A DNA stretch of 64,000 bases from a virus. The notes under the pieces are model-generated. The model saw nothing but the letters and a program-made list of their open reading frames with translations, had not been told where the DNA came from and searched no databases. Position 1 is the first letter of the stretch. Every line of letters starts with the position of its first letter. Positions 1-64,000 of the stretch are shown here, in pieces. The stretch is taken from IMG/VR virus record IMGVR_UViG_3300008261_000001, positions 1-64,000 of that record. One strand, 5' to 3'. The position numbers and the translations under genes are program-made.

Positions 1-9
1 TTTTGACCT

Positions 10-372
10 CTAAGCCTCCGCTTCTTTTTTGTTCCACGAAGCTCTTATAAAATCCAGAACAGAGTTTCCAATATCCATGTGATGGGCATAGACGCTTTTA
101 TTGATGGGGCAGAGTGGAGCACTCTGCTCGGTGGTGTTGTTCCAATCGTCCTCCCAACCAAATCTGTATCCCTCCAACGACATTTTGAGTAAAAACTTCT
201 TGGGGAACAGATTGTGTGCGAAGGAGATCGTTGTTTGGGAAGGGTCTTGTATATTCCCATGTTCGCGGAAACCACATTCAGCCAACACTCCTAAGAGGAG
301 GTCTCTAGTGGTGATCTCAATTTGACGCGGGAGCATAACACGCCTACCACCCTCTATCTTGGTTAAAGTCAT
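10..372 (-). CDS. Small protein of the GKRVW / LWExIRxxW paralogue family
   Basis: 120 aa with no function I recognise. The N-terminus (TKIEGGRRVM), a central LAECGF and a C-terminal FIRASW match, in order and spacing, six other small proteins of this window (51288, 53320, 54434, 62353, 62801 and 63164), which carry GKRVW, LxExGF and LWExIRxxW. It is the most divergent in the first and last motif and lies 50 kb from the others. No signal peptide or membrane segment is visible. The ATG at 372 has only a weak purine-rich site (AGAGG) upstream. The family call rests on motif alignment by eye. Confidence 0.7.
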   Translation of the reverse strand: MTLTKIEGGRRVMLPRQIEITTRDLLLGVLAECGFREHGNIQDPSQTTISFAHNLFPKKFLLKMSLEGYRFGWEDDWNNTTEQSAPLCPINKSVYAHHMDIGNSVLDFIRASWNKKEAEA

Positions 373-444
373 TTAAGCCTCTGTCTTGCTCGTGTTGCTT
401 AACGCTTTATAGAATATCCTATTTGGAACGCTAGGGAGATCAAC

Positions 445-741
445 ATGAGAGTACTTGAGATACTGAGCTTGTTAGAAATCTGCACGGGGCATGGGCAGTT
501 CGATGTGCCTTGTAACTGGCAGGCTTATCTTCAGTCTATAGGTGAGGTCGTGTGGGTTTCAGCTAGAGAGGTGGAACTATCCGAAAAGGGGTCTGTAGCT
601 GAGTGCTTAAAGCCTTGCGTACTTCACTCTAGGATAGCCCCTTACGCTTTGTTGGATAAGGGTAGTCGCTTAGAGGTAGTCGGCAGACTGAGTGATAGGT
701 ATATAGAGGTTAAGCCCATAGACCTAAAGCTGAGAGACTGA
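445..741 (+). CDS. Hypothetical protein, 98 aa
   Basis: Unrecognised 98-aa soluble protein. The ATG at 445 follows GGGAG with a 6-nt gap, a good ribosome binding site. The sequence has four cysteines, not arranged as a zinc knuckle, and ends in a mixed beta-like stretch (RLEVVGRLSDRYIEVKPIDL). It is divergent from the gene ending at 10 and is followed 44 bp later by a second small rightward ORF, so the two may be co-transcribed. Confidence 0.6.
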   Translation: MRVLEILSLLEICTGHGQFDVPCNWQAYLQSIGEVVWVSAREVELSEKGSVAECLKPCVLHSRIAPYALLDKGSRLEVVGRLSDRYIEVKPIDLKLRD

Positions 742-785
742 GAGACTGAGGGTATGATTGGATAAGCACAAATGAAAGGTTCGTT

Positions 786-944
786 ATGGAAAAGAAATCT
801 AGGAGAGAGCGTAAGAGGGATAAGCTAGTGCAGAGGTTCAAAGAACTAAAGGATAAGGAGCGTTTGTTGTTGGAGTACCTAGATTATGTAGAAAAGAGCG
901 AGCTATCCTCTCCACCAATCGTCAAAAGCACCGAACTCGATTAG
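786..944 (+). CDS. Possible 52-aa highly charged protein
   Basis: Open frame of 52 codons preceded by AAAGG six nt before the ATG. The product begins MEKKSRRERKRDK and is dense in Lys, Arg and Glu through residue 40, with a helix-like LLLEYLDYVEKSE segment, which is typical of small nucleic-acid-binding or coiled-coil phage proteins. Its last 42 nt overlap the convergent gene at 903-1262. No homologue is recognised; support is the ribosome binding site, the composition and the otherwise empty gap. Confidence 0.5.
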   Translation: MEKKSRRERKRDKLVQRFKELKDKERLLLEYLDYVEKSELSSPPIVKSTELD

Positions 945-1262
945 TTCGTAGATATCGTCTGGGATGTAAGGTACACAATCGTAGGAGAACCACTCTCCGT
1001 GTAGTCTGAAATCCTTGAGTAGTTCGTGTAGATCTCTCTCCCTCCAAGCCCATCCCTTAAAGTAGGCGATAAGGCGGAGTTCTTCTCCATTACCTGTTTG
1101 AAGTTCTCTTATGCGTTTGTGTGGGTTTTTAGCCCGACCTATTTTTATCAGTCCCGTCTTATTTGATTGGATAAAATAAAGGAAATCTGATCCTTTTATT
1201 TCGGTTTGCTTTTGAAGCGTCCAAGCTCTTAACTCTTTTGAGTTTGTGATGGGTTTATCCAT
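903..1262 (-). CDS. T5orf172 / GIY-YIG-superfamily domain protein
   Basis: 119 aa. The central part matches the T5orf172 (Mug113-like) variant of the GIY-YIG fold: FLYFIQSN near residue 27, then GLIKIGRAKNPHKRIRELQT, and a late ELLKDFRLHGEWF block. This family is common in phages; GIY-YIG domains bind and often nick DNA, but the role of T5orf172 proteins is mostly unknown. It starts 16 bp after the stop of the helicase gene and likely shares its leftward transcript. Catalytic competence cannot be judged by eye. Confidence 0.8.
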   Translation of the reverse strand: MDKPITNSKELRAWTLQKQTEIKGSDFLYFIQSNKTGLIKIGRAKNPHKRIRELQTGNGEELRLIAYFKGWAWRERDLHELLKDFRLHGEWFSYDCVPYIPDDIYELIEFGAFDDWWRG

Positions 1263-1278
1263 GTTCGTTTAATGAACC

Positions 1279-2823
1279 TCAAAGTTCATCCACAAGGTCT
1301 TCTAGTGGGTCTTTGTCGGCTTTTTTAGCCTTGCCCGTGGGTGAAGGTTTGGGTTTGGGTGAAGACTGAAACTGTAAGGGCATATCTAAAATACGCCCAT
1401 ATGGCCATACAATCTGAGCTTCGAACTCGTCAAAGGGTGCTTGGTCACGGCTCTTGAGGCATTGATACTTGATACAAGACTTCTCTTTCATCTCGTCACC
1501 GAACCAGTTAGTTATCACCACATCAGCGGAGCGTTCGGCTTCGTTCGCGTAGGATAAGTGGGTGAGGTTGTACGAGCCACCGTTCTTCTCTGCCGCCTTA
1601 TAACCCTCACGGCTTATCTGAAAGAGACAAAGGATAGGTACGCCCTCGCCCTTGTTGAAGCCCAACGCGGTCTTCTTCAAATCACGGATAACTTCGTTGA
1701 GCCTGTCGGTCGTATTGGAAACCCATTTACGAGGGGACAGCAACAGAGCGTGATCGACAACAATCATCTTAACAGGCTCAGTCTGAGCTAGAATCTCTGC
1801 TTTCGTGCGTAGGTTCTCTACGGTGAAGTCGAGGGTATTGGGGTCAGCCACCTCGATACGGATACTTCCATAACGCCCCTCTTTTACGCCTTCGTCTAGG
1901 TCTCTAGTGACCTCTCTCAAGAACGCTTCTTCGTCTGCGTTTAATAAACCCGTCTTTATCCTTTGTGGGTCAACGCCCACATCTGGATTCTGTGTCATTT
2001 GGATACCGAGAGCCATGCGTTTAGCTCTAAACTTGGGGTGCATGGAGTGGTACACATAGATCATGCGTCTGCATTGGTCGTAGTGCATCTCAAGCGAAAA
2101 GTATATGGTGTTCGTGCCACCGTAGACCGCTTGGTTATAGACCCAGTTCATAGCGGTCGTGGACTTCATATGACCTGTGAACGCGGCTAAGATATAAAGC
2201 TCTTTTTTCCTAAAGCCCCCCAAAGCACTATCTATCATGGATAAGCCTGTAATGGGGAGCTTGTCCACCTTTACATCTTTAGATTTCTGATAGGCTTCCC
2301 AAAAGTCTGCACTGTCCGAGAGTGCTTCACCACCTAAGCTACCACCAAAGGTGGGGGTGTTAATCTTTCCAATCTCAGAGACAAGAAAGTTGCTTGCGTC
2401 TCTCGCTCCCTTGAGGAGCTTTTTGCGTTTGCCACCGTCTTCTTTGACTTCGAGTCCGGACTTGGCGATGGACTTAGCCTCTGCCATAGCTGTGGCGAGT
2501 TGGATTTGCCTAGCCTCCTCTACCTTACGCTCCACCTCAAGCATAAAGTCGCCCCTATAGAGGGGAGAGGATGTGCCAAGCTGACTGATCTTGTCCACCT
2601 CGTCAAAGCCTTGATTAGCGGTGAAGTGGTCTATCACCGTCTCTTGGTTTGGAAGGTGACCATGTACCCTTACGAAAGATTGGATAAACTCATAAGCATT
2701 GTTCTCGGCAGGGTCTGAGAACTCATAGATACTGCTACGGAGCGAGCAGTAGCTTTGAAACATGAGTGATGGGTCGTCTCCGACTCTAGGGTCGGGAAGT
2801 ATGCTTCTAAGTATTCTATTCAC
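1279..2823 (-). CDS. dnaB: Replicative DNA helicase, DnaB/RecA-fold
   Basis: 514 aa, the expected size for a phage DnaB-type hexameric helicase. An N-terminal helical domain (residues 1-170) is followed by a RecA-like core: GLSMIDSALGGF near 193, a P-loop AAFTGHMKST at about 213-222, a SLEM motif near 244, Walker B IVVDHALLL at about 354-362 and QISREGY further on. The P-loop has Met where DnaB proteins have the Gly before the catalytic Lys. Translation starts at GTG 2823, overlapping the upstream stop (GTGA), so it is translationally coupled to the loader-like gene. The C-terminal 35 residues are a Pro/Lys/Asp-rich tail. Confidence 0.88.
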   Translation of the reverse strand: MNRILRSILPDPRVGDDPSLMFQSYCSLRSSIYEFSDPAENNAYEFIQSFVRVHGHLPNQETVIDHFTANQGFDEVDKISQLGTSSPLYRGDFMLEVERKVEEARQIQLATAMAEAKSIAKSGLEVKEDGGKRKKLLKGARDASNFLVSEIGKINTPTFGGSLGGEALSDSADFWEAYQKSKDVKVDKLPITGLSMIDSALGGFRKKELYILAAFTGHMKSTTAMNWVYNQAVYGGTNTIYFSLEMHYDQCRRMIYVYHSMHPKFRAKRMALGIQMTQNPDVGVDPQRIKTGLLNADEEAFLREVTRDLDEGVKEGRYGSIRIEVADPNTLDFTVENLRTKAEILAQTEPVKMIVVDHALLLSPRKWVSNTTDRLNEVIRDLKKTALGFNKGEGVPILCLFQISREGYKAAEKNGGSYNLTHLSYANEAERSADVVITNWFGDEMKEKSCIKYQCLKSRDQAPFDEFEAQIVWPYGRILDMPLQFQSSPKPKPSPTGKAKKADKDPLEDLVDEL

Positions 2824-3557
2824 AGCTTGACCCTCTTATGTGCCGAAGCAGGTAAGTTAAATGATGTGGCGGTGGGCTCTATAGATAACGCTTGTGCCGA
2901 TGTGGGTGTTGTAGATAGACGACTATGTGTGTTCACATCGTCAAGGGTTAAGCGTAGACGCTCCCATCCACTTATAGTTTCCTCCACTGCTCGACTCCAT
3001 GACAGATGTCCTTCTTGTAGAGGCTTTGTCGGCTCTTCGACTATCCATGTAGCTCTGTGTAAGTGGTTTCTAAGCTCTAGCGTCTCCACAAGCACCTCAG
3101 ACATGGCGGAGTTTCTCGCCCGCTTTACGCCCAATCGGATAATCAATAAATGTGGGCTCTCGGCTAGATCCTCAAGGGAAGCCACCAAGAGATCCCTCCT
3201 ATAGTCAGGGTCTGCTATATCCGATTGATTTAGATTGGATAACCAAGCAGACATGAGCGTAGCGTCATTAACGACCTTTACGAACTTGCTCGGTTGCCCC
3301 CAATCGGCAAGGCTCGCCCTTAAATGAACCTGTAAGGCGGGCTTCTCGGCATTGATAACCAAGCACTCGTCTATCTTTCCATTTAGGGGGGACTTCTTCT
3401 TCACGGGGACTTTGGATAGATTATCCCATGTGCGTTCGGCTTGGGCTTCCAAAGCCTTCTTAAACACACACTCGCATTGTATAGCACGAGGTATCCCATA
3501 GGCTCCCTCTTCGGTTTGAGTGAAGCCAAATCCGCCGCACTTTTTACAAGAACTCAT
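2820..3557 (-). CDS. Putative helicase-loader-like protein with Cys cluster
   Basis: 245 aa from the ATG at 3557, which has AGGAG about 10 nt upstream; a longer frame to 3590 would include that ribosome binding site. The N-terminus has CKKCGGFGF followed by CEC, a DnaJ-knuckle-like zinc site also seen at the N-terminus of DnaC/DnaI-type loaders. A central segment (HLLIIRLGVKRARN, then WIVEEPT) resembles a AAA+ core, but I see no Walker A lysine. The overlap with the DnaB-like gene by GTGA supports a role in loading or regulating that helicase. The function is inferred from position and zinc motif. Confidence 0.6.
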   Translation of the reverse strand: MSSCKKCGGFGFTQTEEGAYGIPRAIQCECVFKKALEAQAERTWDNLSKVPVKKKSPLNGKIDECLVINAEKPALQVHLRASLADWGQPSKFVKVVNDATLMSAWLSNLNQSDIADPDYRRDLLVASLEDLAESPHLLIIRLGVKRARNSAMSEVLVETLELRNHLHRATWIVEEPTKPLQEGHLSWSRAVEETISGWERLRLTLDDVNTHSRLSTTPTSAQALSIEPTATSFNLPASAHKRVKL

Positions 3558-3641
3558 TGTGTGTATCTCCTTTGTGAGATAATACCCCACCCTCGCTCAC
3601 AAAGGCTAAAAGGGTGGTCTTAGCCCTCGGAAGGGGTATCC

Positions 3642-5240
3642 TTAAACCCTTATAAAGTCCTTAGCGTCCTCAAGTAGACCATCGAAAATATCGGCAAGCT
3701 CAGAAGACCCAAACTCCACCACAGAGTCCTCAGTACCCTCCTCTTTAAGACGCTTACCCAAAACCGCCTCGATCAATCCCATCTTAGCCTTGAGGGTCTT
3801 CATCACACGCTCGTCTATCGTCTTAGGAGCACACAAGTGATAGCTGTAAACCCTATCGTGGATAGAGCCTATACGGATCATGCGACCCACAATCTGTAAA
3901 TAGTCCCCAGCACTCCAGGGGGTGTCATAAAACACAACGGCTTTGGCAAGCTGTAGGTTCACGCCCTCAGCCGCCGCCATTGTAATCAAACACACGGTCA
4001 CATCGGACTTGGGGTCTTGAAACTGCTGTTGGGACTTTAAGCGTTCTTCTCCCGACTCACCACCTGTGATACGGCAGGTCTTGATGCCCTTCGAGGAAAT
4101 CTCCCCATCGAGTATGTCGATCATAGATCTAAACCTAGAGAAGATGATGACCTTCTCTCCCTCAAGCTCAGTATCCAATAAGTCGAGTAGCGTCTCTAGC
4201 TTGCCTGAGTCGCCCTCTACATCTACAAGGGCAGGGTGATTTACGATTTGTTGGCACACGGTCACAGCGGTGAGCTTTGAGACCTCTCGCTCGGAAAGCT
4301 CACCTGTCTGCTTGTCGGAGTACTCAAGCAGTCCGTTCAATGCCTCTTTGTACTTTTCCTTTTGGATATTGGATAAGTCGCAATCCACAATCTTTGTGGT
4401 GAGGGGAGGGAGTTCTTTGGCAACCTCGTGTTTGGGTCGCCCGATGAAGTAGGGGTCGATTACCTCTCTAAAGGCTTCGATGTCCCTCTTGCGGTGTCCG
4501 ACAACGATTTGGATACGCCTACGAGAGCCAGGTATGGTTTGCTCTCTAGTCACGCAGTATTCACGCATGAACTGCGTCTTGGTCGTAAACAAGTCAGGAA
4601 CGGTGACCTTGTAGATAGCCCAAGCCTCCATGAGCCTGTTCTTGATGATGGTGGCGGATAAAGACCACACACGCTCTGCCGAACCTGCCAAGTGTTTACA
4701 GACTTGATGTACTTGAGCGGTGTCGTTCTTAAAAGCGGTCGCCTCGTCGAAAATCACCACATGACCGACCATAGGCTGTAGTCGTTCAAAGTCTTGAACC
4801 GCAGTCCTATAGCCCATGATGAGAGCCTTTGGACCTGTGGCTTGGGTAAAGGCATCGTAGATCTTCTCACGCTTGGCTTTGGTGCCTAAGACCTTAAAGA
4901 CTTGAACACCAGTCGTAAACCGCTCGAACTCGGTTTCCCATTGACCTACGGCACTCTTAGTGGTGCAAATGATAGCGGGTATCTCTGCTCGCTTGTCCCA
5001 CAAATAGGATAAAGCGGCAATCGTCTGTAGCGTCTTGCCCAAGCCTGTGTCGTCACCAAGTACGAACCTCGGCATAGCGAGTAGGTGGAGTACCCCTTGC
5101 ACTTGATACTGCCTAAGGGTCAGTTCTTGACCTGTAGGGAGATGCGTCCTCAGTATCTTAGATGTAGGGGGTTTAAGGTTATCCTTTGTGCGGATCTCCC
5201 TGAGCTTTTCAATCGTGGCGAGTAGCTTCTTGTCGTCCAT
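3642..5240 (-). CDS. SNF2/SWI2-family DNA helicase-translocase
   Basis: 532 aa, a complete superfamily-2 core. Visible motifs are RQYQVQGV (Q/Ia-like), Walker A DDTGLGKT at about 63-70, DEAT at about 165-168, SATI (motif III), VIIFSRF (IV) and IVGRMIRIGSIHDRV (VI) near residue 460. These define a double-stranded DNA translocase; phage members act in recombination, fork remodelling or early transcription. GGAG precedes the ATG. The gene follows the 17-bp tandem repeats at 5287-5345. The C-terminal 40 residues are acidic. Confidence 0.9.
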   Translation of the reverse strand: MDDKKLLATIEKLREIRTKDNLKPPTSKILRTHLPTGQELTLRQYQVQGVLHLLAMPRFVLGDDTGLGKTLQTIAALSYLWDKRAEIPAIICTTKSAVGQWETEFERFTTGVQVFKVLGTKAKREKIYDAFTQATGPKALIMGYRTAVQDFERLQPMVGHVVIFDEATAFKNDTAQVHQVCKHLAGSAERVWSLSATIIKNRLMEAWAIYKVTVPDLFTTKTQFMREYCVTREQTIPGSRRRIQIVVGHRKRDIEAFREVIDPYFIGRPKHEVAKELPPLTTKIVDCDLSNIQKEKYKEALNGLLEYSDKQTGELSEREVSKLTAVTVCQQIVNHPALVDVEGDSGKLETLLDLLDTELEGEKVIIFSRFRSMIDILDGEISSKGIKTCRITGGESGEERLKSQQQFQDPKSDVTVCLITMAAAEGVNLQLAKAVVFYDTPWSAGDYLQIVGRMIRIGSIHDRVYSYHLCAPKTIDERVMKTLKAKMGLIEAVLGKRLKEEGTEDSVVEFGSSELADIFDGLLEDAKDFIRV

Positions 5241-5286
5241 GTGTGTTCTCTCCTCTGTAGAAGCGACCCTCCCCTATAGGATTTCG

Positions 5287-5345
5287 CCCTCAAGGAAATA
5301 ACACCCTCAAGGAAATAACACCCTCAAGGAAATAACACCCTCAAG
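5287..5345. repeat. 17-bp tandem repeat, 3 copies plus partial
   Basis: The unit CCCTCAAGGAAATAACA occurs at 5287, 5304 and 5321, with a partial fourth from 5338. On the minus strand it reads TGTTATTTCCTTGAGGG. It spans the 3' end of the gene at 5324-5779, whose stop codon lies inside a unit, and the leader of the SNF2 helicase gene. It resembles other short tandem repeats at gene ends in this window. Confidence 0.9.
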
Positions 5346-5779
5346 ATGCTGATGTACTCGTAGGAGAACTCTACGCTCGTGGATAGCTGACTAAGTTGAA
5401 CTCGGATAGCGGACATCTCAACACTACCTGCGGACACCCAAAGTTTAGCGTATGCTTTGCTTGCCCATACGGTGTATATCCATTTACACATCTCAGTAAG
5501 GAGTTTCAGTGCGTTTGTTTTCTCAAGGGGAGTTATGTTTTCTGGCATCTTTGGGTTGTAGTAGTTTCCTGCTATTCGACCTAGATACCTTGCCTCTTGT
5601 GTAAATCTGCTAAGGTAGGGGGGGAACTTCCCCTCCATCCAATAGTAGTGAGCTAGAGATATTTCTCTTTCTGTGGCATTGGATTTTTTGGATAAATCCA
5701 AAACCCCTTGAAAAGCCAGAGGTACAAGGGCATTAAAAGACTTTATGACCCTTTGGGTACGCTTTTGGATGATATCCAT
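5324..5779 (-). CDS. Hypothetical protein, 151 aa
   Basis: Unrecognised, mainly helical 151-aa protein with a basic N-terminus (MDIIQKRTQRVIKSF) and no cysteine cluster. It starts 6 bp after the stop of the leftward gene 5785-6291, so the two are likely co-transcribed. Its last codons run into the 17-bp tandem repeats, so the C-terminus may vary between relatives through repeat expansion. Confidence 0.6.
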   Translation of the reverse strand: MDIIQKRTQRVIKSFNALVPLAFQGVLDLSKKSNATEREISLAHYYWMEGKFPPYLSRFTQEARYLGRIAGNYYNPKMPENITPLEKTNALKLLTEMCKWIYTVWASKAYAKLWVSAGSVEMSAIRVQLSQLSTSVEFSYEYISILRVLFP

Positions 5780-5784
5780 TGCCG

Positions 5785-6291
5785 TTATCCATTAAGCAGT
5801 TTATTGGATAGTAGGCTATTGAGGCGTAAAACAGATTGCTTAAAGTATATGCGGGACTCTTCTGGTAGCTCAGATAAGAGTTTATCGACTTTTTTCAAAT
5901 CTTGCTTGGCGAGCGTAAAAGCTATTTCTTCATGCCCTAAATCTTTTAGCTCAGAGATAAGGGGTGAGAACACCTCTTTAAATGCCTTATCTATCTTAGC
6001 GTCTGCTATGCGTTGTAGGGAGGCTTTTTTGCTCCGACCAGGAAAGTACTCGGAGGGTTCTTTTTTACAGTGTGGGGAGTTTGGCTCTTTGTACTTGCAG
6101 TAGATGGACCAAGCTACAGGCCAAGATTTCTCGGGCTCGTAACCTTTCTCTTCCTCGAAATACTTTACTTTATCCTCGACATACTTGGGGAGATTCTCTG
6201 CGTTCTTGGTGGGTAAAGAGTGTGTAGAGTATCCACCGTATGCCTTTTCACTAGAGTTAAATGCAGTCTTTCTCTTGTTTGCTTTATTCAT
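5785..6291 (-). CDS. Hypothetical protein with YCKYK/SPHCKK/YFPGR motif
   Basis: 168 aa. Residues about 35-85 hold a W-rich and C-rich segment: KSWPVAWSIYCKYK, then PNSPHCKK, then SEYFPGR. I associate this pattern with uncharacterised phage virion-region proteins, but no function is known to me. The remainder is helical with a leucine-rich end. GAGGG lies 9 nt before the ATG. It is divergent from the tail block that starts at 6386. Confidence 0.65.
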   Translation of the reverse strand: MNKANKRKTAFNSSEKAYGGYSTHSLPTKNAENLPKYVEDKVKYFEEEKGYEPEKSWPVAWSIYCKYKEPNSPHCKKEPSEYFPGRSKKASLQRIADAKIDKAFKEVFSPLISELKDLGHEEIAFTLAKQDLKKVDKLLSELPEESRIYFKQSVLRLNSLLSNKLLNG

Positions 6292-6318
6292 GATTACGAC
6301 CCTCTTTTTTAGTTCGTT

Positions 6319-6324
6319 TATAAT
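6319..6324 (+). promoter_or_regulatory. Possible -10 box upstream of the tail block
   Basis: TATAAT lies in the 94-bp gap between the divergent genes at 6291 and 6386. No good -35 hexamer sits 17 bp upstream, so only the -10-like word is supported. It could start the rightward tail transcript. Confidence 0.3.
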
Positions 6325-6385
6325 ATGTACTGCATAAATAGATTATTGAAGCCCCTCTCAGTATATCCCCTAAATGGAGGACATC

Positions 6386-7210
6386 ATGGCGAATAACGAT
6401 CTCAATCCTATTGAGGGTGGACCTCAGGGTTCATCTAGCTTGTACAAATACGGAACAACCCCCAACACTCGAACGGTTGTTTCTCAAAAGGTACGAATGA
6501 TGACTCCTGCGTATGGGGGTCGTGGCTTACTCTATCAGATTGGAGTATGCTCAGAAATAGGAGTAGGCGATACGACCAGAAGCGTGGATAAAGTTAAGGG
6601 TGTGGGTTTCGGTGATCGTATTGCTGAACTTGTACCTGGACCTTCAGAAATCGGAGCACTTAGCTTTACAAGAGCTGTGCTTTACTTATCCAATGGTCAC
6701 CAAGCATTTGGTTATGCAGGTGGTGTGGACGGAGCAGTAAGGAGCCTTCAGCACCACAGATGGCCATTCGACACGGAGCATCAGCTTGTGCTTTCACACC
6801 TTGCTAATGCCGAGCTTGGTGCAGACAGCGACACAGTGCAGGGGCTTAAGGACATTGACTTTTCTGGTCAGAATGTCACTGGTGCCGCCGAGGCTTACGC
6901 TTCTCAGAAGCTCAAGGCTATTCTATCCTATTACGAGGGTTGTTGGATAAACAGCATGGGTGGAATCACTGCGAGTGCAGACTCAGGCATGGTCACACAG
7001 AGCATCTCTGCGGACTTCACCGATCTGCACGATCTGTACAGCACCTATGGCGAGTTCTTACCTACGGGTAATGATCCTACGATTGGTCAGAACGGATCTC
7101 TCCTTTATGTGGGGGGTCGTGGTACAACGGTTACAGCGACTCAAGGGTTCTCTAACCCAGAGGACACCTTTAGTGCCTTAACAGGTGCTACCACACCCGC
7201 TGGTGGGTAA
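6386..7210 (+). CDS. Putative tail tube protein
   Basis: 274 aa. The ATG at 6386 follows GGAGG at 6376-6380; an ATG at 6374 overlaps that site and is less likely. The sequence is beta-rich with a repeated Gly/Val-Gly-Asp texture and includes GVGDTTRSVDKVKGVGFGDR followed by ELVPG, the pattern of myovirus tube-type proteins where an ISG/ESR strand precedes an E-V-PG turn. Its position directly before chaperone-like genes and the tape measure supports a tube or tube-like role. Assignment is by context and texture, not by a diagnostic motif. Confidence 0.6.
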   Translation: MANNDLNPIEGGPQGSSSLYKYGTTPNTRTVVSQKVRMMTPAYGGRGLLYQIGVCSEIGVGDTTRSVDKVKGVGFGDRIAELVPGPSEIGALSFTRAVLYLSNGHQAFGYAGGVDGAVRSLQHHRWPFDTEHQLVLSHLANAELGADSDTVQGLKDIDFSGQNVTGAAEAYASQKLKAILSYYEGCWINSMGGITASADSGMVTQSISADFTDLHDLYSTYGEFLPTGNDPTIGQNGSLLYVGGRGTTVTATQGFSNPEDTFSALTGATTPAGG

Positions 7211-7235
7211 TGGATAGGTGGGGAGGGGTGGGTAT

Positions 7236-7251
7236 AAGGTTGCCGAACCTT
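7236..7251 (+). terminator. Weak hairpin after the tube gene
   Basis: AAGGTT-gccg-AACCTT, a 6-bp stem with a tight loop, 26 bp after the stop. No T tract follows, so it may only attenuate or stabilise the tube mRNA, which must be made in excess over the tail genes behind it. Confidence 0.4.
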
Positions 7252-7307
7252 GTGGTCTTAGAGCCTCAACTAAACGGATAACATACAACTAGGGGTTAGA
7301 AATCATA

Positions 7308-7853
7308 ATGTTGAACTTGGCACAGCTTAATAAGCTATTGGAGCCATTATCCAATATCGGCAAGGGGGAGAAGATCGTGGATGTGGCGGGGCTTCCTGTC
7401 ACTATCCGAAATCTAACTCCGCTTGAAGAATCAGAAGTCCAAAGGGCGTTGCCCACGATGAGTGAGGGTGAGGGGGCAACGCCTTTGGACTTTGTGGAAA
7501 CTTTTAGAAGGGAGACGCTTGCTAGGAGTATTGTTCAAGTGGGTGACTTGGACTTGAGAGGTCTAGACTATGTAGAAACGGGTGAGACCCTCCCTAATGG
7601 AAAACCCATAAAAGTCTCCAAGACAGAGGCTCTTATTAGGTTGATTTCGTCATGGAGCCGACCTGTTTCTACGAAGCTCTTTGAGCAGTATGGGATACTG
7701 ATCGAAGAGGTGGAAAACAACTTGGATAAAAGCCTGCTCGTATCTCCTACAGATCTGTCGGAAGAGAAGAGAAACCTCGAAGCTCGCCTTGAAGAAATCA
7801 ACAGGCGTATAGAGCTAGAGAAGATGGGCAAGCCTAAGAATGAAGGTCTATGA
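7308..7853 (+). CDS. Putative tail assembly chaperone / gp26-like protein
   Basis: 181 aa, acidic and helical at the C-terminus (LEARLEEINRRIELEKMGK). The N-terminus (GLPVTIRNLTPLEESEVQ) resembles the beta-strand plus 'P-x-EE' start of T4 gp26-type and other tail chaperone proteins. It lies between the tube and tape-measure genes, where tail assembly chaperones are usually encoded. The next gene overlaps it by 14 nt in a different frame with its own ATG, so coupling by re-initiation is likelier than a classical -1 frameshift. Confidence 0.5.
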   Translation: MLNLAQLNKLLEPLSNIGKGEKIVDVAGLPVTIRNLTPLEESEVQRALPTMSEGEGATPLDFVETFRRETLARSIVQVGDLDLRGLDYVETGETLPNGKPIKVSKTEALIRLISSWSRPVSTKLFEQYGILIEEVENNLDKSLLVSPTDLSEEKRNLEARLEEINRRIELEKMGKPKNEGL

Positions 7854-8892
7854 CAACTTACACCGAGCTATACGGACAGGTGGGGTAGGACTAACTCTTT
7901 CCATTCAAGGGGGTAGGTCTTTTAGTTTTCGTTTACCCTCTGTAGACGATTACGAAAAGAGCAAAGACTTTGGTGGATCTGTCCATGAACAGAACTCTTA
8001 TCTGTTGGCTTCCTCGCTCGTTGAGGTGGGTGGTTTTTCAGTACCCCATAACCTCTTATTGGATAAGATAGAGTTTATCCAAAACCTATCTGTGTCTCTA
8101 CATAGGCGGATGGTTTACGCTTTAAGCCATTACATATCTACGAGCATAGATCACGAGCGGTACTTCGAGGGGTTCTGTTACGAGAATATCTCTCGAAACC
8201 TATGGTTCCAATGGAAACAATCACAACAACTTGGATATCCATTACCGCATAGGGACTATCCATTAACACCACTACAGACAAACTGGGTAGCTTATAATGT
8301 TATGGAGGACGAGCGTGAGCGGATAAACCACTCATGGTCTCACTCTTTTTTTGTCGCGAGTAGCATGAACCCAAAGGGTGTCGAAAAGGTACGACAAAAG
8401 TGGGAGGAGTCTGAGAAAAAAGAGAGGGAGTATAGAGAGAAAGTTAGGGAGGCTTGTCGTAAAGGAGACACCTTAACGGATAAGGCGAGGGATAAGATCC
8501 GTAATGAGAAATCTGTAGAGGACTTACAGAAGGAATATCACGCATGGGTGGCTGGAGAAGAAGACGAACACGACAGACTCGTTAACCAATACAAAAACTG
8601 GGTGCAAGGGCAAATCCAACAAAGGGGCAATGCGGAGCGTCTAGCTCAACACAACGCACAAAAAGACGAGTTATTGCAGGCACTGCAAGCTAGTTCTTCT
8701 ATGAGTTCACCGATAAGAACTCTCTCTGATGATGAAGTCGCTCGTATCTCAGCACAAAAGAACCAAAACCGAGGGGTTATGAATGAGTTATCCGATTACG
8801 ACCGAAAGGTAACTCAAATCTTAAACCCCAAGTTTACAGACGAGCCACCACCATCATTGATGGAACAAATCGCTAACCGCAAGGTCACTTAG
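7840..8892 (+). CDS. Putative tail assembly protein, second chaperone-like gene
   Basis: 350 aa. The first 150 residues are globular and aromatic (RNLWFQWKQS, NWVAYNVMEDERERINHSW); residues 180-350 are highly charged with long predicted helices. It starts inside the preceding gene (ATG 7840) and ends 10 bp before the tape measure. This order, a short gene, an overlapping longer gene and then the tape measure, is typical of the two tail assembly chaperones. No fusion frameshift site is evident. A minor tail protein is the alternative. Confidence 0.5.
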   Translation: MKVYDNLHRAIRTGGVGLTLSIQGGRSFSFRLPSVDDYEKSKDFGGSVHEQNSYLLASSLVEVGGFSVPHNLLLDKIEFIQNLSVSLHRRMVYALSHYISTSIDHERYFEGFCYENISRNLWFQWKQSQQLGYPLPHRDYPLTPLQTNWVAYNVMEDERERINHSWSHSFFVASSMNPKGVEKVRQKWEESEKKEREYREKVREACRKGDTLTDKARDKIRNEKSVEDLQKEYHAWVAGEEDEHDRLVNQYKNWVQGQIQQRGNAERLAQHNAQKDELLQALQASSSMSSPIRTLSDDEVARISAQKNQNRGVMNELSDYDRKVTQILNPKFTDEPPPSLMEQIANRKVT

Positions 8893-8902
8893 GGGTAAAT
8901 AA

Positions 8903-11900
8903 ATGGCAAGCCCAATAGCAGACTTTAAAAAGATTATAGAGGATTTTGGACAGCTAGAGGGCAAAGACTACTTTAAAGGCTCTGTACGCTCAGTTAAAGA
9001 ACTCAGCAAGCAAATAGAGTCCGCACGATCCGCCACCACGGAGATGTTTAAAAAGAACCTCGTCTACACCACAACTCAGTTAGACAAGGTCACTCGCTCT
9101 ATCGAGGCTTCTGCTCAAGAGCAAGTTTCCATTATGAGGACGAACTTACAAGCTCTACAAAAAGCCCAAGAGGAACAGAACCAAGCAGAAGTGTCCCGTC
9201 TAGAAGCCGTTATGCGTGAAACACAAGCACGATATGACGCTATGAACAAACAACAAGAGGCGGAGCTTGGTCGAGCCTTACGGTTTTATAAACAAAACGA
9301 GAAAGCGTATGAGGCACAACAAGAACTCTTAAAGTCACGAAAAGAAAAAGTCGAGGAGCTTGGGTACATAGGTGCTAAAGCATCTGCTGGATTGGAGGGG
9401 TTGGAGTCTGCTCTAACTGGATTCACCGAATCTTTGGGCAGTATGGACAACCTAGCCTCCAAATTTAAAGAGGGTGGGTCTGCCTTATCTAAGGGTATTT
9501 TACTGCTTCAAGCCTACACAGCTAAAAAGGCTGAAGCAGGTGGAGGAGAGGGGGGTGTATTCGGAAGTGTATCTAAAGGCTTACTGGGTTTATCCAAAGG
9601 GGTACTCGCCATCACCGCCGTCGTAGGTGGAGCAGTGGCGATATTTAAGGTTATGCAAGGGCTAGAGGAAAAAGTTAAAGGCTTCAATAAAGAACTCATT
9701 AACTCCGTGGGGGTTAATGATCTTCTCTTGGAGGGTACTGAAAACTTGGGGCAATCGCTTGATATGTGGAGAAGGGCGTTCTCGGACGCAGATTACGCCA
9801 ACGAGATGGGAATGACCCTAGACGAACTCAAGAATATCCCAGGGCAGTTAAAGTCCGCTAACCTCATCGTTAAAGACTTTGGTGGTAGCTTATCCAAAAT
9901 GAAGGACTTTATTTATGGGGCTAAGTCCGCGTCTGTATCTTTGGGTGTCTCTTTCGAGTCTGCTCTAGAACGCTCTCAGTACTTTAAAGAGGAGCTAGGC
10001 ATTATCGCTCAGTCAGGTGATATGTTATCCAAGCTCACCGAAGAGTTCGCCAACATAAGGGATATGGCTGTTCAGTCTGGTTACTCCACCGAGGGCTTTT
10101 ATCAAAAGATAAAGGGACTCGTAGATGGAATGGATAACATGAACAACCGCGTTGAAGAAGCAGGTAAGCTCCTTATCAGCTTCACCCGCGTCTTGGGGGC
10201 TAAGGGTGCCAACGCTTTCCTTTCGGCTATGGGGCAAGGACTAGGGGGGGAAGGATACACAGACCTCATTAAACGGCAAATACTCACAGGTAGGAAAAGG
10301 ATAACTCCCATCCTTCAGTCCGAAGCCGAGTATATGCACAAGATGCTCACAAAAGACTATCAAAGCGTCTTACAAAACGACACGGCAAGGGATGCCCTCG
10401 CCAAAGCAGGTCTAGAGCAGTTTGGTACGGATATGGGGAAGGACATGAAATCCCTCCAAAAAATGACCACCGAACAACAAGAAGACTTGGTTAGCTCGTT
10501 GTTAGGGCGTAAAGAAACCGAGGGTCTAGGTAGAGAAATCCAAAAGCTCATTCTTGTTGCTAAGGGGGGTAAAGAAGGGGCAACTAGGACTGACATATCA
10601 TCCGCAGTGGGTGAGGTGGGGGCGGCAGGTAGCATCGCTCTCAAATATGCACAGCTAGAAGCTCACCTAGCAGGTAAATCCATAGACTCCATGAGCGACA
10701 TCCAAAAGCTCGCCCTTGAACAGTTTAGCGGACTATCCAAAGAGCAGATCGAGCAGTTTAGGGTTATCCAACGCAAGATGAGGGGCGACCTCAGATACGC
10801 TAGGGACTTAGCTAAGTCTGGACAACAACTGACCGAGAATCAGATGAGTCAGTTAGAGAAAATGGGGCTAAAGGTCGAAGGAGGGAAGGTTTTATCCAAA
10901 GATACGGGCAGAGAGGTCAAAACAGAGGCGGACTACCTACTCGCTCAACGCGAAGCTCTTGAGTCCATGAAAGAAGCCACAGATGCTTTTACTCAAGAGG
11001 GGCTATTACAAGAGGTTGCGGATAACACCCTTACCTCAGCGGATATGATCAATAACCACTTGGGGGAAATCCTCATGACCATATCTGGCTATGTTAACGG
11101 CATCTTCAACTTTATGGATAAAGCCACCGACTCAGAAGATAAAGTCAAACGAGAAGCCATACTAGGTGAACTCGCCAATGAAATAAGAAGTCTTAATGAG
11201 CAAAACAAAGAGGGTGGTAAAGAGATCCGTGGCATAGAGGCTCAGATGAAGCGTAAGGCTGCCGAACTTGCCAAACAAGGAATATCTACTGACGAAGACG
11301 CGGGCTATCAAGAGCTAGTCCGTCAAAGGGAACAAAAGGTTCAAGAACAAGAGAAGAGAAAAAACAGATCCGAAGTTCTTAAACGGCAGAGACAACTTAC
11401 CCGAAGTGGTGATGTAGACATAAAAGGCAAAACCGCCAGCGAAATAAAGGCTCTTGGGTTATCTACTGCCGCCTCTCAACTAGCTGGTGAGGGGCAAGAA
11501 ATAGGGCTAAGTGCAGAGACACAAGAAAAGGTCAAACAGCTTCAAGAGCTACGCACGATGGGCTTCACAAGCATAGACGAGATGATCCGCTTTGTCTTAT
11601 CCGAGCAAGTAAAAGGAACCCCAAGTAAGAGATACGATGAGGTAGCAGGTTGGCTGTCAAACAAGGGCTACGCGGTGTTCGGTGAGATGAAAGGTGGGGC
11701 AGTTACATCCACAGGTGCGAGGACAACTAAACCCTTCGAAATCGGAGTAAAAGCAGGCGGTGGAGTCTTGGTTAAGGGTGGAGATGTAGTTCATGCTCTA
11801 GAGGGTACTAGGGCTACCGCTCTCACAAAAGAAGGTGAATACGACTTAACAAAGCTCAAGGAGGATAGGGTTAGGGAGGCCCTCAAGCAAGAGGATGAGG

Positions 11901-12619
11901 GGGAGATAGCACTAAGAGCGGTCAGTGCTATCACCGGAGCATTACCTGTAATGGATTTGAGCCCAGAGGCGAAAAGAGAACGAGCTATAAGGCGTGTGGC
12001 AACAGAGGGTGAACTTGTTACTGAGAGGGGGGGTATATCCGAAGAGGCTTTGGGTGAAGCACTTAAAGTACCACCTTCGGATGTCCTAAAAGACGCAAAG
12101 CTCGAAGCCAAAGAGACAACCACTATTAATGCGGAAGTAAGAAAAGCCGAGATTGACACACAACGCGAGGCGGCTAAAAAGATCCGTGAAGACGAAAAGT
12201 CCGCTAAGAAATCTGAGCTTTTGAGTATTTTAAAGCTCGGTGCGGAGGCAAGCGATGTACAAATACAAGATGCTTTGAGGGGTAGGGGTGCAGACGCTAA
12301 CTTGATGGGGCTTGCGGCGGGAGCAGGGTTTTACATAGACCCCACAGAGGTCATAGACGCTCAAGACTTGTATGTGACGAGAAACGGAGTGTTTAGACTC
12401 GACCCTCAAGATTTGCCATCTATGATAGGTGGGGGGATGGCATTTACAAAGCCTGGGGGTGCGGTGGATCAACTCGCTCAAGGGCTAGGTGGGGCTGGGA
12501 TAAACATAGGTACGGTGACTATTCATGTAGATGGTTCTAAGTCTCCTGAGGAGACTGGCAAGGCTGTGGTGGGTGAACTCATAAAGCTCAAGAAGCGTAG
12601 AGAGGGCAAAGCCATATGA
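8903..12619 (+). CDS. Tail tape measure protein
   Basis: 1238 aa, the longest gene of the tail block. It has long coiled-coil stretches rich in Gln, Glu and Lys (residues 20-160 and 690-860), a hydrophobic Gly-rich segment around 195-255 (SKGVLAITAVVGGAVAIFKV) that could be membrane active, and a C-terminal VTIHVDGSKSPEE strand before a basic end. These are the usual traits of tape measures. With the common 1.5 angstrom per residue rule the tail would be about 185 nm. Its stop overlaps the next start (ATGACC). Confidence 0.85.
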   Translation: MASPIADFKKIIEDFGQLEGKDYFKGSVRSVKELSKQIESARSATTEMFKKNLVYTTTQLDKVTRSIEASAQEQVSIMRTNLQALQKAQEEQNQAEVSRLEAVMRETQARYDAMNKQQEAELGRALRFYKQNEKAYEAQQELLKSRKEKVEELGYIGAKASAGLEGLESALTGFTESLGSMDNLASKFKEGGSALSKGILLLQAYTAKKAEAGGGEGGVFGSVSKGLLGLSKGVLAITAVVGGAVAIFKVMQGLEEKVKGFNKELINSVGVNDLLLEGTENLGQSLDMWRRAFSDADYANEMGMTLDELKNIPGQLKSANLIVKDFGGSLSKMKDFIYGAKSASVSLGVSFESALERSQYFKEELGIIAQSGDMLSKLTEEFANIRDMAVQSGYSTEGFYQKIKGLVDGMDNMNNRVEEAGKLLISFTRVLGAKGANAFLSAMGQGLGGEGYTDLIKRQILTGRKRITPILQSEAEYMHKMLTKDYQSVLQNDTARDALAKAGLEQFGTDMGKDMKSLQKMTTEQQEDLVSSLLGRKETEGLGREIQKLILVAKGGKEGATRTDISSAVGEVGAAGSIALKYAQLEAHLAGKSIDSMSDIQKLALEQFSGLSKEQIEQFRVIQRKMRGDLRYARDLAKSGQQLTENQMSQLEKMGLKVEGGKVLSKDTGREVKTEADYLLAQREALESMKEATDAFTQEGLLQEVADNTLTSADMINNHLGEILMTISGYVNGIFNFMDKATDSEDKVKREAILGELANEIRSLNEQNKEGGKEIRGIEAQMKRKAAELAKQGISTDEDAGYQELVRQREQKVQEQEKRKNRSEVLKRQRQLTRSGDVDIKGKTASEIKALGLSTAASQLAGEGQEIGLSAETQEKVKQLQELRTMGFTSIDEMIRFVLSEQVKGTPSKRYDEVAGWLSNKGYAVFGEMKGGAVTSTGARTTKPFEIGVKAGGGVLVKGGDVVHALEGTRATALTKEGEYDLTKLKEDRVREALKQEDEGEIALRAVSAITGALPVMDLSPEAKRERAIRRVATEGELVTERGGISEEALGEALKVPPSDVLKDAKLEAKETTTINAEVRKAEIDTQREAAKKIREDEKSAKKSELLSILKLGAEASDVQIQDALRGRGADANLMGLAAGAGFYIDPTEVIDAQDLYVTRNGVFRLDPQDLPSMIGGGMAFTKPGGAVDQLAQGLGGAGINIGTVTIHVDGSKSPEETGKAVVGELIKLKKRREGKAI

Positions 12620-13236
12620 CCGCTATGATTAAATCACCTGTAACTCTCCAAAAGGGCGAGGCTGGACTAGGTATCCGTCCTTTTGTGTTCGACATCATTG
12701 CACCTGATGGGGTGACCTCGCTTTTACCCGACAACCTTAAGATGGTGCTCCATGTGAACCCATCTGGACTAGATTTCTCGTACAGCAAAATCGTCAGTAG
12801 AGATCAGACCATGATGGGTTGGGTGGAAAGTTATTTCGGTGATGCTGTGGTGACGGTGAATCTAGAGAACGCAAGTGGTGCGTTCATAAGACCTTACACG
12901 GGCTTGTCTGCGATCACAGGACCTGTAGGTGTAAATGGCACTAGCTTTGGGACAAGTATTGGGGGTACACGCAGAGATACAATCACCTACGATAAGTACT
13001 TGGACAGCCTTGCGTTGTTTCACAATAACGGCTCCATCTATGATGACATGGGCAATGTGGCTCTACAAGGTCGGATAAAGATGAGTTTCGATGGGGGGAC
13101 TTGGTTTGGGTGGTTTCAGAGCTTCAGTGTGACAGAGAACGCAGACAGCCCTTATCAGTTCAAGAGTTCTCTGACCATGCAAGTGGAACGCGAGACACAT
13201 GGCATAAGAACCCAAAATGGATATCTGCCCTCGTAA
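12616..13236 (+). CDS. Tail/baseplate beta protein, paralogue of next gene
   Basis: 206 aa. Residues 45-95 read NPSGLDFSYSK ... MMGWVESYFGD ... ASGAFI. The next gene has the same series (NPISFAVNY ... YGFIFYRWGE ... LGAFI), so the two share a domain, probably a tube- or LysM-like adaptor sitting between tape measure and hub. It begins with ATG overlapping the tape measure stop and is tightly packed in the tail operon. No enzymatic motif. Confidence 0.65.
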   Translation: MTAMIKSPVTLQKGEAGLGIRPFVFDIIAPDGVTSLLPDNLKMVLHVNPSGLDFSYSKIVSRDQTMMGWVESYFGDAVVTVNLENASGAFIRPYTGLSAITGPVGVNGTSFGTSIGGTRRDTITYDKYLDSLALFHNNGSIYDDMGNVALQGRIKMSFDGGTWFGWFQSFSVTENADSPYQFKSSLTMQVERETHGIRTQNGYLPS

Positions 13237-13265
13237 AACCCCACCCACATAAGAAGGACGCTTAG

Positions 13266-14228
13266 ATGAAGGCTACTACAGGTACTGCACCCTATGTGGA
13301 TCTCTACACAACGGACGAGTTTATCCTATTTCCGGAGGACAACAATGGAACTATTCCTTTAGATCCGAACAACCAACAACAGCTTCGTTCGTTTTCTCCG
13401 TTTGTGTTATCCGTTACGCCGCCCTCGATTGGAAGGTACAGCACTAATGTGGGTACGAACCGCCCCTTTAGAAATCCAATGGGCATAACAGACAGCCAAA
13501 GGTATTCGATAAACACCAAGCAAGCTCGCCTTATCTCTCCTAATATATCTACGAGGGCGAGTACACCCATATCGAGAGGTGGGGTGGAGCCAAGCGTTCC
13601 GTATTTACAAGCAGGTGTGGTCGATAGAGATGTGGTCATAGACGCTGTGCTTCAACACCAACAGCTAAGGCAACTACCCCCCATTGTCTTCTTAATCAAC
13701 CCCATATCTTTTGCGGTCAACTACACAGATATCCAAAACTACGGAGATCAGTCCAAGTACGGATTTATCTTTTACAGATGGGGCGAGGACTTAACCAAGA
13801 TTTCAGTGACTTGTAAGCTAGGTGCTTTCATCGCTGGTAGGGAGAACCCCAATGAGGGCTTAACGAGTGATGGAAAGATGAGGGGTGTATCTGGACTTCA
13901 GTTTGTCTCTCGGAAAGACTCAGCGGGGTGGAGACAACTCATGGCTATATTGGGTGTGTACCGCAACAGCGTCACTATTGCAGATAGACTCAATCGAAGC
14001 AGGGCATACCACGACATCGGAACACAATCTATCCATTATGATGGGCAACGCTATGTGGGAAGAATGGATAGTTTCAGTTTTGGGATAAACGAGGAAAATC
14101 AGCTTGGTGGGGTGGAGTTTAGTTTTGAGTTTGTGGTGTACGAGCACTACCAAGAGGGCTTTGAGATGAAGACAAGCCTATCCCCCATGTATCCACCAAG
14201 TGCATCTGGATTTGGAGGTGCTTTATGA
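13266..14228 (+). CDS. Tail/baseplate beta protein, larger paralogue
   Basis: 320 aa with AAGGA before the ATG. An N-terminal 120-residue extension rich in Pro, Asn and Ser leads to the shared domain (NPISFAVNY at about 155, then YGFIFYRWGEDL, then LGAFI). A C-terminal strand (YVGRMDSFSFGINE ... FSFEFVVYEHY) also matches the previous protein's end (WFGWFQSFSVTENADSPYQFKSSLTMQ). The stop overlaps the following ATG (TATGAG). Likely a wedge or hub-proximal baseplate component. Confidence 0.65.
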   Translation: MKATTGTAPYVDLYTTDEFILFPEDNNGTIPLDPNNQQQLRSFSPFVLSVTPPSIGRYSTNVGTNRPFRNPMGITDSQRYSINTKQARLISPNISTRASTPISRGGVEPSVPYLQAGVVDRDVVIDAVLQHQQLRQLPPIVFLINPISFAVNYTDIQNYGDQSKYGFIFYRWGEDLTKISVTCKLGAFIAGRENPNEGLTSDGKMRGVSGLQFVSRKDSAGWRQLMAILGVYRNSVTIADRLNRSRAYHDIGTQSIHYDGQRYVGRMDSFSFGINEENQLGGVEFSFEFVVYEHYQEGFEMKTSLSPMYPPSASGFGGAL

Positions 14229-17200
14229 GAATAGAGAATAGACCCTACGCAGGAAACTGGACCTCCGACATAAAGAACAAGTACAGACGAGTTAGGTCGT
14301 GGACTCCAGATGTTATCGTTCAGTTCAATGGAGACACGGCAATACCTGGCTGTAATGAGTGTAAAAATAGGATAGATTTCCAAGCCTTTATCACGAGCGT
14401 CAGCGTGGGTGCAGGAGTCACAGCGAACTCGAATAGCTGTAGCATATCTGCCGTTATCCCTAGAGCATATGGAGACAGCGTTTTTAAAGATGGTGAGTTT
14501 ATCCTTCAGCCAGGGGTAGAGGTTAATGTTTTCTACAGAGGGTTCTTCAAGACGAGCGAGCTATTGGGTGCAGGAGACACCCTCAATCTTAACGACGAAG
14601 AAGTAGACTTATCCAAAGTCGAGATGAGACCCTACTACCCAGTGTTTCATGGGGTGTTGAGCGGTGTAGATGTGGATTCGACCCTACAAGGGTCTTACAG
14701 CATAAGCATGACTTGTAAGGCGTTATTGGCATTTTGGGAAAACCAACAAGTCAACACCAACGCTGGATTCTTAGCGGCTCAACCTACGGAGTCTAAAGGC
14801 AGTATTCAGCTAACGGGTCATAAATACACCGACATGACCCCGCATCAGATTATTTACGACTTGTATTTGGACTCCGGTGGGTCGGCTCAAGGTACAGGAT
14901 TCGTCTTACAGAAATCGGATAACCTCAAAGCCAAAGCGGTCACTGGTCAGCAGTTCTTTTCACTCGCCCTTAGATATTGGGAAAACCGATTCGAAAATGG
15001 CTTATATGGCTTAAGGATGTACGGAGTCTCAGGTAGGCTTTACTCAGCCACAGAGACGGCTCTCTTATCCGATGTGTCAGTTAAAGGAAAAAAGAACGAG
15101 TTTATCTCGGTCATAAAAGAAGCTCTACAACCTAATGCTCAAGAAAAACCAAGCCTCATGCTCAAACGCTTTATGGAAGCTGGGCTTGTGCAGTATGACG
15201 CTAAGGGGAATGTCCTCAGACTTCCCGACCTTCAGTTCCTTGCTCAAGCCGCCGAGGACGATAGAGGTGGAGGTGTCAATGTAAGGGCGTTAAAGGAGTT
15301 CATCACCGACATAGGGGCATTAGGGCAAGTGAGCCTATTCGAGTCGTCTTTCACCTCTAAGCTGTCTCTCGCTCAAACAGTAGCGGAAAAGTGCGGATAC
15401 GAGTTCTTTCAAGACCTCGATGGGGACTTGGTTTTCAAACCTCCCATGTACAACCTCGACACATCGGATAACCGCGTCTATCGGATACAACGCGAGGACA
15501 TATTGTCGATCAGCTTCGGTGTGACTGAGCCAGAAGCCACATACATCGTGTGTAAAGGTGGACCGTTTAGAAATCTATCGGGCGTGATCGACTCTGGTGA
15601 GTGGGGCGTAAAAGGGACTTATGTGGACTATCACCTTGTGGCTAAGTTCGGTTGGAAAGAACACTCGTTCGACACCACCTTTTACAACACCAAAAGGCAA
15701 GCCTATTATGCCGCTGTCGTGGAGCTAGACCGCATAAACAAAGGCATGAACACCTGTAGCGTGTCCATACCCATGCGACCAGAAATCAAGCCAGGTTATC
15801 CAATATACATAGAGCATATAGACTGTTTCTACTATGTAGAGAGCGTAAGCCACTCGTTCAGCTATGGTTCGAGTGCCACCACCTCTTTAACGCTCACTTG
15901 TAGGCGTAAGAAGTTCATCCCTCCAGGGGACGCGGATGTTGACTACGCTCAAGACCCAGCTCGCTCCGTGGACTTGGGCAGAACCGACCTCCCCAAGAAA
16001 TACATCTACAAGCGAGTCAAGTTATCCAATGACCTCGGTGACTCCTATGAGACTCGTAAGATAGCTGGATTTCCAAATGTTGTTATGGCTCTCGACCCTA
16101 CGAAGATCGACCCAGGGTTCTTGACCTTCTCGATAGATTTCCAAAACATCGGTGGGCTTGGCACTAAAGAGCGAGAAGCCTATCGCAACAATCTCCTCAT
16201 AGAAGCGAAACGCCTTAAAATCCTTGAGATTGGCGATGGCGGTAGCTTGTTTGAAGGTCCGTGGGTGTTAAATCTACCCGATCCAAAAAACCCTAACGGA
16301 GAACCCATCAAAGGAAATCTCAATCTAGACGCTGTGGGTACGACTACGGTGTCTAGGGACAAGAAGGGCATTGTGGTCACTCGTAAGGGAGAGGTACAAA
16401 CAAGAAGGGTATCCAAAAAAGATGGTGTGGTGATAGCGGGAGAGTCTCAGCTTGAGCTTGCCTCAGTTAAGCGTCAACAAGCGAGCCTAAGTGCCGCCAA
16501 GCTCGCCTCTCAAGGTCAAAGGGGTAAGGCTCAGTCCAACGCAGACAGAGAAGAGGCACAACAAGAGTTCGAGCGTACTATCCAATCTTTAAGGGGTAAT
16601 GCGGAGACAGGGTTCACGATAGTGGACTTGCTAACGGCTGTTAAAGAGGCGAGGTATTCAACAAGCGACAATAACTCCATAGAGGCAGGCAGTACTGCCA
16701 ATATCCTTCGTCTGCTTCAAAATAAGAAAGCGTCCTTTGGCCCACAGCTACCTGGCTATTACAGATACTACTCGTCTTCACATCCTGCGTCGGAACACCA
16801 AGCACCTGACATTATGGATGCGAGGGTAGATGATGGACAACCCAAACTCACGCTCACAGAGGGGCGTATAGATGACACCGATGTCAATATGGTCTTCAGC
16901 GAGGGCGGAGGAGACTCGGTGTACTATGGACAAGGACTTATCCAAAGGGGCTTGCTTACACGCACTCAGTATTCGAACGACTTTGGCATAGTGCCGACCA
17001 AAGACATTCTGACCCTTGCCTTTCAAAAGCACGGAACGCTACAGAAAAGGAAAGTCACAACCACGACTGCTAAAGCATCAGGTTGGGGTAATATGGGTGC
17101 TACCTTTTGGAATGGATTATTCTCGGCAATCACAGCGAGTTTTAGCAAAGCTATCCAATCCAAGAAGGGGTCTATAAGTGCTAGGGTATTGGCGGACTCT

Positions 17201-18361
17201 TTCTTTGTGGATAACTGGAGTTCGGCTTTCTTTAATAAAAGCCTCCCCTCCAAAATGTTCATAAAAGCAGGTTCTATCGCTTACGCTGAAACGGATAACA
17301 TAACACTCGCTGAGTTATCTGTTTTGATAAGAAATCTCAGGGGTTCTTTGATAGGGCTTCACAGAGTACAGAAACCTAACTATTACATAGAGAGTTTTGA
17401 TCCAGTGGTGGCATTGAGCGGAACGATGGCGGATTTGAGGACAAGCATAAAGAACGCGGATAGGTTCTTCCCTTCAGCTTCAGTTAGCAAAACAACGGTG
17501 GAGAAGGAAACTTGGTCTAAAGACACCTTCGTGTCCCCCATATTCCCCATCTCAGACGAGAAGGGGTTTGAGGTATTCGGTGCGTATCAATACGGGAGGG
17601 GATTGGATATCTCTAGTGGTGGTTCATTCGATCAGTTATTGGTGCAAGACCCAACGAGGGTGTTCTCTGCTAAAGACCTTCAGTCGTTTGTATTGGAAAA
17701 TAACGGCACAGTGGAGGGCAGTAAGGAGATCCGAGGGAAGTTAATATCTGAGAAGCTCGAGCAGATAGAGCGAGCAGGGCGTTTGGACTTGATAGACGAG
17801 ATAGCTTCATCAAGAGGGCTTAGGCGTGGTGACTTAGTGGGGGATGTTAAAAGTGAGGTATTGAACAAGATTATGACGACCTTAGACGAGCAAGTCATAA
17901 CGAATGTTCCCAAGCGTTTGGGTGAGATAAATCCTCCTTCGAGGGGGGATGCGATGTGTAAGTGCAAGGCACAAAGCACAGACCTAGAACTACTCGCCCT
18001 TGCTTCGGATACTTCAAACTTTGTGAGCGTGGGGTCTGCTATCAAGACGGAAATGGACATTGTGAACAACATAGCAAGTGGGATAGCGAATAAGGGGGTA
18101 GATCACAACACACATCAGTCGGCATTGAGGCATGACTTAGATGGAGCTGGCGGTGAGGGTAGCTTTAAGAGATTGTCGGATGCTTTTGGAAAGCTAGGCG
18201 ATACAGTAGCGGAGGACTATGAGAACCTTGTTGGTGCAATAGACGCAAGCGTAGGTGTATTGGATAACACATTGGATAAGTTGGTAGAGAGGGCGGGGGA
18301 GATAGGGACAACGGATAAAGAACGCATGGACTCAGCCAAGAAGCTGAGAGGAAGGGGCTAA
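14225..18361 (+). CDS. Baseplate hub protein (gp27/gpD-like) with long C-terminal extension
   Basis: 1378 aa. Residues 1-560 look like a phage hub: beta domains around VNVFYRGFF and VFHGVLSGVDVDSTLQGSYS, then AEKCGYEFFQDLDGDLVFKPP near residue 405 followed by a Tyr/Asp-rich helical linker, the arrangement of gp27/gpD hubs that hold the spike. Residues 650-1378 have no recognised fold; they include coiled-coil-like, Gln-rich stretches, one MCKCKAQ site, and a SSSHPASEHQAPDIMD segment. The spike gene follows 5 bp later. The hub assignment is fairly secure; the role of the extension is unknown. Confidence 0.7.
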   Translation: MRIENRPYAGNWTSDIKNKYRRVRSWTPDVIVQFNGDTAIPGCNECKNRIDFQAFITSVSVGAGVTANSNSCSISAVIPRAYGDSVFKDGEFILQPGVEVNVFYRGFFKTSELLGAGDTLNLNDEEVDLSKVEMRPYYPVFHGVLSGVDVDSTLQGSYSISMTCKALLAFWENQQVNTNAGFLAAQPTESKGSIQLTGHKYTDMTPHQIIYDLYLDSGGSAQGTGFVLQKSDNLKAKAVTGQQFFSLALRYWENRFENGLYGLRMYGVSGRLYSATETALLSDVSVKGKKNEFISVIKEALQPNAQEKPSLMLKRFMEAGLVQYDAKGNVLRLPDLQFLAQAAEDDRGGGVNVRALKEFITDIGALGQVSLFESSFTSKLSLAQTVAEKCGYEFFQDLDGDLVFKPPMYNLDTSDNRVYRIQREDILSISFGVTEPEATYIVCKGGPFRNLSGVIDSGEWGVKGTYVDYHLVAKFGWKEHSFDTTFYNTKRQAYYAAVVELDRINKGMNTCSVSIPMRPEIKPGYPIYIEHIDCFYYVESVSHSFSYGSSATTSLTLTCRRKKFIPPGDADVDYAQDPARSVDLGRTDLPKKYIYKRVKLSNDLGDSYETRKIAGFPNVVMALDPTKIDPGFLTFSIDFQNIGGLGTKEREAYRNNLLIEAKRLKILEIGDGGSLFEGPWVLNLPDPKNPNGEPIKGNLNLDAVGTTTVSRDKKGIVVTRKGEVQTRRVSKKDGVVIAGESQLELASVKRQQASLSAAKLASQGQRGKAQSNADREEAQQEFERTIQSLRGNAETGFTIVDLLTAVKEARYSTSDNNSIEAGSTANILRLLQNKKASFGPQLPGYYRYYSSSHPASEHQAPDIMDARVDDGQPKLTLTEGRIDDTDVNMVFSEGGGDSVYYGQGLIQRGLLTRTQYSNDFGIVPTKDILTLAFQKHGTLQKRKVTTTTAKASGWGNMGATFWNGLFSAITASFSKAIQSKKGSISARVLADSFFVDNWSSAFFNKSLPSKMFIKAGSIAYAETDNITLAELSVLIRNLRGSLIGLHRVQKPNYYIESFDPVVALSGTMADLRTSIKNADRFFPSASVSKTTVEKETWSKDTFVSPIFPISDEKGFEVFGAYQYGRGLDISSGGSFDQLLVQDPTRVFSAKDLQSFVLENNGTVEGSKEIRGKLISEKLEQIERAGRLDLIDEIASSRGLRRGDLVGDVKSEVLNKIMTTLDEQVITNVPKRLGEINPPSRGDAMCKCKAQSTDLELLALASDTSNFVSVGSAIKTEMDIVNNIASGIANKGVDHNTHQSALRHDLDGAGGEGSFKRLSDAFGKLGDTVAEDYENLVGAIDASVGVLDNTLDKLVERAGEIGTTDKERMDSAKKLRGRG

Positions 18362-18366
18362 GGGTT

Positions 18367-20643
18367 ATGACCTCAAGTGACTTAATGAGAGAACGCCTTG
18401 AGTTCGAGAGTAGAAATCAAGGTTGGTCGGCTTTGTCATTGGGCATAGCGATTGTATTGGAAATCCATTGGGAGGAGTTTAGGTGTACCTTACAGATCCT
18501 TCATGGTGCTGGGGCGGATACGACCATGAACGGAGTAGAACTGATGATGCCGTCTATGGGCAACAGGCACTTTTTAGGTGGTATCCCTGAGCGTGGGGAC
18601 AAGTGCGTAGTGGGTTGGTTTGCAACGGAAACCAAAGGAGACTCGTCACAGAAAACGCCTGCGATTTTAGCGTGGTTACCAGCTTCGAGCTACTTGGGGC
18701 ATGAGTGGATACCTGTGCAAGGAATAACGCCCGATGAAGGGCTTATGGGCAATCTAAAAGATCGCCAAAAGATACGCTCGTTTTATCAACGCATACGCCA
18801 CAAGCTCAAGCACTACAACGCGGGCAACATAGGGGCTTCTTCTTCACAAGGGGCTGACCTATTGCTCGATGAGAGTGTTCATTTATCCAATAGACGCTCC
18901 AATGAAATCATCTTAAGGGATCAAGACCAAGCCATCGTGTTTAGGTCTTTACAGCAGTTTCATGCTCTCTCTGGTGCGAGGGTCTATGGGGGCATGGTTC
19001 AACGCGATGCTAGGCTTCTGCCAAAGGAGATGTTCTCGGACGGATTAAAGTGGGACTCGGCAGTACAGCTAGATGAAAATGGAAACCCATTTATCCCCAC
19101 AGAGGAAAACAAGCTAGGTTTTGGAAAACTAGAGCCTCACCCATTGTTCAATAGGGGGGGTGATTCTCATGTAGACCTAGAGGGTGACTTCGTCTTATCC
19201 AATACGCTATTTGAGGCAGATTCACCGAATGGGAGTATTCCGACTGCTATAGACCCTTACAGATTTCTGTACAGGGCAGGTTTAGTTTCGGATAGTTTTG
19301 GGGACACAACGGATAACTACAAGGGTGAAGTTTATGGGGGCAAGTCGATTCTTAGAGTGGGGGACGCTTATGACGAGAACGCTGTTTTAACGGGTAATGC
19401 TTTCACGGAGTACAGAATAGAGGTATCACACACAACCGATGGAACATTACCTGTAACAGAGCAAACTGATGGTTTCGACAGCGACCGCTTGCCCGAGGTT
19501 CGTGGTGGCTCAGACAAAGCTCCATTTATTGAGTGGGTTATTGGAACACCCGTAGGTAATGACCCTTATTCAACGCTAGGACAAGAGTCCTATGGGTTGC
19601 CATTAGTGCCTGAGATAAACGGTGCTATAGGGCTGATTAAAGGGGCTTTACAAGCGACCCCTTTGGTAGACCATGCAGCGACTTTACTCAGAGTGAAGCC
19701 TATAGTTGAGTCGATAGAGGATAGCTTCATTACGCTCACAAAAGGGGGTAAGTTCAAGGCTTACATCTCATCCCCTCAAGCCGACTCGGTTCAAGTTTTA
19801 TCCAAAGGGGGTGTGTCTCTTAATGCCAACCTCGGTGTAGAGGTTAAAGCACCTCGTGTGTCTTTAGATGGGAGTGAGAGAGTCGAGGTATCTGGTGGTG
19901 TTATAAACATATCGGCTAACGGTACAGATATCCAAAATGGGCAAGAGTTTTCTTTGTCTATTTTGGGCAAGAAGCGTGTAAGTATTCAAAGTAGCGTGGC
20001 GGTGGAAATAAAAGCTCCCGTAGTGGATTTCTCCAACGCGGGGGAAATAAGACTAGCAAGTCAGAGTCAGCTATCTTTGAACACCGGAGCGGGTATGGAG
20101 TTATCCGCTCAGTCCATGAAGCAAGTGGCATTGGGTGAGTACAATCTGGTGGTGTCTGGACCAACGAACTTCAACACCCCTCAAGGGGCATCGAGGTCAG
20201 TCACCATAGCTTCGAACCCAGCAAGTGGAAGCGTAGGACCTTCGGATAAGTACACAAATGTGTTTGGTGGTCGTAGTGAAACATACTTGGGGGTGACGAC
20301 CAACACTAAAACTATCCTATCCGGAACAGAAACGAAAACCATAGCTGTTGGCTCCGATACGACTATCGTGGGTACAAACACCCAAGTGATTGACCCTACA
20401 GGTTTCAAGTTCTTAGCCCCTAGCGGTGGCGTTGTTGTACAAGCAGGCTTGGTAGTTTCAGTTAACGCACCATCAGTTGTGGTCACAGGTACAGCAAGTG
20501 TAGTTGTGTCCGCACCATCTATTCTGTTGTCGTCACCAGGTGCTTCTTTTGGTCCTATTGTGTGTGGCTCAGATATACACCCCATACTCGGTGTACCATT
20601 CTCTACCTTCTGCCCACCTAGAGGACAGAACCTCTCTACATAA
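18367..20643 (+). CDS. Baseplate spike / cell-puncturing protein (gp5/gpV-like)
   Basis: 758 aa. The N-terminal part contains an OB-fold-like barrel (VELMMPSMGN ... RGDKCVVGWF) as in gpV/gp5 spikes. Residues about 470-740 are repeated short strands alternating Val, Ser, Ala and Gly (VEVKAPRVSLDG, VEIKAPVVDFS, VVVSAPSILLSSP), the signature of an intertwined beta-helix needle. The end has CGSDIHPILGVPFSTFC, where Cys and His could bind metal at the tip, as known for other spike apices. No lysozyme domain is evident. It supports a contractile, membrane-puncturing tail. Confidence 0.8.
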   Translation: MTSSDLMRERLEFESRNQGWSALSLGIAIVLEIHWEEFRCTLQILHGAGADTTMNGVELMMPSMGNRHFLGGIPERGDKCVVGWFATETKGDSSQKTPAILAWLPASSYLGHEWIPVQGITPDEGLMGNLKDRQKIRSFYQRIRHKLKHYNAGNIGASSSQGADLLLDESVHLSNRRSNEIILRDQDQAIVFRSLQQFHALSGARVYGGMVQRDARLLPKEMFSDGLKWDSAVQLDENGNPFIPTEENKLGFGKLEPHPLFNRGGDSHVDLEGDFVLSNTLFEADSPNGSIPTAIDPYRFLYRAGLVSDSFGDTTDNYKGEVYGGKSILRVGDAYDENAVLTGNAFTEYRIEVSHTTDGTLPVTEQTDGFDSDRLPEVRGGSDKAPFIEWVIGTPVGNDPYSTLGQESYGLPLVPEINGAIGLIKGALQATPLVDHAATLLRVKPIVESIEDSFITLTKGGKFKAYISSPQADSVQVLSKGGVSLNANLGVEVKAPRVSLDGSERVEVSGGVINISANGTDIQNGQEFSLSILGKKRVSIQSSVAVEIKAPVVDFSNAGEIRLASQSQLSLNTGAGMELSAQSMKQVALGEYNLVVSGPTNFNTPQGASRSVTIASNPASGSVGPSDKYTNVFGGRSETYLGVTTNTKTILSGTETKTIAVGSDTTIVGTNTQVIDPTGFKFLAPSGGVVVQAGLVVSVNAPSVVVTGTASVVVSAPSILLSSPGASFGPIVCGSDIHPILGVPFSTFCPPRGQNLST

Positions 20644-21092
20644 TGGATAACCACATGAGACTTTATTACTTTGCCTACGGTTCAAACCTCAACCAAGAAC
20701 AGATGGCTGATAGGTGTCCCACAGGGAGATTTCATAAGTTCGCGGTGCTCGGTGGATATTCACTTTGCTTTAGGGGGTACAGCCACAAGAGAAACGGAGC
20801 TGTAGCGTCCGTACAGAAAGACGAGAAGTCTTATGTGGAGGGTGTCCTCTACAACATATCCTTAGACGACCTCAAGCTATTGGATAAGTTCGAGGGTTAT
20901 CCAATGTCTTATATGCGTTCGAGCATGGACATCATTACGGATAGTGGCGGACTTGTTAAAGCTCTTGTGTACTTCAAAGAGGATAGCGAGCCTTTGGGGA
21001 TACCCTCGGCTGAGTACTTGGAAATCATCACCAAGTACTACTACCGCTATGGGTTCTCTTTAGAGAACCTAAGGAAATCCTTAACTCTTTAA
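20643..21092 (+). CDS. Gamma-glutamylcyclotransferase-like protein
   Basis: 149 aa of the GGCT/AIG2-like fold. The hallmark YFAYGSNLNQEQM sits at about residues 9-21 and the catalytic Glu is likely in LLDKFEGYP near residue 83. Family members cleave gamma-glutamyl amines or gamma-glutamyl amino acids to 5-oxoproline; phage homologues are usually of unknown substrate. The gene overlaps the spike stop (TAATGG) and is the last of the tail transcript, so it may be expressed late. An ATG at 20655 is an alternative start. Confidence 0.85.
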   Translation: MDNHMRLYYFAYGSNLNQEQMADRCPTGRFHKFAVLGGYSLCFRGYSHKRNGAVASVQKDEKSYVEGVLYNISLDDLKLLDKFEGYPMSYMRSSMDIITDSGGLVKALVYFKEDSEPLGIPSAEYLEIITKYYYRYGFSLENLRKSLTL

Positions 21093-21133
21093 TACAACGC
21101 ACTCCTAGAGAAGTATCCAATAAGGAGCAGAAT

Positions 21134-21505
21134 ATGAGAAGGCTATCATCACCAAATGTAGCTAATGCGGAGACCGCTTGGCAGAACAACAGAAGGACTT
21201 TCCTAAAGGACACCATATCGGTTATAGCGGATAGGTTATTAGACGAGGGTGTGGGGTTCATTAAAGATGAAAACCATCGCGTAGGGAGATTGAACGATGA
21301 CAGGCTTCGTATAGCGTTGTACGATGTATTAGATGACAGAGGGGAAGGTTGGAAAGATTATTTATCTTTAGGGCAAGAGGCGTACAATCAGTTTAATGTG
21401 GGTCTTGCGGTTTTCCGTTCAAAGATAGAGAAAAGCAGATTTAGGATAGAGGAAGTGGTATCCCCTACAACGGGAGTTCATGGTTGGAAGATTACTCGCT
21501 TATAG
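21134..21505 (+). CDS. Hypothetical protein with MRRLSS N-terminus
   Basis: 123 aa. GGAG lies before ATG 21134. The first residues MRRLSS are identical to the start of the protein at 45006-45434, which also carries the 'ASEVL-LE-R-ARLE' tag found in the two genes after this one. The rest is mixed helical with an aspartate-rich middle (YDVLDDRGEGWKDY). It is the first of three small genes behind the tail operon; a virion-associated role is only inferred from position. Confidence 0.6.
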   Translation: MRRLSSPNVANAETAWQNNRRTFLKDTISVIADRLLDEGVGFIKDENHRVGRLNDDRLRIALYDVLDDRGEGWKDYLSLGQEAYNQFNVGLAVFRSKIEKSRFRIEEVVSPTTGVHGWKITRL

Positions 21506-21517
21506 TTCATTTATAGA

Positions 21518-21567
21518 CCGAGATAGGGATAGGTTGAGAAACCCTTAACCCAACCCCTATCTCGGAG
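21518..21567 (+). promoter_or_regulatory. Hairpin occluding the Shine-Dalgarno of gene 21576
   Basis: The arms CCGAGATAGGG (21518-21528) and CCCTATCTCGG (21555-21565) pair perfectly, with a further GGTTG/CAACC inside. The ribosome binding site GGAG at 21564-21567 begins in the 3' arm, 8 nt from the ATG. A near copy precedes the next gene, so this is likely a shared regulatory element, possibly also acting as terminator for the previous gene. Confidence 0.7.
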
Positions 21568-21575
21568 TAAGTAAG

Positions 21576-21941
21576 ATGAGAACAGCAAGCGAAGTTGTAA
21601 GAAGCCTTGAGCAGAGGATTGCTCGCCTTGAAAGACAATCCAGTATCTTGGGTAAGACCTGTGTGATTGAGAAAATGTATAGGGGAGGCAGAGAAGGTGA
21701 GAGGGGTGAAGCCGTTCTTAATTGTAATGGAGTTAAGCTGTCCATAAAGTTCGACCTTTATGGTTATTCGACGGTGATTGGAAATGACCAACACTTGGAA
21801 AGTACAGGGGCGTTGGGACTCTTAGACAATCTTAAGATGGAGTATGGTGTGCCTAAAATCAAAGAGTTCATCGCTAAATGTATTGCGATAGCAGGTAGAG
21901 AAGGTATGACTCTTGACGAGTGTATCAAAATCGCCCGATAA
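21576..21941 (+). CDS. Small protein with N-terminal ASEVV-LE-R-ARLE tag
   Basis: 121 aa. The first 25 residues (RTASEVVRSLEQRIARLER) match the N-terminus of the next gene and the C-terminus of the protein at 45006-45434. After the tag comes a compact alpha/beta domain of unknown type (KLSIKFDLYGYSTVIGND). The separate position of the tag suggests a targeting or packaging signal rather than part of the fold. Translation is probably controlled by the upstream hairpin. Confidence 0.65.
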   Translation: MRTASEVVRSLEQRIARLERQSSILGKTCVIEKMYRGGREGERGEAVLNCNGVKLSIKFDLYGYSTVIGNDQHLESTGALGLLDNLKMEYGVPKIKEFIAKCIAIAGREGMTLDECIKIAR

Positions 21942-21962
21942 ACAGATGCCTTGTTTATTTAT

Positions 21963-22015
21963 ACTCCGAGATGGGGGATAGGTTTTAACCCTTAACCCAA
22001 CCCCTATCTCGGAGT
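21963..22015 (+). promoter_or_regulatory. Hairpin fully burying the Shine-Dalgarno of gene 22022
   Basis: ACTCCGAGATGGGGG (21963-21977) pairs with CCCCTATCTCGGAGT (22001-22015) over 15 bp with one wobble. The GGAG at 22011-22014, seven nt before the ATG, is inside the stem. The loop shares the CTTAACCCAA text with the copy at 21518-21567. Confidence 0.75.
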
Positions 22016-22021
22016 AATGAC

Positions 22022-22627
22022 ATGAGAAGAACAGCAAGCGAAGTTTTACAGGAGCTTGAGACAAGAGTTGCCCGCCTTGAGAGGAAGGCTTGGAACCCCT
22101 TCAAGAAAAAAGAGGCACCCGTTGCCCCCGTGGAAGAGAAAGGGGCGTGGTCTACAAGCTATCCAGCTTTGGATTTGGGCTACAAAGGTCACACAAAAGA
22201 GGTGGTTCAGATGGGTCTTAATAACCTTGTCTATTCGGGCGATGAGGAAACCGTTGGGGATGTGGTTAAAATACACCTGCGTGATATGCACGGAACCACC
22301 TATGTGGAGGGAGCCTCAGCAGGGGACTACTATCGAAGGAATCTTAATGTGGATATAAAGAAAGTATCCGTAAGGTCTGTTTGGCTAGAAGAAAAGTCTA
22401 GCCGAAAGATAGATCTAGCTGTAGTGTTAGATGTGGTTTACGGTGATGTTTCACACCGAATGATGGATGGCGACACCTGGACGGATAGTCATGGGGGTAA
22501 GGGTACATTAGTGTCCTCCATAGGTGGTGTGATCTATATGTTCGAGGGACACGAATCGGATGACATTGCGATCAAGTATCTGCAAAAAAAGGAAGGCAAT
22601 AAGTACTTCAAGCTCTGGGGTAAGTGA
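22022..22627 (+). CDS. Protein with N-terminal ASEVL-LE-R-ARLE tag
   Basis: 201 aa. The tag RTASEVLQELETRVARLER is followed by a Lys/Pro-rich linker (NPFKKKEAPVAPVEEKG) to about residue 45 and then a globular domain of unknown type with many beta strands. Such a tag plus linker plus domain layout fits a protein attached to, or packaged with, something else. It is convergent with the gene ending at 22628, with no gap. Confidence 0.65.
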   Translation: MRRTASEVLQELETRVARLERKAWNPFKKKEAPVAPVEEKGAWSTSYPALDLGYKGHTKEVVQMGLNNLVYSGDEETVGDVVKIHLRDMHGTTYVEGASAGDYYRRNLNVDIKKVSVRSVWLEEKSSRKIDLAVVLDVVYGDVSHRMMDGDTWTDSHGGKGTLVSSIGGVIYMFEGHESDDIAIKYLQKKEGNKYFKLWGK

Positions 22628-23362
22628 TTAGAGTCCTAGTTCTTTCTTGATCGCCTTATAAGCCACAACATCAGCTAGGGTGGGGATAACTCCGTCTCTT
22701 GCCTTTAGACCGAGGTCTTTTATTGTGTCCATAGCTTCCTCGTCACCCATTCTGCGGGCGAGGACATACATCTGACGCAGTTCATCTACAGGTAAAGGGC
22801 GAGTCAAGATGGGGTCTACACGCTTAGACCTTGAGGTGGCTTTTTGAGCGTCTAGTAAGTACTGCTCTTGTCCATCCCATAAAACACCACCTTCCTCTAG
22901 GGTGTTTCTCATCTCGACCATACGAGGGTTGCTACCTCCTGCTGGGATAGAGTCAATAACGGCTAACCACTTAGCTTTATAGCCCGCTCGGTCAGCTATC
23001 TTTTCGTAAAATCCTGGATTCTTGTTATACACGCCTATCCAATGCCCTACGCCCTCTTTCCAAGTCTTCCTCCAGTTTGTGGTGCGTTGGAAGTGCTTGC
23101 GGTCTCTATCCTTTGTGTTCAAGTTCGATCCGTCCACAAGGCTAACGAGATTTAGGTTCATGCTCGCTTGCCCATGACCCATGCTCGTACCTGTGGACTT
23201 CTGTGTCGAACTCAGCTTTACACCCACATTATCGGATAGCTGAATATAGTACACGCCAGCAGTACCGACCGCCTTCTTCCATCTAGAGAAGTTAGTGTCT
23301 AGCCAATCCTCTAGGTCTTGTACAGATATGTCCACATAGCTCATGGAGTAAAGGTTCCTCAT
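22628..23362 (-). CDS. Hypothetical protein, 244 aa
   Basis: Unrecognised. It begins MRNLYSMSYVDISVQDLEDW and has a Thr/Ser/Gly-rich region (STQKSTGTSMGHGQASMNLN) followed by a basic, Trp-rich stretch (RTTNWRKTWKEGVGHW) and a helical C-terminus. GGGAG lies 6 nt before ATG 23362, immediately beside an inverted repeat. No membrane segment. Function unknown. Confidence 0.6.
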   Translation of the reverse strand: MRNLYSMSYVDISVQDLEDWLDTNFSRWKKAVGTAGVYYIQLSDNVGVKLSSTQKSTGTSMGHGQASMNLNLVSLVDGSNLNTKDRDRKHFQRTTNWRKTWKEGVGHWIGVYNKNPGFYEKIADRAGYKAKWLAVIDSIPAGGSNPRMVEMRNTLEEGGVLWDGQEQYLLDAQKATSRSKRVDPILTRPLPVDELRQMYVLARRMGDEEAMDTIKDLGLKARDGVIPTLADVVAYKAIKKELGL

Positions 23363-23371
23363 TTGCGTCTC

Positions 23372-23394
23372 CCTTAAGGTTAGTCGCCTTAAGG
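23372..23394 (-). terminator. CCTTAAGG inverted repeat between leftward genes
   Basis: CCTTAAGG-ttagtcg-CCTTAAGG forms an 8-bp stem with a 7-nt loop. It lies after the gene ending at 23419 and directly before the ribosome binding site of the gene starting at 23362, so it could terminate one or regulate translation of the other. Confidence 0.5.
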
Positions 23395-23418
23395 AAGGAC
23401 ATAAAAGACTTATTGTTG

Positions 23419-23631
23419 TTACTTATCCGAGACTTTGTATGAGGCGATTACCTTGTCTTGGTCTTCGTCATACACATCTATTTGGTTATAGTTAGGCTCA
23501 AGAGAGCCGAAAAGAAAACCACTGCGAGTGACGAGTTCTATTTCACCGTCCAAGTACACATCACACTTGCGTTGTAGCTCCATCAAGCCCTTTAAGAACT
23601 GATTAAGGTTTTCTTTCATCTCTGCGTTCAT
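23419..23631 (-). CDS. Hypothetical protein, 70 aa
   Basis: Short acidic protein (MNAEMKENLNQFL ... VSDK) with an N-terminal helix and a C-terminal beta part. Start chosen at ATG 23631, with GAGAAG 4-5 nt upstream; a start at 23673 would overlap the previous gene by 28 nt. It is the third gene of a leftward trio behind the promoter at 24224-24252. Function unknown. Confidence 0.55.
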   Translation of the reverse strand: MNAEMKENLNQFLKGLMELQRKCDVYLDGEIELVTRSGFLFGSLEPNYNQIDVYDEDQDKVIASYKVSDK

Positions 23632-23645
23632 CTGTCTTCTCTTGG

Positions 23646-23966
23646 TTATGTGGGGTGGTTGTTTTCGTACCAAAGCCTACGAGCTTCGGTTAGAACATCT
23701 TCCATCGAGTCGAGCAAATACTCGACATCGTAAGTGATGTGTACATTACCATAATCAAGTCGAAAAGAAGTTTCCTTGAAATGGATAGACCCTTGCTCAC
23801 CGAGGAGCAAGAAGGAGAGTTGGTTTATCTGAGGGTTGTAATCAACCTCCATTTCGGTTAAAAACTCCTCCCAGTATGTTTGGATTTCATCCGAGTTCTG
23901 GGCGTAGACCAAAAGGTCAACATCGACATGGGTCTCCGCCCCTATCTTATGAGTGAACACCCTCAA
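23646..23966 (-). CDS. Hypothetical protein, 106 aa
   Basis: Soluble acidic alpha/beta protein with no recognised motif; strands such as VDVDLLVYAQ, INQLSFLLLG and GNVHITYDVEYLL alternate with helices. It overlaps the end of the upstream gene by 20 nt, so the pair is translationally coupled. Confidence 0.6.
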   Translation of the reverse strand: MRVFTHKIGAETHVDVDLLVYAQNSDEIQTYWEEFLTEMEVDYNPQINQLSFLLLGEQGSIHFKETSFRLDYGNVHITYDVEYLLDSMEDVLTEARRLWYENNHPT

Positions 23967-24186
23967 CCTCCTTCAGCATAAGAGTGAGGTAGATTTTCCC
24001 CAAGTCCTGATCGAGGAACACAACCTGCCAGTCCTCTACCTTAGAGGCGATCTCAAGGCATAACTCATCACCCTTAATGACCCACACCATGTCAGTGGGC
24101 AGAAAATCCGATGAATATGTGTCATAGTCATAAGGGTCGGGCTTGCCACCACCCAAGAACTTACTGAAAACTGAAAGGTGAACCAT
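23947..24186 (-). CDS. Hypothetical protein, 79 aa
   Basis: Start chosen at ATG 24186, which follows AGGAGG at 6-nt distance; a frame start at 24243 would lie upstream of the -10 box of the promoter at 24224-24252 and is excluded. The protein (MVHLSVFSKFLGGGKPD ...) has a Tyr/Asp-rich turn and two strands (DWQVVFLDQ, KIYLTLMLKE). First gene of a leftward trio. Function unknown. Confidence 0.65.
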   Translation of the reverse strand: MVHLSVFSKFLGGGKPDPYDYDTYSSDFLPTDMVWVIKGDELCLEIASKVEDWQVVFLDQDLGKIYLTLMLKEVEGVHS

Positions 24187-24223
24187 CTGAGCCTCCTGTG
24201 CTGTGTTTGGTTTCCACCCCCCT

Positions 24224-24252
24224 CTAATAAGAGCGACCCACACTTGGGATAA
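24224..24252 (-). promoter_or_regulatory. Phage promoter module (TTATCCCAAG / TATTAG)
   Basis: On the minus strand TTATCC (24252-24247), a 17-bp spacer and TATTAG (24229-24224), followed by GAGGGGGGT. It matches the module found 15 more times between 38 and 60.2 kb and is the only copy seen in the left half. Confidence 0.75.
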
Positions 24253-24258
24253 TAATAA

Positions 24259-24405
24259 ATGAATAAAATAGATCTGTGTTTACTGATGGGGAGCTTTTAC
24301 ACGCTCCTATTAACAAATGGAAACCCAAACAAGACACCTGTGTTTCTTGCTGTGACAAGTACCTTGTTTTTCTTCACTTGGTTGTTCGGTGAGCTTATCC
24401 AATAG
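24259..24405 (+). CDS. Possible 48-aa membrane protein
   Basis: Open frame of 48 codons opposite the leftward genes, overlapping the next stop by 11 nt. The product (MNKIDLCLLMGSFYTLLL ... VFLAVTSTLFFFTWLFGEL) would have one or two hydrophobic segments. There is no ribosome binding site, only AATAATAA before the ATG, so it may be a chance frame in AT-rich DNA. Listed because small membrane proteins are frequent in phages and the gap holds nothing else. Confidence 0.25.
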   Translation: MNKIDLCLLMGSFYTLLLTNGNPNKTPVFLAVTSTLFFFTWLFGELIQ

Positions 24406-25339
24406 CCGTGTACTTCTCTTCTCCTGTGGGTGCATCGTCCACGAGGGACTTGTAGTAAGAGTCTTTTGTTGTTAAACGGGGCTTAGAGAAATCTGGTGCT
24501 GTGGGCGTGTCTTCTAAGGGGAAGTAGAAGTTCAAGTCGATATTCGAGACTATCTTGGATAAGTGGTTCTCAGGTAGAGCCTCTGTAGGGTCGTAGTCTG
24601 GGTAATACAGTGTTACGCCTTGTATGGCTGTCTTGAGTATCTCGTCACGCTCTAGGAGCAGTTGCTCCCTCAAGTCGCACAGCTTGAGGATCCTCCCTTC
24701 CAAGTTATTCCTCAGTTGAGAGATTTCTTGGGTTATCCATTTTCTAGCCTCTGTGGTGATGTTTCCAATCTCGTCTGCTCTGGGGTAGATGTTTTGGTTA
24801 TTCCCACCGAGCTTGCGGGCAGGGTATCTCCAAAGGGGAAGCCAACCTGCGGTTTCAACCCCTTTAAAGTCCTCTTCTTTCTGTGGGAGTTGTGCCACCA
24901 CGCCTCCATAGGGCTGAGAGGGATTCAAGATGGTTTGATCTTCAAGCACGACAGAGCCGTTGGGTATATCCAATAGCTCATAGGAGTCTGGCTGTAAGAA
25001 CATGGATATATCGAAGGGGTTTCCACCTTGAGCGATGTAAGCCATAATGAGCTTCCCCAACGACGACGAGGCATCTACCTCTAGTCCTATGCGTCTTTCG
25101 GTGACTTGTAAGAACTGAGGGCTGATGTCCCAAGCACCTGAATCACGAGCTTGTTTGATGGCATCAGGTATCTGAGCCTCGTTGGGCTTGTGATAAAGCA
25201 CCTTTACATTTCCGATATTGGATAACTCCGAGTTAATAACCCTTATGCGTGAGTCCACATTTTTGCGTTGGAGTAGGGCAAATCTTCTGAACTCCAACCA
25301 TGCCCCCCTACGAAACATACAGTTCCAACCGAAGCTCAT
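24395..25339 (-). CDS. Putative virion protein, 314 aa
   Basis: Unrecognised. The N-terminus (MSFGWNCMFRRGAWLEFRRFALLQRK) is basic and aromatic, the middle helical and the last 60 residues Pro/Asp/Tyr-rich. It is the last gene of the leftward virion operon, with ATG overlapping the stop of the 804-aa gene (shared base 25339). Context suggests a tail or baseplate component; no motif confirms this. Confidence 0.55.
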   Translation of the reverse strand: MSFGWNCMFRRGAWLEFRRFALLQRKNVDSRIRVINSELSNIGNVKVLYHKPNEAQIPDAIKQARDSGAWDISPQFLQVTERRIGLEVDASSSLGKLIMAYIAQGGNPFDISMFLQPDSYELLDIPNGSVVLEDQTILNPSQPYGGVVAQLPQKEEDFKGVETAGWLPLWRYPARKLGGNNQNIYPRADEIGNITTEARKWITQEISQLRNNLEGRILKLCDLREQLLLERDEILKTAIQGVTLYYPDYDPTEALPENHLSKIVSNIDLNFYFPLEDTPTAPDFSKPRLTTKDSYYKSLVDDAPTGEEKYTAIG

Positions 25340-27753
25340 TATTCACCTCCTATGATGGCGATAAAGAAATCTACGAGTAGAGAGGGCAATCCACCGAGTA
25401 CGATCATTCCACCTGCTCCATAACCCCCCACGATGTTGGGCTTGTTTTTAGCGGATAAGAAGGCGTTCGTAGCGTCTGTTGTTCCATTACCTGTGAAGGG
25501 CAACACATAAAGACCCGCAGGAAACCTAAAAGACAAAATCGCATCTAGCACAGCCTTAATCCTCGACAAAATCCTCTGAATCTCAGCTATCCTATTTTTG
25601 ATCTGAGCGATGTACTTTTTGATGGTCTCCACAATGCCAGCTAGTCCTGCCGATAAAGCACTCGCGTAATCGTTAAGATCATCGAGTACATCTATTACAC
25701 CTGACAGCCCTACAAAATCCCCCAACCTAAGGTTCAACCATTGACCCACAGGCTTTTCCTTAGGCACCACAATGGATAGAACAGCCAAAGCACTCTCACA
25801 CAATGGAGCTACACCTTGAGTTTGTGCTACCGCCCTCGCATAAAATTGCGTAGGGGTGATTGGGTTTCTCACGAACTCTCTGAGGGTGCCGTTGGAGCAG
25901 TAAACAATAGGGGCTGACTCCAAACCCCTTATATCTGTTACTTTTACGACAGCTTTGTTAGGGGGTGCTAAATCTACGGATAAAGCACCCACTGTCTGTT
26001 CGGTCGTTCTTTCTACAATCGGTACACCCAAAACAACTTGGTTTTGGAGATTGCTCTCTAGTTCCCCCACATAACTCGTGTTGTTGTCCTTGTAGAACTG
26101 CTCTAGACCGCTCTTTCTCCCTATGCCATCGGCTGTAGAACCACTCGTCAGTGCATTGGACATAAAGCTATAAAATGGGATGTGATCTTTATTTTTATTG
26201 TTGAGGGCATCTATGTGTGCTTTTATTCCGACCAACAAGCTATCGGATGGGGATGCTGGTACTAACTCCCCTATTGCTCTGTCTATCGCGTCTTTTAAGG
26301 ATTTGGTCGTCTGTATTTTATTATCATTGGATAGTAGCCCCACACTGAAAAACTTTGCAATTTGTCGAGCTTGGTACTCACTCGTCTGCAAACCTAAGAA
26401 ATCTCTAGCCTCCTTTTTATCCAATCTACAAAGCACAAAAAGGCTCAGAGCTTCTCGTAAGGCACTTACATAGAGGAGCTTTGTATCGCTGTCTACCTTT
26501 GGGATAGAAACAGAGTTTGAGGGGAGGCTTAGGTTGTTCGGTGTAATGTTTATGCGTTTAACAGGCTTCAAGTCTGCTTTAAGAAGCCTAGTCGCACATT
26601 TTCCGTCATAAGCGTTGTCTCCCTCTAAATCTCTCAAGTCTGCTTCTAGAAGTGTGGTTTCTGTACAACTCCTAACGGATACCACATACCCACCGTCACC
26701 CTCTGTGGGTAAAGCCTCAAAAGGAATGTCTATGGCGTAAGAGGTTGGACCAAATAACTGCCCTAGTACGCTCTGTGGCTGTATGAAGTATGTCCTATGT
26801 GTCTGATGATAAGTATCTAAGCTATCGGTTATGTTTCCGTCTTGATCCCTTAAATAAACCTTATTGACCCCACTGCCAACAGGAATATCTAATATGCCTA
26901 ATAGATCAGAGGAGGCATCCAATCTGACATCGGCAGGGTCTTGTAAGACACCCTCGTAAAGCTCCGTAGGGCTTGAGGTTGACGAGGTCTGAGCTACCTT
27001 AAAATGGATAGTTTGTTTCTTGGTGGTGGTTTTCACGGAAACGATGAATAAGGGAGGGGGGCTTGCTACGCCTGTTAGATTAACGGATGGGTACTCCCAA
27101 GTGAGGCGAATGCCTGAGGGTTTATTGTCGAGGTCTATGGAGGCTGGATTAAGCTCTGTATGTGCGACTCCGAACTTTTGGTAATACTTTGCGTTTACAC
27201 TAGATGGAGCCCTTAAAGAGTTCTGTTGTGGAGAGACACCGAATAAACCGAACAAGTCGGTCAAGGTTTTGATAAGCCTATTTATGCCTGATGTGTCGGC
27301 ACCCCCAAAAAATGCCAACCCAAACACGCTCGTGTTGGAAGAGAAATCTGGTCTCGATAAGTCTTTTCTATCCAATAGCTTTTGGGAGGTTCGAGTTTCG
27401 AACGCTGGGTAACCTCCCCTCAGCCCCAAAAGGGGGTCTGAGAACAAATCATAGTCCCAAGTGAAATATATACCCGCTGACTTTAAGTCCCTTATCAACC
27501 CCTCCAATAACGCTATAAGAGCGTCTATGGCTAGTTTGATGGGCTGACTTATGTCTATAAGCAAAGAGGACACAAAGTCCAATATGCTCTCTAAAATACC
27601 CAGACCTGTATTTATGAGTGTAAAGGCAGGGTCGGTGGTCTGCTTGACTTGATCTAAGAAGTCATAGACCGAGTTTTCTTTAGGGACTTGTACACCCCCC
27701 CATTGGTTAATCGTTGGTGGGGCTGAAAAATCAGTGGGTTTAGGGTCTGCCAC
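25339..27753 (-). CDS. Large virion protein, 804 aa
   Basis: Residues 40-95 form strongly hydrophobic amphipathic helices (LGILESILDFVSSLLIDIS), then a beta region at about 200-260 reading like a fibronectin-type strand set (IRLTWEYPSVNL, PPLFIVSVKTT), and the C-terminus again has hydrophobic helices (IKKYIAQIKNRIAEIQRILSR ... LVDFFIAIIGGE). It overlaps its upstream neighbour by 14 nt. It probably belongs to the baseplate or tail periphery with the 2898-aa protein; specific role unknown. Confidence 0.6.
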   Translation of the reverse strand: MADPKPTDFSAPPTINQWGGVQVPKENSVYDFLDQVKQTTDPAFTLINTGLGILESILDFVSSLLIDISQPIKLAIDALIALLEGLIRDLKSAGIYFTWDYDLFSDPLLGLRGGYPAFETRTSQKLLDRKDLSRPDFSSNTSVFGLAFFGGADTSGINRLIKTLTDLFGLFGVSPQQNSLRAPSSVNAKYYQKFGVAHTELNPASIDLDNKPSGIRLTWEYPSVNLTGVASPPPLFIVSVKTTTKKQTIHFKVAQTSSTSSPTELYEGVLQDPADVRLDASSDLLGILDIPVGSGVNKVYLRDQDGNITDSLDTYHQTHRTYFIQPQSVLGQLFGPTSYAIDIPFEALPTEGDGGYVVSVRSCTETTLLEADLRDLEGDNAYDGKCATRLLKADLKPVKRINITPNNLSLPSNSVSIPKVDSDTKLLYVSALREALSLFVLCRLDKKEARDFLGLQTSEYQARQIAKFFSVGLLSNDNKIQTTKSLKDAIDRAIGELVPASPSDSLLVGIKAHIDALNNKNKDHIPFYSFMSNALTSGSTADGIGRKSGLEQFYKDNNTSYVGELESNLQNQVVLGVPIVERTTEQTVGALSVDLAPPNKAVVKVTDIRGLESAPIVYCSNGTLREFVRNPITPTQFYARAVAQTQGVAPLCESALAVLSIVVPKEKPVGQWLNLRLGDFVGLSGVIDVLDDLNDYASALSAGLAGIVETIKKYIAQIKNRIAEIQRILSRIKAVLDAILSFRFPAGLYVLPFTGNGTTDATNAFLSAKNKPNIVGGYGAGGMIVLGGLPSLLVDFFIAIIGGE

Positions 27754-27955
27754 GATTGTCTCCCTTTCGCCTGCTCTGTTGCACTTGAGCCTTTAAGAGT
27801 TCTTGCTCTAAATGGGTTAGCTTCGATTGCTCTTTCAACAACTCCCCCTCAAAGTGCTTCTGTAGCTCCTCCAAATACGACACCATCTGCGATAAAGGGT
27901 TAACCCCATCCGCAGATGGCTTTATATCCTCTGTCTTTTTCCAATCGTTAGCCAT
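27740..27955 (-). CDS. Small coiled-coil protein, 71 aa
   Basis: Start at ATG 27955 with GGGAG 8 nt upstream. Residues 22-60 are a heptad-like coiled coil (LEELQKHFEGELLKEQSKLT) and the end is basic. It overlaps the 804-aa gene by 14 nt and lies 45 bp after the giant gene, so it is likely a structural partner or chaperone of these proteins. Confidence 0.6.
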   Translation of the reverse strand: MANDWKKTEDIKPSADGVNPLSQMVSYLEELQKHFEGELLKEQSKLTHLEQELLKAQVQQSRRKGDNRGRP

Positions 27956-28000
27956 GTGAATCACTCCCCTCTTTGTCTTAGGTGTTGGGTGTTAAATAAC

Positions 28001-31000
28001 CTAGCGGTTCGTCAGACTCTTTAGTGCAAATAGATCAGGCTTCGGATAAACCGAGCTTTCCATTTTAGCCAAAGTCCCTTGAGTCCGATGTGTCCTCGTT
28101 TTAATCCAAGCCATTCGTGACTCCCTCGCCTGTAAAACACCCAACCCATCATCCAAGTCACTCGGCAAACCTGAGCCCAACTCCCCATAACCCTCCGTTA
28201 TTAAAACAGAGTCCTCTATCACAACACGCCTGTCCAAGACACTTAAACAGGTGTTTGTGTTCACAAAAGGCTTTGAGCTTGTTAAGCCCTTAATGTTGTC
28301 CAACAACAACTCATTAGACGGATGTGTAGGATCCCCCTCACCCACAAGGCTCATGTAATCGTCTGCCTCATAGTCTGCCCAACTGACCATGTCCGTAGGA
28401 AACGACATAAACCTACGCACACGCTCAGACCAAGATAGTGTCCTCTCCCGATAAAATAAGAAGTCTTCAGCTACGCTCTGCACCAACCCATTTTTCATCC
28501 GAACTATCCGATACGAGAAGGGATGTACGCTATCGGTAGTCGTCGAATAAGTGCCTCCCTCCACCCCTGAGGTCACCCTTAAGGGATTTCCTAAATCTCC
28601 ACCAACACTAGGCAAGAGGTTGTAGGTGGACTTATCCTTAGTCCCTACACTACCGCTTACTATGAGGTAATCAAGTCCAACCTCTAGAACACGATACGAA
28701 CCTCTGTTGTCGTCCAACTCATGTGGCTCACCCTCTATGTACCCAACCTCACCTAGCTTGCCCTGATCCCCACGCGGTGGATACCCATACTCTACAGGTG
28801 AACTATCCAATAACGCCCCTTGTGGATCTATCACAAGGTAATCACCCACAAGGACACCAAGATCTAAGAAGTCTGCATTGGTATCCACGAGCTTACCCTC
28901 TAGAGGAACGGATATGCCCTCTTGTGCAGGAGACTCGTAAAGCACCTCAAACCCCTGTGAGAAGTACTCATCAAACGACTGCAACTGAGGAATAAGCCCA
29001 CCCACCCTTGTCTTAATCCTAAAGCTGTAAGCCTCCGCGATAGATGAACCCCTTACCCAACTACAAGTCAACTCCCCATCCACAACCCCCACAACCCTCA
29101 AGTACAACGCCTCTGTTCCGTCCTCCTTGTGGATAAACACATGGTCTCCCATCTGCACCACATTAGAGAAGTTTCCAATTTGGGTATCCGTCCCATCGGT
29201 GTCTTCTTCAATCAGATAGTTCACTTGCTTGGGAGTTAGGACATACACGCCCTCGCCCTCGTCTGTAAGATTTAACACCAAGCCCTCTCTCCCCTCATAA
29301 ACATAACGCAAAGAGGAGACACCCTCAACCACACCCTTTAGGACATCGGTGAACCTACGAGGTCTCCTAGCCACCAACTGCACCCTCTCTGTGAAATCCC
29401 ATGCGGGTAAATCCGATAGGGTGTAATCTATGGGGCTTCTTACATTACTACTGCCGTCTCCAAATACACTCTTGGTTGAATAGTCTCTCACCAACAGCGG
29501 AAAAGACTTATCCAAGTATATTCCACCTAAGACCGTCACGCTCATGGATAATACATCTAGGGGCAATAAGAACCCCTCCCCATAAGAGTTAACATCGGTG
29601 ACTTCACCTAAAGAACCCCACTCTATTCCGTAAACGACTCCGTCTGTACCCCTAAGAGCCGTAAGAGATGACGAGGTATCCCCTCCACCAGCTACACCAA
29701 GTGTAAACTGAATACTTCCACTTAAAGTACAAGGAGCTTCGCTAGGCACAAGGGAGGTCTTAACAAGGTCGAACTTAGCCCTTGTCCCACCTGTAATCAC
29801 TTGCCCATACGCCTCACCCAATATGTCGCTCAGTTCACTGAAGTCCACGACCGTCCCATCTAAATACGCCACGGAGCCATCTACAAAACTAAAGCTCGTC
29901 TCTGTCCTTGAGGCATAAGATATCCGTAGGGCTGATCGACCATAGACGGAGTCGTACACACCCAAAGTCGTAGACATGGGTCTAGATGAAACCCCCACTG
30001 AGTCTAAAATAACAATCAAGTCCCCAACAGAACCAAAGAAAGAGGACAACTCGGTGTTGTCTGTACTCAGTGTGGCTGAGATACCCAATACGCTTAAACC
30101 TGTCACCTTAGGGAATGAAATAACAACAGACTGACTCTGTGTCACAATCTCTCTAATCTCTTCGTCTGCGACACCCTCCGTGTAAAACTCCACTCGGTGA
30201 AGTCCAGAGTTATGCCCAGAGCTAACAACTAAGAAATCTCCCTTCAGAATATTATCCGCAGGTAAAGAGAGATTATGGATAACACCAGATAGGTTATCCG
30301 TAGAGCCCCCACTCAACACCAAGCCCATGTCCCCCTCACCGACATAGATAACACCTTGTTCGTTGACCTCCGACCCTACCATAATGGATAAACCGACCCC
30401 ACTCAAAGCAACCGAGTTTTCACCGCTTGAGCGATATCCGTAGATTAATAACCCATCGGATAAGATTTCTTTAATCTCAAAGGCTGAACCCCCATTTATG
30501 ACGGACGAGTTATTCACATCGGAAGATACGATGTGAGTACCACCCCCACCACCTACGGACTCATAAACAAGAAAACCGCTGTCCAAAACCTCAACCGAGG
30601 ACGAGTAGCTACCTTGTACCTCATAAGAGTCAAATAATGGATAACTCTCCCTAATAGAGACACGATCCGATGGGATATAAGCCGATGGGGATTGGGCTGT
30701 ATAGCCCAAGTGGAAATCCATAAACCAAGCCGAACCCACACCTGTGTAGATGGTCGTACCGCTTGTGGTGGTTAAGCCACCCAAGCCCCCCCAAAATGAG
30801 GAAGCTCTGAATAACCAAGTCTCACCCGTAAAGGCAGGAGCAGGTGGGACATTGGGATTATCTATGGGTGAGTCCACGATGGTGAGCGTGTTGCCCACAT
30901 AGGTGAAGGAAGTCATGTTGTCTGGTGAGTACGCCACATAACCAAAGCCAAACCTTTGGAAACTCACCGTCCAATCTGTCACGCCCCTTGTAAAAGTAAA

Positions 31001-34000
31001 CCGACCATATCGGATTAACCCTCCGTTCAAGTACACATCTAGCCGTATCTCGTTACCTGTGCTACCCTCGCCCGCAAGGTAGTCGAAATAAAGGAAATAA
31101 TCTCTGTACTTGGTGTTGGAAAACACGAGTTCTACAGTCGATACATCGTACTTGCCAGAGCTAGGGATACCCTCGCTCAAGGTCTCCGTTACGCTCACAC
31201 CGACCGCGTCATCGGATAAGTGATAAACGAGAGCGTTATTGACTCTGTAAGAGAGAGAACCACCCGAGTTCGAGGCGGAGAACCTCGGTGGCATGATTTC
31301 AGTTCCGTTTATCCAACCCAACTCCAGAAGCCTGTCCTCGAACACCATGAGGTCTGATTGTCTAGGTGTTTGTACACACTCACCAATCGCTGTGGCTACA
31401 GAGTAGTCATATGTTGTGACAAGGACACCATCCACGCCCTCTACGCCATCGTCCCTAACCTCATCTGGATAAACATATTCAAGGCTCCCATTGTTGTCTG
31501 CTTGTGCTGTAAGTCTCTCTAAATAGGGAGGAACCGTGACGAGAATATCCTTTTCTGTTAAGGGCTTCTTAAAGGGTATAGACTCGTCTCCGTCGTCGTT
31601 TACACCCAATCCCATGAGTGCTGGATACACATAAGGTTCCAAGCTAGTGTTTCCAAAAGTAACCGACCCCTCAAGAGCCGTGTGTGCCGAGGGGACATTT
31701 TGACCTAAGATTTCTTTAATAGGATAGTTAGGGTCAGACCCACTTGGCAAGGTTATGTCGAATATCTCACCCTCTGCCGACCTTAGTCCCACATCGACAC
31801 CCACACGATAAACACTGCTGTCTCCTTCTTCGTCCAAATCGAGGGCAAAGCTCTGAACAATCGTGTCTCCCCTCTTGGGGGCAAAAGCTGAACCAAAGGC
31901 TGTTATTAAGCTACCCTCCAAGACCACCACACACCCATTTACGATTTCTTTAATCCTCGCGTTCCGAGGTTCTCCAGTTAATGAAAACACAGAGTCATAG
32001 GCATACTCCCCCTCGTTCAATACGGGAGAGAAGCCAACACCATCAACACCCAACTGTAGCTTATCCCCCACACGCAACCCATTAAATACCCTTTCTAAAT
32101 TCCCCACCACCACATCGGATAAATCCCCACCCTCAGATAAGAACCTATCTGTTATTGGATAACCAGTAAGTGGGTCTATGGGAAACTCACTCAGTGGGAC
32201 AGCGGATAAGATGAGGCTAGGTCTTCCTACAGAGCTAGGAGCATATTCACTAAACCCATTAGGCGAATACGACACAACTCTGAACCTTGCTCCCCTCTTA
32301 GAGAGAGTTAAGCTGGATATGTTTTTTAATGAACCGAAAGCTGGGTTTTCTACGAGTGCTATGACATCCGTAAAAGTGCTCTCAAAGTCCCTAAAAAAGA
32401 ACAACTCCCCACCGCCTCGATAAGTCATCATCTTAGCCGACTGCGGATACAGCCTCGACTCTACACTCGGTTTCCACAAGGGCGAATAAATGGGAGCGTA
32501 CTCATACTTAATGAATGGATAACCCACACCCATGTCATAAGACATACGCTTTTCATAAGAAACCAAAGCGTAGTCGTCTATCTCGTTCTCTATGAGATTC
32601 CTCTGTGTAGATTTCTTCTTCTTAAAGTCCAAGACGCTCGATACACCCTCTGCATCTATCAAGTATCTTGGATAAATCTCCCTTGTGATGGGGTCTTCTA
32701 ATCCCGCACCACACCACTTGTCTCCCCTCAAAAGCTCGAACTTAAACAACCCATCCGCATCACCCACGACCTTGCCCGTTGTACTTGAGACAAGCTCGTC
32801 CACTGGCTTAATAAAACCATCGTATCTCTTTATCCAATTTCTAGCCACCACATCAGAGGCGAGAAGATCAAAATATCCAATAGACCTCCCTCGCTGAGTG
32901 TTTTCTGTCCGAGTTATCTTCGCCCCAAATCCCCTCTTGTCACTCACCTTGAGACTATCCAATAACTCTCTCTCTACCTCGCCTTCATAGGTTTGTTCAG
33001 CGACTGTTCTGAAGTAAAACACATCTGGGGCATACACCATGCACTTAGCGTAAATCTTCTTGCCCGTGTGCTCAGTCGGAACTCTCCTTTCCGTAAAACT
33101 TAACTCGTACTTCGGATACTCCACCTCGCCTGTGGCTAAAACCCTCTCACTGACCACCCCTTGTGCCGTATGCTTTAAGTAATAACTCTCACCCACAGAT
33201 ACGCCCAAACCACCCAACAAGTTTAACACATCCGAACTCAGAGCGTAGTCAACCCCCTCTACAAGCTCATAACCCAAACCCTCCGACTCCACATAACGGA
33301 TAAGAGTATAGCCCTTATCCGTTAAAACCTTGCTCGATAAAGCTAAAGATTTATCCCCCACTTTAAGCACAGCCCTCATCGACACCAATAACTCACTCAC
33401 ATTGTGTTCTGCCGTTTGCCCCCTCACTCCTAAAATAGTCACCCCATTAATCAAAGACACCGAAAGTACCTCGTAAGCAATACCTGCCAACATCAATAAA
33501 CCACCCACCTTAAATAAATCCCTCAAGTCACCCTCTACAGAAATCTCCCCACCACCCAAACGGCTCTTACAAACAACCCCACTTACGCTCTTGAAAACAT
33601 AACCAGATGCCCTCAAGACACTCACATCACTCGACTTTATCCCATACCTCGCAGGAGGATACACGGATAAGTTTCCATTAGAACCGACCGCAGTCACCCT
33701 AAAGATATGTCCAGATAGATTTAACAAATCATCTACAGCCACTAAACCACTCGGTATCCAACTCGAAATCGTACTGCTACCAATACTTATCTCTAAGTCC
33801 TCAACCTCTTTTATTCCAGTAGATACCCTAACCGAATACTCCCCACCCATAGACCTCGTCACATAATAACTAACACGCACATCCCCCACCGCGTTCACAT
33901 AAATAATCCTGTCACTCGTTATGCTCGCACCAGATGTGACAATAGATGCCCCGTCATACAAAGTAAATAAATCACTATCCAAGACCACCCCTCGCTCCAA

Positions 34001-36697
34001 CCCCCCATAACTGTAAACTCCGCTCTCCAATAAAACCGCACTCTCCTCCCTAACTAAAAATAAAACACCCTCCAAGACACGCTCGCTCTCCGTAAAAGGA
34101 ATATAAGACACCTCAACACCCACACCAGACTCTAAAGGAGACTCAAAAGATATAGCACCAGTGCTAACCTCATATCTCACACGCCCCCTGTCCAATAACT
34201 CCATCAACTCTAAAGCAACACCCTCACCAAATGGACTCGATAAGTCGTCCAATGACGCACTCACCTCCGCCCTGTCCGTTAAAACATCTCTCGGAACCCC
34301 CTTGTAATAACACACACCCACCCAACTGCTATCCAATACCCCATCGCTCTCAAAATATATCCGTCCACTCACCGAGTCCCTCGTAAAACCATAACCATCT
34401 ACAATAACACCCTCCTCATAGGTGACACCATCAACCTCTAATCTGTAATAACCATCTCGCCTCTGAATATCCGATATGTAAAAATCACCCAATAACTCCC
34501 TCTTTAAAATCACTAAGGGATAATAAACCGAACCCCCAACCTCCCTCAAATATAAACTAGATGTAGGATGCACATTGGATAAATCCATACCCCAATTGCG
34601 AATAATGTACACCTCACAACTACGCCTCTCACTGTAAAGCCTCTCCCAACACTCCCCCAACACTAAATCAGAACCACCCACACCCCCACCCTCATGCTCC
34701 TCCCATATGTTAGAGGATTCATCTATCCTATCCATACTCGATAAAACCCCATCCCCTGAGATAACACGCCTCCATAAAACCACCCCAGATGTTATCTGCC
34801 TAACAAAGTTCCCCTCCGCCTTATCCAAATCCTCTAAACGACCACTACCCACCACATTAAGCCAACCCCTCAGAAATCTTAAACGCCCCCCCAACCCATA
34901 CAAAACATCAAAATCTACACCCTCACTCAAAACCTCACCACCTATAGACAAACCACCCACCAACGACAAAACTCCACCACTCGTCTCTAAACCATCCAAT
35001 ACCCCACGCACATAACCACTACGAGAAACAACACCCAACCATGTAATCGAGTTATCCATATCCAAACCATACTCAATGTCCTCCCCCTTCGTTAAATAAC
35101 CACCACCCTCCACCCTAAAGTGCCTGCTACCCGTTGCGTCCGCCCCACCCCTAAATAAAGACACCTCACCCAAACCACTCAGCAGACTTAAAGATAAACC
35201 CCCACCACCGACCACACCCACCTCCTCGTCATCATAACTTACATAACCACCCACACTAAGTGAACCCACACTTAAAAAGACACCACCCGCCCAACGCTCA
35301 TGTGGCACTAAACCCAACTTATCCAAATCCCCAGACACAGACTCCCCTAAGACCCTTATGTGTCCATAACGATCCACATCCACTAAACCCTCCCCCCCTA
35401 CAAGATCCCCCCCTACCCACGACACCAAATCCCCATCAACTAAAATACTCCCACTGCCCGATAAAGGCTTGCTCGATACCATACCCAAACCCACCCTGTC
35501 CATACCCACTAACCCCGTGCCGTACTTGGCCCCCGTTAAATCCACTCGCCCCCCTGTGTACACCCTCCCAAAGTCCCCTGAGCCCAACGATACATACGCC
35601 ACACCCACCTTACGCTTCTTAAACTCAGGTACATCCTCTACATACTCACACAATAAAACATCCCCACTCAATAACCTCACATACGAACCCAATAAATAAC
35701 CCCTAAAGAAACCACGCCTCACCCCCTCACCCAATCCGTCCTTCTCCCACTCCCAACCACTCACCCCAAATGAACCCTCCCCTATTACCCCACTTTCCAA
35801 CTCACTCTCCGACTCCATAAACACACGATCACTACATAACGCTAACCCCTCATACACCAACTCGTAATCCCCCGACCAATACACACGCCCAGCCTCCCTA
35901 TCAAACTCAAAATCAGTCAAGAAATCCCCCACACCACCCACTCGCCTCAATAATGGAAACTCATTCAAACGAGGACAAGGAGATAAATAATCTCCTGACC
36001 TTAACGCACTACCGCCCACTAAAGATCCCCTGATTAAGATTATCCCCAAACCCCTGTCCTCGTCACTCAACGAACCCCACCTTAACTCACTACCCTCACT
36101 ATCCATTAACCCATATGAAGAAGATAAATCACCACCCCCAACAAGAATGTCCTCACCCACTGTTAGCCTCTTCGAACCCACCACCAACTCGTCACCTAAC
36201 CTCAAACCCACTAACCCCCCATCACCCACTACACCAAATGACTCCCCACGACCCCCACCCAATAACTTCCATGTCGAACCCTCCCACTTAAAACGCTCCC
36301 TCACACCATCGTTTGCCGTCCACCAATAACTCACCCCCTCCAAATATACCAACCCATCCGGCTCACCCCCCTCTGATTCTGCTACTCCTAAACCACTATC
36401 CAATACCTCTAAACTCTCCCCCCCACGAGTCGCTGATCTTATCCTATTCCCACCAAGCTCCACACCCCCATACCAAATACCACCCCCTACAGATACCCAA
36501 CTGATCTCCCTCGATACATCACCCACTGCACCATCCCCCGCAGATATCCATAAGACTTCCCCCTCCCCCCTTATAGCCTCATAGTCATAACCCAATAAAT
36601 CCACCCCTCCCCTCACAATACGACTGCCCAAACCCGTCAGCGTGTTGTTCCCATCCCCAGACCTTACATCTAGCCTCAGTAATGTTAATGTACTCAT
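28001..36697 (-). CDS. Giant virion protein, 2898 aa
   Basis: One uninterrupted 8.7-kb frame. The N-terminal 1,300 residues are rich in Gly, Ser, Val and Leu with repeated beta-strand and turn patterns (GGGLSLSLLSG, SVGGYVSYDD); the middle and C-terminal parts are ordinary beta-rich virion sequence, including an aromatic stretch (FQRFGFGYVAYSPDN) and a helical Arg/Lys-rich end. Size and position suggest a tail fibre, baseplate wedge or adhesin scaffold; no catalytic motif is seen. The coding strand is nearly free of C at the 5' end and balanced at the 3' end, a striking internal gradient. A TATAAT box precedes it. Confidence 0.7.
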   Translation of the reverse strand: MSTLTLLRLDVRSGDGNNTLTGLGSRIVRGGVDLLGYDYEAIRGEGEVLWISAGDGAVGDVSREISWVSVGGGIWYGGVELGGNRIRSATRGGESLEVLDSGLGVAESEGGEPDGLVYLEGVSYWWTANDGVRERFKWEGSTWKLLGGGRGESFGVVGDGGLVGLRLGDELVVGSKRLTVGEDILVGGGDLSSSYGLMDSEGSELRWGSLSDEDRGLGIILIRGSLVGGSALRSGDYLSPCPRLNEFPLLRRVGGVGDFLTDFEFDREAGRVYWSGDYELVYEGLALCSDRVFMESESELESGVIGEGSFGVSGWEWEKDGLGEGVRRGFFRGYLLGSYVRLLSGDVLLCEYVEDVPEFKKRKVGVAYVSLGSGDFGRVYTGGRVDLTGAKYGTGLVGMDRVGLGMVSSKPLSGSGSILVDGDLVSWVGGDLVGGEGLVDVDRYGHIRVLGESVSGDLDKLGLVPHERWAGGVFLSVGSLSVGGYVSYDDEEVGVVGGGGLSLSLLSGLGEVSLFRGGADATGSRHFRVEGGGYLTKGEDIEYGLDMDNSITWLGVVSRSGYVRGVLDGLETSGGVLSLVGGLSIGGEVLSEGVDFDVLYGLGGRLRFLRGWLNVVGSGRLEDLDKAEGNFVRQITSGVVLWRRVISGDGVLSSMDRIDESSNIWEEHEGGGVGGSDLVLGECWERLYSERRSCEVYIIRNWGMDLSNVHPTSSLYLREVGGSVYYPLVILKRELLGDFYISDIQRRDGYYRLEVDGVTYEEGVIVDGYGFTRDSVSGRIYFESDGVLDSSWVGVCYYKGVPRDVLTDRAEVSASLDDLSSPFGEGVALELMELLDRGRVRYEVSTGAISFESPLESGVGVEVSYIPFTESERVLEGVLFLVREESAVLLESGVYSYGGLERGVVLDSDLFTLYDGASIVTSGASITSDRIIYVNAVGDVRVSYYVTRSMGGEYSVRVSTGIKEVEDLEISIGSSTISSWIPSGLVAVDDLLNLSGHIFRVTAVGSNGNLSVYPPARYGIKSSDVSVLRASGYVFKSVSGVVCKSRLGGGEISVEGDLRDLFKVGGLLMLAGIAYEVLSVSLINGVTILGVRGQTAEHNVSELLVSMRAVLKVGDKSLALSSKVLTDKGYTLIRYVESEGLGYELVEGVDYALSSDVLNLLGGLGVSVGESYYLKHTAQGVVSERVLATGEVEYPKYELSFTERRVPTEHTGKKIYAKCMVYAPDVFYFRTVAEQTYEGEVERELLDSLKVSDKRGFGAKITRTENTQRGRSIGYFDLLASDVVARNWIKRYDGFIKPVDELVSSTTGKVVGDADGLFKFELLRGDKWCGAGLEDPITREIYPRYLIDAEGVSSVLDFKKKKSTQRNLIENEIDDYALVSYEKRMSYDMGVGYPFIKYEYAPIYSPLWKPSVESRLYPQSAKMMTYRGGGELFFFRDFESTFTDVIALVENPAFGSLKNISSLTLSKRGARFRVVSYSPNGFSEYAPSSVGRPSLILSAVPLSEFPIDPLTGYPITDRFLSEGGDLSDVVVGNLERVFNGLRVGDKLQLGVDGVGFSPVLNEGEYAYDSVFSLTGEPRNARIKEIVNGCVVVLEGSLITAFGSAFAPKRGDTIVQSFALDLDEEGDSSVYRVGVDVGLRSAEGEIFDITLPSGSDPNYPIKEILGQNVPSAHTALEGSVTFGNTSLEPYVYPALMGLGVNDDGDESIPFKKPLTEKDILVTVPPYLERLTAQADNNGSLEYVYPDEVRDDGVEGVDGVLVTTYDYSVATAIGECVQTPRQSDLMVFEDRLLELGWINGTEIMPPRFSASNSGGSLSYRVNNALVYHLSDDAVGVSVTETLSEGIPSSGKYDVSTVELVFSNTKYRDYFLYFDYLAGEGSTGNEIRLDVYLNGGLIRYGRFTFTRGVTDWTVSFQRFGFGYVAYSPDNMTSFTYVGNTLTIVDSPIDNPNVPPAPAFTGETWLFRASSFWGGLGGLTTTSGTTIYTGVGSAWFMDFHLGYTAQSPSAYIPSDRVSIRESYPLFDSYEVQGSYSSSVEVLDSGFLVYESVGGGGGTHIVSSDVNNSSVINGGSAFEIKEILSDGLLIYGYRSSGENSVALSGVGLSIMVGSEVNEQGVIYVGEGDMGLVLSGGSTDNLSGVIHNLSLPADNILKGDFLVVSSGHNSGLHRVEFYTEGVADEEIREIVTQSQSVVISFPKVTGLSVLGISATLSTDNTELSSFFGSVGDLIVILDSVGVSSRPMSTTLGVYDSVYGRSALRISYASRTETSFSFVDGSVAYLDGTVVDFSELSDILGEAYGQVITGGTRAKFDLVKTSLVPSEAPCTLSGSIQFTLGVAGGGDTSSSLTALRGTDGVVYGIEWGSLGEVTDVNSYGEGFLLPLDVLSMSVTVLGGIYLDKSFPLLVRDYSTKSVFGDGSSNVRSPIDYTLSDLPAWDFTERVQLVARRPRRFTDVLKGVVEGVSSLRYVYEGREGLVLNLTDEGEGVYVLTPKQVNYLIEEDTDGTDTQIGNFSNVVQMGDHVFIHKEDGTEALYLRVVGVVDGELTCSWVRGSSIAEAYSFRIKTRVGGLIPQLQSFDEYFSQGFEVLYESPAQEGISVPLEGKLVDTNADFLDLGVLVGDYLVIDPQGALLDSSPVEYGYPPRGDQGKLGEVGYIEGEPHELDDNRGSYRVLEVGLDYLIVSGSVGTKDKSTYNLLPSVGGDLGNPLRVTSGVEGGTYSTTTDSVHPFSYRIVRMKNGLVQSVAEDFLFYRERTLSWSERVRRFMSFPTDMVSWADYEADDYMSLVGEGDPTHPSNELLLDNIKGLTSSKPFVNTNTCLSVLDRRVVIEDSVLITEGYGELGSGLPSDLDDGLGVLQARESRMAWIKTRTHRTQGTLAKMESSVYPKPDLFALKSLTNR

Positions 36698-36729
36698 CTC
36701 TGTCTACACCCCTCATGTTAAAGTCTAAG

Positions 36730-36735
36730 ATTATA
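36730..36735 (-). promoter_or_regulatory. TATAAT box upstream of the giant gene
   Basis: In the 56-bp gap before the 2898-aa gene the minus strand reads GGTATTATAATC. It is a consensus -10 word with no clear -35. It may add transcription of the virion operon to readthrough from 37326. Confidence 0.35.
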
Positions 36736-36753
36736 ATACCCTAACCTATCCCA

Positions 36754-37326
36754 CTATCCCACTATCCTTAATGGCATAGGCACACTCACAGGCACTATAG
36801 AAGGAACACCACTCAACGCCCCTACTGCCACACCACCACCAAAATAACCCGTTAAACCCAAACCCAATCCCTCCGCTAACTGATCCACAAAACCACCCAC
36901 CAAACCCACTCCCCTCAACCCCAACCTTAAATCATCCGCAAGACGACCCCCAAATACCACACCAACACCTGTAAATGTACCCACCACTGGATAAGGCAAC
37001 CCATAAGAACCCACCGTAAACACCGCCCCCCTCAAACCCAACTCCACACCCAACGCTAACTGACCCACCGATACACCCACCAAACCCACTCCCCTCAAAC
37101 CACTCTCCAATACCCCCACAGGACTCGACGATAAACTGAATGTACCCATAGGTACTCCACTACCTCCCACACCCAAACCCACACATAACACCTGCCCCCT
37201 CAATAAACCCAACCTCAAACCCTCCTCTATACCCGTACTTATACGCAACCACTCCCCACCCACTAAACCAACCCCAACTCCAGCATTATATACCAACCCC
37301 CCCAATACACCCCTCATTAAACTCAT
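36754..37326 (-). CDS. Glycine-rich repeat protein, 190 aa
   Basis: Composed almost wholly of Gly, Val, Leu, Ser and Arg. Two copies of about 55 residues contain GLRGVGLVG followed by QLA and LGLRG/LGLTG, separated by a VGTF turn; the N-terminal third is a degenerate third copy. AGGAGG precedes ATG 37326. The composition resembles the N-terminus of the giant protein and suits a beta-helical or glycine-packed structural element. It is the first confidently supported gene of the leftward virion operon. Function unknown. Confidence 0.55.
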   Translation of the reverse strand: MSLMRGVLGGLVYNAGVGVGLVGGEWLRISTGIEEGLRLGLLRGQVLCVGLGVGGSGVPMGTFSLSSSPVGVLESGLRGVGLVGVSVGQLALGVELGLRGAVFTVGSYGLPYPVVGTFTGVGVVFGGRLADDLRLGLRGVGLVGGFVDQLAEGLGLGLTGYFGGGVAVGALSGVPSIVPVSVPMPLRIVG

Positions 37327-37395
37327 GTCGCACCCCCTCCTCTACATATGTTGTTATCCATCCTATCTGCACTAAATACACACATAAACAAATAA

Positions 37396-37500
37396 CACCA
37401 TATACCCCTATAAGCATACACCCATATACACCCATATACCCCTATAAGCATATGCGACCATATACCCCTACTTCGACCACATACCCTATAAGCATATATG
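37396..37500. repeat. Degenerate CCATATACCCCTATAAGCATA repeat cluster (outer)
   Basis: About three copies of a unit CCATATACCCCTATAAGCAT, with shortened variants between them. It faces a second, tighter cluster at 37568-37680. Together they resemble an iteron array. A frame of 74 codons crosses this cluster but is probably not a gene. Confidence 0.75.
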
Positions 37501-37567
37501 ACCACACCCCCAACCGCAGAAGACTCACCCAACCACGACCCCATCACCTATCACCGTACTCCGACTA

Positions 37568-37680
37568 AGCATATATGACCCTATGTGCTTATGTGAATAT
37601 ATGACCCTATGTGCTTATATGACCATATGTGCTTATATGACCATATGTGCTTATATGACCATATGTGCTTATATAAGACC
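37568..37680. repeat. 18-bp iteron-like tandem repeats (inner)
   Basis: Unit CATATGTGCTTATATGAC, five copies in register, the outer ones slightly diverged. The unit is itself partly palindromic (CATATG, ATAT). Direct repeats of this size next to an AT-rich stretch are the classic layout of an iteron-type replication origin; a regulatory array is the alternative. Confidence 0.85.
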
Positions 37681-37769
37681 CCATTTTTAACATTTAATAT
37701 TTAACATATTTTAACATTTAACATTCAACAAAAGTTAATACACATAGATGGATACTTTCTGTTTATGGT

Positions 37770-37817
37770 GGTGAACACACGAATACCGCTCGTAGAAGCT
37801 GTATCGGTGTGTTCACC
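37770..37817. repeat. Long inverted repeat GGTGAACACAC...GTGTGTTCACC
   Basis: Arms 37770-37780 and 37807-37817 pair perfectly over 11 bp; the stem continues inward as GAATAC/GTATC with one bulge. The loop is about 14 nt. There is no T tract, so a structured RNA, protein-binding site or replication element is likelier than a terminator. Confidence 0.8.
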
Positions 37818-37872
37818 CTCCAGAAGACAAACCTGCATCCAAAATGCGACTGAAAAAACAAAAACGGATTAA

Positions 37873-37926
37873 AACCCACCCCCCACACCTACTAAAAGCA
37901 ACAAGGTAGGTGTGGGGGGGTGGGTT
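37873..37926. terminator. Very stable 20-bp hairpin
   Basis: AACCCACCCCCCACACCTAC (37873-37892) pairs with 37906-37926, which carries one extra G, across a 13-nt loop. It separates the repeat region from the leftward gene ending at 37968 and can terminate transcription arriving from the right. Confidence 0.75.
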
Positions 37927-37967
37927 CTCTCTAGGGGGTCTCTCACACCCCCACCTATCTCGCTCTC

Positions 37968-38204
37968 TTAGCCGATGACCACATAGTCTGCGTTAATCTT
38001 GTCCATGTGGTTGAGGATGTCGTTGTTCTCGTTGCGGTAGTAGCCTGTGTAGTAGTTTCCCATCTCCCACTCCACCACGAGCTTCTGACCGAGGATGTTT
38101 TCGAGGTCAGCGTAAGCGTTGTCGGTGAGGGTGAAGTAGATGGTGGTGGTGTTGGGCTGGCGGTAGATGACTGAGGTCTCTGCGTGGAGCTTGTTCTTTA
38201 ACAA
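37968..38204 (-). CDS. Hypothetical protein, 78 aa, TTG start
   Basis: Start at TTG 38204 with AAGGA 8 nt upstream. The protein is mixed alpha/beta (TTIYFTLTDNAYADLENILG ... INADYVVIG) with several Tyr residues. It is driven by the leftward promoter module at 38277-38306, back to back with the module of the next rightward gene. Unknown function; probably an early small protein. Confidence 0.65.
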   Translation of the reverse strand: MLKNKLHAETSVIYRQPNTTTIYFTLTDNAYADLENILGQKLVVEWEMGNYYTGYYRNENNDILNHMDKINADYVVIG

Positions 38205-38276
38205 GGCTGTTGTCCTTAGGCGAGTGGGTTAGGCGAGTGGGTTAGGTTAGGTTGTTGTCTCTCTCGCTCTGCCCCA

Positions 38277-38306
38277 CTAATAGACGAGCTTTGGGACTTG
38301 GGATAA
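38277..38306 (-). promoter_or_regulatory. Phage promoter module (18-bp spacer)
   Basis: Minus-strand TTATCCCAAG (-35 core 38306-38301) and TATTAG (38282-38277) with an 18-bp spacer, preceded by the A/T tract AACTTTCCATTTTG. Divergent partner of the module at 38348-38376. Confidence 0.8.
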
Positions 38307-38347
38307 CAAAATGGAAAGTTTTTTCACCGAAGATTTTTCTCGAAAGA

Positions 38348-38376
38348 TTATCCCAAATTGGAAAGTCCTTTATTAG
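38348..38376 (+). promoter_or_regulatory. Phage promoter module
   Basis: TTATCC (38348-38353), 17-bp spacer, TATTAG (38371-38376), then TGGGGGACAGC. Drives 38463-38696. Its -35 lies 41 bp from that of the divergent module. Confidence 0.8.
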
Positions 38377-38462
38377 TGGGGGACAGCCTAGAGAGCGAGA
38401 AGCACAGATACCAACCCACACAGATACCAACCCACACCCCTTCATACGGAGGCATGATAGAT

Positions 38463-38696
38463 ATGTACAAGGTAGTTAAGATTCACAGGTACAACGCTCC
38501 CCTCAGCGGATTTTCTCACAACACAGTTTCTCAACATAAGAAGAGGGATCTGGCGGAAAAAGTCTTGGATAAGTGTAAGGCTTCCGACCCCACAGGTGAG
38601 TACGCCATCTACACATACACCTCCAGATCTACAGAGCGGAGGAGTACAGAGTGTGGTCTACAGATGCTCAACAACATCTTAAATGGAAACTTCTAA
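38463..38696 (+). CDS. Hypothetical protein, 77 aa
   Basis: Start chosen at ATG 38463, 10 nt after GGAGG; a longer frame to 38358 would begin upstream of the promoter's -10. The protein is basic with Ser/Thr-rich parts (SFSHN-like GFSHNTVSQHKKRDL and TYTSRSTERRSTE). No known motif. Single-gene unit: promoter upstream, hairpin at 38741-38770 downstream. Confidence 0.6.
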   Translation: MYKVVKIHRYNAPLSGFSHNTVSQHKKRDLAEKVLDKCKASDPTGEYAIYTYTSRSTERRSTECGLQMLNNILNGNF

Positions 38697-38740
38697 GAGG
38701 GTAGGGCGGACAGCCCCCCAAGCGATCCGCCTCAAGGGAG

Positions 38741-38770
38741 AGCCTATACCCCATAGTGAGGGTATAGGCT
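38741..38770 (+). terminator. Hairpin AGCCTATACCC / GGGTATAGGCT
   Basis: 11-bp perfect stem with an 8-nt loop, 44 bp after the stop of 38463-38696 and 35 bp before the next gene. A shortened relative lies at 39691-39719. No T tract, so it could be an mRNA-processing or stabilising element. Confidence 0.65.
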
Positions 38771-38804
38771 AAATAATGGATAAAACAGACAAGGGATTTT
38801 AAGA

Positions 38805-39194
38805 ATGATGTACGCAGGTGATTTGAGTTTTGTTCTCAGCTACAAGAACTTCAACGCTCTCATTGCTCAGGGTGAGGGTCATGTGACCTTTACCAACGAG
38901 AAGGGCGAGAGGGTGAGGGTGTTCCATGCACAAGTGGAGAGGGGTGTGTATTGGGACATGGAGACGAACCACACGGTGGCTTGTCAGTCTGGGTGGATGG
39001 GGGCGATTGCCCTAGCTGACACGGATGTGGAGTTCATGGAGGCGGTCAAGGGGGGGATGGTGGACGGCTCAAGTAAACTAGAGAGGTGTCAGCTAGAGAA
39101 TGGGTACTTGAGCTTGGACGCGGTGGAGTTTGATCTCACACAGATGGCGGACGAGGAGGATCCCTTGTGGGAGACGCTAGAGCTAGATCACTAA
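38805..39194 (+). CDS. Hypothetical acidic protein, 129 aa
   Basis: Acidic, beta-rich at the N-terminus (GEGHVTFTNEKGERVRVFHA) and ending in an Asp/Glu-rich tail (TQMADEEDPLWETLELDH), as in small host-binding or DNA-mimic proteins, although that role is only a guess. Weak ribosome binding site (AGGGATTTTAAGA). No own promoter module; it probably reads through from 38348. Unknown family. Confidence 0.6.
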   Translation: MMYAGDLSFVLSYKNFNALIAQGEGHVTFTNEKGERVRVFHAQVERGVYWDMETNHTVACQSGWMGAIALADTDVEFMEAVKGGMVDGSSKLERCQLENGYLSLDAVEFDLTQMADEEDPLWETLELDH

Positions 39195-39233
39195 AGGCTA
39201 GGGGGGCTAGGGCGGATAAAGTTTTCCATTTTG

Positions 39234-39262
39234 TTATCCCAAGTCCAAAGCTCGTCTATTAG
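39234..39262 (+). promoter_or_regulatory. Phage promoter module
   Basis: TTATCC (39234-39239), 17-bp spacer, TATTAG (39257-39262), preceded by AGTTTTCCATTTTG and followed by a G run. Drives 39298-39648. Confidence 0.8.
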
Positions 39263-39297
39263 GGGGGGCAACCGATAGACTAGGAGCTACAGACAGT

Positions 39298-39648
39298 ATG
39301 GACATCATCACTCTCAAGGATAACATGGACACCACCTCAGCTCTGAGCCCCATCTTCACCGCCCTCAACGCCTTCGCAGAGGCTCTGAACGCCTCAGCCA
39401 CTCCTTCCTATGACGCTAATGCCCGTTTCTTCGGCATCGACACCGAGGTGGAGGAGGGTGAGTTGGTTCACCTCCTCCCCTCGTGGGGGGATCTGACGGA
39501 GGAGGAGATTCTCACCGCCCTCAAGACCCTTCAGCTTCATGGGGTCAAGGCAACCTACACACCTACGGTGTACAAGTCCCGCCTTCGCAACGGGGAGTTG
39601 AGGAAGGTGTCTTCTCGACCTGCACAGATTACGATCCTCAAGCCCTAA
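39298..39648 (+). CDS. Small protein, paralogue of 49709-50026
   Basis: 116 aa. Its C-terminal half (ILTALKTLQ ... GVKATYTPTVYKSRL ... PAQITIL) aligns with ILKTIN ... GVGADFMPATYKLTL ... PTIRL in the protein at 49709. The N-terminal half begins with an amphipathic helix. Both genes follow their own promoter module. Function unknown; a compact alpha/beta fold is likely. Confidence 0.65.
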   Translation: MDIITLKDNMDTTSALSPIFTALNAFAEALNASATPSYDANARFFGIDTEVEEGELVHLLPSWGDLTEEEILTALKTLQLHGVKATYTPTVYKSRLRNGELRKVSSRPAQITILKP

Positions 39649-39690
39649 GAGCTTGGCGGAGCGTTTATCGCCCCCATTGAGCCACTTTAG

Positions 39691-39719
39691 AGCCTAACCC
39701 TAGTGGGGGTATAGGCTAA
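39691..39719 (+). terminator. Imperfect hairpin AGCCTA / TAGGCT
   Basis: AGCCTAACCC and GGGGGTATAGGCT pair over 6 plus 3-4 bp. It shares sequence with the perfect hairpin at 38741-38770 and lies about 40 bp after a stop codon, as that one does. Confidence 0.5.
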
Positions 39720-39814
39720 CGGAGAAAAGACGCTCTAGGGGGCATTAAAGCACGGATAGAGGTGGTTGAGTAGGCACATATCCTATAAGTGTCTTGTAAG
39801 GAGGTACAGACAGA

Positions 39815-40189
39815 ATGGATGAGCGTTCGAATAGGATAAGCACTTTGTTTGGTGACTTGGGTGTTCTTTCTACAGCGTTAGAGAAGACATTCCCTTACAG
39901 GTGCAGGGTGTGTGATGGTCGTGGGGGGGAGGTGACTTGGGTAGATTGTGAGCCTGTGGTGAAGGCGTGTACGAGTTGTTATTACAACGAGCTTGATCCT
40001 CTGAACATAAATCTCAGGATGATCTTTAAGGGTTATTTGCCGACTTATGGGTGGTGGTCTTGGATAAGTCCTACAGCAGGGTTCGACTTACTGGACGCGG
40101 AGGGTACAGATAGGGTGGATTTACTGACAGACGAGATAGACCGTCTGAGGGCGGAGTTTAATGGGCTTATCGTGATATTGGATAACTAA
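39815..40189 (+). CDS. Zinc-ribbon small protein (PLNINL / ISPTAGFDLL family)
   Basis: 124 aa. Residues 29-56 hold CRVCDGRGGE followed by CTSC, a DnaJ-like four-cysteine zinc site; then DPLNINLRM and ISPTAGFDLLDAEG. The same order occurs in the proteins at 48079 and 51596, so this is a three-member family in the window. AAGGAGGT before the ATG is a near-perfect ribosome binding site. The final codons are the first of three 21-bp repeats. Role unknown; protein or nucleic-acid binding is plausible. Confidence 0.75.
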   Translation: MDERSNRISTLFGDLGVLSTALEKTFPYRCRVCDGRGGEVTWVDCEPVVKACTSCYYNELDPLNINLRMIFKGYLPTYGWWSWISPTAGFDLLDAEGTDRVDLLTDEIDRLRAEFNGLIVILDN

Positions 40190-40231
40190 CTCGTGATATT
40201 GGATAACTAACTCGTGATATTGGATAACTAA
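40171..40231. repeat. 21-bp tandem repeat at a gene end
   Basis: Three near-copies of a unit starting CGTGATATTGGATAACTAA. The first encodes the C-terminus and stop of the zinc-ribbon protein; the last ends just before the ribosome binding site of the next gene. Each unit holds the enriched GGATAA word. Confidence 0.9.
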
Positions 40232-40240
40232 GGAGAAAAG

Positions 40241-40654
40241 ATGAAGCACAAGTACATATCGGAGAGCTTGGTGGCGTTGGAGGGGCATCTCAACGCTCTT
40301 GTGGACGAGCATGAGGTGTTGGGGGTAACCCCCCACTCGGAAATGGACATAGGTGGTAAGACCTTTGTGGTGTTTAGGGTACACCTGGAGGGTAGGAACA
40401 CTTACGAGGGGATAGACTACAAGTCCCCTACAGAGGGTTGGCTTGTAGCTGCGGAGATCCCCTTAGAGGACAAACATCAGCTATTTATCGAGGATGTATT
40501 GTTCGACATCATCTTGAACAACGCTTGGGCTGTAGACCCTAAGGTAGCCATCTCGAACTTTATCCAATACAAGGGTAGTTCAGTTGTGGAGGTCAATCGG
40601 AGCAATGGGATCTTGAAGCTGTGGGGCGAGCTAAGGGGGAGGATCAAGCGTTAG
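40241..40654 (+). CDS. Hypothetical protein, 137 aa
   Basis: Soluble alpha/beta protein; GGAG five nt before the ATG. It has a helix (SLVALEGHLNALVDEHEVLG), strands (KTFVVFRVHLEG, GWLVAAEIPL) and a helical C-terminus ending KLWGELRGRIKR. No recognised motif. It follows the 21-bp repeats and ends 16 bp before the next promoter module. Confidence 0.6.
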   Translation: MKHKYISESLVALEGHLNALVDEHEVLGVTPHSEMDIGGKTFVVFRVHLEGRNTYEGIDYKSPTEGWLVAAEIPLEDKHQLFIEDVLFDIILNNAWAVDPKVAISNFIQYKGSSVVEVNRSNGILKLWGELRGRIKR

Positions 40655-40669
40655 GTTTTTTAAAAACCC

Positions 40670-40698
40670 TTATCCCAAGTTGTGTGTGGGCTTATTAG
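40670..40698 (+). promoter_or_regulatory. Phage promoter module
   Basis: TTATCC (40670-40675), 17-bp spacer, TATTAG (40693-40698), then TAGGTGGACAGC. An AGGTTTTTTAAAAACC palindrome sits just upstream. Drives 40744-40935 and probably 40994-41776. Confidence 0.8.
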
Positions 40699-40743
40699 TA
40701 GGTGGACAGCTAGAGAGACCACCCACACACAAGGATATAGCCC

Positions 40744-40935
40744 ATGACTTGGGGTAAGATCATCGACCGCATGAAGAACGACATCGACACGCTCAAGACC
40801 GCCCTCGCCTCCGCAACCGCAGAGGGTAAGGACACCACGGAGCTTGTCAGCCTTCTCAAGAAGGCGGAGAAGGATCTCAGAGAGCTTTACGAGTACGAGC
40901 TTGAGGGACCTGAGTTCGACGACCACGATCTGTAA
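40744..40935 (+). CDS. Small coiled-coil protein, 63 aa
   Basis: Helical throughout (IIDRMKNDIDTLKTALASA, LVSLLKKAEKDLRELYEYEL) with an acidic end (GPEFDDHDL). AAGGA precedes the ATG. It heads the transcript that continues into the multi-HTH gene 59 bp later, so it could be a partner of that protein, but nothing in its sequence shows this. Confidence 0.6.
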   Translation: MTWGKIIDRMKNDIDTLKTALASATAEGKDTTELVSLLKKAEKDLRELYEYELEGPEFDDHDL

Positions 40936-40993
40936 TGGATAAGTGGGGATAGTGGATAAGTCAATAAACAAACACTTACGAGAGGTTTTAGAG

Positions 40994-41776
40994 ATGAAGT
41001 ATGATCTAAAGAGATTTAAGAACCTTTATGAGATGGGGGCGACACGCTCCTCCCTTGAGGCTGAGTTTAAGGTGTTGCCTATCACTATTGATAGGCGGAT
41101 ACTTGCTTTGGGGTTGAAGCCCCGTGGGGTTGATTTTCTCAAGGGCAGGGTGGGGCGGTTAAAGGAGCTTTTAGGGGCTGGGTATCACCTACAGACCATC
41201 TCTAAGGAGTTGATGGTGCCTTTGTCTTCTCTAACCTTCTTCATGAAGGAAGAGGGGTTAGAGAAGACAAAGAGGGTCACAGAGGCTCGTAGGGCTAGGG
41301 TAGCCCAAGCGGTGGAGTTGAGGGGGAAGAATATGACCTTGAGGGATATTGGGTCAGTTATGGGTATGACGATGGAGGGGGTTCGTCTGTTATTGCTCGA
41401 TGGTGGTATGAGCGGACGGATAGGTTGTCATAAGGAGGGAGTGAGGAAGAAGAGGGAGCAGTTTATTAAGAGGTATAAAATGGATTTGTGGGAGGGTTTG
41501 GCTTATGGAAAGACGCTCACGCAGATAGCGAAGGAGCTTGGTCTTTCGCGGAGTCAGATCACTAAGCTCTCAAAAGAGGTGGGTGGTTCTGAGATGATGG
41601 ATATAGCGAAGGAGTTGAAGTTTGAGTATCTCAGTAAGCTCTATCAAGAGGGATTATCGGTTCAACAGATAGCGGATATGTACGAAATGAACGCTATGGG
41701 CTTGTATGTGTTTCTAAGGCGGAGGGGTAATAAGTTTAGGAAAGCTGGTGGGCGTAGGGGGAAGCGGACTCAGTAA
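40994..41776 (+). CDS. Multi-helix-turn-helix DNA-binding protein (5 HTH)
   Basis: 260 aa from ATG 40994 (AGAGG upstream); a GTG at 40943 is possible. It consists of about five tandem HTH units of 40-50 residues. The third, TLRDIGSVMGMTMEGVRL, matches the sigma-70 region 4.2 pattern, and it aligns collinearly with units 5-7 of the 8-HTH protein at 55270-56541. The last unit has SVQQIADMYEMNAMGLY and a basic tail. A transcription regulator or promoter-recognition protein is likely. Target unknown. Confidence 0.75.
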   Translation: MKYDLKRFKNLYEMGATRSSLEAEFKVLPITIDRRILALGLKPRGVDFLKGRVGRLKELLGAGYHLQTISKELMVPLSSLTFFMKEEGLEKTKRVTEARRARVAQAVELRGKNMTLRDIGSVMGMTMEGVRLLLLDGGMSGRIGCHKEGVRKKREQFIKRYKMDLWEGLAYGKTLTQIAKELGLSRSQITKLSKEVGGSEMMDIAKELKFEYLSKLYQEGLSVQQIADMYEMNAMGLYVFLRRRGNKFRKAGGRRGKRTQ

Positions 41777-42081
41777 ACGGTGTCCTCGTCCTCGTCCTCG
41801 TAAATGGATAAATCAGGAGGGTTCTGTACCTCATAACGGTATGGACTCTTCTTGCTCATTTCCTCAAGTACAATCATGACCGCTTCGACATTGGTCATTT
41901 GCTTAGGTCCCATAGTGTACTCGGTGGTGGTAGATAAGCACTTAGCGATTTGATTGTAGATGTAGTCACTTCCCTCGTAGCTTGTCTGTACAGCACCGAG
42001 GGGGTAGTCCACCTCATAGGTAAAGCTCATTGTGAGCGAGAGGGGGTAGAGGGTGACATTGATGATTGTGGTGTTTGTCAT
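41770..42081 (-). CDS. Hypothetical protein, 103 aa
   Basis: Start chosen at ATG 42081 with AAGGA 7 nt upstream; an ATG at 42096 overlaps the previous stop but lacks a site. The protein has a beta N-terminus (TTIINVTLYPLSLTMSFTYE) and a very acidic end (IYEDEDEDTVY). Coupled to the metalloprotease-like gene and convergent with the HTH gene. Unknown function. Confidence 0.6.
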   Translation of the reverse strand: MTNTTIINVTLYPLSLTMSFTYEVDYPLGAVQTSYEGSDYIYNQIAKCLSTTTEYTMGPKQMTNVEAVMIVLEEMSKKSPYRYEVQNPPDLSIYEDEDEDTVY

Positions 42082-42092
42082 GGTGTTGTCCT

Positions 42093-44321
42093 TCATTTAA
42101 CGAGTCCATTACGGATATTATAGGCGAAGAGGAAGTACTCAGGGTTCTTTTTAGCAAGGGAGGCGAGTGCTTCCCTGCTTTGGAACGCCTCCATCGTGAC
42201 GGTAACGATTTCGGAAGCAGTATCTCCAGGGTAGAGCTTACCAGCATAGTTGCTTGGTGGGTTCTTCATGTCCAAAGAGTACTCTCCCGACGCACTACAA
42301 GCTCTTACCGTCTTTTTTGGATCGTTGACTTGGTTGCAGTAGAAAGCAGTACCGTAGTGTCTAATCTCTGGGCAGTAGTACTCAAGAGAGTGCATAACTT
42401 CATGTATAGCGACATCTGTACCGCAGTCGTACCCTACTTGGAGGGTTGCACTTTGATTCCTGTAGTTGTTTCGTGCGTGTGCCCGTCCTCTTTGAAGAAC
42501 CCAAATGATTTTCTTCAAGTTGAAGGACGGATACTGCTTACAGATTTGAAGTGCGAATAAGCCTGCTGTAAGGAGCTTACTGATTTTAGAGCCCTCGTTA
42601 GATTCCCAGAGTTCTCTTGCCCTATCTGTCACTTGGGGTAGCCCCCCAAAGAAAGGGTTTCTGTAAGTGTCCTCTAGGTCTTGGTCAGACTTCACCAAGT
42701 GTAGATCCACACCTAGTTTTTTGTACTCCTCGAAGATGTCTAGAGGTATTGGAAAGTCGTCTAGGGACTGCCCATCTAAGAGGGCGAGGTGGGGGTTGTT
42801 TGAGGAGGGTTTGATGTATTCTAAGCTCTTTTTATCTAGCTTTCTTTTTTCTATGGCAACCCCCCACGGCTGAGAATTATAAAACTCTAGAACCTCATCT
42901 ATGCTTTGAGGGGGTGTAAAATCGCTGTTAAACCTAAACCCTCCCTCTTTTGAGGACTTATGGAAAAGTTCAACGAAGCCCACATCCTCCAATATCTCTA
43001 TGTAGGCATCCTTTTGTCCAGGGTTTCGGTGAATGAAACTGAAGAACTCTTCATACCAACCCACAATCGTGTCTCTAGGAGGTTGGTACGCGGGCAGTCT
43101 ACCAGGCTTGTTCGGGTGGTTTCTGATTTTAAGGATAAGATCCGCATACTCTTTTAGATGAGAGTCAAAGTCCACCAACTTAAAAAATGGGACTCTATGG
43201 ATTGAGTCTCCCACGATGTAGAAGTAGTTCGCTTGCTGAATGAGTCTCATCTTTGTGGCAGGTTCTAGCCCGTCAAGGATTACCTTTTCGGCTTCCGTGA
43301 TAGGAGCCTCAGTAGTTGACTTCCCATATAAAGGACTTCCAAAGCGTATATTGAAGGGTGCGGATTGTTGATCCACGAGTGGTTTTAGTTGAGAGAACGA
43401 TTTTCTACTCCTACCAAGTTGGGTTTTAAATATGTCGATGAGATAACCATACGCCTGATAGAGTTGTTCGTTGTCCGATTGGATAACGCTCTCTTCCGTC
43501 TTGGACTCAAGCAAAGGGACGAACTTACGATACGCCTCGTTCATGATTGCGTTGTACTTTCGAGTCGCTTCTTTCTTATCCATGCCCAACAACCTTCTGC
43601 GTAGGTGGTCGTGGGTCGAATCATAACCGAACCTCGCCCCATCCATGTCTTCTTCTTTGAGGATAAGCCCTTGATACACACGAGAGGACTCGTCCACCAA
43701 GTCGCTCGGATTAACCTCTTCTACGACCACCTCCTTATCCACATCTACGATAACGGGAGGGGGTACATCTAGGGGCAAGGCTTGGGCATAACCGCCCACC
43801 TCAAACATCTTCTTAATGAGCAAGTTCGTGAGGCGATCTTCACGAATCTTTAACTCAAGATCTATGTCTATTATCTCTTCCGCGTGTCCATCTCTCCAAG
43901 ATAGGATAAATAACGAGATGGGTGCAGGATTGGATAAGTAAGTGCCACCCTTTATGGAAAAATCGGTCTTCTGCATATCGGGCTTCAGCTTGAGAAGATC
44001 CTGTAGAAATCTATCCATTTTATTGGGACTGGACTCTATTGCTTTGACTTGACCACCGACCCAACCGAGAGCTTCCACCTCATAGAAGCCACCGACCTTT
44101 TTCCATCTAGGGTCATTGGTGGGTGCTTGTACGAAATAGAAGTCGTACTCTTTTCCAATCTTGGTGCTTTTGACCCTCCACTTCTCCCACGACAGAGACA
44201 TTTCTCTAGTGAGGAAGTTTTCCAATGTGCGGGGGTTGAACACCTTAAGGCGTTTTCTACCTGCTTCTAGGAGGCGGGCGATCATGGCTTTCTTAGCGTA
44301 GGTGTGGTGCTTGTAGTTCAT
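42093..44321 (-). CDS. Large protein with C-terminal HExxH zincin-like domain
   Basis: 742 aa. Near residue 640 lies AIHEVMHSLEYY, an HExxH zinc-binding motif, with a possible third ligand Glu in TASEIVTV about 60 residues later; cysteines cluster between (YYCPE, FYCNQ, RACSASG). The first 600 residues are unrecognised, helical and charged, with Pro/Asn-rich joints. Possible roles are a processing protease, a structural protein with a protease domain, or an injected effector. The N-terminal MIARLLEAGRKRLK is basic. Weak AGGAA site before ATG 44321. Confidence 0.65.
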   Translation of the reverse strand: MNYKHHTYAKKAMIARLLEAGRKRLKVFNPRTLENFLTREMSLSWEKWRVKSTKIGKEYDFYFVQAPTNDPRWKKVGGFYEVEALGWVGGQVKAIESSPNKMDRFLQDLLKLKPDMQKTDFSIKGGTYLSNPAPISLFILSWRDGHAEEIIDIDLELKIREDRLTNLLIKKMFEVGGYAQALPLDVPPPVIVDVDKEVVVEEVNPSDLVDESSRVYQGLILKEEDMDGARFGYDSTHDHLRRRLLGMDKKEATRKYNAIMNEAYRKFVPLLESKTEESVIQSDNEQLYQAYGYLIDIFKTQLGRSRKSFSQLKPLVDQQSAPFNIRFGSPLYGKSTTEAPITEAEKVILDGLEPATKMRLIQQANYFYIVGDSIHRVPFFKLVDFDSHLKEYADLILKIRNHPNKPGRLPAYQPPRDTIVGWYEEFFSFIHRNPGQKDAYIEILEDVGFVELFHKSSKEGGFRFNSDFTPPQSIDEVLEFYNSQPWGVAIEKRKLDKKSLEYIKPSSNNPHLALLDGQSLDDFPIPLDIFEEYKKLGVDLHLVKSDQDLEDTYRNPFFGGLPQVTDRARELWESNEGSKISKLLTAGLFALQICKQYPSFNLKKIIWVLQRGRAHARNNYRNQSATLQVGYDCGTDVAIHEVMHSLEYYCPEIRHYGTAFYCNQVNDPKKTVRACSASGEYSLDMKNPPSNYAGKLYPGDTASEIVTVTMEAFQSREALASLAKKNPEYFLFAYNIRNGLVK

Positions 44322-44324
44322 GGC

Positions 44325-44645
44325 TTATTTCCTGCTGAGGTAGAGGTTGAGGTTATCCTCAAGGACTTCTTTGAGTTCGCTTGCACTCGCTCTCACCTTG
44401 AGGGGTAACCCCTTTTGAGTTTCGGTGAAGGTGAGGACAAAGGCACCGCCTGCCCACTTAATCTCGACCTCGTTGGGGTATCCATTATTGATTGGAAAGT
44501 AGAGCTTGACGCTGTTGGTGGACTTTTCGACTCGCTTTAGCCCTGTGGTTTGAGTGACTTGTTTAAGCCCCCCCAACAAGGAAAAGACGCTGTCCATGTA
44601 GCCCCCACCGCTCGCCACTTTATTCCATAGTCGTGCGTTATCCAT
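44325..44645 (-). CDS. Hypothetical protein, 106 aa
   Basis: GGAG precedes ATG 44645. Ser/Val/Lys-rich beta protein (NSVKLYFPINNGYPNEVEIKW) with a C-terminal helix (ASASELKEVLEDNLNLYL). Its stop lies 3 bp from the metalloprotease-like start, so they form an operon. Unknown function. Confidence 0.6.
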   Translation of the reverse strand: MDNARLWNKVASGGGYMDSVFSLLGGLKQVTQTTGLKRVEKSTNSVKLYFPINNGYPNEVEIKWAGGAFVLTFTETQKGLPLKVRASASELKEVLEDNLNLYLSRK

Positions 44646-44752
44646 TTTAGAGTACTCCTCGTTTGTATGAGCAAGTACGGGGCACTATAAAAGCAATACA
44701 AGATGTCTAGAGTAAAAACCAAGAGCTTGTTCGTATAGCCACCAACTTGAGA

Positions 44753-44998
44753 CTAATGAGAAATAATCTGATAGCCCCGTGTTAAGTCGATTACTTTAGG
44801 CATATTGGATAACTTGGTCTTTGACTCTACCCACAAGCTGAAGAGGGTGTTCACTCGGTCTTTTAGATACTCTTTGTAGGGGGAGGGGCATCCCTCATCT
44901 TCAAGACACTCTATGTACTTCTTGGTGAGAGTATCCAATAACCGCTCGTGAGCTTGTAGATCTATCTCTAATAGCTCTATCCGAGTGAACTTATCCAT
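44753..44998 (-). CDS. Hypothetical helical protein, 81 aa
   Basis: Starts with ATG 44998, 7 bp after the stop of the upstream gene. Helical, charged (IELLEIDLQAHERLLDTLTK), two cysteines. No motif. Likely part of the leftward group running from 46107 to 44753. Confidence 0.55.
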   Translation of the reverse strand: MDKFTRIELLEIDLQAHERLLDTLTKKYIECLEDEGCPSPYKEYLKDRVNTLFSLWVESKTKLSNMPKVIDLTRGYQIISH

Positions 44999-45005
44999 TT
45001 AGGGA

Positions 45006-45434
45006 TTACCGCCTACGAGCTTCGAGACGAGCGATGCGGGTTTCGAGACTTCTGAGTACATCAGAGGCTGATCTTCTGCTACCCATACCGTGGGTGTTAT
45101 AGAGGCTACGCTCGTGTTCCGCATCGGATGCCCCTTCTGCCCAATCTTGATAAGAGCTAATGCTCTCGTTTAGCTCTGAGATGGCACTTGCGGATAAGGG
45201 GCTCATAGCGAGTATGTCTAATGCCTCACTGAAGTCCCCTGAGGTGAGGGCTTCGTTGAGGGACTCTAAACCACGCTGTCCAAAGACAGACCTTCTTTGT
45301 GTGGGGGACATCTCAAGCCAAATACCATGTAGTGTTGAGAAACACGCTTTCGCCTCTGCCGTGGGGCGACCACTCACCGCCGCATGGTTTAACGCTGAAC
45401 AACCAAGATAGTCTCTAGATGATAATCTTCTCAT
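45006..45434 (-). CDS. Protein with C-terminal ASDVL-LE-R-ARLE tag
   Basis: 142 aa from ATG 45434, which has GGAG five nt upstream and gives MRRLSSRDYLG, matching the start of 21134-21505. An ankyrin-like opening (CSALNHAAVSGR) leads to a helical middle; the end is SRRSASDVLRSLETRIARLE plus a few basic residues, the tag seen at the N-terminus of the proteins at 21576 and 22022. A frame to 45497 exists but lacks a site. The position of the tag at the other end argues that it is a portable signal. Confidence 0.7.
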   Translation of the reverse strand: MRRLSSRDYLGCSALNHAAVSGRPTAEAKACFSTLHGIWLEMSPTQRRSVFGQRGLESLNEALTSGDFSEALDILAMSPLSASAISELNESISSYQDWAEGASDAEHERSLYNTHGMGSRRSASDVLRSLETRIARLEARRR

Positions 45435-45498
45435 GATTTCTCCATGTGTGTGTGTACTGAGCAAGAAAGAACAACACATGGGAAACCCTATAAACAAA

Positions 45499-46107
45499 CT
45501 ATTGAGGGATAACCGACCAATCCAAAATGTACTCGATGAGGGTAGTTAAGAAGTCTTTCCTATCTGCCTCGTAGTCGATGTAGTGAGCGTGTTCCCATAG
45601 GTCTATGGTCAATAACGGCACATGACCCCTCATCATGGGTGTGTTCTGATTGAGCGTTGTGTACACCCTCAAGGTGTTCGTGTGTGGGACTAAAACAAGC
45701 CACACCCAACCCGAGCCAAAATGACTCGTACCCTCTTGGATAAGTTTATCCTTTAACTGCTCGTATCCACCGAAGGTGTTGGACACCGCAGTTTGAAACC
45801 AAAGGGGCGTGTCTATGTAAGACCCAGGGCTTGGGGACAAACACCTCCAATAGAAGTCGTGATTCCACACCCCTCCCCCAAAGTCTATCACCGACTGCTT
45901 TAACTCCAAAGGTATCCAATGTGGATTGGATAACACCTCATAGAGACCACCTAGACGGTCGAGGAGTGTGGGGTCTCCCTTTAGGGCTTTGTTGAGCTTG
46001 TCTACATACCCTTTATGGTGAGTCCCATGATGGAGTCTCATAGCTTTCTCAGATAGTACAGGCTCTAGGGCATCGTATGCGTAGGGCAAGGGCTTCAGCT
46101 TAATCAT
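45499..46107 (-). CDS. sod: Superoxide dismutase, Fe/Mn family, Mn-like
   Basis: 202 aa, full family length. All four metal ligands are in place: the first His of LHHGTHHKGYV, the His of VWNHDFYW, and Asp and His in TIDLWEHAHYIDY. Gly replaces the Gln of FeSODs two residues before WNH, and a Gln in TLNQNTPMM occupies the Mn-type position, so Mn or cambialistic use is predicted. The enzyme would convert superoxide to hydrogen peroxide and oxygen in the host cytoplasm. SOD is rare in phages. No signal peptide; weak ribosome binding site. Confidence 0.93.
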   Translation of the reverse strand: MIKLKPLPYAYDALEPVLSEKAMRLHHGTHHKGYVDKLNKALKGDPTLLDRLGGLYEVLSNPHWIPLELKQSVIDFGGGVWNHDFYWRCLSPSPGSYIDTPLWFQTAVSNTFGGYEQLKDKLIQEGTSHFGSGWVWLVLVPHTNTLRVYTTLNQNTPMMRGHVPLLTIDLWEHAHYIDYEADRKDFLTTLIEYILDWSVIPQ

Positions 46108-46117
46108 GGGCTTCTTC

Positions 46118-46327
46118 TTACTCTTGGGAGTTATCCAATAAGACAGACAGCCTATAAGAGATTAAACGACACTCCGCATCTATGTCCTCCAGTCGTTTCT
46201 CTAACGCCTCACGCTCCTCGTGATGCCTACCCAACATCTGCTCGATCTTTATCCAATCCTTCAGGAGAGATTCCCTCAGACGGAACAAAGCTGAGTGTTT
46301 AATCCTTAGCTGCTCTAAGTTATCCAT
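46118..46327 (-). CDS. Small coiled-coil protein, 69 aa
   Basis: Almost wholly helical with heptad spacing (LEQLRIKHSALFRLRESLL, REALEKRLEDIDAECRLI). It lies 10 bp before the SOD start and is probably co-transcribed with it. No known family. Confidence 0.55.
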   Translation of the reverse strand: MDNLEQLRIKHSALFRLRESLLKDWIKIEQMLGRHHEEREALEKRLEDIDAECRLISYRLSVLLDNSQE

Positions 46328-46351
46328 TTTTTATAAGCCCATATAAACAAG

Positions 46352-46385
46352 AGGGGTTGTGTAGGATACGACCTACACAACCCCT
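46352..46385 (-). terminator. 14-bp perfect hairpin terminator
   Basis: AGGGGTTGTGTAGG (46352-46365) and CCTACACAACCCCT (46372-46385) with a 6-nt loop. It overlaps the stop of the leftward gene 46384-46566; the minus strand continues with a T-rich stretch, so it should end that transcript before the SOD unit. Confidence 0.75.
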
Positions 46386-46566
46386 ACTTTTGATTAAAGA
46401 TTTTCAAGAGTGTCGAGAGGGTTTGCTCTTGTGGGAGGAGGATACGCTTACCATCTTCGAACACCAATAAGATCAAGGACTCAGACCGCTTTATTTCCCT
46501 TATGTGGGGGAGTTTGCTTCTAAGTCTGTTATCCGAGACCACTTTTAGGGGTAGTTCATCCAACAT
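46384..46566 (-). CDS. Small protein, 60 aa, coupled to 46556 gene
   Basis: ATG 46566 overlaps the end of the upstream gene by 11 nt (ATGTTGGATGA), so translation is coupled. The product (MLDELPLKVVSDNRL ... LLVFEDGKRILLPQ) resembles a small beta-barrel strand set. A longer frame exists upstream but runs antiparallel to the Cys-rich end of the neighbour. Unknown function. Confidence 0.6.
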   Translation of the reverse strand: MLDELPLKVVSDNRLRSKLPHIREIKRSESLILLVFEDGKRILLPQEQTLSTLLKIFNQK

Positions 46567-47674
46567 ACTTCGAGTGCCACACCGAGAGTGGGCAGTTGTC
46601 GTGGTCAGAACAACGGTTCTTGAACCCAGCGTACTCGTCTGAGTGGTTGCACTTCTCCTTGCAGTACACAAGGCACTTCACCACCCAACGACCCGTCTCG
46701 TCCAAACCACCCTCCCAAATCTTCTTCTGCTTCTCGCTCTCGAACTCCACAGCGGGCTTGGACAAGTCCACAATAACATAGTCCTTCTTAGCTGATGTGG
46801 TGATGATGAGGCGGTCAGCCTCTTTGTTCACCAAGTAGTTGCCCATTCCACCGTTCTTGAGCTTGATGGAGCAGGGGTTCAAGTCGAGCTTATTGAGATC
46901 GAGGGGTGCTTCTTCCTCCTCAGCCACCTCTACACCATCGTCAAATAGGGAGTCCAACACCGACTCGTCGATAGGCTCTATAGCCTCCTCATGGATAGGC
47001 TCAGGGATAACTTCCACAGCCTCAGCAATAACCTCAGGGATAATCTGAGCAGTAACCTCAGGGGTAGCCTCTACAGGCTCAGGGATAACCTCGGGGATAG
47101 CCTCAGGGATAGCCTCCACAGCCTCATGGATAACCTCGCTTCTCCACTCACGACCACGAGCGTCTACACCCACTCGCTCAAGGGTGATGGGGTCGATGTA
47201 AACCTCCACCTCACCATCGAGCATAGGGGCGAGGTCGATGACCTCATCTACCTCTACCTCTGTCTCAGAAGCTACCTCTGTCTCTACCTCGGGAGCTATC
47301 TGAGCAGGTACAATCTGCACCGTCTTCATGGTATGGGGGAGGAGCTTGACCTTAGGGGTCTTAGCTGTAGGGATCTTAGCTGTAGGGGCTTGCCACTCCC
47401 TATTGAGAGCTACCCGCTTATAAGCGGACTTAATCAAAGACCCCATCTTTATGTGGTCGTCCACCGCACGATTGAAGTCGAAGTAGATGGGGTTGTTATT
47501 TGGAGCTTTAGGATCGCTCCCATAGTCCATCTCGTCCTTACCCTCGCTACGAGCAAAAGCGATTCGAGCGTCTGCGATGAGACAATCCCCTCCGAGGGAG
47601 TCAACGATGTCCCTCATAGCGTTTCTCATACGGGAGCGGATTGAGTTAGGGTCACGAGGTCCACGAGGTGCCAT
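46556..47674 (-). CDS. Protein with IPE/VIPE repeats and C-terminal Cys cluster
   Basis: 372 aa. An N-terminal globular part (1-115) is followed by an acidic repetitive linker (residues 120-260) built of short EVIPE/EAIPE/EVIAE units that vary by repeat slippage, then a C-terminal domain with six cysteines (CLVYCKEKCNHSDEYAGF, then CSDHDNC), probably zinc binding. AAGGA precedes ATG. Such a domain-linker-domain layout suggests a tether or adaptor; function unknown. Confidence 0.6.
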   Translation of the reverse strand: MAPRGPRDPNSIRSRMRNAMRDIVDSLGGDCLIADARIAFARSEGKDEMDYGSDPKAPNNNPIYFDFNRAVDDHIKMGSLIKSAYKRVALNREWQAPTAKIPTAKTPKVKLLPHTMKTVQIVPAQIAPEVETEVASETEVEVDEVIDLAPMLDGEVEVYIDPITLERVGVDARGREWRSEVIHEAVEAIPEAIPEVIPEPVEATPEVTAQIIPEVIAEAVEVIPEPIHEEAIEPIDESVLDSLFDDGVEVAEEEEAPLDLNKLDLNPCSIKLKNGGMGNYLVNKEADRLIITTSAKKDYVIVDLSKPAVEFESEKQKKIWEGGLDETGRWVVKCLVYCKEKCNHSDEYAGFKNRCSDHDNCPLSVWHSKYVG

Positions 47675-47762
47675 AGGTCTTATCCTTTTCGTTTAATGGT
47701 TCGGTTAATCTCAGCGTCTGTATCTATCTAATATAGGATAACCTTTAGCGGTTATTTTCCAA

Positions 47763-47975
47763 TCAGCGGTTATTATTCCAATCAGCTATTCGCTTTCTCA
47801 CCTTCTCCACCTCCTCGATACCCTCCTCCTTGAGCGAGGCGAAGCGTGTTGAGCGTGAGCCGAAGCTAAAATCGGATACCTCGTCCTCCTCGCGGTCGGG
47901 GATAAACCCCAGCTCGTCCGCTAGGTGGTAAAGGTTCTTTCCGAACATCCCAAGTTCCGTGATGTGTACTGCCAT
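47763..47975 (-). CDS. Hypothetical protein, 70 aa
   Basis: GGAG six nt before ATG 47975. Acidic middle (DREEDEVSDFSFGSRSTRF) and a helical end (LKEEGIEEVEKVRKRIADW). Bounded upstream by the CTTAGGGG tandem repeats at 47996-48066. No motif. Confidence 0.6.
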   Translation of the reverse strand: MAVHITELGMFGKNLYHLADELGFIPDREEDEVSDFSFGSRSTRFASLKEEGIEEVEKVRKRIADWNNNR

Positions 47976-47995
47976 TGTCTCTCTCCTTCGTGAGT

Positions 47996-48066
47996 TAAGT
48001 GAGCTTAGGGGCTAAGTGAGCTTAGGGGCTAAGTGAGCTTAGGGGGCTAAGTGAGATTAGGGGCTA
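47996..48066. repeat. 17-bp tandem repeat TAAGTGAGCTTAGGGGC
   Basis: Four copies starting at 47996, the third with one extra G and the last with one change. It fills the gap between two leftward genes and is a relative of the CTAGGGG-type repeats at 50969, 53638 and elsewhere. Confidence 0.9.
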
Positions 48067-48078
48067 CCCCCCACTCTC

Positions 48079-48480
48079 TCACCCCTCCCACTCGGGATCC
48101 TCTGAGGGGTCGTACATATTGTGGCTCTCATAGGAGTGCCACATATCGTTCACAGCCTTCGTGACAGCTTCGTCCGACTCCATCATGACATCCACGAGGA
48201 GGTCACGAGGGCGGTTGGGGTCGAGGAGGTTCACACCCACCTCACGGCTCACACCGTTGGGACCGAGGGGGAGGTTCGTGTTGAGGGGGTCAAGACCCTT
48301 CTCTGTGCAAGCGAAGCACACATCGGTGCCAGTAGGGGCGGTCTTGCCGAGGTTCAAAAGCTCATGCCCCTTGCCACCGCAGTTGGTGCAGGCGTGGGGG
48401 TAGTGCCTCTCCATGAGGTCAGCGATGAGGTCGGGGTTGTTGCGGTCGAGGTTCTTGAGGTCGAGGTTCTTGAAGCTCAT
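48079..48480 (-). CDS. Zinc-ribbon small protein (PLNINL family), 133 aa
   Basis: Start at ATG 48480, inside a longer frame that would cross the promoter. CTNCGGKGHE and CFAC form the same four-cysteine site as in 39815 and 51596, followed by DPLNTNL and VNLLDPNRPRDLLVD. The C-terminus adds an acidic, Tyr/Met-rich tail. Driven by the module at 48536-48564. Function unknown. Confidence 0.75.
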   Translation of the reverse strand: MSFKNLDLKNLDRNNPDLIADLMERHYPHACTNCGGKGHELLNLGKTAPTGTDVCFACTEKGLDPLNTNLPLGPNGVSREVGVNLLDPNRPRDLLVDVMMESDEAVTKAVNDMWHSYESHNMYDPSEDPEWEG

Positions 48481-48535
48481 TGGATAACTCCTTAGTCTGT
48501 TGTGGTCTGTTGTGGTTCGTTCTGTCGCTACCCCT

Positions 48536-48564
48536 CTAATAAGGGGCTTTTGAGCTTGGGATAA
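48536..48564 (-). promoter_or_regulatory. Phage promoter module
   Basis: Minus-strand TTATCC (48564-48559), 17-bp spacer, TATTAG (48541-48536), upstream A/T tract CAAAAAACTTCC. Drives 48079-48480. Confidence 0.8.
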
Positions 48565-48605
48565 AAATCGGGGAAGTTTTTTGAGGGGTCTCTCACCCCT
48601 CACTA

Positions 48606-48809
48606 TCAGTTAAGGCTCTTGAAGCAGAAGGTGGCCATGTCGGTTGTGGGGTATGTAATGACATACCACCCCTGTGCGTTGAGAGCCTCCTTAGCCTTCT
48701 TGACCAAAGCGGGGGTCATGTTCTTCACAATCGCCTCTCTCTCGCTGACGAACTTCGCCTCGTTGGTGGGGAGGGCCTGCTTGAGGATCTTGATGATTCC
48801 GTAATCCAT
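48606..48809 (-). CDS. Hypothetical protein, 67 aa
   Basis: AAGGAG eight nt before ATG 48809. Helical N-terminus (IIKILKQALPTNEAKFVSER), a Lys/Ala helix and a beta end (WYVITYPTTDMATFCFKSL). A degenerate promoter module (CATTAG at about 48854-48859, no TTATCC) lies upstream. No known family. Confidence 0.6.
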   Translation of the reverse strand: MDYGIIKILKQALPTNEAKFVSEREAIVKNMTPALVKKAKEALNAQGWYVITYPTTDMATFCFKSLN

Positions 48810-48887
48810 GTGTAACTCCTTAGTAGGTTGTTCTGTCTCACGCTGTCCCCCTACTAATGAGGGGTGTTCTCTCTCGTCTAGGGGTTT

Positions 48888-49121
48888 TTACATCCCAGTG
48901 ATGAGCCACTCTCTGTCTTCCACAGAGAGGAAGGGGAGAGCCTTTTGGATAAGCTCCCCTGCACACCACACCTCAAGCCCCTTATGGAGCTTGTCCGCAT
49001 CCACACCCATCAGAGTTCGGGTCTCCCCATTAGGGGTAAAGGGACAACTACGAGTGATGGTGGTGCCGTTGAGGTTGAGGGTGATGGTGCCGAGAGGTCT
49101 CTTGTTCTTGAGCGTAAGCAT
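48888..49121 (-). CDS. Small phage protein, LIQKALPFLS...REWLITGM family
   Basis: 77 aa. The end reads GELIQKALPFLSVEDREWLI followed by TGM, a pattern I know from small uncharacterised proteins of many phages in which an N-terminal beta part precedes this helix. The N-terminus (TLNLNGTTITRSCPFTPNG) fits. AAGGA upstream of ATG 49121. Role unknown. Confidence 0.7.
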   Translation of the reverse strand: MLTLKNKRPLGTITLNLNGTTITRSCPFTPNGETRTLMGVDADKLHKGLEVWCAGELIQKALPFLSVEDREWLITGM

Positions 49122-49177
49122 CTTATTGTCCTTGTCTTGTGGTGGGGCTAGAGAGGGGGGCTAGAGTGAGGGCTAGT

Positions 49178-49471
49178 CTAGCCTATCTTCGTCCACTCGA
49201 TGGTCTTGGGTGTCTCGATAGACTCAAGACCGTCATACTCCTTGATGCGGTAGCGGTTCCCCGCTACCGAGGCAACGGACAACCTTGCGAAAGGACCCCA
49301 CGAAGCCCGCCCCATTTCCTCCACGACCGCTACAAGGTCAGCGTCATGGCGGGAGATGGAGAAGGGGTCGATGTCGTCCATGTTAACTCCCTTACGGGTG
49401 GCGAGGGCGGTGAGGGCGAGGTCGCTGAGATCGAAGCCGCCGTAGCAGATGTTGATGACAACCTTTTTCAT
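49178..49471 (-). CDS. Conserved phage protein, YGGFDLS family
   Basis: 97 aa. KVVINICYGGFDLSD at the start, DADLVAVVEEMG in the middle and RYRIKEYDGLESIETP at the end correspond to a small conserved phage protein family of unknown role. AAGGAG before ATG 49471. Driven by the module at 49523-49551, back to back with the rightward module for 49709. Confidence 0.75.
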   Translation of the reverse strand: MKKVVINICYGGFDLSDLALTALATRKGVNMDDIDPFSISRHDADLVAVVEEMGRASWGPFARLSVASVAGNRYRIKEYDGLESIETPKTIEWTKIG

Positions 49472-49522
49472 AACGAAGCTCCTTGTTGGAGGCGGGGGGG
49501 GGATTCTCGTTCGGTTGCCCCA

Positions 49523-49551
49523 CTAATAAAGGGTCTTAGAGCTTGGGATAA
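49523..49551 (-). promoter_or_regulatory. Phage promoter module
   Basis: Minus-strand TTATCC (49551-49546), 17-bp spacer, TATTAG (49528-49523), then TGGGGCAACCG. Divergent pair with 49626-49654; a CCCCTCC/GGAGGGG hairpin (49584-49602) lies between them. Confidence 0.8.
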
Positions 49552-49625
49552 AAAATTAGGAAACTTTTTCTCCTCACCACTGACCCCTCCATAATGGAGG
49601 GGGGTATGAAAAACTTTCCATTTTC

Positions 49626-49654
49626 TTATCCCAAGTGTGGGGGACGATTATTAG
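49626..49654 (+). promoter_or_regulatory. Phage promoter module
   Basis: TTATCC (49626-49631), 17-bp spacer, TATTAG (49649-49654), then TGGGTGACAGCGATAGACAG. Upstream tract AAAAACTTTCCATTTTC. Drives 49709-50026. Confidence 0.82.
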
Positions 49655-49708
49655 TGGGTGACAGCGATAGACAGAACAACCTAGAGCCTACAGAAAGGGC
49701 TTAGAGAC

Positions 49709-50026
49709 ATGATCATCTACAGCAACAGCAACCCGCTCTTTGAGCAGGTGAAGGACGCCCTCGACACCGTCCTCCTTCACGACTTGGACGAGGGGGTGTA
49801 CTTTAACTCCTTCTCTACATCAGTCGAGAAGGATAACCGAGAGGTCTACCTCACCCTCTCCTACGAGCCCAACATCGAGCAGATCCACCTTATCCTCAAG
49901 ACCATCAACAGCTTCGAGGGTGTGGGGGCAGATTTTATGCCCGCCACCTATAAGCTCACTTTGGTGCGAGGATTTGTATCCCCCACTTGGCTCACCTCAC
50001 CCACGATTCGGCTTTACATGAAGTAA
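49709..50026 (+). CDS. Small protein, paralogue of 39298-39648
   Basis: 105 aa. N-terminal helix (NPLFEQVKDALDTVLLHDL), strands (REVYLTLSYEP) and a second helix-strand unit (IHLILKTIN ... GVGADFMPATYKLTL) that aligns with 39298-39648. Own promoter and ribosome binding site. Unknown function. Confidence 0.65.
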   Translation: MIIYSNSNPLFEQVKDALDTVLLHDLDEGVYFNSFSTSVEKDNREVYLTLSYEPNIEQIHLILKTINSFEGVGADFMPATYKLTLVRGFVSPTWLTSPTIRLYMK

Positions 50027-50088
50027 GCACCCCCTAAGCACCCCCTAGCACTAAGCTCCCACCTAGCCCCTAAGCTCCATATCCGCCT

Positions 50089-50589
50089 CTAGCGTGAGTC
50101 GCCACTACCCTTGATGACACCGCGTGAGGATCTATCCAATAGCTTCTCGATGTTCTTCTCAGCCACTTCGGATAAGCTCACATCTAGCTCGTCCGCTATA
50201 CGAGCTATGTACCAGAGAACATCACCCACCTCGGATAAGAAATCTTTCTTCCACTCCGTAGAAAGGTCAAAGGCGGACTGATCACGGATAACCTTCTTGA
50301 TCTTACCTGCGACTTCACCTGCTTCGGAAGCAAGACCCAAAGCTAAATAAGTGATGGCTTGGTCTTTTGGATAGATAGCTGTAAGCCTCGTGGACTCTTG
50401 ATACTCGTTAAGGCGGGCGTTGTAACACACAACTGCCCCCTTATCCTCTAGGTACTTATCAATAATCTTGTCGTTTTCCTCTTGAGAGCGTCCAGGTAAC
50501 CCAAATAGACGGTTCATGTCCCCACGGGTGACTATAATAGGAAGCTCTATGCCCCCTACACGCTCTATGTACTCGTATCTCTTCTGCAT
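50089..50589 (-). CDS. mazG: MazG-like nucleotide pyrophosphohydrolase
   Basis: 166 aa from ATG 50589 (GGAG seven nt upstream). Residues 88-124 carry the MazG metal site: SEAGEV and, 27 residues on, EVGDVLWYIARIADEL, followed by the helical end typical of single-domain phage members (NIEKLLDRSSRGVIKGSGD). The N-terminal 75 residues are an extra domain of unknown type. Such enzymes hydrolyse dNTPs/NTPs or (p)ppGpp-like alarmones to limit starvation responses in the host. Preceded by C-rich tandem repeats at 50027-50085. Confidence 0.88.
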   Translation of the reverse strand: MQKRYEYIERVGGIELPIIVTRGDMNRLFGLPGRSQEENDKIIDKYLEDKGAVVCYNARLNEYQESTRLTAIYPKDQAITYLALGLASEAGEVAGKIKKVIRDQSAFDLSTEWKKDFLSEVGDVLWYIARIADELDVSLSEVAEKNIEKLLDRSSRGVIKGSGDSR

Positions 50590-50643
50590 AGACAAACTCC
50601 TTCTGTAAGTCTGTGTCTGTGTTCCTTGTAAAGAAGCATACCT

Positions 50644-50952
50644 TCAATAACTGAGCATACCCATTATCCCATTGATTACACCTCCTATAACAAACGCTAA
50701 CTTCAGCTTATCCAATGTCTTCACCTCCCCAACAAGCTCTTTAAAAATGGGGTTCTCCTTCACCAACTCCGCCACAACATCGTTCACTTCCTCTTGGGTC
50801 ACTAGAACCTCTTCGGTTAGTGCCTTATCCGCAAATAAGGCGTTGGACTGCACAAGTAGGTGTACCACCTGCGATGTCTTACGAATACACAACACATGGG
50901 TCACAACAGCACCCATGCTGAACAATAAAAACAAACCGATGCTCGGTGTCAT
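50644..50952 (-). CDS. Small membrane protein with two TM segments
   Basis: 102 aa. An N-terminal hydrophobic helix (IGLFLLFSMGAVVTHVLCI), a soluble 60-residue middle with acidic helices, and a C-terminal hydrophobic helix (LAFVIGGVINGIMGML). It could be an inner-membrane or lysis-related protein, but holin-specific features are absent. AAAGGA lies upstream of ATG 50952. Confidence 0.65.
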   Translation of the reverse strand: MTPSIGLFLLFSMGAVVTHVLCIRKTSQVVHLLVQSNALFADKALTEEVLVTQEEVNDVVAELVKENPIFKELVGEVKTLDKLKLAFVIGGVINGIMGMLSY

Positions 50953-50968
50953 ATCCTATTTTTCCTTT

Positions 50969-51039
50969 GGGTTAGGGCTAGTGGGGGTTAGGGCTAGTGG
51001 GGGTTAGAGCTAGTGGGGGTTAGGGCTAGTGGGGCTAGT
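50969..51039. repeat. 16-bp tandem repeat GGGTTAGGGCTAGTGG
   Basis: Four copies starting at 50969, 50985, 51001 and 51017, with one A-for-G change in the third. It occupies the gap between two leftward genes and overlaps the end of the one at 51010. TTAGGG core; G-rich on the plus strand. Confidence 0.9.
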
Positions 51040-51261
51040 CGTCAACACAACACGATGGCTTTTTGTTAAATGAGATAAAAACTTTGAGGTTAGTTCTCCC
51101 CATACAAGGTAGTTCACGAAGGCACCCGCTGTGTCGTTGAAATCAACCTTACAGCCCACCACTACTGCGAGCTTCATTAGAGAAGCCTCGGTTTCTTTGT
51201 CTTGTGGGAAGATGACCTCTACAGCCTCTTTGCTTTTTATAAGAACCATCATAGACACCAT
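51010..51261 (-). CDS. Small protein, paralogue of 54816-55082
   Basis: 83 aa. VLIKSKEAVEVIFPQ, MKLAVVVGCKV, FVNYLVWGE and KFLSHLTKSHRVVL align in order with the protein at 54816 (YLNGDALEVVILH, LKAAADHSGCKL, FDPYLVYHP, KFIKELPPSHVVIV). Its C-terminus runs into the 16-bp tandem repeats. Function unknown. Confidence 0.65.
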   Translation of the reverse strand: MVSMMVLIKSKEAVEVIFPQDKETEASLMKLAVVVGCKVDFNDTAGAFVNYLVWGELTSKFLSHLTKSHRVVLTTSPTSPNPH

Positions 51262-51287
51262 GTGTTATTCCCCCATAAGGACTTTGA

Positions 51288-51599
51288 ATGAAGAACACCA
51301 TCTTGCTAGATGGAAAACGAGTGTGGAACTTCGACCCCCAATGGGTCGAAACTCTATCTGTCGAAGTGCTTTATTACTTGGTCTCTGAGACCCTCGGTGA
51401 ACTAGGCTTTGAACGGCTAAATAAATGTGTGTACTACAAGGACGGCATAACTATCTTCTGTGACTCAGAGAAGAAGACCTATGAGGTCGATATAACCATC
51501 AACGGCAAGATGATCACCTCTCACAGCTTCATGCACTTATGGGAGTCTATCCGTACACATTGGATAGTCACCCATCGACTTAGAGAACCCTCCGCTTAG
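51288..51599 (+). CDS. GKRVW / LWESIRTHW family protein
   Basis: 103 aa. GKRVWNFD at residue 9, LGELGFERL in the middle and LWESIRTHWIV at the end are the three landmarks of the seven-member family. Between them lie beta strands (DGITIFCDSEKKTYEVDITI). AAGGA before the ATG. It overlaps the stop of the convergent zinc-ribbon gene by 4 nt. Function unknown. Confidence 0.75.
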   Translation: MKNTILLDGKRVWNFDPQWVETLSVEVLYYLVSETLGELGFERLNKCVYYKDGITIFCDSEKKTYEVDITINGKMITSHSFMHLWESIRTHWIVTHRLREPSA

Positions 51600-51958
51600 A
51601 TAGAACCCTCCTCAGCCTCTTCGTAGAGGCTATCGAGCAACTCCACCGCCTCATTAATCTGATCTATAAGGAGCGTCTTTGGGCGGTCTGGGTCGAGGAG
51701 GTCAAAACCCGCTGTGGGGCTGATGTACCCCTCTCCGTCAGGGGTCATCTTGAGATTGATGTTCAAGGGGTCATAGCCCTTGTCATAGCAGTCCGCACAG
51801 GTGTGGATGTCCACACAAGCTGGCTCGTAATGCGTCTGAGAGAGGTGGCGGATCTCACCGCCACGACCGTTACAAGTAAGGCATCTGTGGATGTAAGCGT
51901 CTGCGTGAGCGAGCTTGAGGTTCTTGATGGTGTTCTTGGTGGTCTCGATGGGGGTCAT
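51596..51958 (-). CDS. Zinc-ribbon small protein (PLNINL / ISPTAGFDLL family)
   Basis: 120 aa. CLTCNGRGGE and CADC form the zinc site, followed by DPLNINLKM, then YISPTAGFDLLDPDRP and an acidic helical end. Closest relative is 39815-40189. AGGAG before ATG 51958; promoter module at 51998-52026. Confidence 0.78.
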   Translation of the reverse strand: MTPIETTKNTIKNLKLAHADAYIHRCLTCNGRGGEIRHLSQTHYEPACVDIHTCADCYDKGYDPLNINLKMTPDGEGYISPTAGFDLLDPDRPKTLLIDQINEAVELLDSLYEEAEEGSI

Positions 51959-51997
51959 GTGCGTCTCCTAGTGTGTCTCTATCTTGGTTGCCCCTCC

Positions 51998-52026
51998 CTA
52001 ATAGCCGAGCTTCGGACTTGGGATAA
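51998..52026 (-). promoter_or_regulatory. Phage promoter module
   Basis: Minus-strand TTATCC (52026-52021), 17-bp spacer, TATTAG (52003-51998), with upstream AAACTTTCCATTTTG. Drives 51596-51958. Confidence 0.82.
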
Positions 52027-52060
52027 CAAAATGGAAAGTTTTTTTGGAGTTAGAGAAATC

Positions 52061-52180
52061 TAGACACCACCACCTAGATTTCTACCTAGATTTCTACCCC
52101 CCACCCACCTCCCACCTCTGCCCTCTCCCTTAACCTCTGCCCTCTCCCTTAACCTCTGCCCCCTCCCCCCCACCTCTGCC
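52061..52180. repeat. C-rich short repeats
   Basis: CTAGATTTCTACC occurs twice or more, followed by three CCTCTGCCCTCTCCCTTAA-type units and C runs. It fills the gap after the leftward gene at 52182 (its 3' side). No gene. Confidence 0.75.
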
Positions 52181-52181
52181 C

Positions 52182-52418
52182 TTAGTAGGGGAGGGACTGC
52201 CACCCCTTACCCACCTTCACCACATTTCCCACGAGGCCACGGAAGTGGGGGTTAGCGGGGAGTCCGAGGGGCAAGCCGTCCTCGTTGGCGAGGGTGGTGA
52301 TGCCTTTGACCTTCTCCACAATCTGCACATCGCCACCCACGGCTCTCTGAAGGTCGGTGAAGCTGTTAACCTCGATGTCGAGGATGTCTCCGTTGGTCTT
52401 GAACACTTGTGCCTTCAT
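52182..52418 (-). CDS. DUF3846-like small protein
   Basis: 78 aa from ATG 52418 with GGAG eight nt upstream. The layout KAQVFKTNGDILDIEVN, then LQRAVGGDVQIVE, then LANEDGLPLGLPANP and GLVGNVVKV matches the phage and plasmid DUF3846 family, whose role is unknown. Driven by the module at 52468-52496. Confidence 0.8.
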   Translation of the reverse strand: MKAQVFKTNGDILDIEVNSFTDLQRAVGGDVQIVEKVKGITTLANEDGLPLGLPANPHFRGLVGNVVKVGKGWQSLPY

Positions 52419-52467
52419 GGGCAATCTCCGTATGTGTTGGTTGGGTGTCTCTCTCGCTGTCCCCCTA

Positions 52468-52496
52468 CTAATAAGGGGGATTGGGACTTGGGATAA
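52468..52496 (-). promoter_or_regulatory. Phage promoter module
   Basis: Minus-strand TTATCC (52496-52491), 17-bp spacer, TATTAG (52473-52468), then TAGGGGGACAGC. Drives 52182-52418. Confidence 0.8.
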
Positions 52497-52555
52497 TCTT
52501 TTGAGAATATTTTTTTGGGGGGGTGTAGAAATCTTGCCCTAGAAATCTAGCCCAA

Positions 52556-52875
52556 CTAGCTAGACCGCGTACCTTGCTTGCGTCTGGGGATGCCCAATAG
52601 CTTCATGTGTTTCCACACCGTACACACACTGCAACCTAGTGAGTCAGCTATATATTGGATAGTTCTACCTTCCTCTACATACAGCTTATTGAGAACCACT
52701 ATCCAATCCACATCATAGGTTCTATCCTTTACGCCTATGCCGAGCTTCTTTTTGGCGTAGCTGATAGAAGAGAACCCATACTTCGCCTCGACCTCTACAT
52801 TGGTCATACCACTATTCAGATCAGCTATGAACTCGTCTAGCTGAGAGGGTTCTAAGAACCTCGGTTTATAGCTCA
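52556..52875 (-). CDS. Two-HTH DNA-binding protein
   Basis: 106 aa from ATG 52875; a longer frame would cross the rightward promoter at 52907. Two helix-turn-helix units: TNVEVEAKYGFSSISYAKKK and TIQYIADSLGCSVCTVWKHM, the second resembling a resolvase/RpoE-type HTH, with a basic end. It shares style with the larger multi-HTH proteins at 40994 and 55270. Probably a small regulator or homing-type DNA-binding protein. Confidence 0.7.
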
Positions 52876-52906
52876 TGTTTAGCACCCATTTCTTAAATAC
52901 GGAAAG

Positions 52907-52935
52907 TTTATCCCAACCCTCAGAACCCCTTATTA
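52907..52935 (+). promoter_or_regulatory. Phage promoter module
   Basis: TTATCC (52907-52912), 17-bp spacer, TATTAG (52930-52935), then TAGGGGGCAGAGC. Drives 52973-53284. Confidence 0.8.
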
Positions 52936-52972
52936 GTAGGGGGCAGAGCCCCACCTAAGCAAGGAGAACCCT

Positions 52973-53284
52973 ATGAACAGCTTCAACAGCAACAGCTTTG
53001 TTACCATCAGCACCATCCTCACCAATAACAACACGCAGGACGACACCCTCTTGATGGTGAAGGAGTGGGCGGAGCTTATGCTCCTCCTCACGGGAGAGTG
53101 TCCTAACTATACGCCCACCCTCACCCATCTCCCCACCGCCTATGTGGAGGTGGGGAAGTTGCTCGATGAGCAACAAGCCCATCAGCTTGCCTTGTGGAAG
53201 GAGGAGGAGGCTTCTAATAAGGAAGCCTTGTGGCTTGAGGAGGTGGAGAACCGCCTAGAAGCTGGCGAGCGTGTGAGCTTCTAA
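52973..53284 (+). CDS. Hypothetical protein, 103 aa
   Basis: AAGGAG before the ATG. An Asn/Ser/Thr-rich start (MNSFNSNSFVTISTILTNNN) leads to a long helical region (MVKEWAELMLLLTGE ... HQLALWKEEEASNKEALWLE), coiled-coil-like at the end. Unknown function; single promoter-module gene followed by a second gene. Confidence 0.6.
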   Translation: MNSFNSNSFVTISTILTNNNTQDDTLLMVKEWAELMLLLTGECPNYTPTLTHLPTAYVEVGKLLDEQQAHQLALWKEEEASNKEALWLEEVENRLEAGERVSF

Positions 53285-53319
53285 CCCAACCCCATTCACA
53301 ACACAAGAAAGGTAGACAC

Positions 53320-53634
53320 ATGGCGATATACAGCTTCTTGACCGAAGAAGGAAAGAGGGAGTGGACAGCCCACGCCACCTCATGCTTTTGGTTCGACAAC
53401 ACGGAGGACGGAAAGAGGGCGAATCTAGAGCTTGCCTTCAACGCTCTGATAGAGGCTGGGTTCAACGCCCAAAATGGTCTATTGGTTAAGGGGGGTATGT
53501 CCATCAAGCTGTCCGACTATGGGCTACAAATAAATACGGCTGGTGGTACGGCAGGTAGAAAGCTGAACATTTCCACCATGTGGAAGGACATAAGGGATGC
53601 TTGGGACTTATTGATGCCTCCCCCTAAGGGTTAG
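53320..53634 (+). CDS. GKRxW / MWKDIRDAW family protein
   Basis: 104 aa. GKREWTAH near residue 13, LIEAGFNAQ in the middle and MWKDIRDAWDLL at the end place it in the seven-member family. AAAGGT upstream of ATG. It follows 52973-53284 by 35 bp. Ends in G-rich tandem repeats. Function unknown. Confidence 0.7.
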   Translation: MAIYSFLTEEGKREWTAHATSCFWFDNTEDGKRANLELAFNALIEAGFNAQNGLLVKGGMSIKLSDYGLQINTAGGTAGRKLNISTMWKDIRDAWDLLMPPPKG

Positions 53635-53637
53635 GGG

Positions 53638-53697
53638 GGTTAAGGGCTAGAGGGTAAGGGGCTAGTGGGTAAGGGGCTAGAGGGTAAGGCTAGAGAT
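53638..53697. repeat. 15-17-bp tandem repeat GGGTAAGGGGCTAGAG
   Basis: Four units of the type GGGTAAGGGGCTAG(A/T) between two convergent genes, overlapping the stop of the leftward one. Same family as the repeats at 47996 and 50969. Confidence 0.88.
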
Positions 53698-54366
53698 GAA
53701 GGCGTTCATCTGAGAGACTGCATCTTCGGATAACAGATACTCCCTAGCATAGACGCTATCGCTCTGATCTTGTCGATTGGATAAATCATCTCCGACTTCG
53801 CTTTTAAGGTTGGAGGTCTTTTGCCAAACAAACCGAGAGTCCACCGAGGTCTCAAAGCCTATCCAAGAGAACATCTCTAGTAGGTGAGAAGAGACTTGTT
53901 GAGCATGAGCGTTATGCCCAGAGACGATTACACCGCACTTCTTTCCGTCTAAGGGGTTTTGTTCTCCATAGACGGATTTCCTATTCTCTAGGGTGTTGAG
54001 TCGCTCGATGATTTTTTGCAGTAGTGCCGAGTGGGATCCCCAACGAACGCTTGTGGAGAACAACACCGCGTCCGCCCAAGCGATGCCGTCATAAATAACG
54101 GGCATTTCATCTACTCCCCCATAAGCCTTTGGGTTTTCAGCGGAGAGCTTATGAGCCCAACAGCGATATTGACCTGCATCGAACGAAGCACAGTTGAACT
54201 TTCCGTCCGCATAACAGCTTAGGTTATCCACAATGTGGAGGTCGTTTGCGTTGATGTATCTTATCTCATGCCCTAGAGCTTTAAGCTCTTGTAAGGCGTA
54301 GGACAAGAAAGCACGGCTAGTAGATTTCTTAGCGTGTGTGGTCGTACTGATAGCTAGGATGTTCAT
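53677..54366 (-). CDS. Flavodoxin-fold NAD(P)H-dependent FMN reductase-like protein
   Basis: 229 aa. The N-terminal AISTTTHAKKSTSRAFLSYA is the FMN phosphate loop of multimeric flavodoxins, and SVRWGSHSALLQKIIERL is the second flavin-binding segment. Two cysteines (LSCYADG, FNCASF) lie between, as in iron-sulfur flavoprotein relatives. It would be a cytoplasmic flavoenzyme; the substrate is unknown. Only a weak ribosome binding site. Together with the SOD it hints at redox management during infection. Confidence 0.82.
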   Translation of the reverse strand: MNILAISTTTHAKKSTSRAFLSYALQELKALGHEIRYINANDLHIVDNLSCYADGKFNCASFDAGQYRCWAHKLSAENPKAYGGVDEMPVIYDGIAWADAVLFSTSVRWGSHSALLQKIIERLNTLENRKSVYGEQNPLDGKKCGVIVSGHNAHAQQVSSHLLEMFSWIGFETSVDSRFVWQKTSNLKSEVGDDLSNRQDQSDSVYAREYLLSEDAVSQMNAFISSLTL

Positions 54367-54433
54367 GTGAAGCTCTCTAGGTGGGGGGGTTCTCTATACT
54401 TAGGCTATACTAGCACGAAATGGAAATCCCTAT

Positions 54434-54736
54434 ATGAGATTAACCAAGATAGACAACGGCAAGAGGGTGTGGGACTTGGATAATCCTGAGGTCAACCCTA
54501 GCTCGTGGACGGAAGATAAAAGGAAAGTTCTGTTAGCCACCGCCTTGACCATAGAGCTTGGGTTTCAGTTCCACCCACCCACCAACACCTTCAGCAAGGG
54601 TAGCCTACACCTAGTTGTAGATCTGAAAGACGACACCTTCTCATGTTTGGTAGTCGTTCGTGGTGTATGGTGTCACACAGACGACTTTGAGAGCATATGG
54701 GATGTCATCCGAGAACATTGGGTGCAGTACGCTTAG
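54434..54736 (+). CDS. GKRVW / IWDVIREHW family protein
   Basis: 100 aa. LTKIDNGKRVWDLD at the start (compare LTKIEGGRRVM in the gene at 10-372), IELGFQFHP in the middle and IWDVIREHWVQY at the end. Clear family member. The stop is 3 bp before the next promoter module. Function unknown. Confidence 0.75.
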   Translation: MRLTKIDNGKRVWDLDNPEVNPSSWTEDKRKVLLATALTIELGFQFHPPTNTFSKGSLHLVVDLKDDTFSCLVVVRGVWCHTDDFESIWDVIREHWVQYA

Positions 54737-54739
54737 TTT

Positions 54740-54768
54740 TTATCCCAAGTCCGAAATCAGCTTATTAG
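54740..54768 (+). promoter_or_regulatory. Phage promoter module
   Basis: TTATCC (54740-54745), 17-bp spacer, TATTAG (54763-54768), then GGGGGTGTTAGAG. Drives 54816-55082. Confidence 0.8.
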
Positions 54769-54815
54769 GGGGGTGTTAGAGAGAGAGACACAACCCCACA
54801 GCTAAGGAGCTAACG

Positions 54816-55082
54816 ATGTTTCAAGCCCTACCCGACACAGCTATGATTTACCTCAATGGCGACGCTCTGGAGGTGGTTATCCTCCACAGCAAGACCTCCC
54901 ACGCAGTCCTCAAGGCGGCGGCTGATCACTCTGGGTGTAAGCTGGAGTACACGGGACTCCATAATGGAGAGGGGGGGAGCTTCGACCCCTACCTTGTGTA
55001 CCACCCCACGGAGGGGCGGAAGGGTGTGGAGAAGTTCATCAAGGAGCTTCCCCCTAGCCATGTGGTGATTGTTTACCGCTAA
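54816..55082 (+). CDS. Small protein, paralogue of 51010-51261
   Basis: 88 aa. GGAG before the ATG. It shares the ALEVVILH, SGCKLEY, PYLVYHP and SHVVIV landmarks with 51010-51261. Glu/Gly-rich turn (NGEGGSFDP). A compact alpha/beta fold is likely; function unknown. Confidence 0.65.
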   Translation: MFQALPDTAMIYLNGDALEVVILHSKTSHAVLKAAADHSGCKLEYTGLHNGEGGSFDPYLVYHPTEGRKGVEKFIKELPPSHVVIVYR

Positions 55083-55103
55083 CCCTCCTCATAGGTGGAG
55101 GGG
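55083..55103 (+). terminator. CCCTCC / GGAGGG hairpin
   Basis: CCCTCC-tcataggt-GGAGGG directly after the stop of 54816-55082. No T tract. The following 165 bp hold an AT-rich stretch and two CTGAGAGAGTCC copies (near 55195 and 55210) but no gene. Confidence 0.6.
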
Positions 55104-55269
55104 ACTAGGTACTCGTTATTATCATTTATCCAATTTAGAGTACCGAGGAAGGATTGGATAAGTCCTACTGATTAATGCTATGAGATTTCTCTACTGAGAG
55201 AGTCCAGAACTGAGAGAGTCCTCTAGTCCAACATAAATAGGGTGTTGTAGGTTGACCCTATAATCCTAT

Positions 55270-56541
55270 CTAGGAGGGGATCTTCACACCTAGACGATAG
55301 TATCTATTCTGAAGTGATAGGGGGCGTATGCCGAACCTCTTGGCTAGGGGGATTAAGTCTTTCTTTCTGGTGTTCTCGTCTACTAGGGACAGAAACTCTT
55401 CCCTAGTCATGTTTTGATACTCTTGTGTACCTCTGTTGGTGAGAGACTTCCACATCTTCTTACGGAGGAGTTTAATGTAGAGGGACATGGGCTTTATCCC
55501 CATACCCTCGGCTACATTTTTAAGAGACTCCATAGAGTCTATGTCCTTGATAACCTCGTTTAGCTTCTCATTGTCGTGTTTAATCTTCTCTTTCTTCCAC
55601 CCCTTATTTCGAGCTATAGTCCTCAAAATCCCTTCGCTCACCAACCACTCCTCTGAAAGCTCTTCGAAGGTCTTACCCCCCAATAATGCCTCGATGATCT
55701 TATCCCCATAAATATCCTCGGCCTGCTCCAACAGCTTAGGCTTAACCTTACGCTTGAGATTGGAGATCTTACCCCCTAAACCTTGCTTAACGAGGGACAG
55801 TCGCACTCCCTCCCGTGTTAAACCCACTTGGTCTCCAATCTCTTGCAAGGTCTGACCCTCTGCCCTCAGCATTGCAATCTGCTTGTCCACTGGACTTATG
55901 TTCACTCGGGACTTCAAGGTCAAATCGTTTGCCTTTAATACCCTCTGCAACCTTTGATAGTTATACCCCATTAAATCCGCTAACTCCCCCCTCCTCATCC
56001 CTTGCTCTATACCACCCTTGATCTTATCCAATTCTTCTCCACTAAGGATATAACCCTTTGCCTTGACGGTTAAACCCTTATTATCCATATAACGCCTCAC
56101 CGACCAAGCCGACCTCCCCACAACCTTAGACAACTCATGATACCCAAGCCCATCAGCTATGCCCTTATCCAATAACTTCCTCTCGGACACGGAAAACTTG
56201 TCCACATCCATAGAGAACTTATCCAACAAGCTCTTTATCCTCGGATAAGAGCAACCCATATGCACCATCAGCTCCGTAGTGTCCTTACCCTCGTCTATAC
56301 CCGCTTGAAGACGAGTCCTCACCGCATTCTCCCCACCCATAGCCGCAATCCACCTCGTTAAAGAAGCATGAGATAACGACTTCATTAAAGAAGGATTCAA
56401 CTTAAGATCCAACTCCCTCAGCCATATGTAAAAAGTCGAGACCGACACCCCCAACTCCGTAGCACACTCCGCAACAGATAAACCACGAGCGATAACCTGA
56501 GCTATCTTTGCCTTGTTCGGCACTATACGCTTCCTGCCCAT
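55270..56541 (-). CDS. Multi-helix-turn-helix DNA-binding protein (about 8 HTH)
   Basis: 423 aa from ATG 56541 (a GTG at 56553 is possible). About eight tandem HTH units: first SVAECATELGVSVSTFYIWL, fifth TLQEIGDQVGLTREGVRL, which matches sigma-70 region 4.2 closely, last KDLIPLAKRFGIRPLS. Units 5-7 align with units 3-5 of the protein at 40994-41776. The tandem design suggests binding to a long or repeated DNA target, as in phage transcription switches. No nuclease or kinase motif. No promoter module is recognised upstream. Confidence 0.75.
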   Translation of the reverse strand: MGRKRIVPNKAKIAQVIARGLSVAECATELGVSVSTFYIWLRELDLKLNPSLMKSLSHASLTRWIAAMGGENAVRTRLQAGIDEGKDTTELMVHMGCSYPRIKSLLDKFSMDVDKFSVSERKLLDKGIADGLGYHELSKVVGRSAWSVRRYMDNKGLTVKAKGYILSGEELDKIKGGIEQGMRRGELADLMGYNYQRLQRVLKANDLTLKSRVNISPVDKQIAMLRAEGQTLQEIGDQVGLTREGVRLSLVKQGLGGKISNLKRKVKPKLLEQAEDIYGDKIIEALLGGKTFEELSEEWLVSEGILRTIARNKGWKKEKIKHDNEKLNEVIKDIDSMESLKNVAEGMGIKPMSLYIKLLRKKMWKSLTNRGTQEYQNMTREEFLSLVDENTRKKDLIPLAKRFGIRPLSLQNRYYRLGVKIPS

Positions 56542-56629
56542 ATGCTCTCTCACTCTCTCCCCCCAACATTAGGGGGGTTCTAGGTGTCCTTTTTTACTTA
56601 TACAAAACCTCTCGGTCTTGTCAAAAAAC

Positions 56630-57433
56630 TTAGTGATCGTTAGCTTCGATTCCGGTCTTGGACTTAAGGAGCTTCTCAAGGTGTGAAACCACCTTGAGGG
56701 CTACCTCCTCGCCATCTGCCGCTGAAACTCCGTTGGGCAGATCTGTGCCGTCTAGTCCAAGACCGATGCCCACGAGCTTGATGCCCTCAGCTTGAGCTTG
56801 TAGGCGTAGGCTCTCTAAATATCTCTTGGTGTTACACTGACCATCGGTCAGGAAGAAGGCTATCTTATGCGTTGCATCTATCTGTCGAGCGAGGTCGAGG
56901 GCGGCCTCGGCATAACAGATCAAGTCCGTCCCACCTGTCGGATGACTATCCTTCATTTTCTTGAAGTGGTCGGGAGACCACTTCTCATGTGGCCACTTCG
57001 CCACGGCTACGATGGGAGAGTTAGCCGAGCTTGCACCTGTGGGTGCGTTGAAGTGGTACTCGTAAAAGCACCCAGCCACTGCCGTTTTAACACCTATCCT
57101 CTGACACCCATCTGCGAGGGCATCTATGAGGAGACAACACTCGTTCCACCACTTGGTGGTTTTACCTGTAGCTGTCTGTTGGGTGTAGTTCATGGAGTCT
57201 GACATATCGACCACGAAGCTAAACCCAGCGGACACCTCGGGAGAGGAAAAGATCCGCTCATAGCGGTCTTTGTTAACATAACCCGCGTTCACCGCCACCA
57301 CGCTCCGCGTGAGAGCGGAGCGGTTCAGACGGACACCGATGGGGCGGAGCCCTACGGCTTGGTTTGCCACCTCTAGCTGACGACGAATCTTGTTCAAACC
57401 ACCTTGTATGGACGACTTAATCTTCTGAGTCAT
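56630..57433 (-). CDS. VWA-domain protein (CobT C-terminal-like)
   Basis: 267 aa from ATG 57433, GGAG upstream; a start at 57463 would sit at the transcription start. A von Willebrand A domain with a complete MIDAS: DMSDSM at about 76-81, GGTD at 167-170 and LTDGQ at 195-199. In CobT this domain is fused behind an N-terminal zincin-like part and an acidic linker; here those parts are the separate gene 57504-58712. It probably works with the AAA+ protein at 58932 in a MoxR/VWA-type remodelling complex. Driven by the module at 57469-57497. Confidence 0.85.
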   Translation of the reverse strand: MTQKIKSSIQGGLNKIRRQLEVANQAVGLRPIGVRLNRSALTRSVVAVNAGYVNKDRYERIFSSPEVSAGFSFVVDMSDSMNYTQQTATGKTTKWWNECCLLIDALADGCQRIGVKTAVAGCFYEYHFNAPTGASSANSPIVAVAKWPHEKWSPDHFKKMKDSHPTGGTDLICYAEAALDLARQIDATHKIAFFLTDGQCNTKRYLESLRLQAQAEGIKLVGIGLGLDGTDLPNGVSAADGEEVALKVVSHLEKLLKSKTGIEANDH

Positions 57434-57468
57434 TTTATCTCCTCTGTGTGTTGGCTCTGTCACACCCT

Positions 57469-57497
57469 ATAATGAGGAGATTTTCAACTTGGGATAA
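57469..57497 (-). promoter_or_regulatory. Phage promoter module, variant -10
   Basis: Minus-strand TTATCC (57497-57492), 17-bp spacer, CATTAT (57474-57469), then AGGGTGTGACAGAGCC. The leader matches the family though the -10 deviates. Gives the VWA gene its own start, separate from the upstream partner. Confidence 0.65.
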
Positions 57498-57503
57498 CTT
57501 TTC

Positions 57504-58712
57504 TTACCTTTTTGAACCCCCCTTGCTGGGCTTGAACATAGAGCGATATATGGGCTTATGTCCATTCGGCACATAGAGGGCGTGATCGAGGTTCTTTGTG
57601 TTTTTCTCTACATCCTGTTGCATAGCCGACGAGGGGTCTAGAGCCTTACCCTCCCCCTTTAAGATTTTCTCCAAGTCCTCCAACTTGATGCCCTTTTTGC
57701 CCCCTACACGGCTCTTCTCGTCTGAGGGGTCTACCTCAGACGAGTCTCCATCTGCGGAGCCTTCACCACCCTCTGAGGGGTCTCCCTTACCCTTACCCTT
57801 ACCCTCTGAGGGATCTCCCTCTCCAGGCTCCCCCTCCCCCTTGCCCTTCGCCTCAAGGCCCTCACCATCCTCCAACTTCTCCTTTAAGAGATCGTGGAGC
57901 TTATTGATGATTTGGATAGCGACCACGAGGGGAAGATGTGCGGTCTCCTCCCACCGCGTATGGGTGGGCTTGAGGGTCTTCCATACGGGCTTTAAGGTCT
58001 CCACAAGCAGTCGAGCCTCCTCACAATACTCCTCATAGACCTTGAGGGCTTTCTCGTTCCTCCACCCCTTACCACTATCCCTCAGAGCCATCATAAAGTC
58101 TGAGGGGACACCTTGACCACGAACATCCGCCTCAAGTCCAAACACCCAATCTTGAACACTATAGAAGCGTCCCTCGGTGTCGGGATACAATAGAGCCATC
58201 CCTGGCTCAAGCCTCATATCTGCTGTGACATTCGCCCACTTTTTCATGTTCGCTTCCCCATAGGGGACAGACTGATCAAGGTGTGGAACAATCTTACTCT
58301 CGAACTCCTTGAAGGTGGGAAAGGGCATCGATGCCCTATCACAGATGCCATGTCCCGCCTCGTGGACACCACCCCCCACCCCCGCTGAGGCAGTGATGGT
58401 GCTGGCAGAAGAAGCAGAGGGAGAGGGCAGATAAAGCGTGACCCCTACGGGAGCGTTGGTGTACTGATTGTTTGCCTCGTGATAGATGGCGTCCAACCAC
58501 CGCCCCCTATTTGCATTTATCCGAAGACCCTCGACCCACTCAGAGGAGAGGGCGTTGGCGAAGCTCAACCACGGAAACTTAGCAGATATGCCGAAGGTGT
58601 TGCCCGCACGGACGACTTTTACATCTCCCACATCGGTGGGGAAAAATGCGGTCAAGCCCTTAAAGGCTCCCTCGCAGAACTTCAAGGGGTCTTTGGTGTA
58701 GTCAATGCTCAT
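57504..58712 (-). CDS. HEAGH zincin-like protein (CobT N-terminal-like)
   Basis: 402 aa. HEAGHG at about 117-121 with a likely third ligand Glu in NVTADMRLE at about 161-169, the HExxH...E layout seen in phage CobT-like and VWA-linked metalloproteins. Residues 275-345 are a Gly/Glu/Lys/Ser/Asp low-complexity linker, equivalent to the acidic linker before the VWA domain in CobT; the frame then ends with a basic tail. GAGGAGG before ATG; promoter at 58756-58784. Whether it is an active peptidase is unknown. Confidence 0.8.
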   Translation of the reverse strand: MSIDYTKDPLKFCEGAFKGLTAFFPTDVGDVKVVRAGNTFGISAKFPWLSFANALSSEWVEGLRINANRGRWLDAIYHEANNQYTNAPVGVTLYLPSPSASSASTITASAGVGGGVHEAGHGICDRASMPFPTFKEFESKIVPHLDQSVPYGEANMKKWANVTADMRLEPGMALLYPDTEGRFYSVQDWVFGLEADVRGQGVPSDFMMALRDSGKGWRNEKALKVYEEYCEEARLLVETLKPVWKTLKPTHTRWEETAHLPLVVAIQIINKLHDLLKEKLEDGEGLEAKGKGEGEPGEGDPSEGKGKGKGDPSEGGEGSADGDSSEVDPSDEKSRVGGKKGIKLEDLEKILKGEGKALDPSSAMQQDVEKNTKNLDHALYVPNGHKPIYRSMFKPSKGGSKR

Positions 58713-58755
58713 GTGAGCCTCCTCGTGTGTGTTGGGCGTTAGTTCCGCCTCACCC

Positions 58756-58784
58756 CTAATAAGCTCCCCCAGAGCTTGGGATAA
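58756..58784 (-). promoter_or_regulatory. Phage promoter module
   Basis: Minus-strand TTATCC (58784-58779), 17-bp spacer, TATTAG (58761-58756). Back to back with 58859-58887, so the zincin-like and AAA+ genes are divergently co-expressed. Confidence 0.8.
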
Positions 58785-58858
58785 TCTTTTTCAAAAAAAG
58801 ACACCCACCCCCCCTCGTCTGTCCGCGTATGTATAAGCCACAAAAAAACCGAAAAAGA

Positions 58859-58887
58859 TTATCCCAACCCAGAAACTCCCTTATTAG
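58859..58887 (+). promoter_or_regulatory. Phage promoter module
   Basis: TTATCC (58859-58864), 17-bp spacer, TATTAG (58882-58887), then TGGGTCACAGCGACAGAACC. Drives the AAA+ gene. Confidence 0.82.
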
Positions 58888-58931
58888 TGGGTCACAGCGA
58901 CAGAACCAACACACTCCGAAAGGACTCAAAT

Positions 58932-60059
58932 ATGCGGAAGCCCGCCTCCATCACCAAGCTCTTCACCACCACCTTCAACGGCATCACCCGCCCTCGCTCC
59001 CCCCTCACCGAGATCGAGATCTTGAACGCTGGGTTCGACCCAGCCAACCGCCCTGACGGGTATGTCGAGGGTGAGGATTGGATGGTGGATCTTTCCATTG
59101 TGCTCCCCCTCGGACACACCATCGTGCAGGGTCCAGCAGGTAACGGCAAGGACATCTTCGCCCTCGCCTACGCTCACGCTCACAACCTCCCCCTCAAGGC
59201 TTTCGCCTTCAAAGAGGGGGCAAACCCCCTCGATTGGATTAAGAGGGCAGAGCTTGAGGCAACCCCTCAAGGTGGCACTAAGACCTCTTATGTAGAGGGA
59301 GACCTCGTCAAAGCCTGCAAAGGGGTCACCATCAAGAGGGACTTCACCACCATGTCCTCTGACCTCCGCTCGGCTGTCAAAGCAGACATGGAGAAGCAAG
59401 AGTGGACGGTCACGGATAAGAACGGAATATTCACCATCACCGTCCCCGCACTTATCCTGTTCTCAGACTATGATCGTGCTACGCCCGACCAAGTAGAGGT
59501 TCTTCGCCAAGCCCTAGAGCTTGGGAAGGAGAGGCTCGCTGACCCCATCAGCGGAGAGCTGTTCCCCATCGCAAAGGGGACACGCTTTATCTTCACCGCC
59601 AACAGCGGTGCTGATGGTGATGGGGGTCGTGGCATGATCACACGCCCAAAGGACGCCTCTATCCTAAACCGTTGTCAGGGCATCTACGCCCCCCCTCCCT
59701 CAGCCAAGTTCGAGAGGAAGGTCGTTCAAGCCTCGTACCCATCTCTCACAGAGGAGGAGGTCAAGCTCCTTGTGGATTGCAATAGGGCTATCCGCAAGGT
59801 GGCGGAGGAGCAAGCTATGGGCATCGAGGTCTCTCTCCGCACAGCCCTCGCTTGGGCTAAGGCAACCCTCCGCTATAAAGAGGTTATGCCTAACCTCGAC
59901 TTCAAGAAGGCTATGAAGAAGAGCTTCGTTATCGTAAAGGGACACCTCAGCGAGGCTCACAACCACCAAGCTCTAGAGGGAGCTATTGACCCCCTCCTCC
60001 GCTCCGATGTTGTAGATAGCACCACCACAAACCCTAATGTATGCCCTATTGATATGTAA
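58932..60059 (+). CDS. cobS: CobS/MoxR-like AAA+ ATPase with altered Walker motifs
   Basis: 375 aa from ATG 58932 (AAGGA upstream). MoxR-clade AAA+ core: P-loop GPAGNGKD at about 67-74, strand ALILFSDYD at about 173-181 aligned with the Walker B strand of CobS, the LRQALELGKE helix, sensor-1 TANS and an R finger region ILNRCQ. Two catalytic positions deviate: Asp follows the P-loop Lys instead of Thr/Ser, and SD replaces DE in Walker B. It may hydrolyse ATP poorly or act as a nucleotide-gated scaffold. In phages this gene usually accompanies a CobT-like partner, here split in two. Confidence 0.85.
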   Translation: MRKPASITKLFTTTFNGITRPRSPLTEIEILNAGFDPANRPDGYVEGEDWMVDLSIVLPLGHTIVQGPAGNGKDIFALAYAHAHNLPLKAFAFKEGANPLDWIKRAELEATPQGGTKTSYVEGDLVKACKGVTIKRDFTTMSSDLRSAVKADMEKQEWTVTDKNGIFTITVPALILFSDYDRATPDQVEVLRQALELGKERLADPISGELFPIAKGTRFIFTANSGADGDGGRGMITRPKDASILNRCQGIYAPPPSAKFERKVVQASYPSLTEEEVKLLVDCNRAIRKVAEEQAMGIEVSLRTALAWAKATLRYKEVMPNLDFKKAMKKSFVIVKGHLSEAHNHQALEGAIDPLLRSDVVDSTTTNPNVCPIDM

Positions 60060-60171
60060 GGGGTAGGTGGAGTAGGGGTAGGGGTCAAAGTCGCTTAAAA
60101 TAGCCCTTTAAACGCTTATAGCGTAAATACGATAAGAAGCTGATTCTCTAGTTTAAAACTTTTAATAAAAG

Positions 60172-60200
60172 TTATCCCAAGTTCCAAACCCACTTATTAG
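60172..60200 (+). promoter_or_regulatory. Phage promoter module
   Basis: TTATCC (60172-60177), 17-bp spacer, TATTAG (60195-60200), then TGGGGGAGGCAGAGACAGAAC. Upstream AT tract TTTAATAAAAG. Drives 60253-61041 and likely 61059-61694. Confidence 0.82.
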
Positions 60201-60252
60201 TGGGGGAGGCAGAGACAGAACGAGACAACACACTCCGCAGGAGCAGTAGTTT

Positions 60253-61041
60253 ATGGCAAAAGTCAACCACCACATCGCCAGCATCGCCAACATCATCAGC
60301 ACCCTGGTTCAGAACCACGGCTCTCTCAGAGCTCCCGAGGGGCGGAAGCTCGTGCTTGAGACTCTAGGGGTCGAGGAGACCGCCTTCGGTCACTACGCCA
60401 ACGGCAACCCTAAGTTCCCCAACCTTGTCTCGTCCGCTGTGGCGAGCTTGAGGGACGAGGGCAAGATCACCACAAACGGATGGACTTGGACTTGGGGCGG
60501 AACCCCCACCACCAGCATCAGCACCCTCCCTATCAGCACCCCTGTGGCAATGGTCATAGCTCAAGACGAAGATCCCTCCACCGACGAGGACGACGACGAC
60601 CTCTTCTCCTCTATGGAAGAGGAGGTGGACTCGTCTTTCCTATATGACCTTACAGACGAGGCTACCCTCGCCGCCCTTGTAGCCTCTACAGAGTGCTTTG
60701 GAAAGTTCACAGAAAGGGACTCAGCTTGTACCTCTTGTCCCCTTAAAGGGGTCTGTAAGGAAAAGGTACGCCTCTTGAAAGAGGCACGGAAAGATCAGAG
60801 GGCTGAGAGGGCTGCTACAGAGCAGTTAGCTTCCAGCTTAGGACTCGACACCAAAGCTGTTAAGGGGAGTATCCCCAAGTCCGCACAGATTCAACAGGCA
60901 TACAAAATCTACTGCCAACACCCAGTAAACTGTGCCTCTACAGGCACTATTATAGACACAGGTGAAGAAGCCTTAGCTGTCCCCTCTTGGGGAATCATCA
61001 CCCTCAAGGTGTTCGAGATCATTAAAGCCCTCAACCCCTAA
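60253..61041 (+). CDS. Hypothetical protein with Cys clusters and acidic linker
   Basis: 262 aa. An N-terminal helical, winged-helix-like part (1-85) is followed by an acidic linker (DEDPSTDEDDDDLFSSMEEE) and a cysteine cluster ECFGKF ... ACTSCPLKGVCKE, which looks like a zinc or iron-sulfur knuckle; two later cysteines (YCQHPVNC) may add to it. AGGAG before the ATG. It follows the AAA+ gene and its promoter, so it could belong to the same functional set, but the link is positional only. Confidence 0.65.
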   Translation: MAKVNHHIASIANIISTLVQNHGSLRAPEGRKLVLETLGVEETAFGHYANGNPKFPNLVSSAVASLRDEGKITTNGWTWTWGGTPTTSISTLPISTPVAMVIAQDEDPSTDEDDDDLFSSMEEEVDSSFLYDLTDEATLAALVASTECFGKFTERDSACTSCPLKGVCKEKVRLLKEARKDQRAERAATEQLASSLGLDTKAVKGSIPKSAQIQQAYKIYCQHPVNCASTGTIIDTGEEALAVPSWGIITLKVFEIIKALNP

Positions 61042-61058
61042 ACAAGGATAAAAGAAAA

Positions 61059-61694
61059 ATGGACAAGACGATTATTCAGTACGCTCAAGCTGTCCACCGC
61101 TCCATTCATGGAGCACCCCTCCCCACCTTTAAGGGATTGTTCAACCCCTTCGATGATATTAACCCCAACACCCTTAAAGAACTTGTAGACAACGCACCCC
61201 TCGAAGCTATCGAGGCAGAGTTCGAAGCGAAACTAAACGAGGATTGGGATCTTAAACTCAAAAATAAACTCCCCCTCTCAAATATGCCCGTTAGAGTCAC
61301 CAAAGGCAATAAAGACATGAGAGGTATAGACGGTTGGGTCGTCCATGACCAACAGCGGGCTGACGACCCCGACCGTAAAGCTATGTTCGTCTACGACTTT
61401 AAAAACTCCAAAGGTGGTTGGGTCGCTGACCACGCTGTTAAAATCCGCACCCCCAAATGGAACGAATGGGAAACCGAGGTGCAAACCTACATCACTCAAT
61501 GTGAGAGTATCTCCCACCTCTTTACGAGAGGAAAGCGTGTTAGACATAAAACCACAGGCGAAATCGGTCTCGTACTCTTCGACTGCTCCCTCAACCCAAA
61601 CTGGAACGGAAACGGATTCCACCAATGTAAAGTCGAATGGCAACCAACCTACTCCACCTACTACATCTCACCCCTACTCCTCGATATCATCTAA
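61059..61694 (+). CDS. Hypothetical protein, 211 aa
   Basis: AAGGA before ATG, 17 bp after the previous stop. Helical N-terminus (LPTFKGLFNPFDDI), a region of Arg/Lys-rich strands (PVRVTKGNKDMRGIDGWVVH) and a C-terminal block with an SH3-like texture (GKRVRHKTTGEIGLVLFDC, then FHQCKVEWQP). Function unknown. Confidence 0.6.
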   Translation: MDKTIIQYAQAVHRSIHGAPLPTFKGLFNPFDDINPNTLKELVDNAPLEAIEAEFEAKLNEDWDLKLKNKLPLSNMPVRVTKGNKDMRGIDGWVVHDQQRADDPDRKAMFVYDFKNSKGGWVADHAVKIRTPKWNEWETEVQTYITQCESISHLFTRGKRVRHKTTGEIGLVLFDCSLNPNWNGNGFHQCKVEWQPTYSTYYISPLLLDII

Positions 61695-62017
61695 ACAGGA
61701 CTCGCCCTATAAGGGAAGATACATAGGGTCTATCAGTGGGGGTGTATAAGGGGACACATAGGGGTAAGGGATAAGGGGACACACACCCTACGAGAACTAC
61801 ATCCCCCCCCTACCCACCTAGAAATCTAAACCCACCAAGTTCAAAACTATCCAATATCCGAGAAATATCCAATATTGAAGTTCTGTAGACACCAGAAACC
61901 TGTAGAATCGCGTCAATAAGTGGACTTAGGCACCCCCCTAGCCCAATTTGGCATATTAACTACGCACTGAAAATGCAAACCCAAATTTGAAACCATAGTT
62001 AAACCGCCCTTACCCTT

Positions 62018-62117
62018 ACCCTCCATATAGATCTACCTTATCCCTTATCCTCCATATAGACCCATATCCCTTATCCGCATATAGACCCTTACCCTTATCC
62101 CATATAGACCGTCTTAC
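62018..62117. repeat. CATATAGACC imperfect tandem repeats
   Basis: Four units of about 24-26 bp, each CC(T/G)CATATAGACC followed by a CTTAT-type stretch. The CATAT core recalls the 18-bp units at 37568-37680. Confidence 0.75.
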
Positions 62118-62119
62118 AT

Positions 62120-62290
62120 ATGAGGATTCATCTTGCTCCTTATATACGGCTGATTGGGGTGAGTGGTTTAGTTCGAAAAGGGGTTAGGATTCTGTTAAAT
62201 TTTTCAAAATGGAAACTTGGAAAAGTGGTCCTAAAAATAGTTTTGGGTAAATTTTTTTGGGTTGATTTTGAAACCCCCTATTCTGCTTGA
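62120..62290 (+). CDS. Possible 56-aa cationic protein
   Basis: An open frame of 56 codons (MRIHLAPYIRLIGVSGLVRK ... FETPYSA) with many Lys/Arg and hydrophobic residues in amphipathic order. No ribosome binding site is visible and it lies in AT-rich DNA with repeats, so a chance frame is quite possible. Confidence 0.2.
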   Translation: MRIHLAPYIRLIGVSGLVRKGVRILLNFSKWKLGKVVLKIVLGKFFWVDFETPYSA

Positions 62291-62303
62291 GTGTTTATAT
62301 GTG

Positions 62304-62352
62304 GGCGTAGGGTGTATTGGGCATAAGGTGTATTGGGCATAAGGTGTAGTAT
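62304..62352. repeat. 16-bp repeat GGTGTATTGGGCATAA before gene 62353
   Basis: Two copies in tandem plus a partial third (GGTGTAGTAT) that supplies the AAGGTG ribosome binding site of the next gene. It could bind a regulator of the three-gene family cluster. Confidence 0.75.
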
Positions 62353-62784
62353 ATGAGAGCAAAGACGACAAAGAACAGTGGGGGGGAGAGGGTGTGGGAG
62401 GGTTGGGTATTGGATAAGTCTATATTGCTGTCGGGGGTGTTTGATTATGATTTAGCGTTGGGTTTGTATGAGGACATAGTGTGTGGTTTGGAGGAGTCTA
62501 ATTTAAAGTTGAGGGGTAGTGGAGGTGGGGACAAGTACAAGATAAGGGAGTTTGTGGTGGGTAGTAGGGTTGTGAGGCAGGAGAGTTTGGAGTTATCGAT
62601 GAGGATTTACTTAGTGCGGTCGAGTTTATTTGGTGGTGCTATATGTTATGACATAATGGTGGTGGGAGAGTTTGAGGATGAGGGTATGTTATCGGTATCG
62701 GGTAAGAGGTTAGATTTGCCGATGGTGGAGGACTCTATATGGGTGGACATAAGGGTATGTTGGAGGAGTTTGGGAGGTGAGTAG
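62353..62784 (+). CDS. GERVW / IWVDIRVCW family protein, long member
   Basis: 143 aa, first of a tandem trio. GGERVWEGW near residue 11, GLEESNLKLRG in the middle and IWVDIRVCWRSL at the end are family landmarks, with extra strands between. The coding strand is very poor in C (GGG, GTG, TTA and AGG codons dominate). The next gene overlaps or abuts it. Function unknown. Confidence 0.68.
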   Translation: MRAKTTKNSGGERVWEGWVLDKSILLSGVFDYDLALGLYEDIVCGLEESNLKLRGSGGGDKYKIREFVVGSRVVRQESLELSMRIYLVRSSLFGGAICYDIMVVGEFEDEGMLSVSGKRLDLPMVEDSIWVDIRVCWRSLGGE

Positions 62785-62800
62785 TTGGGAGGTGACTAAG

Positions 62801-63139
62801 ATGAACGAGGTAGGGGAGAGGGTATGGAGGGAGGAGTGGGTGTGGGTTTTTGTAAGTTCTCATTTTACGGTAGAGAAGAGGGAGTATGTATTACACCGAG
62901 GGTTGAGGGAGGCTGGGTTTGAGTTATTTTCGCCTGTGGGGGGATTTATTTACGAGTTGGGTGTGTTAGTGGGTGGGGAGCCGAGGTATATAAGGGTGTG
63001 TGGTCTTGAGTCGGATGGTGGACTTGAGATAGGGATATACAATAAGTGGGATTTATTAGTTCGTGGTGAGTTAAGTGGGGGGGAGTGGGGGCTTTTATGG
63101 GAGCGTATAAGGGGGTTATGGGTGAGTAGTTTTGTATAA
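62801..63139 (+). CDS. GERVW / LWERIRGLW family protein
   Basis: 112 aa from ATG 62801 with GGAGGTG upstream; an earlier start at 62777 is possible. GERVWREEW at the start, LREAGFELF in the middle, IYNKWDLLVRGEL and LWERIRGLWV at the end. The IYNKWD(L/I)L element is shared with the next gene, so the pair is a recent duplication. C-poor coding strand. Confidence 0.72.
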   Translation: MNEVGERVWREEWVWVFVSSHFTVEKREYVLHRGLREAGFELFSPVGGFIYELGVLVGGEPRYIRVCGLESDGGLEIGIYNKWDLLVRGELSGGEWGLLWERIRGLWVSSFV

Positions 63140-63163
63140 GGGGCTTGGTAAGGAGGTTAGAGC

Positions 63164-63535
63164 ATGAGAAATGTTACGGAGAGAGACTTAGAGACTGGGA
63201 AGCGTAGGTGGAAAAGTGAAGTTTGTTATTTATTGGATGAGGGTGCGTTTATTTTAGTGTTGGATGTGTTGCACGAGGGTTTATTGGAGTCAGGTTTTAA
63301 GAAGTTAAATGTGGGTGGTTTTGAGTATGAGTTAGTGACAGCGGATGGGGAGTATTGGATAAGGTTGAGTTTGAAAGAGAATTCTTTGTTGGAGGTGAGT
63401 TTGTATAACAAGTGGGACATATTGGGTCGGGTGGAGTTGGAGAGAAAAGATTGGATAAGTTTATGGGAGCGTATAAGGGATTTGTGGGAGTGGGTATTGA
63501 GGTTTGCGGCGAATAAGTATCCGAACAATAAATGA
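63164..63535 (+). CDS. GKRRW / LWERIRDLW family protein
   Basis: 123 aa, AAGGAGG upstream of the ATG. GKRRWKSE, LLESGFKKLN, LYNKWDILGRVEL and LWERIRDLWEW align along nearly the whole length with 62801-63139; the C-terminus adds ANKYPNNK. Third of the tandem trio. Function unknown. Confidence 0.75.
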   Translation: MRNVTERDLETGKRRWKSEVCYLLDEGAFILVLDVLHEGLLESGFKKLNVGGFEYELVTADGEYWIRLSLKENSLLEVSLYNKWDILGRVELERKDWISLWERIRDLWEWVLRFAANKYPNNK

Positions 63536-63542
63536 TCGGGGT

Positions 63543-64000
63543 TTAGGCTAGTTCAGCGAGGGATTTTTGGATAGAGGCGATAACGCCTTTGGTTTCGACC
63601 TTGTAGATAAGTTCGAGGGTCTCTGGGTCATTGGCGTAGAGTTCTACTGCCTTTTTAGCTCTCTTAGCCCAGTGGATATTCATATCCCATTCGACACCGC
63701 CTTCGAGGGTGACGATCTTGGATTGATCAGTACCTGTTGCTACAGCACCTGTGGCGGGGGTGGATTCGATAGCTTGTAGGGTTTGTAGGTCTTCGTTAGG
63801 GGTGGGGTTGTTCTCTTCTTCTAGGGGTGTGGCATCGTTTTGGTCTTCGATGACGGTCACTTTAAAGGAAGAGCGTGTGCCTTCTAGTTCTTCGAGTTTG
63901 GAGAGTTCGCGGTCTATAGCGGAGGCATCGGTGAGGATGGTCTTTTGCTTAGAGGCGGTCTTCAGTGCGGGTGTGATGGACTTAGAGGCTTGTGCTTCAG
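63543..64000 (-). CDS. Hypothetical acidic protein, 5' end beyond window
   Basis: The frame is open from the stop at 63543 to the right edge and beyond, so the start is missing; a GTG at 63860 is probably internal. The visible 150 residues include a charged N-terminal part (TDASAIDRELSKLEELEGTR), an acidic Thr/Gln/Asn-rich middle (EDQNDATPLEEENNPTPNED) and a helical end with WAKRAKKAVELYAN. No family recognised. Confidence 0.65.
   Translation of the reverse strand, partial: EAQASKSITPALKTASKQKTILTDASAIDRELSKLEELEGTRSSFKVTVIEDQNDATPLEEENNPTPNEDLQTLQAIESTPATGAVATGTDQSKIVTLEGGVEWDMNIHWAKRAKKAVELYANDPETLELIYKVETKGVIASIQKSLAELA

Follow-up and report, generated by a model that had tools for sequence, protein, structure and literature searches.

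What does a phage do with a CobT-like protein encoded in two pieces beside the gene of a CobS-like AAA+ protein? The question is raised by a 64,000-nucleotide stretch of DNA (the window: bases 1-64000 of the 290,179-bp virus record IMGVR_UViG_3300008261_000001). The record, which contains terminase, portal and DNA polymerase genes, is that of a tailed phage; the source is a giant bacterial virus (a jumbo phage), and its relatives are jumbo phages. An initial annotation saw here the N-terminal and C-terminal parts of CobT as separate genes next to a divergent AAA+ gene, each with its own promoter module, and preferred a MoxR/VWA-type remodelling complex to cobalamin synthesis. The three genes and the divergent orientation of the third are confirmed from the window sequence; the interpretation is partly supported. 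The features on which the argument draws are the following.

56630-57433, minus strand: VWA-domain protein, C-terminal half of the CobT-like protein; 267 aa, aligning with the C-terminal VWA region of fused CobT-like proteins
56843-56845, minus strand: further MIDAS residue D197; invariant alignment column
56927-56929, minus strand: further MIDAS residue T169; invariant alignment column
57194-57208, minus strand: MIDAS motif DMSDS (D76-S80); invariant alignment columns
57469-57497, minus strand: putative promoter module of TTATCCCAA type, ahead of the VWA gene
57504-58712, minus strand: HExxH (HEAGH) protein with linker, N-terminal half of the CobT-like protein; 402 aa, aligning with the N-terminal region of fused CobT-like proteins
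57678-57896, minus strand: Gly/Glu/Lys/Ser-rich disordered linker, by composition; pLDDT <50 at residues 286-338
58206-58232, minus strand: N161..D165..E169 in a second conserved helix, candidate third metal ligand; D165 and E169 in 41 of 41 rows
58350-58364, minus strand: HEAGH (H117-H121), putative metal site; HExxH in 41 of 41 rows
58756-58784, minus strand: putative promoter module of the same type, ahead of the HExxH gene
58859-58887, plus strand: putative promoter module of the same type, ahead of the AAA+ gene
58932-60059, plus strand: CobS/MoxR-like AAA+ protein, 375 aa, divergent; its relatives' profile matches solved CobS, its structural model CbbQ and NorQ
59130-59153, plus strand: Walker A GPAGNGKD, with Asp74 at the Ser/Thr position; D in 40 and E in 1 of 41 members
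59451-59468, plus strand: Walker B LILFSD, with Ser178 at the Asp position and Asp179 at the Glu position; S in 26 and T in 15 of 41 members, followed by D in all 41

When each of the three proteins was searched against viral contigs, no close relatives came up, and a phage collection searched with the window proteins yielded weak matches or none. Because direct searches failed in this way, the terminase was used to reach sister phages: 45 records obtained by that route were searched, as whole records, for the three proteins, and further loci were then added. Wherever all three genes were found in a relative, they are grouped together.

An exchanged residue pair in the AAA+ ATP site

Searched as a single sequence, the window AAA+ protein matches Pfam AAA_5 weakly (E 2e-4). 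The family profile matches solved CobS at E 4.8e-19, second only to midasin among solved structures, and the best fold matches of the AAA+ model (pLDDT 84) are CbbQ and NorQ; by profile and fold together, CobS, NorQ and CbbQ are among the nearest solved relatives. Family members are 22-60% identical to the window protein.

The hydrogen bond between the Walker A Ser/Thr and the Walker B Asp is the proposed universal proton trap of P-loop NTPases. It is at these two positions that the locus shows its strangest feature, and the one of most interest. A canonical MoxR/CobS protein carries GK[S/T] and DE; all 41 members of this family carry GK[D/E] and [S/T]D, Walker A reading GxxGx(G/S)K followed by D (once by E) and Walker B four mostly hydrophobic residues followed by S/T-D. 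Nine related CobS proteins (of ICP2, ReqiDocB7, GMA7, three marine T4-like phages, an E. coli phage, a Sphingomonas plasmid and an Acinetobacter plasmid) have GK[S/T] and DE in every case and the swap in none. The Walker B segment FSDYDRATPDQ aligns without gaps with FDEYDAGRPDV of solved CobS, and the predicted strand of the model ends at Ser178; on these grounds, the hydroxyl residue and the acid appear to have exchanged places. If the strand were instead displaced by one residue, the Walker B Asp would be D179 and S178 an ordinary residue; the place of the catalytic Glu would fall to the next position, which is hydrophobic in nearly all members.

The exchange is not a product of how the family was collected. 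The window and 17 relatives came by the terminase route, which is blind to the Walker motifs, and all of them have it; so do all 18 loci (L223 included) retrieved by scanning with a pattern that lies outside both Walker motifs. A further profile search of 28 sister records gave matches confined to an N-terminal zinc finger stretch that do not extend to the AAA+ domain, and neither Tunturi_5, with its distant terminase, nor Atu_ph07 gave a convincing AAA+ family match. Codon reassignment is ruled out as the cause: the codons, GAC and TCA, are ordinary, and another AAA+ protein in the record, a clamp-loader-like ORF at 109661-110887, has a normal GPYGSGKT. The initial annotation had passed over the exchanged residues.

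A swap of two residues that are held to be essential could mean a dead ATPase, with the ring locked by nucleotide and serving the VWA and HExxH proteins as a static scaffold. In the sections consulted of a survey of P-loop NTPases (PMC9599734), the Walker A Ser/Thr and the Walker B Asp are called strictly conserved, replacement of either abolishes activity, and the exceptions named include a Gly at the Walker A position and a Glu at the Walker B position; those sections make no mention of a swap. Loss of activity nevertheless seems somewhat unlikely here: the Walker A Lys, the acidic residue after the Walker B position, sensor 1, the arginine finger and sensor 2 (K73, D179, N224, R247 and R303) are identical in 41/41 members, and the two changes are always joint and reciprocal, unlike the pattern of decay. 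The exchanged Asp/Ser pair probably retains ATP-Mg binding and some hydrolysis, through an Asp-hydroxyl hydrogen bond in which the roles are reversed. A search of the open-access literature found no description of such an exchange of Walker A and B residues, and a reciprocal swap throughout a family would be new as far as that search reached.

The divided CobT-like partner

The VWA protein of the window, which matches Pfam weakly as a single sequence (E 0.018), has a complete MIDAS (D76-x-S78-x-S80, T169 and D197), whose Asp/Ser/Ser and DG are conserved in all 44 rows of the family alignment. Its neighbor has no Pfam match in a single-sequence search, and its AlphaFold2 model (mean pLDDT 80) has no significant Foldseek match. 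Structural re-alignment places three HExxH peptidases (DUF885 proteins and Ste24p) at the top, but only at Z 4.5-5.0; a zincin fold is weakly supported. With H117, E118, H121, D165 and E169 invariant in 41/41 rows, a metal site is likely: the HExxH is accompanied by a candidate third acidic ligand, D165 or E169. The initial annotation had taken the zincin-like part for a general property of CobT, which goes too far: HExxH is present in the phage CobT-like proteins and absent from the Sphingomonas CobT and from the CobT-like protein of the Acinetobacter plasmid. Its "acidic linker" is right in part: the 130-residue tail of the HExxH protein consists to 22% of Asp and Glu, and also to 18% of Gly.

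Are the two proteins really halves of one? Single proteins of sister phages match both: L157 (897 aa) matches the HEAGH protein at E 3.6e-7 and the VWA protein at E 7.1e-6, L159 at 1.4e-5 and 1.5e-5, and L155 at 6.1e-5 and 5.8e-5. The fused homologues in related jumbo phages are chains of 600-1000 residues in which iterated profiles locate the HExxH domain N-terminally and the VWA domain C-terminally, and they match the CobT VWA domain at E 2.7e-6 and the NorD chain at 9e-6. That one chain matches both window proteins establishes homology, and not only resemblance; a single CobT-like gene has therefore truly been split, as had been proposed from the window alone, and the possibility that the closest relatives of the two belong to unrelated families falls away. 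In the fused form HExxH part, linker and VWA domain make a single chain; the window has two genes, with separate promoters and a gap of 70 nt between them that contains a promoter and a ribosome-binding site.

The survey of fused and split forms for which the initial annotation had called is evenly divided. The AAA+ gene lies beside a split partner in 19 of the 41 distinct family members and beside a fused one in another 19, and 3 are unassigned (at a contig end or with a part missing); L201 is counted as split by the shortness of its VWA gene alone, no HExxH gene having been found there. The family tree calls for at least three changes between the two states. A tree in which all split rows were held together as one clade was rejected (AU p = 0.0136, quick tree), and with it a single origin of the split (p 0.014). 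The window belongs to a clade of 9 rows, all split (SH-aLRT 99), in which the linker is kept on the HExxH protein and the VWA protein begins with its VWA domain. Fused proteins have a conserved segment ahead of the VWA domain, and the other split clades retain this segment on the VWA protein. Independent splits are the simplest reading. One split viral cobT, that of the archaeal virus HHTV-2, in which the vWA domain is a separate ORF, is already published (PMC8651126); repeated splitting at different points within one phage family is new as far as searched.

Each gene of the trio is preceded by one copy of the same module, as the initial annotation had noticed. The window has 17 copies of the core TTATCCCAA, 0.64 being expected, and the 290,179-bp record has 27 of the fuller form TTATCCCAA-N12-18-[C/T]ATTA, for which shuffles give 0.05; position and repetition suggest that it is a promoter. 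Genome-wide, the 27 copies stand mostly ahead of small genes, and the module would thus be the phage's common promoter and not one specific to the trio. The further suggestion that independent promoters allow unequal stoichiometry is too strong, a common module saying little about stoichiometry. Other split relatives differ in detail. L144, L146 and L150 have promoter-like motifs of their own (AACCCCTTAT, 12 copies against 0.41 expected; GACCCCTTA, 8 against 0.10; ACTTGCAATAAA, 7 against 0.20), which differ in sequence, recur ahead of single genes, and have copies directly upstream of trio genes; in L148 and L186 the HExxH and VWA genes overlap by 4 nt, as in coupled translation. Separate control of the two halves appears to be common, not universal.

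That the halves have gone separate ways, the HExxH protein acting alone as a peptidase and the VWA protein alone with the AAA+ protein, would accord with these motifs, one to a gene, and with the layout of L149 and L150, where the AAA+ gene has the VWA gene as its neighbor and the HExxH gene is the divergent one. Such a parting is unlikely: no split locus in which the HExxH gene was located has it more than a few kb from the other two genes, and many sister phages still have the fused form.

Remodelling, chelation and what the locus implies

Cellular CobS and CobT (PDB 9ujv, 9uka), to which the AAA+ and VWA proteins of the window are homologous by profile, work with CobN. Viral CobS and CobT might borrow the CobN of the host and so raise cobalamin for nucleotide synthesis; a role of this kind has been proposed for viral cobST clusters in general, among them that of HHTV-2, whose CobS/CobT-like pair in a tailed virus resembles the window's (PLoS Biol 2021, PMC8651126). 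The rank of CobS as best solved match after midasin speaks for an auxiliary cobaltochelatase; the rest makes it improbable. The record has no match to CobN (PF02514), although it may be incomplete and a host could supply the protein; the CobS equivalog model TIGR01650 has no hit in the same, possibly incomplete, record and is not among the hits of the window AAA+ protein. The ATP site is unlike that of every CobS examined (cellular CobS has GKS and DE), and HExxH is kept in 41/41 members of the family though the Sphingomonas CobT is without it. It is the lack of CobN, together with an HExxH that the family keeps and the one cellular CobT checked does not have, that favors a remodelling complex over cobalt chelation; the initial annotation had found no sign of cobalamin synthesis and had leaned the same way, and a peptidase-like part is now added to its picture. 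That the split is a frameshift, an assembly error or programmed frameshifting, for which the chelatase gene chlD offers a precedent (cited in PMC8651126), can be dismissed as next to impossible in view of the same split in several separate contigs (L144-L150) and of the promoter and ribosome-binding site in the 70-nt gap.

What is left, with a probability of roughly 60%, is a phage-encoded remodelling complex of the MoxR/CobS type, with a halved CobT-like partner and an AAA+ protein whose ATP site is swapped. Its components can be read from the sequence: the CobS-like AAA+ protein, a VWA protein whose MIDAS is complete, and a separate HExxH protein, each apparently with its own promoter. Parts of this arrangement are familiar: viral cobST, a split cobT in HHTV-2 (PMC8651126) and jumbo-phage pairs of MoxR and peptidase-vWA proteins (PMC7824862) are all known. 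Group 2.2 jumbo phages (Viruses 2021, PMC7824862) have, like the window, a MoxR-type AAA+ protein next to a vWA protein, whose N-terminal domain is a metallopeptidase; there the two are fused, here they are two genes. ICP2, ReqiDocB7, GMA7 and T4-like cyanophages also have CobS- and CobT-like genes adjacent or nearby, with HExxH in the CobT-like protein; unlike the window, their CobT-like protein is fused and their CobS is normal at both Walker positions.

By analogy with NorQ/NorD and CobS/CobT, the AAA+ protein would form a ring on which the VWA protein docks. NorQ, one of the best AAA+ fold matches, has a VWA partner with a MIDAS (PDB 9qh6; Nat Commun 2026, PMC13036017): the NorQ ring grips the VWA part of NorD, pulls on the linker that leads from there to the N-terminal part, and is thought to twist it. 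The phage VWA protein would, on the same model, hold a target through its intact MIDAS, and the HExxH part would bind or cut that target. NorD is one chain; the window chain is cut, and a twisted covalent linker is therefore not the mechanism here unless the parts rejoin non-covalently. Force would then pass through non-covalent contacts, or the HExxH part would act as a separate peptidase or adaptor.

The target may lie in the host or in the virion. Virion assembly is the published guess for the similar MoxR-vWA pairs of other jumbo phages, in which the metallopeptidase is fused to vWA (PMC7824862), and for this locus it is a guess by analogy. Against it, the trio lies outside the terminase/portal region of the record, and the genes that have the same promoter type are small ones of unknown function. 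Defence-system families gave no match with PADLOC.

A bolder statement, for which the odds are a little short of even, is that the ATP-Mg site is mirrored throughout a clade of phage CobS-like AAA+ motors, that these are active enzymes, and that their VWA/peptidase partner has been cut several times. If the mirrored site is active, it would be a natural exception to a pair that has been described as strictly conserved. The family would also allow the proton-trap idea to be put to a test of whether the pair is what is needed, or each residue in its place. Phages whose chain is cut, at different points in different clades, imply either that the system can be retained without a covalent link or that it works by another mechanism here.

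Accessory segments of the AAA+ and CobT-like proteins

In the more distant AAA+ relatives, among them those of the related-phage loci L151 and L153-L160, a Ros/MucR-like zinc finger (CxxC...HxxxxH) stands N-terminal to the AAA+ domain. The AAA+ proteins of the window clade, made up of the window protein and its close relatives, lack this N-terminal finger, and in sister phages with no AAA+ match the same finger is present in other ORFs. The window AAA+ protein (58932-60059, plus strand) carries an insertion of ~30 residues at about residues 130-170, immediately N-terminal to Walker B, which is restricted to it and to its close relatives L144-L148. Alignment places a zinc-ribbon-like segment, CPxCG...CxxCG, C-terminal to the HExxH domain in L153, L158 and the aligned fused CobT-like proteins, in which HExxH domain, linker and VWA domain form one chain; the HExxH protein of the window is without it.

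Other genes of the window

28001-36697, minus strand: one ORF, at 2898 aa longer than any other in the record
42093-44321, minus strand: a protein of 742 aa that carries an HExxH motif at around residue 640; its sole match is a PHROG of unknown function
53677-54366, minus strand: a phage-encoded NADPH-dependent FMN reductase-like protein
55270-56553, minus strand: a 427-aa protein adjoining the VWA, HExxH and AAA+ genes, several stretches of which match many helix-turn-helix families

The putative promoter module across the record

The module TTATCCCAA-N12-18-[C/T]ATTA occurs in 27 copies in the whole record, clustered at 38-60, 128-138, 164-168 and 272-279 kb; those in the window span 38298-60180. 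Single small genes lie downstream of nearly all copies. The genes behind these copies are likely to constitute a regulon.
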